IMG/VR virus record: IMGVR_UViG_3300048780_000041
Span: 1 to 37,213 of that record
Direction: 5' to 3' (one strand)
DNA length: 37,213 nt
Source of the DNA: a virus
Part shown: one piece after another, positions 1 through 37,213 of the stretch
How positions within the stretch are numbered: the first letter of the stretch is position 1
Layout: every line of letters begins with the position of its first letter
The notes under the pieces: generated by a model
The model's database searches: none
Told to the model about the DNA's origin: nothing
Seen by the model: the letters and a program-made list of their open reading frames with translations, nothing else
Translations under genes and position numbers: made by a program

Positions 1-107
1 AAGGCATTGACGATCACCACTTCTTCGGCAGGATAGGCCGCTAGAATAAGCTTCGTTGCCACCGCCGAGGCCGCGCCGCACGAGAACTGACAAACCATCC
101 TATCCAT
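1..107 (-). CDS. PAPS reductase-like (PP-loop) protein, N-terminus only
   Basis: Only the first 35 codons are inside the window; the gene continues past the left edge. The protein begins MDRMVCQFSCGAASAVATKL and goes on with a strand-like VVIVNAF. This matches the start of phage proteins of the phosphoadenosine phosphosulfate reductase / adenine nucleotide alpha-hydrolase superfamily, where the SCGAAS stretch corresponds to the pyrophosphate-binding SGG-D-S loop. In phages such proteins are suspected to handle sulfur or nucleotide chemistry, for example DNA or tRNA modification; their substrate is generally unknown. A good ribosome site (AGGAG, five bases before ATG) fixes the start at 107. 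It lies at the far end of the late operon. The family call rests on a short segment recalled from similar phage genes. Confidence 0.6.
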   Translation of the reverse strand, partial: MDRMVCQFSCGAASAVATKLILAAYPAEEVVIVNA

Positions 108-138
108 TCTCTCTCCTAAACTCAGCAGCGCTCCTTGC

Positions 139-248
139 GAGACGCTGCCGGTTGATGATTGGTCGAGGTTGCGAGTCTCCCACGCGCATATACGCCGCAC
201 TCGCATTAACGGCTCCAAGAGCCGCTGTCCTTTTGAACCGTCCGTCTC
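139..248. other. Hairpin-rich intergenic region, possible structured RNA
   Basis: The stretch 108-305 holds no convincing gene. It contains three nested pairings: GAGACG (139-144) with CGTCTC (243-248) on the outside, GCGAGT (171-176) with ACTCGC (199-204), and CGGCTC (210-215) with GAGCCG (219-224) around a three-base loop. Together they could form a three-way junction of about 110 nt on either strand. I tested it as a tRNA: there is no proper T-arm and no 3' CCA. It could be a processed leader of the downstream PAPS-reductase-like gene, a degenerate tRNA or chance. Confidence 0.3.
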
Positions 249-305
249 CACAGATGGGAGCACTGGTTTCGGGCGTTTAGACTATTCCTCGATGCCGCGC
301 AAACT

Positions 306-383
306 CTATTGCTTGTTGATCCTGCCCGTCAACTTGGCGAAGGGCAAGGTGAGCAGCCACCCGATGCGTTGTAGGAGGGTCAT
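306..383 (-). CDS. Putative 25-residue hydrophobic peptide
   Basis: An ATG-to-TAG frame begins one base after the stop codon of the preceding late gene and encodes MTLLQRIGWLLTLPFAKLTG followed by RINKQ. The peptide is short, hydrophobic and basic, as many small phage membrane peptides are. There is no clear ribosome site, so it would depend on translational coupling. The tight spacing and the sensible composition favour it; its size makes it uncertain. No function is claimed. Confidence 0.3.
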   Translation of the reverse strand: MTLLQRIGWLLTLPFAKLTGRINKQ

Positions 384-384
384 C

Positions 385-648
385 TTAGGTTGATTGTCCA
401 TGAATCCCCATCGGGCCAGAGAAAGAGAACTTGAACGCCTTCACCGCAGCCGCGATTTCCTTGACTGCATCTGCGATCTCTTGGATGCTGCTTTGCGCCG
501 CCGGTATCTCGTTCGTGATCGCTGCGGCTGTGGCGTTGATCTTGTCCGCCAAGTCCGAGTATTTCTGTACCGCCGTGCGGAGATCAGCGATTAGGCCGTC
601 GATCTCCGCTTGCGTTGCAGGGGGGAGCGTGATGGTGTATGCGGCCAT
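385..648 (-). CDS. Small helical late protein, unknown function
   Basis: The 87-residue protein starts at the ATG at 648 (MAAYTITLPPATQAEIDGLI), just after the stop codon of the upstream gene; a longer reading from 669 would overlap that gene and has no ribosome site. Residues 10-70 are rich in Ala, Ile, Asp, Glu and Lys and look like one long amphipathic helix or coiled coil, with heptad-like spacing in SIQEIADAVKEIAAAVKAF. The C-terminus is Gly/Ser-rich. There are no catalytic motifs and no membrane segment. It sits in the cluster of small genes after the tail genes, so it may be a lysis accessory or a minor virion protein. I do not recognise the family. Confidence 0.7.
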   Translation of the reverse strand: MAAYTITLPPATQAEIDGLIADLRTAVQKYSDLADKINATAAAITNEIPAAQSSIQEIADAVKEIAAAVKAFKFSFSGPMGIHGQST

Positions 649-649
649 G

Positions 650-1054
650 CTAGACCGCCGCCGGCACAATCGCCAGCAAAGCCGAAGCGATGGACGCGAT
701 GGTGGAGATTACCTTGCCCACGGTTGCCACAGTGTCGGCGTTCTTGATGCCGGTTGCCGTCTCCAGGCCGCTCAGGTTCGTCACAATAGCCTGAAAGTCG
801 CCAGCCAGCGAAAGATGCGCCCCGGCGTCATAGGCCACGGCGCTGAGTGTGAGCAATGCCTGTGTCGCCTTGGAAATGATGTTGGCGGCGGGTGAACCGG
901 CCTCGACTTGAGAGGCGACAATCTTGAGAATCTTGGTCGAGTAGGACACGCCGTTTTCAATGTCTGTTTCGATGGTGGGCGCGGCTGCTTCGACTTCGGC
1001 GACTTCCTTGTGAAGCCATGCAAGGAATGTGTGGGCTTCTGTTACGATATTCAT
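650..1054 (-). CDS. Helical late protein, unknown function
   Basis: A 134-residue protein with an excellent ribosome site (AGAGGAGG, 8 bases before ATG). It is almost wholly alpha-helical by composition: an acidic N-terminal helix (HKEVAEVEAAAPTIETDIEN), a central Ala/Ser/Thr-rich stretch and a hydrophobic C-terminus (VISTIASIASALLAIVPAAV) that could insert into a membrane. It precedes the 87-residue helical protein with a one-base gap, so the two are probably co-translated. The amphipathic C-terminal helix near holin-like genes would fit a lysis or membrane role, but that is inference from position only. No known family is recognised. Confidence 0.75.
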   Translation of the reverse strand: MNIVTEAHTFLAWLHKEVAEVEAAAPTIETDIENGVSYSTKILKIVASQVEAGSPAANIISKATQALLTLSAVAYDAGAHLSLAGDFQAIVTNLSGLETATGIKNADTVATVGKVISTIASIASALLAIVPAAV

Positions 1055-1096
1055 GCTGTGCGCCTCCTCTGGCGCCGTGCTACGGGTTGTGCTGCG

Positions 1097-1336
1097 TTAC
1101 TGTTTCGGCCCCTGCCCGTCCTTTTGAATCAGAGAGAGATAGCCCTTGCAAAGCGCCTGTGCTACCAGAGCATAGACTGTGTGCTTGGGGGTCAGAATGC
1201 CGAGCGGAAGAAGCGCACCGGTAGTGGTCAGGCTGATGGTCAGGAAGCCGGATACGGTCGTCTTCCAGTTCTGAATCAGATGCGTCAGCGCGTCCGAAAG
1301 AACGGCGTTGAGCGGTTTCGATGGTGTGTCGGTCAT
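1097..1336 (-). CDS. Holin-like small membrane protein
   Basis: A 79-residue protein: a short polar N-terminus (MTDTPSKPLNAVLSDALTHL), then a hydrophobic segment around residues 28-48 (VSGFLTISLTTTGALLPLGI) and a second weakly hydrophobic segment (HTVYALVAQALCKGYLSLI), ending with charged KDGQGPKQ. Size, one to two membrane segments and a charged tail are typical of phage holins, which open the inner membrane so that the endolysin can escape. Its start overlaps the stop of the upstream gene by ATGA. The holin call comes from topology and position, not sequence identity; it could equally be a membrane anchor of unknown role. Confidence 0.55.
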   Translation of the reverse strand: MTDTPSKPLNAVLSDALTHLIQNWKTTVSGFLTISLTTTGALLPLGILTPKHTVYALVAQALCKGYLSLIQKDGQGPKQ

Positions 1337-1488
1337 GGCTTATCTCCGGTGACTTCTTCAAGTAGCGCTTTGGCCTCGCGTGCCGATTCCTTCCGTTTCT
1401 TGTCTTCGTCGCTTTCCCAGTCCTTTTTGGACGTGTGGGCGGCGTAGATAATCACGGCCATCAGCGCAGTCAGGGCGTCTTTGTTCAT
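1333..1488 (-). CDS. Small charged protein with N-terminal hydrophobic helix
   Basis: The 51-residue protein starts at the ATG at 1488, not at the longer 1527 reading: GGAAGG lies seven bases upstream and the ATG overlaps the stop of the 34-residue gene (ATGA). It has a hydrophobic N-terminal helix (ALTALMAVIIYAAH, about residues 5-18) followed by a strongly charged helix (KKDWESDEDKKRKESAREAK). This one-segment topology with a long charged cytoplasmic or periplasmic helix resembles spanin or antiholin accessory proteins. It ends in an ATGA overlap with the holin-like gene, so the two are translationally coupled. Confidence 0.6.
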   Translation of the reverse strand: MNKDALTALMAVIIYAAHTSKKDWESDEDKKRKESAREAKALLEEVTGDKP

Positions 1489-1589
1489 GACTTGGCCTTC
1501 CTGTTCTTCTCTGGCCAAGCAAGCCACATAGAAGCCACGATAGCTCCAACGATAAGCACATCACAGAATACATCTAAGATGGTCTTCAT
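1485..1589 (-). CDS. 34-residue single-span membrane microprotein
   Basis: Encodes MKTILDVFCDVLIVGAIVAS then MWLAWPEKNRKAKS. It has one membrane span (about residues 7-25) and a basic C-terminus, so the C-terminus should stay inside. Its ATG overlaps the upstream antitoxin-like stop (ATGA) and its TGA overlaps the downstream ATG (ATGA). Such double coupling is hard to get by chance and makes this very short gene credible. Position and topology suggest a lysis-timing peptide (holin or antiholin), but nothing in the sequence proves it. Confidence 0.6.
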   Translation of the reverse strand: MKTILDVFCDVLIVGAIVASMWLAWPEKNRKAKS

Positions 1590-1837
1590 GGCTTTACCTT
1601 GCCTTGCGCGGCTTTGTCTCCCGCCAATCCCAGCTTGCGAACCGCTGCGCCAAGCTCGAAAGCGTTCAATTCAGGCGGGGAAAGCACGGCCACGATAACT
1701 CCTGCCCGTGTGATGTTGAACACCTTCCCCATCTGCGCTTGCAGGAGTATGTCGCCCGGTGTCCGGCGAAGTTCCATCGCGGTGATGGTTTCCGTCATAC
1801 CGTCAAGGCTCATAGACTTTGTGAGCGGTTTCCTCAT
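1586..1837 (-). CDS. Phd/YefM-family antitoxin-like protein (no toxin nearby)
   Basis: An 83-residue protein. After a short basic N-terminus, residues 14-53 (TETITAMELRRTPGDILLQA, then GKVFNITRAGVIVAVLSP) follow the Phd/YefM antitoxin fold pattern: a strand, the ELRR-P-D-L helix, a G-pp-V-x-I-T-R-x-G hairpin and a V-A-V-L strand. Phd/YefM proteins bind operator DNA and neutralise a partner toxin (Doc, YoeB and others) through a C-terminal tail. Here the neighbours are small membrane proteins, not a recognisable toxin. The start is uncertain: ATG at 1837, 1813 or 1798 are all possible, none with a perfect ribosome site. It could have been recruited as a DNA-binding regulator or as an antidote to a host toxin. 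Confidence 0.6.
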   Translation of the reverse strand: MRKPLTKSMSLDGMTETITAMELRRTPGDILLQAQMGKVFNITRAGVIVAVLSPPELNAFELGAAVRKLGLAGDKAAQGKVKP

Positions 1838-1870
1838 ACGTGCAGTTGTATCACTTGCGCCGCGCGCTTG

Positions 1871-2020
1871 TCAAGCCTCCGGCGCGTTGTTGCTCTCGAC
1901 ACCCTCAGACTTGACGGGCTTCTCAGGGTTGGGCGCGACGGGGACAGGCTTCGGGGCGCAGGGGATGATAGGCTGCTTCGGGAATGGGTTGCCGGTTGGA
2001 TCGGGGGCTGGTAAGCTCAT
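1871..2020 (-). CDS. 49-residue proline-rich small protein
   Basis: Starts at an ATG that overlaps the upstream stop (ATGA), with GGAG seven bases before it. The product (MSLPAPDPTGNPFPKQPIIP, then a run of PK, PV and PN pairs, ending in VESNNAPEA) is about one quarter proline and has no hydrophobic segment, so it is probably extended and unstructured. Phage outer spanins are often short and proline-rich but need a lipoprotein signal; none is visible here, although Cys21 exists. No function is assigned. Confidence 0.55.
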   Translation of the reverse strand: MSLPAPDPTGNPFPKQPIIPCAPKPVPVAPNPEKPVKSEGVESNNAPEA

Positions 2021-2460
2021 GGGGCTACTCCTTGTTGGTTATACGATTGTGGAATTGTTGTGTCCTGCCGGGGTTGGCTTGTGTGCGTGATAGGCGCGGG
2101 GATGGTCAATGTGGCGATCTTGCGCTCGTATTCGCGGTACGCTATCCACACACCGCAGGTAACGACTATTAGCATCGCAATCGCCATCCCTCGCTTCCAT
2201 AGTCTGTCAGACCTGTCGGCCTTGAAGTGGCGCTCATCAAGAACGAGCTTCACTTCTGCCGCCGCCCCCTTCGCCGCTTCTTTAATCTCCTCATCGCGCT
2301 TATCGCGGAACCTCTGCTCTACGAGGGCACGTTCGTCGCTGCGAGTAAAGAAATCACGAGCATCGACTTGGAAAGCACGAAAGTTCGCTACTCCCTCTTC
2401 TACTCTATCCATGCGCGTCTCCAGCTTCCCGATTTTCACCTCTACGTTCTCGGCCATCAT
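2017..2460 (-). CDS. Coiled-coil membrane protein with XhlA-like topology
   Basis: A 147-residue protein. Residues 3-85 form a highly charged coiled coil (KIGKLETRMDRVEEGVANF and a KRDEEIKEAAKGAAAEVKLV stretch), residues about 90-108 form one membrane span (GMAIAMLIVVTCGVWIAY), and the last 35 residues are polar and Thr/Pro/Gln-rich. The arrangement of coiled coil, span and short tail is that of XhlA-type haemolysin/holin partners and of some inner-membrane spanins. The ribosome site is AGGAGAG. Two ATG codons in a row stand at 2458-2460 and 2455-2457, and either may be used. It heads the row of small membrane genes and is co-translated with the proline-rich gene. A lysis role is inferred. 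Confidence 0.65.
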   Translation of the reverse strand: MMAENVEVKIGKLETRMDRVEEGVANFRAFQVDARDFFTRSDERALVEQRFRDKRDEEIKEAAKGAAAEVKLVLDERHFKADRSDRLWKRGMAIAMLIVVTCGVWIAYREYERKIATLTIPAPITHTSQPRQDTTIPQSYNQQGVAP

Positions 2461-2541
2461 CGTCTCTCCTGGCCGTTCCCTGGCCTGTTGTGCGCCTTCG
2501 CCGATTACAGACTATGCGCTCCCGTACTCCGCTTGCAATGC

Positions 2542-3210
2542 TCAATTCCCTGAAAAACTTGATAGCTCGTGGTCAGCTACGCTGGTTGCATCTGACATAA
2601 TATACATTGCCGGTGCGCCGGACTGTGGCGAATACAAAGAGCTTGACGCCGAGCATCCGGTAAGGGGAGTTCCGTTTCTGTAGACAGTGATCGTCCACGG
2701 AGCCGATGCCCCGGTAATTATTATCTTGATTACATTTGTTGCTGCCAATGCGCTCGACGTGCAGGTTGCGATGGGCGTAAATGCCCCAGCCGTCATAGAA
2801 TAGATGAATGCGCTGGTATTTGTATTCCCAGCAAAGATGTAGCCGGTCAAGTGTATCGGATCGACCGCTACGCCTAACCCGACTTTGCCAGTGTTATTGG
2901 CCACAGCCGCCACAGTTGCCTGTGCGTATTGCCCGTTTACTAACCAGGAGCAAGGGGCATAGAGGGGAGCGGCCTGCGCCGTCTTACTCAAGGCGGCAAG
3001 TTGAACGACCCCCGATGCTTGCGCAAAAGTGGTGGAGTTATTGAAGGTCTTCCAAGCTGTGCCCAACGCTCCAGTACCAGAGAAACTATCCGTCCAGGGG
3101 CAGGTATAGACAGTCGCTTGCCAAGGAATGAGTGTGAATGGTCCTTGCACCTGAGCATGGCCCAAGATCGCTGCGAACCATAAAAGCGAGAATGCGATTA
3201 TTCTTTTCAT
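2542..3210 (-). CDS. Exported lectin-like beta-sandwich protein
   Basis: A 222-residue protein with a clear Sec signal peptide: MKRI, hydrophobic IAFSLLWFAAILG, and a probable cut after HAQ (residue 20). The mature part contains DSFSGTGALGTAWKTFNN, a pattern seen at the start of concanavalin A-like (LamG/DUF1080-type) sandwich domains. It goes on with alternating beta-strands, small-residue loops and paired cysteines (for example in CPWTDS, PCSW, ATCTSS and TGCSA) that would suit an oxidised, extracellular protein. It sits three bases after the giant beta-helix gene, which also begins MKRI. It may be a second receptor- or glycan-binding protein. A signal peptide is unusual for a virion protein, so it might act outside the infected cell. 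Confidence 0.65.
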   Translation of the reverse strand: MKRIIAFSLLWFAAILGHAQVQGPFTLIPWQATVYTCPWTDSFSGTGALGTAWKTFNNSTTFAQASGVVQLAALSKTAQAAPLYAPCSWLVNGQYAQATVAAVANNTGKVGLGVAVDPIHLTGYIFAGNTNTSAFIYSMTAGAFTPIATCTSSALAATNVIKIIITGASAPWTITVYRNGTPLTGCSASSSLYSPQSGAPAMYIMSDATSVADHELSSFSGN

Positions 3211-3213
3211 GTG

Positions 3214-6200
3214 TCAGTCCGCCCATGTTCCGTAGAAGCTGGCCACGCTGTAATGCGTAGCATCATACCCATGCAAACAAATCATGTCTGTTACGGCTCC
3301 TCCACTAACAACTGAGTGAGCTGCCGTACCCCAACCTGAATGATTAATGAGTTCATAGTAATTACTTGCGGCCAAGGCATTCAACGTAATCACTGTGGAT
3401 ACGCCCGGAGCATTACGAACGCAAAACTCGTTCCCTGCCGCCGCCTGTGGTATTGTTACTGCGCAAGTTGCGGTGCAAAACACAACGCCCGCCGGGGCGG
3501 CCAGTGTTGAGATCGTGCCGCTGCCTACAATGGTTGGAACCACCGCCATATTCGCCGCTGGAAGCGTTCCGGTCGTAAGGTCTGACGCGCTCACAACCAC
3601 GTTGCTGCTCAACGCGTGGCCATTCACCGTAGTAGTGTTAGGTACAGCGCCGGTGATGCGAGAATCATTGCCCACGGCGGCAGTGCTGCCCGTAGTTCCA
3701 AAGCCGGGGAATGAAGTAGGAACTGTGGTATTGCAATTTAGCAGCGTACCTGTGGTGGCGTAGGTACACATCTTCCCGTCTGAGTAGGTTCCTGCGAGTA
3801 AGCTGAGTGCCACTTGATAGACTGTATTATCCAGCGCAAACGTCCCCGCCGCCGTCATCTTGACGAACTCTGACCCTGAAACCCATGTGGGATAGTTTAA
3901 TGCACCCCATGTTCCCACAGCCGGGATTTGGCTGTACAGTGCCAATGTTCCTGTCGCGCTTGGTTGCGTGATGGTATAAATTCCCACAGTGTAGGTCGTA
4001 GGCAAGGTGAGCGTAGAGGCGGCAAGGTTAAACGCAAAGGCTCCAAGAGTGTTTGCCTGATTGGTCTGCATGACTGTTGCTGGAAGGGAGTAAGCCGGCG
4101 CAAACGCCCCAGTGCCAAGCGCCCCGCTCGCACTAGGTTTCTGCCCGTGCGTCCCATCGGCTACCATCGGCACTTCTGCCGTTGCGCCGGGGTCTGTACT
4201 GGTCGCTATGCCCACCGCTGAGCCGTACTTGGTCAGTGATGTGCCCCACGCTGATCCTGTAGAGACGCCCACCCCCGCGCCTGGATAGATCATACTGAAC
4301 TGGTTATTCCAACCTTGTACTCCCCCGCTCATACTCCACGATTGAGTTCCAGTGCCGTTTGTGTTGAGCGCCCCGGCCGTCGCCGCATTGCCGCCAATAC
4401 TGATATTCGGCGTTCCGCTCAGCGTAGGAGCAGCCGTTGCCGAGCCGGTTCCGTGACTCACAACCACTTGGTCAGTCGCCGCCGTATTCCCCGCTAGGCA
4501 AGCCGTTCGCTGCGCCGCGCTCTGATAGGTCATACAGTAGGCTGTGCCTGTGAATGGGCCTTCGGTGTTGTTTGTCTGAGCTATAATCAGATCGCCCGGA
4601 ACCAAGCCCAAGGCAGGTAGCATTTGGATATTTCCGAACGCGATTTGCCCTACAGCACCTGCCGCTCCTTGAATTCCAGTAACATTAATCGTTACCGCAC
4701 CTGTTATTGTCGCCAGGGCTGTACACGGGAAGCTGTAGGTACTCCATGTAGAAGTTAAAGAAAAGTATGCCTGGCCCTCTTTGCAGTTCATGTTTAGATA
4801 GCCAACGAATACACTCAGCACAGGGATGTTTCCACTCACTTCCCTTGCCTGCACTGCAACAGTATATTTCGTTCCTGCCACCATCGAATAATAAACACCG
4901 GCGGCATCTTGAATACCAGCCGCAGATGGGGTCAGTGTGCTGTTTGCGCCGATGGTGACATACTGCGATGACGTTCCTCCAGTTGCGCCGTTGAAGGCTG
5001 GGGAAGGCGGCGGATCGCTTGTATTGAGCGCCCACGTCACGTCACCTGAGAAACTGGAGTTTTGATACGTTTGCCAATACGCGCTGTAGACGGTGCCTGT
5101 TCCAGAGAACAGCCCATTACTGGTAAGAATATCCGATCCTAGTCCAACCAGCGCGGTGTTTGATGGGATGTTCTGCTGCCATTGATCGGGGTTCACGATG
5201 ATCTGATCGAGCGTTGTTTCAGTGGAACCTGCGGAAACTGGAATGACTTGAGGCGTGACAGTGTCGGTAAGGGCATTAACCCAGCCATCTCCGGTTGAAC
5301 TCCCCCCCCAAACAGGATCGTTAATAAAAGTGTTGCTCTTGACTTCTGCACTGGTTCCGGTCACATAAAAAGCATCTTGCCCCTGAATGGCCCCGCCCCG
5401 CGATAAAACGCTTGTAAAGCCACAATTCCAGCAATCGTTGATGTAAACTCCGATTGCTGGTGTGGTGGCGGCATGGCCTTCACGCTCAAAATAAGTATCG
5501 GTAAACCAGATTTCCCCCTCCCAGCCACCGTAGCCGTCATTGTCAATCTGTACGCTGTTGTAGTAGGTTTTTACCTTCACCTTGTCCCACTTCGCCACGA
5601 TAGTAGCTCCAGCCGGAGTGGGAGCCGCAAAGGTGATTGTTGTCCCGGCTATTGTGTACTGGCCGGACGGCATATATCTCGTGATCGGAGTCTGCGCAGT
5701 ACCATTCACCGTCAGATATAAAGTCCCGGTCGGCGAGGCTGTCGCTATTGCATACTCAGGGGGCGGAGCGACGGTCAGTGTGTACACAGTCCCAGGGATA
5801 GCGCCCGATGGAGTCTCAATGTGCTTGGTTGCCGTGAAGGACTGCTCAAAAGTAGGAGAGACCGGCAGCAATCGCACCATGCCAGGATACGCGGAAAGAG
5901 TTGTGCAAGTGCTTTTCGTAAGGTTCGGATCAGTTCCCCACGCGGCAATCGCGCAGAAAGCTGTTGCCGATGCTGTAGGATTCGCGCCCACGTTTACTTG
6001 ATTGCCGGATGCGCCAGATGACATCCACGTAATCGCTGTCCCGTTTACATTCCACACATCCCCCGCCGCGGGATTCTCTTTTATGTAGACGCGCTCGCCA
6101 CCGTTACCTCCGATGACTTGCCCCCCGCTGACCCTGGCATTCCCTACCATCATCCCTCCTGTGGGGTAGGGGATGGTGTTTCCAAAAAACACGATAGGAG

Positions 6201-7404
6201 TCCCGTCAAGCGTGGAATCTCCGGTGTTATCCAATGTGAACGAAGGATTGACTATCTCGATCTGCCCGGAATCTTCCGAGTAAACGCACGCTTCGTTAGC
6301 ACTCAGACACGCGACATTAATTACCTGAGAGTTACTGTAAATGTAGCTCATGTCAATAAGTCCGTGCGTCACCTGAGCGCCAGGATAACCTAGCACCGTG
6401 ATCCCTGCCACACTCATCATCTGCTGCGGTTTAGCATCGTAGATAGGATAGGCAGGGCAGACAATCGCATCCACGACCGCAGTTGGGGCCAGCATGATGC
6501 CTGTATCGTAATGCGCGTGCGTGACGGGGTTCACACCATTATTTGCGTTAGTGGTTCCCGGCGTGAAAATAGAACTTCCCTCATCAAGCGGAAAAGCGCA
6601 GCCGCCATCCGTTTGTGTGTCAGACCACTGAGGCGCTGGGGGAAACAAAAACTCAACTGCTTTTTGATGCGACATACAACCAGTAAAGACAGACCCGGCA
6701 ATCGTCTGCGCCGTGGAACCAAAGCCGGTCATGTCCACAATGCCGCCGCCTTGAATCTCGCCAGTGTTCGGGTCGGTTCCTGTAGTCAGCAGGGCGCACG
6801 CTGATTTTGTCCACGTATCCAATGTCGAGCCGACGCACCATGATGGAACAGTGCTTCCGATTGAAGCAGCATAAACCGGATCGCACAGGAAAGGCTCAAC
6901 AGTGCGCGGATTGCCACCCAGGTTCGCCAGCGCCCCTGCTGCCGTGGTCGCGCCCGTGCAGCCGTGTGACACATCATTACTTCCCTGGCAACCGCCACCC
7001 GGAGGATAGAAGGTGTACGGACCATAGCTTCCGTAGGCGCTAACAACCCAATAATCGAAGATTCCTTGTGAGACCCATGCCCCGATATTTGCCGCCGCGC
7101 CTGTAACCGCTGTGCAGGTGTTTCCGGGAAGTTGCACAAGTTGAGTAGTGGATGGGCAAGCCGTTCCTTCTGTCGAATCCGTATAGGTCGTGATGGGCGA
7201 TGCTTGGCACGCGGCCAGTGTTGCCGATGGATGCGCGCAGAGATACGCCGTCGCGTTGGCAACCCAAAGCGCCTGCGGCAATGGCCCCGGCTTGAAGGGA
7301 ACATTCGGGCCGGATGTGAGCAGGGGAATGTCCACGCGCGCGGCCTGAGTCCACGCAGTCACGGTCAGCAGCAGCATTGCGGTCAATAGGGCGATTCGTT
7401 TCAT
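3214..7404 (-). CDS. Giant exported beta-helix tail-fibre/adhesin-like protein
   Basis: A 1396-residue protein. Residues 1-21 are a Sec signal peptide (MKR, IALLTAMLLLTVTAW, cut near TQA-A). Residues about 180-700 look like a pectate-lyase-type right-handed beta-helix; GGGIVDMTGFGSTAQTIAGS is the classic entry motif and short Gly/Asn turns follow. Residues about 830-940 resemble a carbohydrate-binding sandwich. The C-terminal third carries phage tail-fibre motifs (NDSRITGAVPNTTTVNGHAL, then SASDLTTGTLPAANM) and an aromatic C-terminal cap. Its position after the internal virion genes fits a tail fibre or tailspike that binds or cuts surface polysaccharide. ATG overlaps the previous stop (ATGA). 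The signal peptide is odd for a fibre assembled in the cytoplasm; export as a secreted adhesin or depolymerase is the alternative. Confidence 0.75.
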   Translation of the reverse strand: MKRIALLTAMLLLTVTAWTQAARVDIPLLTSGPNVPFKPGPLPQALWVANATAYLCAHPSATLAACQASPITTYTDSTEGTACPSTTQLVQLPGNTCTAVTGAAANIGAWVSQGIFDYWVVSAYGSYGPYTFYPPGGGCQGSNDVSHGCTGATTAAGALANLGGNPRTVEPFLCDPVYAASIGSTVPSWCVGSTLDTWTKSACALLTTGTDPNTGEIQGGGIVDMTGFGSTAQTIAGSVFTGCMSHQKAVEFLFPPAPQWSDTQTDGGCAFPLDEGSSIFTPGTTNANNGVNPVTHAHYDTGIMLAPTAVVDAIVCPAYPIYDAKPQQMMSVAGITVLGYPGAQVTHGLIDMSYIYSNSQVINVACLSANEACVYSEDSGQIEIVNPSFTLDNTGDSTLDGTPIVFFGNTIPYPTGGMMVGNARVSGGQVIGGNGGERVYIKENPAAGDVWNVNGTAITWMSSGASGNQVNVGANPTASATAFCAIAAWGTDPNLTKSTCTTLSAYPGMVRLLPVSPTFEQSFTATKHIETPSGAIPGTVYTLTVAPPPEYAIATASPTGTLYLTVNGTAQTPITRYMPSGQYTIAGTTITFAAPTPAGATIVAKWDKVKVKTYYNSVQIDNDGYGGWEGEIWFTDTYFEREGHAATTPAIGVYINDCWNCGFTSVLSRGGAIQGQDAFYVTGTSAEVKSNTFINDPVWGGSSTGDGWVNALTDTVTPQVIPVSAGSTETTLDQIIVNPDQWQQNIPSNTALVGLGSDILTSNGLFSGTGTVYSAYWQTYQNSSFSGDVTWALNTSDPPPSPAFNGATGGTSSQYVTIGANSTLTPSAAGIQDAAGVYYSMVAGTKYTVAVQAREVSGNIPVLSVFVGYLNMNCKEGQAYFSLTSTWSTYSFPCTALATITGAVTINVTGIQGAAGAVGQIAFGNIQMLPALGLVPGDLIIAQTNNTEGPFTGTAYCMTYQSAAQRTACLAGNTAATDQVVVSHGTGSATAAPTLSGTPNISIGGNAATAGALNTNGTGTQSWSMSGGVQGWNNQFSMIYPGAGVGVSTGSAWGTSLTKYGSAVGIATSTDPGATAEVPMVADGTHGQKPSASGALGTGAFAPAYSLPATVMQTNQANTLGAFAFNLAASTLTLPTTYTVGIYTITQPSATGTLALYSQIPAVGTWGALNYPTWVSGSEFVKMTAAGTFALDNTVYQVALSLLAGTYSDGKMCTYATTGTLLNCNTTVPTSFPGFGTTGSTAAVGNDSRITGAVPNTTTVNGHALSSNVVVSASDLTTGTLPAANMAVVPTIVGSGTISTLAAPAGVVFCTATCAVTIPQAAAGNEFCVRNAPGVSTVITLNALAASNYYELINHSGWGTAAHSVVSGGAVTDMICLHGYDATHYSVASFYGTWAD

Positions 7405-8882
7405 TTAGGTCTCCCTGTCCATACATTTTTCTTGATCGGCAGAGACACATCTGGGAAACTGGTAGGTACTTCCCCCGGCTTCCAGTTTGGGTCCGCTGTA
7501 AATGGTTTTGACTGCTGCACGTAAGGCATACGAACAGGTGCATCAGGCAGAGCTATAGGTGTTCCTCCCGGCTTCCAGTTTGGGTCCGCGCGGAAAGCAG
7601 GAGGGATAGATGTGATAGGAGCGCCGGGTTTGAACTCGCCGAAATTGGGTTTTTCTCCTCCCGAACGGAACGCCTCACGCAAAGAAATATCTGTGGGCTT
7701 TCCACTCCAAAGCGGACGGCCAGCCGCAAGATCGCGCAGTCCTTCCATCGGCTTGCCGATGTAGGTTTTAGGGTTTTTCAGATCAATGTCCAGCATCTTT
7801 CCAAACCCGTAGGGCTGCGGTTTTTCGGCAAGCGTGCTGCGCCCCGCAACGCGCCCTTCTATCGTTTTCAATTGGCCGAATTGCTGGCGAATCGCTTGCG
7901 GGTCAATACCAGCCTCTTGCAGCCGAGGGTCGAGCGCGGCTTGTATCGCTTTTTCACGGTTAAGCAATTGCGCCTGAGTCATTCCTTTTTGCTGCGCGAC
8001 TTGAAGCGCATCAGGGTTGCCTGTCTTCAACTGCCGATTAAGCGCAGAGAGTTGCTTGCGCTCAGACTCCAATGCCTTGATTGTAGTAGGTTCGCCGCCC
8101 GGTCCCTTGACGGGGGTATCTCCAATCTCATCAACCGTTTTCTGATATGGCCCCCATATTTCCGCTTTCGCGCCAGGGAGTTTCGCTTGCACATCTTCGA
8201 GCGATGATGCGCCTTGCAGAAACGGGCGGGACGCCTGAACAGCCGAAACCGTTTTGAGCGACTTCAAAGAACCAGCCGGAACCCGCAACCCGCGCAGCGC
8301 CGCCGCGTCAGTGTCGCCAATTGCCGCATTGCGGATTGAGGTTCCCGCTTTAGAGGCAATTGGAGAAGCTGCTTTCATTCCTTTGCCCAAGAGCGCTCCA
8401 CCCGCCAGATTCCCCAGCCCAGATTCGATTGTCTCTTCTGGGTTCTCCGCAAGCCCAGCGCCCAATCCTTCGCCCATGTGCTTCAAATACCCGCCGCCGT
8501 ATTTCTCTGGCAGTTGCCCCAGTGTAGCAGCATCCAAAGCTGTTCCGCCGATGCCCTCAAGCGTTTTCAGTGGGTGCAGAATCGGGGCTGTCACCGCGCC
8601 GATAGCGCCGCCGCCAAAGTTCCCTACGCCGCGTGCGACGTGATGCAATATCCCTTCATTCGGCGAAGCCATCTGCGGGGCGACAAAAGCCTTATCGAAG
8701 CGGTCAATCAAGCCGGGATTTTCTGGAGGTGTGGAATTAGGCCCGCTCGAACTGACAAGCTGCCCCTGCGGCCCGCGAGTCTGGACGCGACGCGGGGGCG
8801 CATCGCCACCTTGGGGCGCGGCGAGTCCAGCCGATAGATCAATTTTCGGTTGCGTCAATCCGGCTGATAGATCAATCGGCAT
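7401..8882 (-). CDS. Probable internal virion / DNA-ejection protein
   Basis: A 493-residue protein of low complexity at both ends. The N-terminus repeats IDLSAGL twice (residues 3-9 and 14-20). Residues 85-190 are Gly/Ala-rich with weak hydrophobicity (GVGNFGGGAIGAVTAPILH). Residues 240-340 are helical and Gln/Lys-rich, like the rod parts of ejection proteins. The C-terminus repeats ADPNWKPG twice (the 23-base repeat at 7474-7496 and 7567-7589). There is no enzyme motif. Its place between the 511-residue helical protein and the fibre gene, in the same order as internal core genes of podoviruses, suggests an ejection protein. Start and stop overlap the neighbours (TAATG and ATGA). Confidence 0.55.
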   Translation of the reverse strand: MPIDLSAGLTQPKIDLSAGLAAPQGGDAPPRRVQTRGPQGQLVSSSGPNSTPPENPGLIDRFDKAFVAPQMASPNEGILHHVARGVGNFGGGAIGAVTAPILHPLKTLEGIGGTALDAATLGQLPEKYGGGYLKHMGEGLGAGLAENPEETIESGLGNLAGGALLGKGMKAASPIASKAGTSIRNAAIGDTDAAALRGLRVPAGSLKSLKTVSAVQASRPFLQGASSLEDVQAKLPGAKAEIWGPYQKTVDEIGDTPVKGPGGEPTTIKALESERKQLSALNRQLKTGNPDALQVAQQKGMTQAQLLNREKAIQAALDPRLQEAGIDPQAIRQQFGQLKTIEGRVAGRSTLAEKPQPYGFGKMLDIDLKNPKTYIGKPMEGLRDLAAGRPLWSGKPTDISLREAFRSGGEKPNFGEFKPGAPITSIPPAFRADPNWKPGGTPIALPDAPVRMPYVQQSKPFTADPNWKPGEVPTSFPDVSLPIKKNVWTGRPK

Positions 8883-10417
8883 TACTTTACCTCGTATCCC
8901 TGCCGCTTTGCTTCGGCCTTGGCTGCTTCCACATCTTGCCCTTTGTTAGCCGCCGCCCATGCTGCTGAATTGAAGACGCCCTTAGATGCGCCGCCCTGCG
9001 CTGGCTGGTTGCCGTGTCCGCCAACCGTATGAACTTTACCAGCTTGCAAAAACACTCGGTTAGCTTCCTTCAATTGGTCCAAGCCAGCAGTAACAGCCGC
9101 AGGATTGTCCTTGAAATGGCCAATAGCCGAATCAAGCTCTCTGAGAGCCGTTTCCGAACGCCCGCCAAATGTTCCAGCCAAGTGATCCCCTGCAATCGTT
9201 CTTGCTGCGCGGAATCTCTGCGCGTCAGGGTCTTGCGAACCAAACCACACATTAAAGTCTGTCACTCTGCCAGATGCAGGGCCAAACACGTCAGGACGCT
9301 TGGTAACAATATCTTTCAAATCGTTTAATTGCTGGTCAGCAGATTCGGCCATGTTCCCCTTACCGCGCTGCTGCCCTGTTGGACGAACGTTCGCTTGGAA
9401 GCGTGATCCGACAGTCTGACCGTCCTCCGTGAGCATCGCGCCGGGAAGCGGTTTATTGTCCATATCCACGCCCATTGTTCCCGCCCTGGCGTTCATCATC
9501 ATCGCATCGGCGCGTTCCTGCATTGCTCCCATCATTCCCGTCATGCGGTCTTGAGTCTGCTTGGCAATTTGTAACCGTTGTGCAATCTGCCGGTTTGGGA
9601 CGCTATTAGGATCGCCCTTCATCTGCTCAAAGGCAGTTTGCGCGTTTCTTAGTTCCATCGTTGCATGGGCAAGTTGATTCGCTATTTGCTGCTTTTGATA
9701 GGCGGGTGATTGCTCGTCTGGAACGATATTTCCCGTTTCGTCTCGCTTAAATCCCGTTGTGCGCAAGTGCTGATCTATCTGCGCAGTGTGATTGTTTTCG
9801 ACCTCATCCTGTTTTTCTTGCGCAAGGTCAGATTGTGCCTGATGAAGTTCCGGCATAGATTCGAGATTTACTGTCTCCGCTTCCTTGCCCGCGTTGGCCT
9901 CATCCTGAGTCAATGCGGTGTCCGCCTGCCCTAGAAGCGCAGCGTGGTGCCCCTGAGTGCCGGGAATCATGCTCTCAATGCCTCTACCGATTCCGCCAAG
10001 CGAGCCGGGAAGGTTCGACAGAACAGTATCGGCGAGTCCGGCCAATCCCTGCAACCCGTGGCCGACAACCTTTCCGGGTACAGGATGATTCGGCATGGCG
10101 CTTTCGATGCGCTGCGGAATCTGCGATATGCCTGAGCCTGTGCCGATCAGACGTTCGCGCTCCTGCTTCTCGCCTGTAGTCGTTCCCTGTGGTGCCCACG
10201 TTCCTGCCTTCTGACCGAATGGACCGCTAACAGGCGGAGCCGCCTTCGCCGGGAACACGCTCAAGTCTGGCGCTTGCGGCTGTCCCGGCATGGCGATTGG
10301 ACCAGGCGCGGCCATCTGCGGCTCCAAGGGATTCACCGACGGCGGCTGATTGTTAAACTGAATCGCCAAATTGCGCCGCGTTGTTTCGGGATCGAGTTGT
10401 ACCGGAACTGTGCTCAC
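8882..10417 (-). CDS. Probable internal virion / ejection protein, GTG start
   Basis: I place the start at the GTG at 10417: GGGAGGG lies nine bases upstream and the GTG overlaps the upstream stop as GTGA. The longer reading from 10453 would overlap the upstream gene by 40 bases. The protein is 511 residues. A Pro/Gln/Ala-rich N-terminus (about 1-85) is followed by long helical segments (residues 170-320, with QIANQLAHATMELRNAQTAF) and a C-terminal helical domain (FRAARTIAGDHLAGTFGGRS, then ELDSAIGHFKDNP). That C-terminal domain resembles regions found in phage internal or ejection proteins. No membrane segment and no catalytic motif are seen. Role assigned by architecture and position. Confidence 0.55.
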   Translation of the reverse strand: MSTVPVQLDPETTRRNLAIQFNNQPPSVNPLEPQMAAPGPIAMPGQPQAPDLSVFPAKAAPPVSGPFGQKAGTWAPQGTTTGEKQERERLIGTGSGISQIPQRIESAMPNHPVPGKVVGHGLQGLAGLADTVLSNLPGSLGGIGRGIESMIPGTQGHHAALLGQADTALTQDEANAGKEAETVNLESMPELHQAQSDLAQEKQDEVENNHTAQIDQHLRTTGFKRDETGNIVPDEQSPAYQKQQIANQLAHATMELRNAQTAFEQMKGDPNSVPNRQIAQRLQIAKQTQDRMTGMMGAMQERADAMMMNARAGTMGVDMDNKPLPGAMLTEDGQTVGSRFQANVRPTGQQRGKGNMAESADQQLNDLKDIVTKRPDVFGPASGRVTDFNVWFGSQDPDAQRFRAARTIAGDHLAGTFGGRSETALRELDSAIGHFKDNPAAVTAGLDQLKEANRVFLQAGKVHTVGGHGNQPAQGGASKGVFNSAAWAAANKGQDVEAAKAEAKRQGYEVK

Positions 10418-10938
10418 GAGTTCTGCCCTCCCGGATACAGGAAGCCCTTCCATACATTCTTGAGATTACCAGCATCATTCAAAGCGTTCGTAGAAAGTCC
10501 AAGCGCCTGATTCGCCGCATTCACATTCTGCCCGTAAAGCCCTTCCAATCCGCTCAATGCCTCTTGCTTCTGGTTCTGCTTGAGGTTGGCATTGTTGGTC
10601 TGAATCTTCGCGTTGGTTTGGCTTAAATCCTCGCTGCCCTGCCGGTTGGCTTGAGCAATCGCCGCCGGCGCCGCGCCCACATTTCCTGTCCGGGATGCCC
10701 TCAGCAACGCACCGCCTGTTGCCCCTGCGTTCGCTCCGCCAGCCGTCTGCTCCGCCGCCGTTGTCTGCGCGGCCATCTCAGTAGGCGTGTAGCCAGATGG
10801 GTTGATAGCCTCCGCCGTCAGAGCGGGAGTAAGTGTGGAATTGAGGGCTTGTGCATTACCGCCGTAAAGCCCCTCCAGCCCTTGAGCCGTGTTTGCATTG
10901 GCGAATTCCTGCTTTGCAACGCCACTATGTCCGCCCAT
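10414..10938 (-). CDS. Ala/Gln-rich virion protein with GLEGLY motifs
   Basis: A 174-residue protein from the ATG at 10938, preceded by GGGGGT; a TTG at 10950 would also be in frame. It is rich in Ala, Gln, Asn and Gly and low in charge, with predicted helices (EMAAQTTAAEQTAGGANAGA). The motif GLEGLYG occurs twice (about residues 20 and 135), each time followed by N-(A/V) and a short helix; a third copy is in the next gene upstream. Such Ala/Gly/Gln-rich proteins between tail tube and ejection genes are common in podoviruses. It overlaps the GNAT-side neighbour by 14 bases and couples to the next gene by GTGA. Confidence 0.55.
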   Translation of the reverse strand: MGGHSGVAKQEFANANTAQGLEGLYGGNAQALNSTLTPALTAEAINPSGYTPTEMAAQTTAAEQTAGGANAGATGGALLRASRTGNVGAAPAAIAQANRQGSEDLSQTNAKIQTNNANLKQNQKQEALSGLEGLYGQNVNAANQALGLSTNALNDAGNLKNVWKGFLYPGGQNS

Positions 10939-11302
10939 ATCCACCCCCAATACCCAGATTACGATTCTTGAGCAGATCGTCAGGATTCATTACCGGGGCT
11001 ACTTGATGTGAGCCTGTCTGCGGAGAACCATTTCCTACATTGTAAAGCCCCTCCAGACCAGAACCGCCCAATGTTGGATTAGGGGAACTTTGCGCCGATT
11101 GGCTCTCAATCGACTTGATCTGATCTGTTCCCGCCTTTCGCAAGGCTCCCAACGCCTGACTCCCAATCGAGGGAGCCGCCGCACTTGCAGCAGTTCCCGC
11201 AGCCGTCCCCGCAACGGCAGGAGCCGCCGCACTAGCTCCAGCAGCAGCCGATCCACCCGCCGCTGCCCCACTGCCCCCAAGCATTCCAGCCAGCATCCCC
11301 AT
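10925..11302 (-). CDS. Ala/Gly-rich small virion protein with GLEGLY motif
   Basis: A 125-residue protein. Residues 1-50 are almost only Ala, Gly, Ser and Met (MGMLAGMLGGSGAAAGGSAA), which could be a glycine-zipper membrane-active helix as in ejection proteins. The rest is polar and contains SGLEGLYNVGNGS, sharing GLEGLY with the next gene. The C-terminus is Gly-rich (GIGGGYGRT). The ribosome site is AAGGGG. It lies between the GNAT-like gene and the ejection-like genes. A role in genome delivery is plausible; there is no direct evidence. Confidence 0.55.
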   Translation of the reverse strand: MGMLAGMLGGSGAAAGGSAAAGASAAAPAVAGTAAGTAASAAAPSIGSQALGALRKAGTDQIKSIESQSAQSSPNPTLGGSGLEGLYNVGNGSPQTGSHQVAPVMNPDDLLKNRNLGIGGGYGRT

Positions 11303-11306
11303 ACGG

Positions 11307-11705
11307 TCACATCCCCTTAATCCATTTTACTGAACGCCATTCCATGACCCTTGCGCCCAACTTGTAGAGCAGCCTGTCGAATCCTCTTGGAACGCTCGGC
11401 CCCATGAAAGCGTAGGCATTCGATACCCCCATCGCTTCTAGCCGTGGTTTCATCTCGGCAAACAGTTCACTGAAAGCCACGGCGCGAAAAGCCGGAGTCT
11501 CCCATTCGTGATCCATAACCAAGAACATCTCCGCAACCTTCAAAGCTGAAACCATCACATGAGGTTCGTCGTTCTCATCCACCATCACCAGCGATTCAAG
11601 CAGTTCCGGGCTGTCAAGCATCGGCAGGACGTACTTCATCGGCGAACGCGCATAGATTTCTTCCAGTTTGGGAATATCGCGCTTTTCCAGCGGACGAATA
11701 ACCAT
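11307..11705 (-). CDS. GNAT-fold protein of the virion gene cluster
   Basis: A 132-residue protein starting at the ATG at 11705 (MVIRPLEKRDIPKLEEIYAR), not at the longer 11915 reading; AAGGAGGG stands just upstream and ATG overlaps the previous stop as TAATG. The N-terminal IRPLEKRDIPKLEEI is the first strand and helix of GNAT acetyltransferases. Residues 45-66 (HVMVSALKVAEMFLVMDHEW) give the central strands, and FDRLLYKLGARVMEWRSVKW the C-terminal helix and strands. The acetyl-CoA loop (Q/R-x-x-G-x-G/A) is not obvious, so it may be structural rather than enzymatic. GNAT-like proteins occur among podovirus tail and internal virion genes; position here agrees. Confidence 0.6.
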   Translation of the reverse strand: MVIRPLEKRDIPKLEEIYARSPMKYVLPMLDSPELLESLVMVDENDEPHVMVSALKVAEMFLVMDHEWETPAFRAVAFSELFAEMKPRLEAMGVSNAYAFMGPSVPRGFDRLLYKLGARVMEWRSVKWIKGM

Positions 11706-12265
11706 TATGCCCTCCTTGGCGGCGAACTGCCGCGATAAGGAGCCTGACCATAGCCTCCGAACGGTTGATTGGGCATATTCGTACCAGAACCTTGCGTGGG
11801 ACGCAGCGGAGGCGCTACCGTTCCCAAGGCGGTAACGCCAACCGGCTGCGCGCCGCCATGATAGACAGGAGTAGACGGCGGCGAGGCTGGTCCGTAACCG
11901 TGATTCGCAGCCCAATACAAAGGACCAGGATGACCAAGGTTTACGCGAATGTCCCGTGCCGGTCCCATGTGGACAGGGTGAGCATCAGACAAATCAGAAT
12001 TCTCGCTGTAGTATGCCGTGTATTCCGCCCCACGATAAAGGTTCTGATTCGAGTCCGTGATGTAGGCGTGGTAAACTCCCGCGCCGCCATCTACATGAAG
12101 CGCATTGAGTTGCGGCGGAGCAGCGTTACCGTGACCGCTCAGGCTTGCGTTCGTCTGGACACTTACGTTGTGCAACTGCTTCTGGACACCTTGGAAGGCA
12201 TCATAGATATACTTGCCCCACATCGGGATTCCACGCAATGCTTGTACATTCGGGTCTGAGGCCAT
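11705..12265 (-). CDS. Virion-associated protein, unknown fold
   Basis: A 186-residue protein. Residues 1-40 are helical (LRGIPMWGKYIYDAFQGVQK). Residues 50-125 are rich in Tyr, His, Gly and Asp (GVYHAYITDSNQNLYRGAEY) and look like beta-strands. The last 60 residues are Pro/Gly/Tyr-rich and disordered (PPSTPVYHGG, FGGYGQAPYRG). It overlaps the giant tail gene by one base (TAATG) and the GNAT-like gene likewise. It is probably a minor tail or internal protein. I do not recognise the family. Confidence 0.55.
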   Translation of the reverse strand: MASDPNVQALRGIPMWGKYIYDAFQGVQKQLHNVSVQTNASLSGHGNAAPPQLNALHVDGGAGVYHAYITDSNQNLYRGAEYTAYYSENSDLSDAHPVHMGPARDIRVNLGHPGPLYWAANHGYGPASPPSTPVYHGGAQPVGVTALGTVAPPLRPTQGSGTNMPNQPFGGYGQAPYRGSSPPRRA

Positions 12266-15200
12266 TAGAAGATACCTCCAGGTTGTCCTACGGGAGCATT
12301 GGGGTCTTTTGCCATGTTGATGACGAGCTTTTGCAGTTTGAAATAACTGTCTGCGCTCTGTCCTATTGGTTGCGCCTGTATGGTAAAGGCGCAGCGCGTC
12401 GTATTCACGTTAATACCAAAGGGAACATCCGCCCCTGGGTCCATTTCGAGAGTATAGGCAAGACTCGTAGGAAATGGATTAGTCAATGATGCAGCCAGAG
12501 GGGTGAGCGTCCAAGTTCCAATTCCAGAAATGTATGCCTGCGAAAGAGTGTAGATGTGACGGTGACTACCAACCTGCAAAGCCTGTTCCATCTCGTGAGA
12601 AACAAAGAAGTAGGTCGTATAGCTAGCCGGGATCGTTCCAAAATCATCATCATAGTACTGCGCTGAATTCAGAATGTAGGATTGCGCATCCCCCGCCGGA
12701 TTCGAGCATCCAAGTACGATCTGCGGCTGTGCAATCGCGCCACGATACATCAACTCTCCACACCATGCCGCAATCGTCCACATCGTCCATTTGCGCGTCA
12801 GATCGCTCACAATCATCTTGCCGGTGAAACTGATGTGGATGGGCGGGTTCTCGGCAATCATTGCACCGTCAATGTTGCGGTAATCAAGCACATATGTCAG
12901 CATTGCCCCGGTTGCAGTGGGCAAACCAAAGAAACACCACTTTGCGTTTTCGTAATTCTTTACCCATGCTTGGAAAGCATACTGAGCGGGTACAGCATCC
13001 CATACCGACTGAATCTCCTGCGAAATCTTGAGCGGCTTCTGGCCAGTGAATATCTGCGCCCCATCCGGCCCACTCCACATCATCCAATCCTTGCCAGCCG
13101 ATCCTATGCCTTGCGGATTACGTGCAACAGAAGCAATCGAGAACGCGCCGCAGTTGTCCGCAACGGGGTCTACATCCCAACTACCCGGCTCGGTTTCTCC
13201 ATTATCTGAAGTCTCATGCAAACCTGTCCCTGTCACCATATAGAGCGTTTTGCGAATTGTGCCGAAGTTGCGAATCGGGCTGAGGTCGTCTTGCGGGCCA
13301 ATCGTGCCGGTATTCTGGTCGAAGCCGCCGAAGTTGTCCTCGTAACTGATCCATGCCTCATTATCAAGGTATGGTTCAATAACGGGAATAATTTCGAGTT
13401 CATCGATAGTAAGCGTGTCAACCGATGAAGGTTCATTTCCAATAATAAGTAATATATCAGATGAGATCGTATTCGGGGTTGAGAATTCAAACTTAGCCTC
13501 AACAAACGAACCGTTGATACTCATTGCACTATTGGGAATAATGGCTAACGATACAAACCCTGCGGAAGTACTTACTAGACTCACATAAAATGATGGCCCT
13601 CCGGTTCCAACATAAGAAGGCATCAACCACACGCGAATCTTATATAACATATTCGGAGCTACAATAGGAGCGCCATAGCAATCTCGATACGCGGATTGCT
13701 GTAGACTGCCATACGTGCTCGCTTCAATTTGGAATTGTCCTCCCGGCGGACGGGATGAAATACTAACCGTTTGAGAATTAAATTGAGAACTAAAAGAACC
13801 ACTTTGAGACCAACCTTGCGGCGCTTCTCCTGAGTTATAGGTATGCGCGGCATCAGCGTCAAACCCCATGTTGAGCAGATTGTTGATCTTGTTCCGTCCG
13901 CCCCACGCAAGCAAACGATTAGCGTAAGTGAAGAATCCGGCGCACGGGTCAAGTACGATCTGAGCAGAAAGATTGTTGCCGGGGTTGCTCACACCCTGAG
14001 CCGCGTAGAGCGTGTTGTCCGAGAAGTCTAGCGTGATACTGGTCGTGGTATTATCGTTGATCTGCGTGGCCGTTGATACCTGAATCCCATTGATGATCGC
14101 CGGGACAGGAATATAGTAGAAGTATGCTCCGCCTACTCCCGTAAACTGGTAGATTCTCGCTACCACATTCGACGGTCCAATGGGCATATTTGTGATCGAA
14201 ACATACTGCCCGCCATTCGCAAGGAATGTGCCCGGCGGCGACGGCGGGGTAATGTCACCCGATGCAAGCAAATAGGAGACTTGGCATTGATGAAGGCCGG
14301 GTGACGCTTGACCGTAAGGAGTGACCGTTCCAAGCGCCGTTGTTCCCCCATTTGGCCCATACTGCTGATACTGGAATTGCGTAGTCGATGGTACAGCAGT
14401 GACAAAGAATATTCCTTCCCAAATGAATCCAACCGTTCCTCCAGTCCATGAACCATCGGTATAGTTCATCTGGACGTAAAACGTAGTTGGCGTGGGTGCC
14501 GTCACAACTGTAAAGTAATTCTGGCCATTGGTCGAATCAGTTAAGGGCCAGATATAGGTCACGGTCCCGGTATCGGTTCCGCCCGTGGGTGTGGTCGTTG
14601 TAGAACTGAATCCCGCAAGTCCCATGCCTGTTCCTACAGATGGTCCCACAACAGGATCAATAGACCCGCCGATTAAAGTATCCATGAATAATCCAGCCCA
14701 GCCTCCGCCCGGATGTTTAATGGGAATAGGTGGGGAAGCCGCGAAGGTAAATGTGTTCGGAGTAGGAACAGTCGCCACACTCCAGATGCCCGTAGCCGTT
14801 GAATAAGTCGTAGCCGCAACCTGGACTTGACTGCCGACTAAAAGACCATGTGCGGATGCTGTTGTTACAGTGCAAAGTCCGCCCGCGAACGTCACACTGG
14901 TAATCCCGCCTCCAACCGCCGCGCCAGTAACTCCGATGATATTTACCGATTCCTGCGGGGCCAAACCGTGAGGTGTCGTAGTAGTCACGAGCGCCATTCC
15001 CGGATAGTTCTCATTGTCGATTTTGACGGTTGAGATTATCGAAATCGTTCCTGCGCCGGAAAGTGTGTAATAGACGGCAACAGAAAATGGCGTATTCAGG
15101 AATATGCGAACGTCTGGACTCATGATCGAAATAGCGAATCCAAACGTGGGATTATTCACAATCGCCGGAGTTAAAGTATTTCCCCACTGATCGCCAGCAT

Positions 15201-16164
15201 TCCCGTAGGAATGATTCGTAATCGTCGTAGTGATCGCAGTTGCCGGAGTTTTCGCCGTACCTTCCTGCGCCCCGGAAAGCCACAAGGCAACTGCGGCCAC
15301 TGTCGAGGCTGTGGTGGACTGCGCAGAAACGCCAAACGTCACTTCCACGCCAAGGATTACAGCAGTCGATGGGATATTAAACCCTAATCCAGTCACAACA
15401 AAGCCGGAAAGAGGCGAAGTTCCGGGATTGAAGTTTGACCGCCACTGATTAGGATAACCACCAGCAATTCCCCATCCATTATATGCGGTTTGGCCGTATG
15501 GGTAGGGAGAATTGTTTACCTGATTCACGGTTGTCGAATTGGAATCCGGCACATTGGAGATTTGCGCCTGATAGCCCACCTTCAAGTTGTGAGCAGTCCC
15601 GGTGTTTGCCGTGACGGTATTGTTGTAGCGCGTCAGACAGGCTCCAGAAGAGGCGGATAGCGTGGATGAAGCCAACGGTATACTCTGTACCACCGGGGCC
15701 ACAGCAGGGCCATCCTGAGTTGTGCGCCAGAGGTTTGTACCGTCATAGGTAAGAGGCACATCCACTCCATGCTGCCCATCAGAGAGCGCAATATATTCCC
15801 GGCCCTGAGCGGTGCATGAACTGGCGTAAGTTGCTCCTGCCGATTGAAACAGCGATACAGCCGTTCCGGGGCTGACGGATAAATCCTCTACCCAGAGAAT
15901 CCCATCATTCTTTGTAAAATAAAGATTTTTGATTACGCCAGACGGAGTAACGAAGCTCTTCTGATAGCTAAATGGGCCAAGAGAGCCAACCGGCGCGGCA
16001 AAGACGCGATTCAATCCAGGGCGCGTAGCAACCGCGCCCGGAGTGAACACCACATCATTGTTTGCTGGAGAAGCTCCCTCCGGCAAATCAGGCGCAGACA
16101 GTTCCGTATCCCATCCGCTGAATATGGAAAGGGGAACGTCTACCGAACTAACCGGATTCGCCAT
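12265..16164 (-). CDS. Large tail protein, propeller/nozzle-like
   Basis: A 1299-residue protein. The start, FSGWDTELSAPDLPEGASPA followed by NNDVVFTPGAVATRPGLNR, is the typical opening of podovirus tail proteins that build the nozzle or tail tube (G-x-N-T-x-x-P-x-x-LP-G-x-S-P-x-x-x-N-V-x-F-x-x-G-A-V-x-x-R-P-G). Residues about 370-480 contain two copies of a V-T-T-A-x-x-HGL module common in phage structural proteins. A carbohydrate-binding-like sandwich lies at about 790-920. The region 930-1230 has propeller-type repeats (LYMVTGTGLHETSDNGETEP, AGKDWMMWSGPDGAQIFTG). The length is well beyond that of T7 gp12 or P22 gp10, so extra adhesin-like domains are likely. Confidence 0.65.
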   Translation of the reverse strand: MANPVSSVDVPLSIFSGWDTELSAPDLPEGASPANNDVVFTPGAVATRPGLNRVFAAPVGSLGPFSYQKSFVTPSGVIKNLYFTKNDGILWVEDLSVSPGTAVSLFQSAGATYASSCTAQGREYIALSDGQHGVDVPLTYDGTNLWRTTQDGPAVAPVVQSIPLASSTLSASSGACLTRYNNTVTANTGTAHNLKVGYQAQISNVPDSNSTTVNQVNNSPYPYGQTAYNGWGIAGGYPNQWRSNFNPGTSPLSGFVVTGLGFNIPSTAVILGVEVTFGVSAQSTTASTVAAVALWLSGAQEGTAKTPATAITTTITNHSYGNAGDQWGNTLTPAIVNNPTFGFAISIMSPDVRIFLNTPFSVAVYYTLSGAGTISIISTVKIDNENYPGMALVTTTTPHGLAPQESVNIIGVTGAAVGGGITSVTFAGGLCTVTTASAHGLLVGSQVQVAATTYSTATGIWSVATVPTPNTFTFAASPPIPIKHPGGGWAGLFMDTLIGGSIDPVVGPSVGTGMGLAGFSSTTTTPTGGTDTGTVTYIWPLTDSTNGQNYFTVVTAPTPTTFYVQMNYTDGSWTGGTVGFIWEGIFFVTAVPSTTQFQYQQYGPNGGTTALGTVTPYGQASPGLHQCQVSYLLASGDITPPSPPGTFLANGGQYVSITNMPIGPSNVVARIYQFTGVGGAYFYYIPVPAIINGIQVSTATQINDNTTTSITLDFSDNTLYAAQGVSNPGNNLSAQIVLDPCAGFFTYANRLLAWGGRNKINNLLNMGFDADAAHTYNSGEAPQGWSQSGSFSSQFNSQTVSISSRPPGGQFQIEASTYGSLQQSAYRDCYGAPIVAPNMLYKIRVWLMPSYVGTGGPSFYVSLVSTSAGFVSLAIIPNSAMSINGSFVEAKFEFSTPNTISSDILLIIGNEPSSVDTLTIDELEIIPVIEPYLDNEAWISYEDNFGGFDQNTGTIGPQDDLSPIRNFGTIRKTLYMVTGTGLHETSDNGETEPGSWDVDPVADNCGAFSIASVARNPQGIGSAGKDWMMWSGPDGAQIFTGQKPLKISQEIQSVWDAVPAQYAFQAWVKNYENAKWCFFGLPTATGAMLTYVLDYRNIDGAMIAENPPIHISFTGKMIVSDLTRKWTMWTIAAWCGELMYRGAIAQPQIVLGCSNPAGDAQSYILNSAQYYDDDFGTIPASYTTYFFVSHEMEQALQVGSHRHIYTLSQAYISGIGTWTLTPLAASLTNPFPTSLAYTLEMDPGADVPFGINVNTTRCAFTIQAQPIGQSADSYFKLQKLVINMAKDPNAPVGQPGGIF

Positions 16165-16173
16165 GCGTCACCC

Positions 16174-16689
16174 TTACATGAACTTCTTGTAAACAACGCG
16201 GGCATACAGATTCGCAGCGCTCACGCTGGCATAGGTGACGTTTCCGAGATTTGTCGCAGGAGCCGCAGCAACCGGAGTGCCGGTAAATGCCGCATTCGTG
16301 ATTGAGGTTGCCGATCCTGTTGTGCTGAAGTGGTTGGCAACGGTATCCGCGTAGACCGGGCCGGTTGTTCCAACATTGGTATCCACCGGAATGGCGATGC
16401 TGCCCGACGGCGTTAAACCGGAATTGACAAACGCCTGAATAGCGCCGTTCGCTTGGGTGGTTCCAGGAGCGAAAACCCACTGAATACCGGAAGCAAGAGT
16501 CCCGGCGGCGGGCTGCTCTCTCACGTCTACAAAAAGCGGAACAGAGTTCGAGGGGACGATGCCCGATAGGTTCAGCGGATCGCCTGCGGCTGTTCCGGGG
16601 TAGCTCCCGGAGAGCGTGAGAGGCACAATGGCCTCAAAGACGTTAAAGTTGTTGATGATAACTGTCGGTGTTCCTGGTGTTACTGGCAT
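16174..16689 (-). CDS. Virion structural protein, head or tail accessory
   Basis: A 171-residue beta-rich protein: PTVIINNFNVFEAIVPLTLS, then GDPLNLSGI, then VPLFVDVREQPAAGTLASG and a YAPGTT-like segment (FAPGTTQANGAIQAF). This order (strand with a polypyrimidine-like VIINN, GD-L-L-S, EQPAAG, APGT-ANG) recurs in uncharacterised proteins between connector and tail genes of many environmental phages. The C-terminus is TYASVSAANLYARVVYKKF. It has a good ribosome site (GAGG). A decoration or tail-accessory role is inferred from position between connector and nozzle. Confidence 0.6.
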   Translation of the reverse strand: MPVTPGTPTVIINNFNVFEAIVPLTLSGSYPGTAAGDPLNLSGIVPSNSVPLFVDVREQPAAGTLASGIQWVFAPGTTQANGAIQAFVNSGLTPSGSIAIPVDTNVGTTGPVYADTVANHFSTTGSATSITNAAFTGTPVAAAPATNLGNVTYASVSAANLYARVVYKKFM

Positions 16690-16725
16690 TTGTTTCCTCT
16701 TTTCTTTGGTGAAGAGTTCTGTTTC

Positions 16726-17562
16726 TTACCACGTTGCCCATCCATTATGCCGTCCAGCCGAATACGACCGGCGGCGGTGATTGATGCGCTGGCGTACTTT
16801 CATCGTTGTCTGATTGAGTAGCCCGCGCATCGCTTCTTTGCCGTCTGACCAATAACTGTTTGCAACCGCTTTCGCCTGTTCCGAACCCCGCGAATAAGCA
16901 AACTGCGCCGCGATATAGAACGCGAGCGCATCCGCGCAACGAAGCATCGGAATCGGCTGCTGATACCATGTAAGCGCCGGATCAGTTGTTGGAACAGCGT
17001 CTGGCAGAAAACTGGCATAGCGCAGCCAAATATCCCGCACAACCGTAGCCCCCGGCATGAAGATTGCGTTCCCATTGCCAGGGCCGGCGCTGCGCCATTC
17101 CCACCAGTGCAAATAAGCGTTCTTCGGCCCCATCGGGATGCCATTATCGCAAGGCCACATCTCAATTAAGGGCTGTGTCGTGCCGCCCATCCGTTCTTTC
17201 AGATGCAGCGGCATAATCAAGTCTTGCGGCAAAAGGCTGACATCCGGTGGAACCCAATAGTTCTGTCCATCGAAGTAGTCAGCTTGCCCCACATATACCA
17301 GCGTTGCGGGATCGTTATTCGCCACAACTGGAAAAGATAGAAGCAAAACCTCTTCCGTTTGCGCCGGATCGCCGGATTGCGCCAGATCGCTTTGAAACCG
17401 CCGCCACGCCATGTTGTACGTCTGCTGAGCGTAAGGCTGAGTATCCGCCAACAGGTTCCCTGAAAGCCCCAAAGGGCAATCGTTGATGAGCATACGCGCC
17501 ATATCCATAGCGGTATCTACTACATCAAATGGGATAGTCGGCACCGGCGGCGGAATAGGCAC
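16726..17562 (-). CDS. Head-tail connector / adaptor protein
   Basis: A 278-residue protein with a GTG start and AAGGAG five bases upstream. The N-terminal part (PFDVVDTAMDMARMLINDCP, LSGNLLADTQPYAQQTYNMA, WRRFQSDLAQSG) is helical. It is followed by LSFPVVANNDPATLVYVGQA, YFDGQNYW and PQDLIMPLHLKERMGG, and then by WEWRSAG and FMPGATVVRDIWLRY. This combination is what I know from connector proteins that sit under the portal in podovirus-like phages. The C-terminus is basic (RQRINHRRRSYSAGRHNG), useful for touching DNA or the portal. Gene order coat - accessory - accessory - connector - tail supports it. Confidence 0.65.
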   Translation of the reverse strand: MPIPPPVPTIPFDVVDTAMDMARMLINDCPLGLSGNLLADTQPYAQQTYNMAWRRFQSDLAQSGDPAQTEEVLLLSFPVVANNDPATLVYVGQADYFDGQNYWVPPDVSLLPQDLIMPLHLKERMGGTTQPLIEMWPCDNGIPMGPKNAYLHWWEWRSAGPGNGNAIFMPGATVVRDIWLRYASFLPDAVPTTDPALTWYQQPIPMLRCADALAFYIAAQFAYSRGSEQAKAVANSYWSDGKEAMRGLLNQTTMKVRQRINHRRRSYSAGRHNGWATW

Positions 17563-17571
17563 GATTGCTCC

Positions 17572-18276
17572 TTATGCAGCCTTTCTGCTGTACTTCTCAG
17601 GGAAGAACTTGCGGTCAAGCGCCTCATCCAGAACCGCGCCACATTGCGGGCAGCGAGCGATGTTCTGCTTTACATCTGTTCCGCAGGCACCGCAAGGAAC
17701 CAAGTCGGGATTCGCATTGAGCCACGGTTTTGTCAGTTTACGGTGGCGCGCAGCCAGACGATGAAACTCCGAAATGTCCTCGTACTTGTGCTGCTCATGA
17801 TGCTTGTCCGCTTCGGCGATCAATTCGTCAAACTTCGCGTTGAGTTCCTTGTTAGCCAACGCAAGATCGTCAACGGTCGGAGGCCAATGGGTGATGACTG
17901 AAACTCCCCAATGGCGTAGGCTATGCTCTGGCCTATAGCCGTAGCCTTCCACAAGTACGGCGTTGACAACTTCAATTCCGTCTTCCTGCCGGTTCTCCAT
18001 CTTGTTCATGTCGGCGGCGACGGTTTCGTTGTCCAGCTGCGGCAAAGCAAGCGGCTCAGAATACTTGCGGCCTTCGGGACAGGCCGGAACGGTGCGCGTT
18101 CCACGTCCGCCAAGTTGCTTCGGCCATTCCCACGGTCCAACATTGAAGACGAAGTAGAACGGTTCTGTGCAAAGATCGTGAAGCTGTTTGGGCAACTTCG
18201 GTACGATCTTTCCATTGCGACGGGTTGCCTCTCGGCTTACCCACTGATTGACTTCTTCAAAAGTTGCTACGGCCAT
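17572..18276 (-). CDS. Zinc-ribbon phage protein, unknown role
   Basis: A 234-residue protein. I use the ATG at 18276, seven bases after CAGGAG, rather than the ATG at 18282 which is too close to the ribosome site. The central part is aromatic and charged (PWEWPKQLGGRGTRTVPACP). The C-terminus has a zinc ribbon, CGACGTDVKQNIARCPQCGA (two CxxC pairs, near residues 195-215). Between residues 135 and 185 a charged helix lies (LANKELNAKFDELIAEADKH). It follows the 223-residue gene with a two-base gap, next to the coat gene. Head accessory, protease-independent maturation factor or a scaffold partner are all open. Confidence 0.6.
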   Translation of the reverse strand: MAVATFEEVNQWVSREATRRNGKIVPKLPKQLHDLCTEPFYFVFNVGPWEWPKQLGGRGTRTVPACPEGRKYSEPLALPQLDNETVAADMNKMENRQEDGIEVVNAVLVEGYGYRPEHSLRHWGVSVITHWPPTVDDLALANKELNAKFDELIAEADKHHEQHKYEDISEFHRLAARHRKLTKPWLNANPDLVPCGACGTDVKQNIARCPQCGAVLDEALDRKFFPEKYSRKAA

Positions 18277-18278
18277 TT

Positions 18279-18950
18279 TCATTCTCCTGTCAGGGCTGCG
18301 ATGGTTTGTTTGTTTTGAATGGTTCCGAAAAAATTATCCCGCGTCGGCAGCGGTGCTGATTGGTCAAACCGCTGGACCGGCATATCGCCGCCGCGCTTCC
18401 ATCCTGCGCGGTCGTTGGGACGCGATGCCATTGAAACCACGGCGTCCGCCTTTGAGAACGGCCCCATAGCTTCTTTGAATATGTCGTCAAATCGCTGGTC
18501 TTGCTGTTTTTGCTGGCGCTCTAACGGCTCCATGATTCCCTGCTTATGTTGAGCCGCCGTCAAGTCTCGGCTAACCTTGAGTGCGCCGATCACTTGACAA
18601 ATCATTCCATCACCAGGCATGAATGGGAATGTGTAGCAGTGCGCGTACTCACCACGGTGCGGATAGGGACCACAGGTAAGCAAGCCCGATTCAGCATCCC
18701 ATTGTTCACGGGTATATTGCTCTGGGGTTCCCGCATACTCAGCGGGAGAGCACCACTTTTCGAGAATCCATTGACCACGGATTCCGGGATAACGAGGAAC
18801 TTCACGATACGCGCAATCACCGTCCGGCCATTTTCCTCCGAGTAGATCAGTGCGCGAATCCGAAAAAACAACCCGATAAAGCGATTCAGAGAAAGGATTC
18901 TCCCCAAATCGCTTCATCGGAACAGACGGCAATGTTTGAACTGCTCTCAT
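18279..18950 (-). CDS. Conserved-looking phage protein next to coat gene
   Basis: A 223-residue protein starting in a TGATG overlap with the coat-protein stop. The first 110 residues are aromatic and Cys/Tyr/Pro-rich (FSESLYRVVFSDSRTDLLGG, WCSPAEYAGTPEQYTREQWD). Residues 130-165 form a charged helix (MEPLERQQKQQDQRFDDIFK) and the rest is polar. No motif is recognised. Coupling to the coat gene suggests production in similar amounts and a role in the head, but that is inference. Confidence 0.6.
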   Translation of the reverse strand: MRAVQTLPSVPMKRFGENPFSESLYRVVFSDSRTDLLGGKWPDGDCAYREVPRYPGIRGQWILEKWCSPAEYAGTPEQYTREQWDAESGLLTCGPYPHRGEYAHCYTFPFMPGDGMICQVIGALKVSRDLTAAQHKQGIMEPLERQQKQQDQRFDDIFKEAMGPFSKADAVVSMASRPNDRAGWKRGGDMPVQRFDQSAPLPTRDNFFGTIQNKQTIAALTGE

Positions 18951-20224
18951 CAGTACCCCGTTGGAACGGAGAGGCTGTCGCAGAAGAAACCCGCACGTGG
19001 GTTGTCCATGAACGCATTAACGCCCGTCCAAAGGTAGAAGAAGGTGCTTGCGCTCAATCCGCCGCTGGCCCCATACTGCGGGAAAACAGTCTGTCCGCCG
19101 TATTCGAGGAAGTCGATGGGCTGATTCTCGACGCGGACCCAGCACTTGAGGCATACGCCGTCAATGCGGCCCTGCTTGGCGTGGATGTTGCCCAAGCCCT
19201 TGTTGACGATGGGATAGCCCATGAAAGTCTTCGGACTGTGCTTTTTGAGCATATCTTCCGACTCGTCGCCCTTGATCTGGTTCTGGATGATCGAGGCAAC
19301 CTGGATCGCAGTGTTTTCCCACGCGGCCATCTGGTCCGGCCCCATGTTGATCTGCAAATCCAGTTCAAAAGCCGCCGTCGAGCCGAGTGCAATCTGCATC
19401 TGGCCGGTCAGTTTGCGGGCAGTCGATGGGGTGATGGGCTGGTTCCCGCCACTCACATACGGCATGGTCAACTTGCCGGGATACGATGCGCGGCTCAGGC
19501 TGAAGCAGGTTCCAGAGTTGGCACTGACAGCAGCTTGGAAGATTCCGAAGAGGCCGGAGTTAGCGACGCCGGCAGAACCCTTCACATACAGACCATAACC
19601 GGCTGTACACTGTACGGCGAGCGGACCATTGAGCCACAGCGTTTTGTTGGCCGCATCCACCGACTGAACGATGAAGCTGGTTACATACGTTCCGCCGGTT
19701 GCAGTCCACACGTCGATGGGTTGCTGATCCTGGAACTGGTTGGCATTCTTGACGATGACGGAAACTGCGCCAGCAGATGCCGTTGTAGCGACTACATCCA
19801 GCATATTGTCGCCCGCGCCCTGCGTGAACACCGCCTCCATGTAGGTGCGGAAGTTCTTCATGGCGCGCTTCATCACCAGCTTAGAATAGTCCTCGATGGC
19901 CTTTTCGTTGGAGTTGGTGGAAATTTCCGCTTGCTTTGTCCACTGGCTGCACTGGAAGAAGTAGGCGGGCACCAGCGTCATAAAGTCGGTGATCGGTGCG
20001 GAGCCGAGGCCAAGATCGCCGCCGTCTGGCGTGTTGGTGGTAAAGGTTCCACCGGCAAGCAATTCGAGGGGGATACGGGTGGGACGAGAGGAGACGACTT
20101 CAACATCTCCACGCGATTCGATCTCACTCCACAGCGTATCGTCAAGCTGATAGAGGAGCGTAAGTTGTGGCCGGACCTTCTCTTTTTGAAGGGCGAATGT
20201 CTGCGCAACGGTGCCTTGTCCCAT
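18950..20224 (-). CDS. Major capsid protein (HK97 fold, P22-coat-like size)
   Basis: A 424-residue protein. The N-terminal part (VAQTFALQKEKVRPQLTLLY, QLDDTLWSEIESRGDVEVVS) fits the N-arm and long helix. Then come the strands around RIPLELLAGGTFTTNTPDGG and the spine-helix stretch MKNFRTYMEAVFTQGAGDNM. Residues about 140-215 form a beta-rich insertion (VSVIVKNANQFQDQQPIDVW), comparable to the inserted domain in P22-like coats. The C-terminal half shows P-domain features (GYPIVNKGLGNIHAKQGR). It lies directly downstream of scaffold and portal, has a strong ribosome site (GAGG) and its own probable promoter, as expected for the most abundant virion protein. Confidence 0.8.
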   Translation of the reverse strand: MGQGTVAQTFALQKEKVRPQLTLLYQLDDTLWSEIESRGDVEVVSSRPTRIPLELLAGGTFTTNTPDGGDLGLGSAPITDFMTLVPAYFFQCSQWTKQAEISTNSNEKAIEDYSKLVMKRAMKNFRTYMEAVFTQGAGDNMLDVVATTASAGAVSVIVKNANQFQDQQPIDVWTATGGTYVTSFIVQSVDAANKTLWLNGPLAVQCTAGYGLYVKGSAGVANSGLFGIFQAAVSANSGTCFSLSRASYPGKLTMPYVSGGNQPITPSTARKLTGQMQIALGSTAAFELDLQINMGPDQMAAWENTAIQVASIIQNQIKGDESEDMLKKHSPKTFMGYPIVNKGLGNIHAKQGRIDGVCLKCWVRVENQPIDFLEYGGQTVFPQYGASGGLSASTFFYLWTGVNAFMDNPRAGFFCDSLSVPTGY

Positions 20225-20441
20225 GACGAAACCTCAATATGAGATTCACGCCACAAGCAGCTTAACAGCAGCCGTTAGGAGGGGTGCTGAGTTCCCCCCG
20301 CTCGTGCGATATTTAGGCCGTTTGAAGAATCTGCAATAGCAATCGGGAATGCGGTTTACCGGCTTTACGGAAGGTCAGGCACCTGCCCCAATCGCGTTTT
20401 GCTTCATCCACCTACGACGAAACCAGTATAGCGCAAAGGAC
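20225..20441 (-). other. 217-base leader upstream of coat gene
   Basis: The longest non-coding gap inside the late operon; no open frame is convincing. Reading the minus strand it holds CAGG-TG-CCTG, a G-run facing a C-run (GGGG then CCCC about ten bases later, near 20,278-20,298) and TAAC facing GTTA, so the leader RNA may fold. There is no T-run, so a terminator is unlikely. It may stabilise or regulate coat-protein mRNA. Confidence 0.45.
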
Positions 20442-20453
20442 TTACCACGTCAC
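20425..20453 (-). promoter_or_regulatory. Probable sigma70 promoter for coat gene
   Basis: On the minus strand, -35 GTGACG (20,453-20,448), a 17-base spacer and -10 TATACT (20,430-20,425). This is 4/6 and 5/6 to consensus with ideal spacing. It straddles the end of the scaffold gene and would start RNA about 195 bases before the coat ATG. It would allow extra coat protein over scaffold and portal. Confidence 0.5.
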
Positions 20454-21716
20454 CTTGCGCCCGTCTTTCAAAATCGCTTTGTTATCCAAAATCATGTCCG
20501 CTGTCGTCTTTGAGCGGTCCATCTGCGCCGCTGTCGGCTGTCCATTGACCCGCGCCCAGCCTTGTGCGACTGGTTTCGCTGGCTGTGCAGTCCCATTCGC
20601 CAACGGCTTCTTCACGATCTGCGGACCTGCGCCCTTTGGCTTGACGGCAAAGAGCTTCGCCACACGCTGTACGACCGCTGGCGTAATCTTGTCTTGAAAG
20701 TTCTTGACGTGCCGGGAAAGCCCTGCCGAATCGCCGCGCGCCTTGAGTCGTTCAAATTCAGCAACAAACGCCTTGTCTTTGCCGGACGCCTTCACAACTT
20801 CCACCCGAACGCGATCCATCACCGCCTCGCGGATGTCCGGGTCAGTCTCTTGCCATTTGTAGCTCTGGCCCATCTCACGCTCAGTGATGGTCTGGAGTTG
20901 GCGTTTGCCCTCATTCGCAATCGGCGAAAGAAGCGCCCGCGTCTCCCGCTGCGCCAATTCCTGCTCCCGGCGAGTCAAAGCCTCATTCTTAGGGTCAACT
21001 TTGCGTTCTGGGGCCTTCTCTCCCGCCTTGCGGTAGCCATCCAGCGTGTTCCACATCTGCTCTATGGCGTCTTTGATGGGCTTCTGAGCCGCATCATCAC
21101 CCAGACGATTCCAGATGTTTGCAAGCGTGTCTGAGAACTTCGCGCCGTCCAGAGTTTGCATCATCACCCGCGCCTGGACATGGTTGTACATTTCCGGGTC
21201 GGCTTTTTTCCAGCTTTCCAGGCCGGCGGGCATAATCTGAGAGAACGATTGAGGCAAGGTGTCGGCCAAACGCTGCATAAACGCCGGATCACCCTTTTCA
21301 AAGAGAGATTCCAGCGTTCCATAGTCCGCAATCGCCGCCGCAGTCTCTTTCAGCCCTTCGGCTCCGCCATATTCGCCCAAAGTCTGCTTTGCGGCTACAG
21401 CTTCGCGCAATCCGCCGGGAAATTCACGGTACAGTCCACTCAACTCGAATGCCGCTGTGCGAATTGCTGCGGGAAGTGCCGGATTGATGGCTTTCAGGGC
21501 TTCACCCTGCTTTTTGACCACATCGGCGAGGTTTAACTTGCCTTTTGCGGGGGTTTTCTCTGTCAATCCCTCTTTTTCAGCCGGTGTACCAACTTCGCCA
21601 ACAGTTTCCGCCCCGGTTTCGCCAGTTTCTACGGTTTCCGCTCCGGGTTCGACTACTTCGCCGGTATCCGCTCCGGTTGTCTCCGCGAGTCCAATGCTTC
21701 CTGTCTCATCAGCCAT
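20442..21716 (-). CDS. Scaffolding protein
   Basis: A 424-residue protein. The first 50 residues are very acidic and repetitive (GAETVETGETGAETVGEVGT), the middle is helical and Gln/Glu/Lys-rich (EALTRREQELAQRETRALLS), and the C-terminus is basic (KDGRKVTW at the end). Acidic disordered start, helical middle, basic tail and position between portal and coat are the signature of scaffolding proteins, which guide coat assembly and leave the procapsid through portal or coat holes. Start ATG has CAGGAG and overlaps the portal stop by 8 bases. No protease motif (Ser-His or similar) is seen, so it is probably not a fused protease. Confidence 0.75.
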   Translation of the reverse strand: MADETGSIGLAETTGADTGEVVEPGAETVETGETGAETVGEVGTPAEKEGLTEKTPAKGKLNLADVVKKQGEALKAINPALPAAIRTAAFELSGLYREFPGGLREAVAAKQTLGEYGGAEGLKETAAAIADYGTLESLFEKGDPAFMQRLADTLPQSFSQIMPAGLESWKKADPEMYNHVQARVMMQTLDGAKFSDTLANIWNRLGDDAAQKPIKDAIEQMWNTLDGYRKAGEKAPERKVDPKNEALTRREQELAQRETRALLSPIANEGKRQLQTITEREMGQSYKWQETDPDIREAVMDRVRVEVVKASGKDKAFVAEFERLKARGDSAGLSRHVKNFQDKITPAVVQRVAKLFAVKPKGAGPQIVKKPLANGTAQPAKPVAQGWARVNGQPTAAQMDRSKTTADMILDNKAILKDGRKVTW

Positions 21717-24093
21717 TTTGCTGCTCTCCTGTCTGTGGTTTTGGTGCTGTTTTCTGTGCTTCCTGCATTGCGAGTCCAGCGGGATTCAAAGTGATCCCCG
21801 CTTCCTTCGCGGCCTGCTGCTTACCGTCGATTGGGAGATCGGCGAAGTTGATACTGACACTTGGGGGCTTGTTCTGTGACGGCTGCTGCGCCGCCAGTTG
21901 CTCTAAAACCTGTTTGTGGGCCATGCCATGCAGTTTCACGTTCTCGATACCGTCAAAATTGCCCTTCGCCTCTTCATCGAAACGATCCTGTGAGGCGAGC
22001 CAATCCTGAATCGTCTGAACGTGCTGCTGGTGGAAGTCCCACACGGGGTCAATCGGCACAGTCGACTTGGTGAGCTGCTGCGTCACCTGCTGTTGAATCT
22101 GCCCAATGGCCTCTGGAGGCGGTGGCGGTGGCGGTGGCTGGCCCTGCTGCATCGCCGCTGACGCCTGTTGAGCCATTCCCTGTATCTGCTGCATCGCGCC
22201 CTGTTGAACCTCTTCCGGGGCTGGTATGCTCGGTCCGCTCTTGAGTAATTCTTCAATTTCCCGGCGTTGCTGCAAATCCGCCGCCGCACCTGGAACCTCA
22301 AATCCTTCAATTCCTACAAATTCCTTGAATAGCTCCTGATTCTCAGGCAACGCAAGCATCGCGGCAATGGCCGGACTCTTCGCGCTCATCTCCACCAGCG
22401 AAGTAAAGATTGCGCGCTTCATTGCCCGCGTGTCGGGATAACTGGAATCGACCTCTGAGTACCAGTTGCCCTTTTGGATGTTGGCAACCTGTATTTCTTT
22501 GGATGAACTGGCATCGCTTCCCGCAACCCGCACAGAGATTTTCTGCGAACCATCGCGTGTTTTAGCTGCAAGACGGATGCACTTCTCAATCGCTCCAGCG
22601 ATCAGACTTTGCGATGCTCCCCACGCAATCCCGATCTGGCCGAGTGCAGATTCTTTGAGGATTGTCAGCCCTTTGGCTGTTTCCTGGTGTTTGTCTCCGT
22701 CTCCTTGCGCTGCCGAGTACATTCCGGTAATCATCTGGCCGAGCGAACCAGAAAGTGTATTGAGCGCCAGAATCATCGTTTGAGGAACTTCGACATTCTG
22801 CCCAAACATGACCTTATTTGCTATGTTTTCTCCCGGCAGGAGAACAACAGGAATCTCCGCCCCCGGCTCTGCTTTGCGCTCTTCCGTCGCCATTGAGTCG
22901 ACAGTGGCGGAGTCCATGTAAACATCAGGGATGCAGTAGTCGAAAATCTCTTTTTGCTGGTTCCAGCAATCGTTGAATGTGTCTTGAGGTCCAACCATAT
23001 CGTGCATCAGGCTGGAACGGTTCTGGCCATCTCCCGGCGTTGAATGAGAGACCGTTATAACGTCATCCATCGACTTCGGGCGACTCTCGCAATACTCTCC
23101 GCCACAGACAATCAGTTCACATCCATCGGGGAAAATCTCAGCAAACTGGTCTCGATACTTCTTCGACGTTGCCCGAAAGAAAGAGGGCCGGAAATAGGCA
23201 ATATGGCGCGTTGCAAGGTTGGTAAAAGTCTCTCCGCTGGCAGTCAGCAGGCGGCTTCCCTGCAATACACCGATACGGGCCATTCGCTCATAGGCAGATT
23301 CTCCCATCTCGTCGCCGGAACCTTTGATAAGTGATTCTCCATGTTCATCGACTACGTTGGGATAATCCTCTTGCAGCGTCTCAAGTTCAAACTCTTCGGA
23401 ATTAACAGCATAGGGCCACTTTTTAGGGTCGTTTTGCGTAATGGGAACTTTCCATTCCAGAACTCCGCCAACGTCCATTAGTTCGGCTTCCAGCGGTTCT
23501 CCGTCTTCATCTACACCGATTGATTCATCGGGCTGGCCCTTGTATACGCGGATAATTACGCGCCCATCTGTTCCGAAGTAGCGCCATATCTCTGTTTGGA
23601 CGCGCTTTATATCGTTTGCCTGTTCAACAAATTCCCGGTACAGGTCCGCCGATTCCGCTCCAATGGTATCCGCTGTTTTGTTCGATCTTGGTTCAATATG
23701 AGCGCCGGGAGAGTTTGCTGTTCCTGCTGCAATCAGGGCGCGCAGAAACGGATGGAAGATGTTGTAAACGTCACTATATCCGCCATCATCTGCACCTGAT
23801 CCTGGCGCGCATCCAGGCAACCATGCAAAACCCATTGAGTTGAAGTCCCAATAGATATACTGCACGCCACGGTCGTAGAAACGCTGTTTCCGCGCCTCCA
23901 TAACCTCTTGACGGCGCGCATAGACTTCACGCTTGAGAGCCTTTTTCAGCAGTTCCTTGAGCGCATCTTGCAGTTCTTTTGGCAACTCCGGGAAACCATC
24001 GCCGCCGAATTGCTCTTGCTCTTCCGGCTGTGGAGTGTCGACGCTAGATAAAGCATCGAGGGCAGGAGGCGGAATCAGGGCGTTAGTTGACAA
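21709..24093 (-). CDS. Portal protein, P22-like, TTG start
   Basis: A 794-residue protein; P22 portal is 725, so the size fits. The start codon is TTG, seven bases after GGAG, overlapping the upstream gene by 11 bases. Early helices (KELQDALKELLKKALKREVY, ARRQEVMEARKQRFYDRGVQ, then YIYWDFNSM) are followed by the aromatic wing region. A clip/stem-like section lies around 370-450 (GPQDTFNDCWNQQKEIFDYC, IPDVYMDSATVDSM) and a long helix (ALNTLSGSLGQMITGMYSAA). The C-terminus is Gln-rich with eight prolines in a row near residue 660 and coiled-coil/barrel-like segments. It forms the dodecameric ring through which DNA is packaged. Confidence 0.8.
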   Translation of the reverse strand: MSTNALIPPPALDALSSVDTPQPEEQEQFGGDGFPELPKELQDALKELLKKALKREVYARRQEVMEARKQRFYDRGVQYIYWDFNSMGFAWLPGCAPGSGADDGGYSDVYNIFHPFLRALIAAGTANSPGAHIEPRSNKTADTIGAESADLYREFVEQANDIKRVQTEIWRYFGTDGRVIIRVYKGQPDESIGVDEDGEPLEAELMDVGGVLEWKVPITQNDPKKWPYAVNSEEFELETLQEDYPNVVDEHGESLIKGSGDEMGESAYERMARIGVLQGSRLLTASGETFTNLATRHIAYFRPSFFRATSKKYRDQFAEIFPDGCELIVCGGEYCESRPKSMDDVITVSHSTPGDGQNRSSLMHDMVGPQDTFNDCWNQQKEIFDYCIPDVYMDSATVDSMATEERKAEPGAEIPVVLLPGENIANKVMFGQNVEVPQTMILALNTLSGSLGQMITGMYSAAQGDGDKHQETAKGLTILKESALGQIGIAWGASQSLIAGAIEKCIRLAAKTRDGSQKISVRVAGSDASSSKEIQVANIQKGNWYSEVDSSYPDTRAMKRAIFTSLVEMSAKSPAIAAMLALPENQELFKEFVGIEGFEVPGAAADLQQRREIEELLKSGPSIPAPEEVQQGAMQQIQGMAQQASAAMQQGQPPPPPPPPEAIGQIQQQVTQQLTKSTVPIDPVWDFHQQHVQTIQDWLASQDRFDEEAKGNFDGIENVKLHGMAHKQVLEQLAAQQPSQNKPPSVSINFADLPIDGKQQAAKEAGITLNPAGLAMQEAQKTAPKPQTGEQQNG

Positions 24094-24337
24094 GTGCTCT
24101 CTCCCCGGCTTGCGCCGTCTTTATTGCGCGATCCGCAACCAGAATTGTTGTCACCGCAAAGCGCAGCAGTTCACAGCAAAGCGATGTATGAGGAAAGTTC
24201 CAGTTGCCGCAATAAGGGCATAGAATTGTGTGCTTTACACCGGGGGGAACGCTCTTGTGTACCTGGCGCTCAACTGCTATCATGCGCTCTTCTGCAAGCT
24301 GCGTCTCTGATTTGGGAAGTTCGGCAAGTTCACCCAT
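24083..24337 (-). CDS. Small zinc-binding-like phage protein
   Basis: An 84-residue protein with GAGGAG seven bases before ATG. The N-terminal half is a charged helix (LPKSETQLAEERMIAVERQV). Residues 40-55 (CPYCGNWNFPHTSLCC) look like a one-sided zinc knuckle with CxxC, His50 and a CC pair. The C-terminus is a helix (LLRFAVTTILVADRAIKTAQ). It overlaps both neighbours (8 and 11 bases). Function unknown; it is the gene immediately before the portal. Confidence 0.6.
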   Translation of the reverse strand: MGELAELPKSETQLAEERMIAVERQVHKSVPPGVKHTILCPYCGNWNFPHTSLCCELLRFAVTTILVADRAIKTAQAGERALVN

Positions 24338-24509
24338 CTGCGCGCTCCTCTAGGATGGGGCAGCCGTTGGGATATGTTGGATTGGAAGCGGGAACATTAA
24401 CTATTTCACATCCAGGCATTTCACTCCACATTCTCAACAGAGAACCAAAAATTCTATCCCATCCATCTCGGTACTCATTCGTTACCGGCTTTTGGCGCTC
24501 AAAGTCCAT
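24330..24509 (-). CDS. 59-residue small phage protein
   Basis: I start at the ATG at 24509 (MDFERQKPVTNEYRDGWDRI), which is seven bases after GAGG; a GTG directly before it is the alternative. The protein is acidic to neutral, with an aromatic helix (DGWDRIFGSLLRMWSEM) and a Pro/Asn-rich second half (VNVPASNPTYPNGCPILEER). No motif is known to me. It is packed between two other small genes upstream of the portal. Confidence 0.5.
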   Translation of the reverse strand: MDFERQKPVTNEYRDGWDRIFGSLLRMWSEMPGCEIVNVPASNPTYPNGCPILEERADG

Positions 24510-24523
24510 CACGAAACCTCGCC

Positions 24524-24706
24524 TTACCCCTTGCGCATCTTCGAGAATGTTAGCGCCAGCCGCGCACGCCGTCCGAGTCGTCCCGGCGCATCTTTTTCCT
24601 TCTCCGCATACGCTTGTGTAGATTCCCCATGCGCCTGAGCCGCGCGGCGAAATGCGCCTGGATGCTTGACTACTTCCGACTTTGGCTTACCGAAGAGAGT
24701 TGCCAT
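24524..24706 (-). CDS. Conserved small basic phage protein
   Basis: 60 residues from the ATG at 24706, which overlaps the upstream stop as TGATG. The sequence MATLFGKPKSEVVKHPGAFR, then ESTQAYAEKEKDAPGRLGRR and ARLALTFSKMRKG, follows a pattern I recognise from many environmental phages: V-V-x-H-P-G-A-F, a Ser/Thr-(x)-(E/A)-A/F-A-x-E helix, a Lys/Asp-rich linker, then L-G-x-R/E-A-R-L-A-x-x-F/L-x-K-M. Function of that family is unknown. It is basic and probably a helical bundle. It occurs near structural genes, as here. Confidence 0.6.
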   Translation of the reverse strand: MATLFGKPKSEVVKHPGAFRRAAQAHGESTQAYAEKEKDAPGRLGRRARLALTFSKMRKG

Positions 24707-24864
24707 CACTTCGCCCTCGCCGCCCTGCGTAGTGGACCGAGTTTTTCAGGTAGTTTCAAACCTTTGCTTGCTTCGTCCCACTCTTTTACGCCGCTCGCCC
24801 CCAAAGCCTTACGGCCAGAGGGCGAGTTGATCCAGCGTAATTGAGCGAGCGATTTAGCTGGCAT
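24706..24864 (-). CDS. 52-residue conserved small phage protein
   Basis: Runs from ATG (24864, overlapping the upstream TAA as TAATG) to TGA (24706-24708, overlapping the next ATG as TGATG). The product is MPAKSLAQLRWINSPSGRKA, then LGASGVKEWDEASKGLKLPE and KLGPLRRAARAK. The pattern MPAxSxAQ-(R/Q)-(R/W)-(F/L/M)...(V/M)xE(W/F)-(D)-x-A-S-K-G-L-x-x-LP recurs in small phage proteins next to head genes. Its function is unknown. The two flanking overlaps make the gene secure despite its size. Confidence 0.65.
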   Translation of the reverse strand: MPAKSLAQLRWINSPSGRKALGASGVKEWDEASKGLKLPEKLGPLRRAARAK

Positions 24865-25784
24865 TATTTCAGTCCCGTTAGTACCCGATAGTTGACGGTG
24901 AGAATTGCCGAACCAGCAGTTCCGCCCGCGAATGTCTGTGTCGCGTTCGAGTAGGTGATTGCCTGGTTCAGAATGTTGGCTGACGCTGTGACAGCCAAAG
25001 CACCCGCAACCTTGATTGCTTGATTGGCTGCGAACGATGTGAAGACCGTCGTGGCAATCGTCGCCGATGCCGGATAGGTCAGCGCGGTCCCGTAGGAAAG
25101 TTGAGCCGCGCCGCCGCTGGTGAACGCCGCCGAACCATACTGAAGATCAAGCACCGCGTCAATCACATCAATCAGGTTGCCAGCACCGGGGGCCGGAATA
25201 ATCTGAATCGGCGTGGTATAGGCGTTCTGGAGTTGCGAGAGCGTAAGCGCAACCTGAACAGTTTGAACCGGAGCTGATCCGCCCGTTCGATTGTCGAGGA
25301 TGCTCACGCTGGATGGAACTGTGGCAGCGGAAAGCATGGCCTGCGTTCCACCCTGAGTGACCCATGTCGCATCCAGAAGAACAGTTCCGCCGCCCTTGAG
25401 GCTGGCGTAATTGATCGCTTCCTGCAAGCCAACCGTGCCGCTCGATACGCGGTCGCCGGGGGCGTGCGCGTAAGTCCATGTGGTAGCCGATACTGTGGCT
25501 GTCGGACCATAGAGGTTTGACTGCACATTGGTTGAAACAGCAGAGGGAGTCTGCGTGTCCGCGCCGAGCGCATTAACGATGGTAACAGGCGCATTCACGT
25601 TGAACGGAGTGACTACCGTTCCATCTGCGCAAGTGAAAAAGCCGTTCTGCACGGTCAGCGTTCCCGCGCTCGAAGCCGCGTTTGACCCAGCGCAAACCAC
25701 AAGAGGATCAGGATTCTCTGTGTCCGATCCGCCGTAGTTGAATGCCGTCGCGCGATACTGCCCTGAAAATCTGCTCAGTGCCAT
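24864..25784 (-). CDS. Capsid-associated beta-rich protein (head fibre/decoration-like)
   Basis: A 306-residue protein with AAGGAGG before ATG. The first 20 residues form a conserved-looking anchor (MALSRFSGQYRATAFNYGGS). Residues about 105-155 (AHAPGDRVSSGTVGLQEAIN, YASLKGGGTVLLDATW) match the start of pectin-lyase-like or adaptor domains in capsid-associated proteins of environmental phages. The C-terminal half is Ala/Thr/Ser-rich with alternating strands (NAYTTPIQIIPAPGAGNLID, ATIATTVFTSFAANQ), which I think forms the part that sits on the head or makes a fibre. It lies between terminase and portal, so a head role is more likely than a tail one. Confidence 0.55.
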   Translation of the reverse strand: MALSRFSGQYRATAFNYGGSDTENPDPLVVCAGSNAASSAGTLTVQNGFFTCADGTVVTPFNVNAPVTIVNALGADTQTPSAVSTNVQSNLYGPTATVSATTWTYAHAPGDRVSSGTVGLQEAINYASLKGGGTVLLDATWVTQGGTQAMLSAATVPSSVSILDNRTGGSAPVQTVQVALTLSQLQNAYTTPIQIIPAPGAGNLIDVIDAVLDLQYGSAAFTSGGAAQLSYGTALTYPASATIATTVFTSFAANQAIKVAGALAVTASANILNQAITYSNATQTFAGGTAGSAILTVNYRVLTGLK

Positions 25785-25826
25785 GGGTTCATCCTCCTTA
25801 TGGATGGTTGTTCCTACTGGTTATGG

Positions 25827-26288
25827 TTAATACAAGCCGCCGAGGCCTTCGCCTTCGCCGCTTGGTTCCTCTTCGCCTTCGTGCGATTTCTCGCCCGCTT
25901 CTTCATCGAAAAACTGGTCAAGATGGTCTTTGGCAGCTTCGATGTTTGCGGGGTCATGCTCCAGATGCTCCGGCTCTTCTCCGCCCTTGACTGAATGGGT
26001 ATGCAGTTCGTCGCCGGTGTGGTGGACCATAAAATGCTGGTGGCCCTCTTCGGCGTGAACCTTGGCCGCATGAATCAGCGCGTGCCCGTGCGTCTCATGC
26101 TCAACACGTTCGCCCTGGTGCATCGTATGGAAGGTGCCGTCGCCATGCGGGTGAATCTCCACCTGCTCACCGTTGCTGTCCTCGTGGCCCTGGTCGCCAT
26201 CCGGGTTGTACTTCTTGCCCGCAGCCTCAGAGTGCATCTGCGCTGACTCATGATTGTGGCGGAATGCGCCAGTTGCATCGGTTGGCAT
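25827..26288 (-). CDS. Histidine- and acid-rich protein
   Basis: A 153-residue protein with 23 histidines (15 percent) spread over residues 11-135, often as HxH or HH (VEIHPHGDGTFHTMHQGERV, EHETHGHALIHAAKVHAEEG, HQHFMVHH). The last 45 residues are acidic (EEPSGEGEGLGGLY). There are no cysteines. It has a good ribosome site (GGAG). The composition suggests metal binding (Ni, Zn, Cu) or a pH-sensitive surface. It resembles the short His-rich proteins that accompany some environmental phage portal genes. Function is unknown. Confidence 0.6.
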   Translation of the reverse strand: MPTDATGAFRHNHESAQMHSEAAGKKYNPDGDQGHEDSNGEQVEIHPHGDGTFHTMHQGERVEHETHGHALIHAAKVHAEEGHQHFMVHHTGDELHTHSVKGGEEPEHLEHDPANIEAAKDHLDQFFDEEAGEKSHEGEEEPSGEGEGLGGLY

Positions 26289-26297
26289 AAAATCTCC

Positions 26298-26684
26298 TTA
26301 TCCTGCTGTTTCGATTGCCCTTGCATTGTTTTCACGTACTTTTGCATCATGCGTTGCCGGACTAAAAGACGCCGACTCCGCAAACTGCCGCCGCCGCGCG
26401 ATTGGAATATAAACCGACCGCGGAGGCGTTCTTTCTGAAATAGTATCACTTTTCTCTGGAGAATCAACTTTCAAGGCTTTCAGGCGGCTGGCCTCGGTCA
26501 ATACTTCGCGGATGTGATTCAGAGAAGAGCCGATAGGAACAAGAGCGTCCCGCATATCAAAGTACCCTTGATACGATAATTCTACAGTGGTATGAATTTG
26601 CCGCAACTCTTTCCACATCAGCCACATAATGTAGCCGATCACGCCAAGCGCCACACCAAACGCCACGATTATTGCCGTTTCCAT
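26298..26684 (-). CDS. Single-span membrane protein
   Basis: A 128-residue protein with AAGGAG nine bases before ATG. It starts METAIIVAFGVALGVIGYIM followed by WLMWKEL, a membrane span at residues 3-24 with the basic side inside. The next 45 residues are a helix (IHTTVELSYQGYFDMRDALV), and the rest is polar and basic. The start overlaps the end of the large terminase gene by 16 bases. A membrane protein between terminase and head genes may anchor packaging or be a lysis or exclusion factor; nothing decides. Confidence 0.55.
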   Translation of the reverse strand: METAIIVAFGVALGVIGYIMWLMWKELRQIHTTVELSYQGYFDMRDALVPIGSSLNHIREVLTEASRLKALKVDSPEKSDTISERTPPRSVYIPIARRRQFAESASFSPATHDAKVRENNARAIETAG

Positions 26685-28231
26685 CGCACTGGACTCCTTC
26701 TCGCCGTCGCGTGTGTCTTCTTCCAGTTGTCCTCAAACCGCAATGCCCGGAGGTAAAGCGCCGAGTTGTCAGGCGCATCCTCTACCGCTCGTGCTAATTG
26801 TACATCGTGCGGCACTGCTCGCGGCTTACCAAAGATAGCATACAGCCCATATCCCGCTCCCTGTAACGGTGAATCTGTTCCGTCTTCCGACCCTTCCATC
26901 TTCTCCGGCTCGGTAGGATTTGCTTTGATAACCGGAATGATCCGCTTCAACTGCGTACACCTGTCAGATATTTGCCAACTCGGAACCTCCAGCGGATGTC
27001 CATAAGCATCCTCTCCTAACTGAATCCGTGCCTTCATCTTGCCGCGCATCAGCGTATCGCGACCCAGCTTATCCCGTGTAGATTCATGCGGATCAGGGAT
27101 ACCAGCCTTGCGCAGTACAGGGATCATGCGATTGTTTACCGAGTTCGCATTCTCTCCCATCGTCGCCGTCCGCTTTGTCGCAGCCGCGTCAAACGAGTGC
27201 GCGAAACTCTCAAACCTTGGCATCTTGCCGTCTTCTAACGCCCACTCTGCAATAATCGACGCCAAATCCTCCGGCTCTTTCTGCCGCTCAAACAGTTCAT
27301 CGTAGGTGTAGACCACGCCTTCATCATCCATGCAGTGCTTGTAGTAGCTGGCAGGGTGCGCGTATCCCCAATTCCCGCTGATCCACTGCTTCCACCACGG
27401 CTTAATCTCCAGCTTGTTGCGCGGGAAGATGTGGATCGCCTCATCGTAAACCCCGCGAAAATATCCGCCGGCTGCGCCCCATATTGCAAACTTGAGCGCG
27501 TCGCGGAATGCTTCTGGGTACGCTTCCAGATTCTTGAGGAACTTAGGATCGTTCGCGTAAACTGGATTATCTAAATAGGTTGCCTCGAAGTATGGGTAGT
27601 CTTTCGCCTCATACGCGCGCCGTTGGCTGGCGTCCATCTCTGTGCATGGGACGTGCTTTACAAACATATCTTCTACCCATACAGCGCCAATGCCGACCGG
27701 ATTGCCTGAACCCCACTTGCGCGTCTGACTGCTTACCGGGCAGCGATTCCACGCGCTAGTCGCCATCCATTGCGTGAATGTGAAGTCGCACAACTCGTCA
27801 TAGTAGATGTTGCGCCACTGGCCTTGAAACGCCCATGCATCTGACTCGTACTGCATCGACCCAAACTTGAGCGTTGCCCCGTTTGACCACGTTACCTCGC
27901 TCTTGGTTTCGTTGAACTTGCGATACAGACTGTGCGGAAACAGTTCGCGGAATCGCGTAATCACGGTTGCTTCAAGTTGCGGATACGTGCGGCGCAAAGC
28001 AAGATCGTGAACCTGGGGGCCGTCAGCGCTACTGAACTCATTCGCACCAATGAATAGCTCCATCAGCGAGCCGGTAGTCTTGCCGGGTCCAGCCGCACCA
28101 CCTAAGAACCCATACGGTGCCGGTGAGCCGTGAAAGTCTGCCTGGAATGGGTAAGGTTCGTAGCGCAGACCGCCATACTTTGACAGGTCCACGAGAAACC
28201 TGCCGGGGCCGGATGCGGGGTCAATGCGCAC
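26669..28231 (-). CDS. Terminase large subunit (packaging ATPase-nuclease)
   Basis: A 520-residue protein, GTG start with GAGG six bases upstream. It shows Walker A GGAAGPGKT (residues 44-52), Walker B IYYDE (142-146, catalytic Glu146), the coupling motif GSGNP (174-178) and the RNase H-like nuclease part beginning at WISGNWGY (283-290) and reaching SFDAAATKR (346-354). The first acidic residue of the nuclease, usually Asp in D-W-G, is Asn287 (AAT) here; Asp348 is a likely second acid. It drives DNA into the procapsid and cuts concatemers. Gene order TerS - TerL - portal - scaffold - coat is classic. Confidence 0.85.
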   Translation of the reverse strand: MRIDPASGPGRFLVDLSKYGGLRYEPYPFQADFHGSPAPYGFLGGAAGPGKTTGSLMELFIGANEFSSADGPQVHDLALRRTYPQLEATVITRFRELFPHSLYRKFNETKSEVTWSNGATLKFGSMQYESDAWAFQGQWRNIYYDELCDFTFTQWMATSAWNRCPVSSQTRKWGSGNPVGIGAVWVEDMFVKHVPCTEMDASQRRAYEAKDYPYFEATYLDNPVYANDPKFLKNLEAYPEAFRDALKFAIWGAAGGYFRGVYDEAIHIFPRNKLEIKPWWKQWISGNWGYAHPASYYKHCMDDEGVVYTYDELFERQKEPEDLASIIAEWALEDGKMPRFESFAHSFDAAATKRTATMGENANSVNNRMIPVLRKAGIPDPHESTRDKLGRDTLMRGKMKARIQLGEDAYGHPLEVPSWQISDRCTQLKRIIPVIKANPTEPEKMEGSEDGTDSPLQGAGYGLYAIFGKPRAVPHDVQLARAVEDAPDNSALYLRALRFEDNWKKTHATARRSPVRWKRQ

Positions 28232-28234
28232 TTC

Positions 28235-28618
28235 TTACCTCGCAATAATCAGGCTCCCGCTTGACGGCGCAGTGGCGAAGTATCCGCAGATGAACGGACC
28301 TGGCGTGGTGAACGTGATTGTGCTCCCGCTGGCAACCGTGACCGCTGTGTTGCTGTCCGCGTCGGTAAGGGCTTTGTAGTTCCCAGTTTGGCCGTTCGGA
28401 TACGTCGCTGTCGGCGCATCTGCCGCCGCAACGTACACGCTGGCCGCTTGATTCGTGGTGTTCGTCAGCGTCAGTTGATTGCCGGCAATCTCTGTCGTTT
28501 GGCAGATCACTACCTGCTGCGTCAGGTGGACAATCGTATCGCTGGCCGCATTGTTGACCAGCGCGTAGTTGTCTCCGGGATACAGGCCCGGAGGCTGAAT
28601 AGATGCGAAGACTGGCAT
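28235..28618 (-). CDS. Small beta-sandwich structural protein
   Basis: A 127-residue protein with GAGG seven bases before ATG. It reads as alternating short strands with Thr/Ala/Gly loops (LYPGDNYALVNNAASDTIVH, ATYPNGQTGNYKALTDADSN, GSTITFTTPGPFICGYF). It has no charge clusters, membrane segment or catalytic motif. Such proteins in phage genomes are often decoration or neck proteins. Three bases separate it from the terminase gene. I do not recognise a named family. Confidence 0.5.
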   Translation of the reverse strand: MPVFASIQPPGLYPGDNYALVNNAASDTIVHLTQQVVICQTTEIAGNQLTLTNTTNQAASVYVAAADAPTATYPNGQTGNYKALTDADSNTAVTVASGSTITFTTPGPFICGYFATAPSSGSLIIAR

Positions 28619-28622
28619 AGCG

Positions 28623-28907
28623 TTACCTCGTTTTGAGTTTACACCATTTCTGATGCCCCGCTATAGAGCCACATTCTACACAAGATGTACAGATCGTCAG
28701 TGGCTCCGTTACGCGCTTGCCTTCCAGAATCCTTGCTACTGTGCGTTTTGGCTCCGGCAATGGTTGTGGCGTATCCTCGTCAAAGCTGTCTACCAACCTG
28801 CCTGTAATCACATTAGCTCGGCTCCGGCGCTCACGACTCGCCTCAGCGTCAACCTTTGCTAACAAGTCAACAGGTATCCTGAGAGAGATTAATTTAGTAT
28901 CACACAT
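28623..28907 (-). CDS. Ribbon-helix-helix regulator with C-terminal zinc-binding motif
   Basis: A 94-residue protein. Residues 4-42 (TKLISLRIPVDLLAKVDAEA, SRERRSRANVITGRLVD) are an Arc/MetJ/CopG-type ribbon-helix-helix: the strand KLISLRIP reads operator bases, followed by two helices with the N-(V)-(I) turn. A Pro-rich linker leads to CTSCVECGSIAGHQKWCK (residues 73-90), with Cys73, Cys76, Cys79, His85 and Cys89 as possible zinc ligands. An inverted repeat lies directly upstream of its ATG. It may autoregulate and tune late transcription. The RHH part is the firm part; the zinc motif is read by eye. Confidence 0.65.
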   Translation of the reverse strand: MCDTKLISLRIPVDLLAKVDAEASRERRSRANVITGRLVDSFDEDTPQPLPEPKRTVARILEGKRVTEPLTICTSCVECGSIAGHQKWCKLKTR

Positions 28908-28914
28908 GATTACA

Positions 28915-28932
28915 GTGTAGCACAGTTTACAC
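28915..28932. promoter_or_regulatory. Inverted repeat, candidate operator for RHH regulator
   Basis: GTGTA (28,915-28,919) and TACAC (28,928-28,932) with an 8-base centre, starting eight bases upstream of the RHH gene's ATG and overlapping the last codons of the small terminase. Ribbon-helix-helix proteins commonly bind such short palindromes near their own start. Only position and symmetry support it. Confidence 0.35.
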
Positions 28933-29319
28933 CACTGGCGGACGCGGAATCGTGCTCACAATCTGTATCGCCCCACCATCCGCGCCAGTGATCGCCGTCT
29001 TGTCACCGTACTTTGCCTTCAATTTAGCCATGAGCCACTGAATATTGTGAATCTGCGCGTTCACGAATTGCCAGTTCGCCGCCGTCATGGAATCGTTTAA
29101 CTTGCTGATTCTCCAACGGTAATAATCGGCCTGATCATCTCCCGCGCGCGCGATACTCTTGGAGAAATCGTCATGTTCTTTAATCCATTTGCGCACTGTT
29201 TTGTATGAAGGAAAGTCTTTAAGTTCACATATATCAGTAAGATACTCGCCTTCTGCGATTCTGTCGCAGATCGCTTCTGCCTTTGCGTCCGTGTATTCGC
29301 TTGGCCGTCCTGCTGGCAT
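28927..29319 (-). CDS. Terminase small subunit
   Basis: A 130-residue protein with GAGGAG five bases before ATG. MPAGRPSEYTDAKAEAICDR, then IAEGEYLTDICELKDFPSYK and TVRKWIKEHDDFSKSIARAG is the helix-turn-helix start of Sf6/P22-type small terminase subunits; it binds the packaging site and feeds DNA to the large subunit. Residues 55-100 are helical and would form the oligomer ring, and the C-terminus (AIQIVSTIPRPPVV) is a short tail for TerL contact. It is the first gene of the late operon, 18 bases below the -10 of a strong promoter. Confidence 0.8.
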   Translation of the reverse strand: MPAGRPSEYTDAKAEAICDRIAEGEYLTDICELKDFPSYKTVRKWIKEHDDFSKSIARAGDDQADYYRWRISKLNDSMTAANWQFVNAQIHNIQWLMAKLKAKYGDKTAITGADGGAIQIVSTIPRPPVV

Positions 29320-29336
29320 ACTTGCTCCTCAGCGTG

Positions 29337-29366
29337 ATTATAGCGCGTTTTGGCTTTTAGTGTCAC
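29337..29366 (-). promoter_or_regulatory. Late-operon promoter
   Basis: Minus strand -35 GTGACA (29,366-29,361), 18-base spacer, -10 TATAAT (29,342-29,337): 5/6 and 6/6. RNA would start near 29,330, leaving an 11-base leader that already contains the GAGGAG ribosome site of the small terminase. This is the strongest promoter seen and probably drives the whole late operon. Confidence 0.65.
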
Positions 29367-29373
29367 AGCAGTA

Positions 29374-29394
29374 GATTGGCGAGTGATTGGCAAG
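29374..29394. repeat. Direct repeat GATTGGC(G/A)AG x2
   Basis: GATTGGCGAG at 29,374-29,383 and GATTGGCAAG at 29,385-29,394, 9 of 10 bases identical and 11 bases apart, that is one helical turn. They lie just upstream of the late promoter's -35, between the divergent operons. Adjacent GCAAGCGGTTTGC (29,390-29,402) is partly palindromic. An activator site is possible. Confidence 0.35.
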
Positions 29395-29417
29395 CGGTTT
29401 GCTAACCTAGGGAATCT

Positions 29418-29513
29418 ATGACCAAGAAAACAAAGGCAATATCAATCGCCACGCTGCGGAAGATGGCGCGGGCCGCTCTGCTACGCCTGGAAGCCCTGAA
29501 ACGCGTATCTTGA
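29418..29513 (+). CDS. Putative 31-residue basic peptide
   Basis: ATG with AGGG five bases upstream, ending in the TGA that lies inside the following promoter's TTGACA. Product: MTKKTKAISIATLRKMARAA then LLRLEALKRVS, basic and helical. No clear promoter and no coupling to a neighbour. Could be a real early peptide or chance. Confidence 0.25.
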   Translation: MTKKTKAISIATLRKMARAALLRLEALKRVS

Positions 29514-29539
29514 CAACAAAGCAGCTTTGCACATACAAT
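29510..29539 (+). promoter_or_regulatory. Early promoter 1 with palindromic operator in spacer
   Basis: -35 TTGACA (29,510-29,515), 18-base spacer, -10 TACAAT (29,534-29,539). The spacer contains the perfect palindrome CAAAGCAGCTTTG (29,517-29,529). A protein bound there would cover both promoter elements, so repression is the natural reading. The same core occurs in early promoter 2. Predicted RNA start falls on the ATG of the next gene. Confidence 0.6.
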
Positions 29540-29545
29540 CTCGAT

Positions 29546-29746
29546 ATGGATGATAAAACCGTATCGGCGGTGATGAGCTATCTGGGGCGCAAAGGCGGAC
29601 GGCCTCCTGTGATGCGCTCCTGCCCCAAGTGTGCCCGTACAGTGAGTGCTAGAGCTATGCAGTATCCCTGCCCTGCACACACATCAGCAGCGGCTAGGAG
29701 ATCACTAGAAAAGATTTTCAGCCGCGTAAACACTGGCGATGAGTGA
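29546..29746 (+). CDS. Small zinc-finger-like early protein, possibly leaderless
   Basis: 66 residues from the ATG at 29546; a TTG at 29510 lies inside the promoter and is not a start. There is no ribosome site and the predicted RNA start is the ATG itself, so translation is probably leaderless. The protein has VSAVMSYLGRKGGRPPVMR, a GRKGG motif also met in small DNA-associated bacterial proteins, followed by CPKCARTVSARAMQYPCPAH (Cys26, Cys29, Cys42, His45), a likely zinc site. Being the first early gene with an operator in its promoter, it may be a regulator. Function not known. Confidence 0.6.
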   Translation: MDDKTVSAVMSYLGRKGGRPPVMRSCPKCARTVSARAMQYPCPAHTSAAARRSLEKIFSRVNTGDE

Positions 29747-29747
29747 G

Positions 29748-29765
29748 TTATCCACAGTTTCCACA
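29748..29765 (+). promoter_or_regulatory. DnaA box pair
   Basis: TTATCCACA (29,748-29,756) is a perfect DnaA box, followed one base later by a degenerate copy in the same direction, TTTCCACA (29,758-29,765). It lies in the short gap between two early genes and ends ten bases before promoter 2. It could tie early transcription or replication initiation to host DnaA. A single perfect 9-mer can occur by chance in a window this long. Confidence 0.4.
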
Positions 29766-29775
29766 GGCAGTACTA

Positions 29776-29804
29776 TTGACATACAAAGCAGGTTTGTATA
29801 CTCT
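29776..29804 (+). promoter_or_regulatory. Early promoter 2 with palindromic operator in spacer
   Basis: -35 TTGACA (29,776-29,781) and -10 TACTCT (29,799-29,804, 17-base spacer); TATACT at 29,797-29,802 is the better hexamer but only 15 bases away. The spacer is the palindrome TACAAAGCAGGTTTGTA (29,782-29,798), arms TACAAA and TTTGTA, with the same ACAAAGCAG(C/G)TTTG core as promoter 1. It would drive the main early operon. Confidence 0.6.
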
Positions 29805-29810
29805 TACATC

Positions 29811-29849
29811 ATGCAAGTACGCAAGGTCACAGTAGAAAGGATTGTATGA
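29811..29849 (+). CDS. Putative 12-residue leader peptide
   Basis: MQVRKVTVERIV from an ATG at the predicted RNA start, with its TGA overlapping the next ATG (ATGA). It has no ribosome site and would be leaderless. It may exist only to couple translation into the following gene. Listed because position mirrors early promoter 1; weak on its own. Confidence 0.25.
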   Translation: MQVRKVTVERIV

Positions 29850-30016
29850 CAAAGATAGAATACCTTCTAAGCGTGATTGAGAGGGAATCGCATCCCGCTT
29901 ATATCGCACAACTCAACCGACTACTGGGCAAGACACCTAAAACAGTTTGGCCATCCTATGTCTGCTTTAAGGACTCTACAGGAAAGACGGCCTACGAAAG
30001 AATCGTGGAGGTCTAA
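29846..30016 (+). CDS. 56-residue early protein, unknown
   Basis: AAAGGA stands five to six bases before the ATG and the TAA overlaps the next ATG (TAATG). The product (MTKIEYLLSVIERESHPAYI, then AQLNRLLGKTPKTVWPSYVC, ending FKDSTGKTAYERIVEV) has a helical first half and a strand-rich second half with aromatic residues. It is soluble and basic to neutral. No family is recognised. As first gene of the main early operon, a host-interaction role is likely. Confidence 0.6.
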   Translation: MTKIEYLLSVIERESHPAYIAQLNRLLGKTPKTVWPSYVCFKDSTGKTAYERIVEV

Positions 30017-30204
30017 TGAAACCGAAAGGATTACCTAAACTGCTTACCGTTGAGGAAATATCTGCACGGTATAGGCATACAAACGATGACGATGAGCGTG
30101 CAAGATTGTTTGCTGTCTTGCCGTATGCGCAAGAGAATGAACGTTTGAAACTGGAATTGATGGGTTGGGAATCATACGGAAAGCCTGGGAAGGGAAAATC
30201 CTAA
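30016..30204 (+). CDS. 62-residue early protein, unknown
   Basis: Starts in a TAATG overlap with GGAGG four bases before ATG. The sequence MKPKGLPKLLTVEEISARYR, then HTNDDDERARLFAVLPYAQE and NERLKLELMGWESYGKPGKG is charged and helical: a basic start, two amphipathic helices and a Gly/Lys tail. It may be a small DNA- or RNA-polymerase-binding protein by composition, but no motif supports a specific role. The 76 bases after it hold no firm gene. Confidence 0.55.
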   Translation: MKPKGLPKLLTVEEISARYRHTNDDDERARLFAVLPYAQENERLKLELMGWESYGKPGKGKS

Positions 30205-30280
30205 CCTCCGCCGCGCGGTCCTTGCCGTAAGCTGGTATTGATGAGTACAGCGGTAATCAACCGCATAAGGAGCAGCAAAA

Positions 30281-30427
30281 ATGGAACGCTATGAAGCTCA
30301 GATCACTCTCCGCAATGCAGCGCATTACCTTGAGTCGCAGCGTTACGACACTCCGATTACCGGCATCACGCTGGACGATCTAAGCGATGCAATCGACATG
30401 CTTTATAAAGCGATGGAGGTTGCGTAA
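30281..30427 (+). CDS. 48-residue early protein, unknown
   Basis: AAGGAG lies nine bases before the ATG, and the TAA overlaps the next ATG (TAATG). Product MERYEAQITLRNAAHYLESQ, then RYDTPITGITLDDLSDAIDM and LYKAMEVA: a small acidic helical protein with the spacing of a helix - turn - helix - helix. Too short to have been called by a length cutoff, but ribosome site and overlap make it credible. Unknown function. Confidence 0.6.
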   Translation: MERYEAQITLRNAAHYLESQRYDTPITGITLDDLSDAIDMLYKAMEVA

Positions 30428-30846
30428 TGGAAGGTAGAGAGAGCTTTTCTGTAAAGCGGATCGTGATCCATGATTTTATTGATAATGGGACCGGAGCGTG
30501 TGCTTTTCCGTTTAGGCAGACCTATTGCGGATACCAGTGCAATGATGAAATTCACGGATACAAGGCTCTTCCTGCCGACTGGTTCACGGATTCAAGCCTT
30601 GAGACTTGGTTCCCGCTGACAGCACAAGAACTAGCTGAAACTAAAAGCCGCTTGTCTGCAATGCGTGAGTCGTATGAGCGCGTTTCAGAACTCGCGGAGA
30701 ACCTAACAGCAGCCCTTCGTGCTATTGCTAACGCAAACTATCGTGAATGGGAGCCAGAGCTGGCTAATCCTGCCGACTTTGTAAAGTGGGCGCAATCCAT
30801 CGCAAGGGTTACTATTGCTCCTGTTTCATCGGTGGTGAAGAAATGA
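30427..30846 (+). CDS. 139-residue early protein, unknown
   Basis: Starts in a TAATG overlap and ends in an ATGA overlap. The first 60 residues are mixed strands with Cys and aromatic residues (IVIHDFIDNGTGACAFPFRQ, TYCGYQCNDEIHGYKALPAD), possibly a small compact domain with a metal site (Cys25, Cys34, Cys38). The rest is a long helix (ELAETKSRLSAMRESYERVS). No family is recognised. Confidence 0.6.
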   Translation: MEGRESFSVKRIVIHDFIDNGTGACAFPFRQTYCGYQCNDEIHGYKALPADWFTDSSLETWFPLTAQELAETKSRLSAMRESYERVSELAENLTAALRAIANANYREWEPELANPADFVKWAQSIARVTIAPVSSVVKK

Positions 30847-31115
30847 ACCGAGAGCAAATCGAATCGCTGATAGCTAAACACCACCGCTGCAACGGAAAGA
30901 CGTGTACTTGCACTTGTGACCGCCGATTCCTTGCGAATGGCGAGATGCTTATCGGACCAGACCCTCGCGCCGGTGTGTGGTGTGCGCATTATCATGGCGA
31001 AGACTTCCCTGGAATCGGTATGAAAACGCGAGAATGGTACATGGAGAATGATCCTCAATCGCTAGTCGATTCCATCCGCGAGCACAATAGCAATGAACCA
31101 CCAACCGCATCATAA
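30843..31115 (+). CDS. 90-residue Cys-rich early protein
   Basis: Starts at the ATG at 30843 (ATGA overlap), not at the longer 30786 reading. MNREQIESLIAKHHRCNGKT, then CTCTCDRRFLANGEMLIGPD. Cys16, Cys21, Cys23 and Cys25 with the preceding His-His could bind zinc. The second half is aromatic (GVWCAHYHGEDFPGIGM, EWYMENDPQSLVDSIREHN). No known fold is recognised; a small zinc protein is the best description. Confidence 0.55.
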   Translation: MNREQIESLIAKHHRCNGKTCTCTCDRRFLANGEMLIGPDPRAGVWCAHYHGEDFPGIGMKTREWYMENDPQSLVDSIREHNSNEPPTAS

Positions 31116-31146
31116 CCGCACACATCATGCAAGGGAGGAAACAAAA

Positions 31147-31698
31147 ATGAACCTTGAAGCACGGAAAGTAGCCGCACGCATCGCCCGCGATAGTTTGGGA
31201 ATTGCAACGCTGGAGAATCGCAAGTCTGACGCTCTCGACTTCCACAACCTGAGCGTATGGAGAATTGAAACGGCTTTGGTCGCAGCTTATTACGCGGGAA
31301 TCGAATCGAAGCGGCAACCCAAGCCCACACCCGCCGACCGAGGCACAGCACGCGCAATCATCGCGCACATGGAGCAGGCGGAAGCTGACTACCACGAAAG
31401 CGACGGAGAACGCATAGCGGACGGTGATCACTATTGCTCTGCGCATGATCGCATCGAGCGCAACTCCGATCAGTGCCTGGAGGCTATCGCGCACGGAGAG
31501 ATGGAGCAGCCGAACAACCTGATCACAACCGAGCAGGGCGGACACGTCCGCACGCTCACCCTCGAAGAGATGCACGCGTTGGCTCCTACGGGCGGAACCT
31601 GGGCAGCCATGAGCGCCACGATGGAAGACGAGATTCATCTGCCGTCATTCCAGACATACGAGGCACGGCGGCGGAAGATGCTCACGGGGGCGCTATGA
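31147..31698 (+). CDS. DUF6900-like early protein
   Basis: 183 residues from the ATG at 31147 with GGGAGG eight bases upstream; the earlier ATG at 31093 lies in the previous gene. The N-terminal 50 residues (VAARIARDSLGIATLENRKS, DALDFHNLSVWRIETALVAA, YYAGIESK) match my memory of DUF6900: I-A-x-x-x-L-G-I-x-T-L-x-x-R-x-S-D-S/A-L-D-F-H-x-L-x-V-W-x-I-x-x-A-L-x-A-A-Y-x-A-G. That domain is found in phage and mobile-element proteins, without known function. The rest is acidic and helical with His-rich patches. ATGA coupling to the next gene. Confidence 0.6.
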   Translation: MNLEARKVAARIARDSLGIATLENRKSDALDFHNLSVWRIETALVAAYYAGIESKRQPKPTPADRGTARAIIAHMEQAEADYHESDGERIADGDHYCSAHDRIERNSDQCLEAIAHGEMEQPNNLITTEQGGHVRTLTLEEMHALAPTGGTWAAMSATMEDEIHLPSFQTYEARRRKMLTGAL

Positions 31699-31868
31699 AC
31701 CACATCACCGAAGCATGGGCGTACCTGGGCCAGCACTGGTTCGCTATTGGCTTGTCTATCGCATTTGTCGCACTCGTAGCCCTACTGATCGTGCTTGTGG
31801 ACCTTGAAATGGCACAGTACAAAGAAGAGCGCAGAATCATGGCGATGCGGAAAGCGCGGCGCTGGTAG
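31695..31868 (+). CDS. 57-residue single-span membrane protein
   Basis: ATG overlaps the previous stop (ATGA). MNHITEAWAYLGQHWFAIGL, then SIAFVALVALLIVLVDLEMA and a basic tail (QYKEERRIMAMRKARRW). One strong membrane span (residues 15-36), and the positive C-terminus stays inside. A small early membrane protein may block superinfection, as in many phages; this is inference. Confidence 0.6.
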   Translation: MNHITEAWAYLGQHWFAIGLSIAFVALVALLIVLVDLEMAQYKEERRIMAMRKARRW

Positions 31869-31909
31869 CACAGCCTGGGCGCGGCAGGAACGCGCAGGAG
31901 GAAACAAGT

Positions 31910-32506
31910 ATGTGTAAGTTTGCAAGTTTTGTTCTAACAAAGGGTGAGGAGTTTTGGAGCGATAAATCTGACTCACATGAGAAGATTATCGCTGAACATA
32001 ACCTCCATGCAGACGGGGCACGCGGCCCAAACATCCTGCGTGTGGAGATTTCACCAACCGACAAGATCAAGGTTTGGCCGAGCCTCAAGGCATGGGCTTA
32101 TAAAGTCGATCAGGACCATATGCCGGAATGGTTCGATGCAGTGGAGTGTGAAAAGCGCACAAGAGTGGCATTGGCGCGGCGTTACAAGAAGGGATTTTGG
32201 TATGTGGACGCCAACGGCTGCACTTCGCTGACCAGCCTCGATGCCAAGGACGCTACCGGGTCCGTTTACGCCAACGGCTGCACTTCGCTGACCAGCCTCG
32301 ATACTGGAAGGGCTTGGTATGTGGACGCCAGCGGCTGCACTTCGCTGACCAGCCTCGATGCCGGTAAGGCCGGGTACGTGTACGCCAACGGCTGCACTTC
32401 GCTGACCAGCCTCGATGCCGGTAAGGCCGAGTACGTGGACGCCAGCGGCTGCAATAAAAACCTCGTCATCATCGCGCAGAAAGGTGCGACGGTGATACGC
32501 CCATGA
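31910..32506 (+). CDS. Solenoid-repeat early protein (DUF7666-like start)
   Basis: 198 residues, AGGAGG eight bases before ATG. Residues 1-85 (FASFVLTKGEEFWSDKSDSH, EKIIAEHNLHAD, then ILRVEISPTDKIKV and AYKVDQDHMPEWFDA) match a phage domain I recall with W-x-D/G-x-S-D-S-H-E-x-I-I, V-E-I-x-P, K-V-D-Q-D-x-(L/M)-P-E-W. After it come four and a half near-identical 19-20-residue units (ANGCTSLTSLDAGKAEYVD and relatives), leucine-rich-repeat-like, likely a short beta-solenoid. Units are nearly identical in DNA, so recently copied. It may be a binding surface; partner unknown. Confidence 0.65.
   Translation: MCKFASFVLTKGEEFWSDKSDSHEKIIAEHNLHADGARGPNILRVEISPTDKIKVWPSLKAWAYKVDQDHMPEWFDAVECEKRTRVALARRYKKGFWYVDANGCTSLTSLDAKDATGSVYANGCTSLTSLDTGRAWYVDASGCTSLTSLDAGKAGYVYANGCTSLTSLDAGKAEYVDASGCNKNLVIIAQKGATVIRP
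32210..32452 (+). repeat. Coding minisatellite, 57-60-base unit
   Basis: Units start at 32,210, 32,270, 32,327, 32,384 and a partial one at 32,441; periods 60, 57, 57 and 57 bases. The core GGCTGCACTTCGCTGACC plus CAGCCTCGAT is identical in four copies. All steps are multiples of three, so the frame stays open. Near-identity at silent sites points to recent slippage or unequal recombination. Confidence 0.85.
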
Positions 32507-32700
32507 CCCTAGCCCAGCGTACCTACCTACACACAGACGGCGACGACGGCGCGGACCCGCTGACCAAACTGCTCAGCACCGGCCTTAATCGCAGCATCCT
32601 GCCCCGCGAGCCGCAGATTCACTGGCCCACTGTTTGCTTGACACTGGCAATCTTAACCGCGCTGGCCATTGTGGGCTGGCTGATCTGGAGGATGATGTGA
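32503..32700 (+). CDS. 65-residue protein with C-terminal membrane anchor
   Basis: ATG overlaps the previous stop (ATGA). The first 40 residues are polar (MTLAQRTYLHTDGDDGADPL, SILPREPQIHW), then WPTVCLTLAILTALAIVGWL gives one membrane span at residues about 42-62 and the tail is IWRMM. A tail-anchored topology, N-terminus inside. It couples to the next gene by GTGA. Function unknown; early inner-membrane protein. Confidence 0.55.
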   Translation: MTLAQRTYLHTDGDDGADPLTKLLSTGLNRSILPREPQIHWPTVCLTLAILTALAIVGWLIWRMM

Positions 32701-32984
32701 GCGAACATACGCCGTTGCCATGGGTGATTGACAGCGAGGGGAAGACCTCGAAGATTTGGGAGAATTGTGCTTTTCTAGTCCATGAAATCTCTGCTCCCAA
32801 CTCTAAAACTTCACATTGGGTTGCTTATACGCAAACCGACAAGGAAGGGGACGCGAACACTGCTCTGATCGTCACCGCCGTCAACTCGCACGATGCGCTA
32901 GTAGAGGCTCTGAAAGAGTTCGTCGATCATTTTGGCGATCCGTTCAAAAAAGCGCGTGCGGCGCTCAAGTTGGCCGGCGAGTGA
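32697..32984 (+). CDS. HTP-PW type phage protein, GTG start
   Basis: 95 residues from the GTG at 32697, which overlaps the previous stop (GTGA) and has GGAGG five bases upstream; the longer 32634 reading is a frame artefact. SEHTPLPWVIDSEGKTSKIW, then a strand-rich middle, then ALIVTAVNSHDALVEALKEF and a helix with KKARAAL. The frame H-T-P-x-P-W ... (I/V)-x-x-A-x-N-(S/A)-x-(D/P)-x-L-(V/L)-E-A-L-K-x-(F/L) is very common in phage early regions; its role is unknown. Confidence 0.65.
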   Translation: MSEHTPLPWVIDSEGKTSKIWENCAFLVHEISAPNSKTSHWVAYTQTDKEGDANTALIVTAVNSHDALVEALKEFVDHFGDPFKKARAALKLAGE

Positions 32985-33056
32985 CCGCGCTGATCGCACG
33001 CGTCAAGAAGTAGCCACCGGCAGCTATGCCGCAACAGAGAAAGGAAGGAACACAAA

Positions 33057-34013
33057 ATGCCATTACAAGGAGAGAGACTCAGCCGCGCCGAAGATGGGAC
33101 GACCCTCAAGCTCGAAGGCCGCAACCTGCCGCCGCGCACAATCGTCAAACAAGAGGGCTGGAACTCACGCGATATGTCCAGCCCCGCAACCCGTGACCAC
33201 ATCGAAAACACACTCAAGCCGTCAATCAAAGCCCGGATGAACGATGGACTGCCGGGACTCTTCGACCCTATCAAGGTGCGCTACATACGCGCTACCGGAA
33301 CGCCGCTGCTGATCGACGGCGAGTGCCGGCTGACAGCCTATCTCGAATTGTGGGATGAGGGCATAGAAGCCAACATTCCCGTCATTGACACAGATGGGAG
33401 CGCCGCCGATCTGCGCGTCTCTACCCTCGTAGGCAATTCCGGCCTGCCACTCACGCCGCTGGAAATCGGCCTCCAGTGCAAACGGCTCCGCGACGGCCTG
33501 TGCAAGTCTGAGGACTGGATTGCAGAACACATCGGCAAGCCGAGGCGCTTCATCACCGACGCCATTGCTCTCCATGACGCCCCGGAAGAAGCCAAAGCCC
33601 TTGTCGCCGCCGGCGAAGTCACCCCCAGCGCCGTACTCCATGCCGTCAAAGAGCACGGAGCGGATGAGGGTGTCAAGGTTCTCAAAGCGGCCGTAGCAGC
33701 CCGCCCCACACCGCCTTCGCCCGCCCAGGCCAGCATCCCCGGCACAGCTAAGCCCGCCAAGGCTCCCAAACCTGTAGCAAGGCCCAAGGTGCTGTCAAAA
33801 CGCGAGCAAGCACTACAGGAGCCTCTAGCGGCCCCGCAAGCAGCGGTACCCGCGCCGGTCGCAAAGCCGGAATCGCCCAACCTCAAGAGCCTCGCTATCG
33901 ACTTGGCCTACCACGTGATCAGCGACGACTTGCCGTTCGACCAGTTGGAGCGGCTGGCTTTCAGAGTGTATGAGGCCGCTGGAGTGAAGTACGTCGCCAA
34001 GAAAGTCGTGTAA
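33057..34013 (+). CDS. ParB-like DNA-binding protein
   Basis: 318 residues; AAGGAAGGAA is the ribosome site. Residues 20-120 are a ParB/Srx-type domain: LPPRTIVKQEGWNSRDM at the front, IKVRYIRATGTPLLIDGECR with the GECR (88-91) in place of the ParB GERR box, then RLTAYLELWDEG. Residues 130-200 carry a helix-turn-helix (LTPLEIGLQCKRLRDGLCKS, EDWIAEHIGKPRRFITDAIA). A Pro/Ala linker (215-270) leads to a C-terminal helical domain (LAIDLAYHVISDDLPFDQLE). No ParA is nearby, so it is more likely a regulator, CTPase-like clamp or nuclease than a plasmid partition factor. Confidence 0.65.
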   Translation: MPLQGERLSRAEDGTTLKLEGRNLPPRTIVKQEGWNSRDMSSPATRDHIENTLKPSIKARMNDGLPGLFDPIKVRYIRATGTPLLIDGECRLTAYLELWDEGIEANIPVIDTDGSAADLRVSTLVGNSGLPLTPLEIGLQCKRLRDGLCKSEDWIAEHIGKPRRFITDAIALHDAPEEAKALVAAGEVTPSAVLHAVKEHGADEGVKVLKAAVAARPTPPSPAQASIPGTAKPAKAPKPVARPKVLSKREQALQEPLAAPQAAVPAPVAKPESPNLKSLAIDLAYHVISDDLPFDQLERLAFRVYEAAGVKYVAKKVV

Positions 34014-34068
34014 AATCGCACTAAACCCCGCAACACGTCCTCGCTCTGCCCCTGCATACGGTCCCACC

Positions 34069-34107
34069 AAAACAAAACCCCCGGTTGCCGTGAGGCTTCC
34101 GGGGGTT
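34069..34107 (-). terminator. Rho-independent terminator on the minus strand
   Basis: Perfect 9-bp stem AACCCCCGG (34,076-34,084) with CCGGGGGTT (34,099-34,107), 14-base loop. On the minus strand it is followed by TTTTGTTTT, so it stops leftward RNA coming from the HNH side. On the plus strand no T-run follows, though the stem may also slow rightward RNA after the ParB-like gene. Confidence 0.7.
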
Positions 34108-34150
34108 CCATCCCTGGCTCTCGAAGTCCAGGCTCTTTGGGGTTTAGGTC

Positions 34151-34213
34151 GAGGGGTTGCTCTTTGAATCTGTCTAGGAGTCGCAGAGCTGGGGTTTGCC
34201 GCCACAACCCCTC
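34151..34213. repeat. Inverted repeat GAGGGGTTG/CAACCCCTC
   Basis: Perfect 9-base arms at 34,151-34,159 and 34,205-34,213, 45 bases apart. Between them, and again at 34,251-34,261, lies CTGTCTAGG(A/G)G (34,170-34,180). Position just after the ParB-like gene suggests protein-binding or a large RNA hairpin. Confidence 0.45.
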
Positions 34214-34215
34214 TA

Positions 34216-34245
34216 TTGACAATTAGACACTATTCCGCGTAGGAT
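34216..34245 (+). promoter_or_regulatory. Promoter ahead of the structured region
   Basis: -35 TTGACA (34,216-34,221), 18-base spacer, -10 TAGGAT (34,240-34,245; 4/6). RNA would start near 34,252, in the second CTGTCTAGGGG repeat, and run through the hairpin-rich region to the 42-codon gene. The perfect -35 is the strong point, the -10 the weak one. Confidence 0.45.
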
Positions 34246-34251
34246 TGCAAC

Positions 34252-34740
34252 TGTCTAGGGGTATATGAGCAAAAAATCTTCGACAATTCGTTCCACGTCA
34301 GGGTTCCCGCTTTCGTGCGCCTGGGCCGTCGAGGTTAGGCGAACTTACGCCCGTGTATCGACGTTAATGCCGACCGTGTGCAGCTTTCGAGTCGGCGGGA
34401 ATCTCAAGGCTGGCACCGCGAAAGCGTATGGCCGGGCGGATAGTGCGCGGATGCGATACCTACCCTAGCGTGTGACGAGCGCCTGGGAGCCATCCCGACG
34501 CCAGCGCAACGGTGAGTCGCAACTGCTTTTTCAATCGCCCCTCCAGTGCAAAGCCTCTGGCCCGCCTCATGCGCATTAGCGGGGGTTCACGGCAGTAAGG
34601 ATAATGGCTTGGCCGAACGTGGACAGGCGCACGACAAGACGGATCGTGCGTCCCACGCGGTGAACCGGAGAGATAGCCGGGGATGGTAAAACGGTTAGCA
34701 GTTTTCGGGCTTATATCGGGTGAATTGTACCCAAAAACGC
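34252..34740 (+). ncRNA. Candidate large structured RNA
   Basis: About 490 bases without a convincing gene but with many hairpins. CGTCGA/TCGACG (34,327-34,363) encloses GGCG/CGCC; GCCGAC/GTCGGC at 34,369-34,396. GGC-CGC-GAAA-GCG-GCC at 34,412-34,433 has a GNRA loop; GCGC-TGG/CCA-GCGC at 34,479-34,507; CCCGC/GCGGG at 34,561-34,583. CGTGG-CGCACGA/TCGTGCG-CCACG (34,618-34,657) is a 12-bp stem with an internal loop; CGG-TGAA-CCG at 34,658-34,667; AAAAC/GTTTT at 34,688-34,705; GGGT/ACCC at 34,718-34,732. Size fits ornate phage RNAs such as ROOL or GOLLD, but I recognise no consensus. It may instead be an origin, packaging site or long leader. Confidence 0.4.
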
Positions 34741-34770
34741 CGATCTAAAAACACGTCGAGGAAGGGAAAA

Positions 34771-34899
34771 ATGGCACAGAAGAAAACTGATAAGCAACGG
34801 AGACAGGAACTGGAGAGACGAAAGACGATGCTCAAGAAAATCTCTCCAGTCGATACCGTCAAGATCGGGAAAAGTACAGATCGGGGCGTGAAGTGGTAG
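34771..34899 (+). CDS. 42-residue basic protein
   Basis: GAGGAAGGG five bases before ATG makes a very good start. Product: MAQKKTDKQRRQELERRKTM, then LKKISPVDTVKIGKSTDRGV and KW; strongly basic, a helix followed by a short strand region. It is the only clear gene after the structured region and ends seven bases before the HNH stop on the other strand. It might bind the RNA or DNA in front of it; no data beyond composition. Confidence 0.55.
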   Translation: MAQKKTDKQRRQELERRKTMLKKISPVDTVKIGKSTDRGVKW

Positions 34900-34906
34900 A
34901 ACGGTT

Positions 34907-35167
34907 CTACTTCCGGGGAAGCGGGTTCCCGTGCTCAGTGCGATGACAATCCCCGCAGAGTAGACGCGTGTTCTCTTCCGTGTCTGACCCGCCAGCTCCC
35001 CGGCTTTGGATATGCGCCAGATGCCCAGTAGCCCAAGAGCAAGCCGCGCCGCACTGCTTACAAGCCCATCCATCCCGCGTGAAGACTCGCCGGCGAAGAT
35101 CAGCGAGCGCCAACCCCTTCAATCGGATTCGACCTAGACGGCCAGGTACACCGGAACGGATGGTCAT
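34907..35167 (-). CDS. HNH endonuclease (small)
   Basis: 86 residues, ATG overlapping the previous stop (ATGA). LADLRRRVFTRDGWACKQCG supplies the first zinc knuckle (Cys36, Cys39). GHLAHIQSRGAGGSDTEENT and RLLCGDCHRTEHG give the HNH core: His52 in H-x-x-HI, Asn66, Cys71, Cys74, His75 and His79. The Asp before the first catalytic His of many HNH enzymes is Ala here (LAHI). Such small HNH proteins are homing or packaging-associated nucleases. As the last gene of the right-hand operon, either is possible; near terminase genes a packaging role would be favoured, but it is far from them. Confidence 0.75.
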   Translation of the reverse strand: MTIRSGVPGRLGRIRLKGLALADLRRRVFTRDGWACKQCGAACSWATGHLAHIQSRGAGGSDTEENTRLLCGDCHRTEHGNPLPRK

Positions 35168-35328
35168 TGCGATACACCCAAGAGGATTCTCCGGGCCTCA
35201 TCGGTTCGACACCGGCAGAGTTGCCAGCATCCCTCGTCTGTGAGGAATAGGTTCTTCTGCTTTTCAGTCAATCCAAAGCGCATAGACCAGGCAAGCCGAA
35301 TGAGGTATCCAGGTATGATGGGGTTCAT
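35164..35328 (-). CDS. 54-residue early protein
   Basis: Runs from an ATG overlapping the previous stop (ATGA) to a TGA overlapping the HNH ATG (ATGA). MNPIIPGYLIRLAWSMRFGL, then TEKQKNLFLTDEGCWQLCRC and RTDEARRILLGVSQ. Hydrophobic-aromatic start, then a CxxCxC-like patch. Unknown; probably co-translated with the HNH gene. Confidence 0.55.
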   Translation of the reverse strand: MNPIIPGYLIRLAWSMRFGLTEKQKNLFLTDEGCWQLCRCRTDEARRILLGVSQ

Positions 35329-35972
35329 TGCGTAGCCTCACTGTGTCCGCCTTGCCGCCAGTCCTCTACCAACGCTTCAAGCTGGCCAAAGCGGTCTGTA
35401 AGGTTCCACGTCTCCCCGATCTCGTCTAAAACTGATTCGATCTTCTTTATTCCCGACTCCGGGCCGGTGATTTTCAGCGTTCGCGGGCCTTCTAAATGCT
35501 GCCCATGTTTACTGTTTATATGCTCTCTAAACTCTTTTTCCGTCTCATGCTTTGCAGCTTCAATGATTCCAGGATCGCGGCGTGTCATCGGTGAAATGCC
35601 TGGGTCCGCCAGCAGCATTGCGTTACAGCGTTTCATGTCGGCTATGTCTTCGATGGGAACTTCCGGCATGGCAACCGCCGCCGAGAACGCATCCTTCGCA
35701 TAGCGCCACGTCTCCGGGTACATCGCCTTTATCCAAAAATCCATAGATTTGAAAGGTTCGCCGTACTGGTCCACATGGCGCTCATAGATTTTCCGGTCAT
35801 TGGCGATGCGGAGAGCTACCGCGAGCTTGGCGAAGATGTTGCGCTGTGATGCCTCAGCGTCGCGCAGAATGGCTGAAATTGCGGCGTCTGCCACTTCGAT
35901 GGGGTCAGAGTTCAACCGCGATAGATCGGCGTCTAAAATCGGTTTTGAAAATGTTTTCAAAGGTTGGGGCAT
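35325..35972 (-). CDS. Unknown helical protein
   Basis: 215 residues from the ATG at 35972, eight bases after GGAG; a GTG at 35981 is too close to the ribosome site. MPQPLKTFSKPILDADLSRL, then DAAISAILRDAEASQRNIFA and KLAVALRIANDRKIYERHV: long amphipathic helices, with YPETWRYAKDAFSAAV in the middle and a charged C-terminal part (IKKIESVLDEIGETWNLTDR). The mid-section resembles helical replication or recombination-accessory proteins, but I recognise no named family. It overlaps the zinc-finger gene by 16 bases. Confidence 0.6.
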   Translation of the reverse strand: MPQPLKTFSKPILDADLSRLNSDPIEVADAAISAILRDAEASQRNIFAKLAVALRIANDRKIYERHVDQYGEPFKSMDFWIKAMYPETWRYAKDAFSAAVAMPEVPIEDIADMKRCNAMLLADPGISPMTRRDPGIIEAAKHETEKEFREHINSKHGQHLEGPRTLKITGPESGIKKIESVLDEIGETWNLTDRFGQLEALVEDWRQGGHSEATQ

Positions 35973-36466
35973 GGGACACACTCCATTAAAGTTGGGATTC
36001 TGTACTCGGCGATGATGTGTTGGGTTTGTTCATTTCGGCGGCGATAATACTCTTCTACAGGGAAAATTATAGTCCTTAATTCTCGGATTTCAACAGCAGT
36101 ATTTCGCTCTGCCGCTGCATAGTAATTCCGCTTTGCTGGCTCTACCGCTTGCAGCATGATGAACAGCCCGTGACGGCGCTCCAGAGTCTCCAGCCGCTCT
36201 CGATCTGACTTTTGCTGCTCCCATTGCGGGTTCTTGTGAAACTCATTCAGCGCCAAGTCTCGGACCTGTAGGCCCATCGCCGCCAGAATCTCAGCGCGAG
36301 AGCATCCGGCGAAGCAGCGAAAGCATACCCATCCGTCTTCTGACTCCCACACACTCAGGCTCCGGCTTCTATCGCCGTGCGCATGTGTCGGCACAGGGCA
36401 GCGGCAGGACCAGCGTTTGCCAGCCTTGACGCCGTGGATGGTACGCGCGATTTGCGAGGCGGTCAT
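35957..36466 (-). CDS. CHC2-type zinc-finger protein (primase-like)
   Basis: 169 residues in an ATGA overlap with the methylase stop. Residues 15-62 (AGKRWSCRCPVPTHAHGDRS, RSLSVWESEDGWVCFRCFAG, CSRAEIL) follow the DnaG/gp4 zinc domain: C-P-x-P-x-H ... S-L-S-V ... W-x-C-F-x-C-x-A-G-C-x-x-x-E-I. Ligands would be Cys21 or Cys23, His28 or His30, Cys48 and Cys51. No TOPRIM or helicase domain follows; the rest is a charged helix (EQQKSDRERLETLERRHGLF). Stand-alone primase zinc domains occur in phage and plasmid proteins and may act with a separate primase. Confidence 0.65.
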   Translation of the reverse strand: MTASQIARTIHGVKAGKRWSCRCPVPTHAHGDRSRSLSVWESEDGWVCFRCFAGCSRAEILAAMGLQVRDLALNEFHKNPQWEQQKSDRERLETLERRHGLFIMLQAVEPAKRNYYAAAERNTAVEIRELRTIIFPVEEYYRRRNEQTQHIIAEYRIPTLMECVPCPNL

Positions 36467-37213
36467 TTGAATAATCCAAGTTGATTTGAGCCAATGCAGT
36501 ATTTAGAAAACCAGATGCGCTCTTTCGCGCTGTTTTCTTGCGAAGTTGCATAGCCGCCGTTCGCCTTCCATGCTACGCACTCCCACGACTCCGACATCTT
36601 ATAATCGCCCTCATAACCGCAAAGCGCAATGCGCAGCAGTGGGTTGTCTCCGTTGGAAACCGCCCACTCGCGCACAGCACCGGAAACCTCTCCACCCATC
36701 CCTCCAGCCGAATAATCCATATCCCCATTGGTATAAGGAGGATCGAGGAAGATACCGCAGTCTCCGAATCTGGTCAAGGTTGTGGGATTGCAGACACGGG
36801 ACCAATCTCCGCAGCACACCCGCACTCGGCGTAAGCGTTCTGCCAGTTCGTTCATATATTGAAACAGGAACTCCCGCGTTCCCAAGGTGCGGTAGCTTAG
36901 ACATTCGTCGCCGCGTCCCGCGTTCCCAAGGTGCGGTAGCTTCCTATTCACCCCGCAACCCGCGTCCCCAAGGTGCGGTAGCTGCCTATTCACCCCGCGT
37001 CCCGCGTTCCCAAGGTGCGGTAGCTGCCTATTCACCCCGCAACCCGCGTCCCCAAGGTGCGGTAGCTGCTTTGCGCACCATCCTGGGCCAATCCAGATAC
37101 ATTGTCCCCATACCCACCATCCTGCAATCTTCGCATCGTAATACTCCGGGTCCACCTTCATTTGTTCACGAAACTCTTCTTGAGAGCAAAGCCATAAATG
37201 CCGAGCGTGCTGA
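36463..37213 (-). CDS. D12-class DNA adenine methylase, 5' end outside window
   Basis: The frame is open to the right edge: QHARHLWLCSQEEFREQ precedes the ATG at 37161, so that ATG is internal. HARHLWL, DPEYYDAKIAGWWVWGQCIW and IGPGWC are the middle of D12 (Dam-like) N6-adenine methylases; RVCCGDWSRV, then FLDPPYTNGDMDYS (DPPY catalytic motif), then LRIALCGYEGDYK and an ERIWFSKYC end. About 150 residues of the SAM-binding N-terminus are missing. Between GWC and the C-terminal domain lie 14-residue repeats (QLPHLGDAGCGVNR and variants). It would protect phage DNA from host restriction. Confidence 0.8.
   Translation of the reverse strand, partial: QHARHLWLCSQEEFREQMKVDPEYYDAKIAGWWVWGQCIWIGPGWCAKQLPHLGDAGCGVNRQLPHLGNAGRGVNRQLPHLGDAGCGVNRKLPHLGNAGRGDECLSYRTLGTREFLFQYMNELAERLRRVRVCCGDWSRVCNPTTLTRFGDCGIFLDPPYTNGDMDYSAGGMGGEVSGAVREWAVSNGDNPLLRIALCGYEGDYKMSESWECVAWKANGGYATSQENSAKERIWFSKYCIGSNQLGLFK
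36883..37067 (-). repeat. 42-base coding tandem repeat in methylase, last copy shifted
   Basis: The core CAAGGTGCGGTAGCT (plus strand) starts at 36,883, 36,927, 36,969, 37,011 and 37,053, that is steps of 44, 42, 42 and 42. Four copies encode (Q/K)LPHLG(D/N)AG(C/R)G. The fifth, because of the 44-base step, is read in another frame as SYRTLGTRE. This shows that the DNA, not only the peptide, was copied. Confidence 0.8.

Follow-up and report, generated by a model that had tools for sequence, protein, structure and literature searches.

The question raised by this locus is what a virus might gain from the stretch between positions 34014 and 34770, which is flanked by a ParB-like gene (33057–34013, matching phrog_1033 with E = 9e-27) and an open reading frame (ORF) for a basic protein of 42 residues (34771–34899) with a good ribosome site. 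The whole stretch of DNA that was analysed, here called the window, comprises 37,213 bases and makes up the linear virus record IMGVR_UViG_3300048780_000041. The initial annotation had found no convincing gene in 34014–34770 and had read it as a candidate large phage RNA or cis element. No gene supported by a protein family was indeed found there, although the stretch is not wholly free of ORFs, because in the ORF at 34265–34468 a Shine-Dalgarno site precedes a start codon in frame, an arrangement that is kept in most relatives. The promoter with a perfect TTGACA reported earlier is also present (34216–34245, with an 18-nt spacer and TAGGAT), and two promoter-like sites were observed compared with 0.4 expected. 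We regard 34014–34770 as a real, functional-looking gene-poor stretch. Elsewhere in the window, a small HNH endonuclease gene (34907–35167, minus strand; Pfam HNH, E = 7e-8) is directed toward the module, and 57-bp tandem repeats (32197–32453; 19 residues, like SLTSLDAGKAWYVDASGCT) lie within an ORF at 31910–32506, whose product has no family match.

A search with the ParB-like protein retrieved phages that have this gene in common, but not always the 34014–34770 stretch. Two loci, L006 and L007 (identical to records L011 and L014), retain the terminator described below and a 52-nt piece (window 34278–34329) with 96% identity. When this 52-nt piece and part of the large RNA were used as queries, 16 distinct metagenomic loci remained once duplicates had been discarded (the window, L008, L011, L012, L013, L016, L038, L039, L040, L041, L042, L045, L046, L048, L052, and L053). 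The exact letters of the motif GACAATTCG...CGTCAAGGTT owe part of their conservation to the way the loci were found, with pieces of this motif, and this conservation was not used as evidence. No homologue was found among isolate phages, plasmids, and one-per-species genomes; the core motif gave nine chance matches in unrelated genes when genome contigs were searched, and a protein-degenerate search with TTYCCNYTNWSNTGYGCNTGGGC added a single new member to the known loci, its one other match being due to chance.

The earlier statement that no known consensus sequence can be recognised was confirmed. Across the window and its relatives, Rfam gave only tRNAs and sub-threshold matches, from which no family could be assigned; nothing in the window and 20 relatives reached the gathering score for C4 antisense RNA, and the C4 covariance model found none in 33900–34950 at E up to 5. 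The ROOL- or GOLLD-like RNA that had been suggested gained no support, as neither covariance model matched the window or its relatives, and the group I and group II intron models gave no match. A sub-threshold Rfam match to NsiR1 merely corresponds to the minus-strand terminator. A group II intron, with GUGCG at the motif, was also rejected: the GUGYG start is lost in L041, L042, and L045, and domain V has no match. The putative two-RNA switch described here is absent from every library searched. The features that we assign to the locus are as follows.

34069–34107, minus strand: predicted intrinsic terminator of the small RNA, of typical form, with a GC-rich stem of 14-nt arms (34076–34089 and 34094–34107) followed by TTTTGTTTT.
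34069–34222, minus strand: predicted antisense small RNA gene of ~150 nt, read leftward, with signals at the same place in 14 of the 16 loci and locus-specific pairing.
34151–34213, minus strand: predicted outer stem of a branched hairpin, with arms (34205–34213 and 34151–34159) complementary at 9 of 9 positions.
34170–34181, minus strand: putative small-RNA seed, carried in a hairpin loop on a stem of 34159–34163 and 34185–34189, complementary to the target at 34251–34262.
34222–34257, minus strand: predicted promoter of the small RNA, TAGACA-17-AATAGT or TTGCAA-17-TCTAAT, with consensus matches in relatives.
34216–34245, plus strand: predicted plus-RNA promoter (TTGACA-18-TAGGAT), which overlaps that of the small RNA and has a comparable site in most relatives.
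34251–34262, plus strand: site presumed to be targeted by the small RNA, at the predicted start of the plus RNA, with the Shine-Dalgarno sequence AGGGG at 34257–34261, assigned by complementarity.
34265–34468, plus strand: leader ORF of 67 codons, of which only the first ~20 are common to relatives.
34282–34326, plus strand: shared 5' motif GACAATTCG-N5/8-CGTCARGGTTYCCGCTTTCGTGCGCCTGGGC, recurring in relatives.
34327–34583, plus strand: covarying structured domain of 13 predicted helices and 74 consensus pairs, from covariation and leave-one-out prediction.
34584–34720, plus strand: remaining part of the large RNA up to a putative 3' end, with GGTTAGNAG conserved close to it, from homology up to 34666 and the conserved stretch.
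34771–34899, plus strand: the 42-residue basic ORF, 3' of the large RNA, with a similar ORF at the equivalent position only in L045; the other class A loci have different genes or none.

The predicted antisense RNA is the best-supported part of the analysis. The initial annotation had overlooked it with its promoter, seed loop, and terminator, as well as an 18-nt direct repeat (34164–34181 and 34245–34262), the first copy of which is enclosed by the hairpin 34151–34159/34205–34213. In 14 of the 16 loci the small RNA can be drawn in full, from a minus-strand sigma70-like promoter directed away from the target, through a predicted start at the hairpin and a seed in the loop, to a terminator that keeps its position with differing stem sequences. 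Throughout these 14 loci the seed is predicted to be more often unpaired (probability 0.67–0.99) than the RNA overall (0.34–0.50), with means of 0.67 versus 0.38 in the window. The small RNA takes the form of either a simple hairpin (RNAs of 78–96 nt) or a branched one (about 110–155 nt), the transcript ends being predictions. The architecture is constant while the stems vary in sequence among loci, and an outer stem of GCGGGG/CCCCGC occurs in most branched relatives. No clear terminator was seen in L039 and L046. In L046 the seed–target match lies in a different arm, outside the usual loop; in L039 (1–268, minus strand) the distance between start codon and motif is also off by one base, and this locus might be either a decayed copy or a sequencing error.

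The putative targets lie just 5' of the leader ORF start, for example CTGTCTAGGGGT in the window, TTGTCTAGG in L012, TTGTTCAGG in L013, TGCTGAGG in L011, TGCTCAGG in L016, GGCCAGGAA in L038, TTGCTTAGG in L040, and CTGTCGAGGAA in L045. In each locus the target sequence is repeated upstream, where the minus strand reads as its complement. Among the 16 loci, loop and target sequences vary between loci and agree within a locus. The longest exact match averaged 9.0 nt with the own copy and 6.2 nt with those of other loci, and the duplex energies were −31.4 and −23.5 kcal/mol, respectively; none of 100,000 permutations matched the observed value of either measure. The seeds are short, with 7–17 nt of exact match. 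As controls, an anti-target inside the plus RNA showed no own-locus excess (14,877/20,000) and was rejected as no better than chance, and a small-RNA mimic downstream showed none either (19,796/20,000). Extra small-RNA target sites downstream gave a slight excess (519/20,000), which came mainly from unrelated shared words. By comparison of the loci, the complementarity between the predicted loop and the ribosome site is locus-specific.

The start codon of the leader ORF, ATG or TTG, lies 14, 17, or 20 nt 5' of GACAATTCG, in one frame, in 14 of the 16 loci, the exceptions being L039 with its one-base shift and L052, in which the motif has diverged and the frame is open. Insertions within the shared 5' motif are likewise of three bases. 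Past the first ~20 codons neither the leader sequence nor the frame is kept, and the length ranges from 27 to 81 codons. In the part outside the search selection, the differences per codon position are 8, 8, and 9, and because this tally is flat, a conserved functional peptide is unsupported beyond the start region. We infer a leader that needs to be translated and whose product itself need not be kept.

The window, L052, L053, L038, and L045 are homologous over ~400 nt (75.5% over 364 nt between the window and L052). The remaining loci have only the first ~100 nt in common, and their downstream sequences, which are unrelated to that of the window, form the groups L011 and L012; L008, L041, and L048; L039 and L046; and L040 and L042. 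The "hairpin-dense" character attributed to the stretch is not reflected in its folding energy, which is ordinary (z = 0.03 for the plus strand, 34330–34720, against dinucleotide shuffles); most relatives likewise fold no better than their shuffles. As z was near 0, we dropped minimum free energy for covariation. Some hairpins were not used as tests, because they had been picked by eye and were fully paired by construction; the GAAA-loop hairpin noted earlier is present, in a part that differs among the homologues.

From the five sequences, RNAalifold derived 74 pairs, of which 25 are changed on both sides, compared with 13.4 ± 2.3 in shuffles (0/500 as high) and 3–6 with slid partners. Because a structure derived from one alignment favours itself, we also predicted the fold from four sequences and tested it on the fifth. 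In these leave-one-out predictions, 81–92% of the cells were paired, compared with 37–42% in slid controls, and the left-out sequence had 7–11 pairs changed on both sides. With 36 G-U pairs to 13 A-C oppositions, the plus strand is the likelier RNA. Five sequences are a small sample for covariation, and the exact helices are provisional. Comparison of the homologues shows a large covarying RNA predicted on the plus strand and absent from Rfam. The earlier reading as a large phage RNA or cis element is thus supported, having survived both the covariation check (25 of 74 pairs altered on both sides in five homologues) and the check for synonymous bias in the ORF at 34265–34468, which has none and loses its frame past the 5' module. 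Like ROOL and GOLLD, this RNA is large, structured, and encoded where a phage genome is poor in genes; unlike them, it has no Rfam match and no adjoining tRNA array, and it has an antisense partner.

We propose, with a probability of about 0.6, that the locus exerts antisense control over a leader-initiated RNA, in the manner of C4 or of plasmid copy control and with a specificity of its own in each phage. A minus-strand small RNA of ~150 nt (34222 to 34069) would present a loop sequence of ~12 nt, which might pair with the 5' end and the ribosome-binding site of the divergent plus transcript. By pairing in this way, the small RNA would keep the leader ORF at 34265 from being translated and thereby restrain the plus RNA of ~450 nt, the middle of which (34327–34583) would fold into the conserved structure. 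Both RNAs are presumably made, and their pairing presumably blocks translation. As loop and target change together, the small RNA of each phage would silence only its own kind, and by analogy with the C4 RNA of P1 and P7, this self-specific silencing might result in superinfection immunity, or in copy control and incompatibility. Among the neighbours scanned, we found none beside the module that encodes a repressor, an antirepressor, or another immunity function. What follows the plus RNA varies from phage to phage, so that no regulated gene is shared by them all.

The closest parallel in design is C4. In P1 and P7, the C4 loop pairs with its target and occludes the ribosome site, and only the specificity loop varies (PMC5320573); the consequence of this control is immunity. 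The module resembles C4 in having a small structured RNA whose short variable loop is complementary to a leader gene's ribosome site (PMC5320573, PMC8198154), and here too the loop varies with its target. C4 is cut from its target's own transcript, whereas the small RNA here would be made from the opposite strand, with its own divergent promoter and terminator signals. Further differences from C4 are that the seed loop is usually single, that a large structured RNA lies downstream, and that no ant gene was found among the neighbours scanned.

C4 acts on ant via the leader gene icd (PMC8198154), a precedent for an alternative in which the plus transcript is a long 5' leader of the downstream operon, and leader translation, set by the small RNA, alters the folding of the large RNA or Rho termination and hence the next genes. 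In the window, L038, L045, L053, L012, L013, and L040, the RNA is followed by a gene that has a ribosome site, in line with an operon leader. The identity of the downstream genes is nevertheless not constant, L052 and L046 have their own promoter-like sequence behind the RNA, and a convergent gene follows in L008 and L016. We regard an operon leader as possible but unlikely.

Plasmid replication offers the other parallel. In ColE1, RNA I sets copy number and incompatibility through RNA II; ColE1, IncFII, and IncI all use loop-to-target antisense copy control with group-specific sequences, and IncI has a leader ORF. The module is like these systems in all three respects, and its predicted small RNA has sequence complementarity to the large RNA's 5' part. 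This complementarity arises from a duplicated sequence rather than from overlap with the target, unlike in the plasmids, and no rep gene follows. The large plus RNA might then initiate or prime extrachromosomal replication of the phage, with the small RNA setting copy number and incompatibility, a reading that we hold to be doubtful. Consistent with it, the phages have no integrase match (neither a tyrosine integrase nor a resolvase was matched in the records searched), and the ParB-like gene adjoins the module in the window and lies near it in L045. The near relatives L002 and L003 carry another leader at the equivalent site, right after the same ParB-like gene, with a DUF1376 replication-type gene at that site in L003, and the module of L011 precedes the apparent tail of a replication-type gene. 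A non-coding RNA of ~400–500 nt beside parABS is the prophage origin of cluster A mycobacteriophages, which resemble the present phages in being integrase-less, in having such an RNA beside a partition gene, and in the incompatibility of related systems (PMC7157519). Unlike in cluster A, no ParA match and no sequence match in the phage collection were found here, and the module has a leader ORF and a predicted divergent antisense RNA, which those origins are not known to have (PMC7157519). Against an origin, furthermore, the ParB-like gene is absent from most other carriers, transcription in the window converges on the module, GC skew is flat with no clear switch, and the single DnaA-box-like site, at 29748, is expected by chance (0.54 expected). 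A leader ORF and a ribosome site as target would also play no part in priming.

Further features of these records were noted. In L011, an apparent replication gene without its 5' part lies downstream of the module (~6670–6900), which suggests a swap in which the module took the place of the gene's start. At the equivalent site, another leader RNA may precede a replication-type gene in L003 (~5420–5547), L002 (~5060–5178), and L004 (~5870–5980); its hairpin, TCCTCAAG/CTTGAGGA in L003 and L004 and compensated as TTCTCAG/CTGAGAA in L002, would hide the Shine-Dalgarno site. In L004, a gene that lies downstream of the ParB-like one also has a long run of 15-bp repeats (5100–5510), which code for repeated GGNQYV-like units.

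The 18-nt direct repeats could, instead of serving as antisense seed and target, be operators to which a repressor protein binds, as they flank the promoter and co-vary between phages like the operators of heteroimmune phages. We consider this quite improbable: one copy always lies in a hairpin loop with a minus-strand promoter before it and a terminator after it, the other spans the ribosome site, neither copy is palindromic, and no common repressor gene was found nearby. Least probable is a type I toxin–antitoxin pair, with the leader ORF as small toxin and the minus-strand RNA as antitoxin, in the layout of zorO/orzO or tisB/istR, in which divergent small RNAs pair with the ribosome site of a small ORF; the leader product has nothing hydrophobic about it, only ~20 N-terminal residues are in common with the remainder varying in sequence and length, synonymous bias is absent, and the large structured RNA would be left unexplained.

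Under antisense control of a leader-initiated RNA, the module looks like a self-recognition device, for immunity or copy control, of soil phages. To our knowledge, very few phage systems of antisense immunity have been described. The present module recurs in many metagenomic phages, where at least a dozen seed–target pairs can be told apart, so that specificity classes can be read from the sequence and could be tested by loop swap. A large covarying phage RNA that has both homologues and a regulatory partner also makes its function accessible. More speculatively, a hypervariable antisense lock might control several unrelated large structured effector RNAs, of which the one in the window perhaps starts extrachromosomal replication; although we think this unlikely, seed diversity would, if it were true, define incompatibility groups among soil phages.
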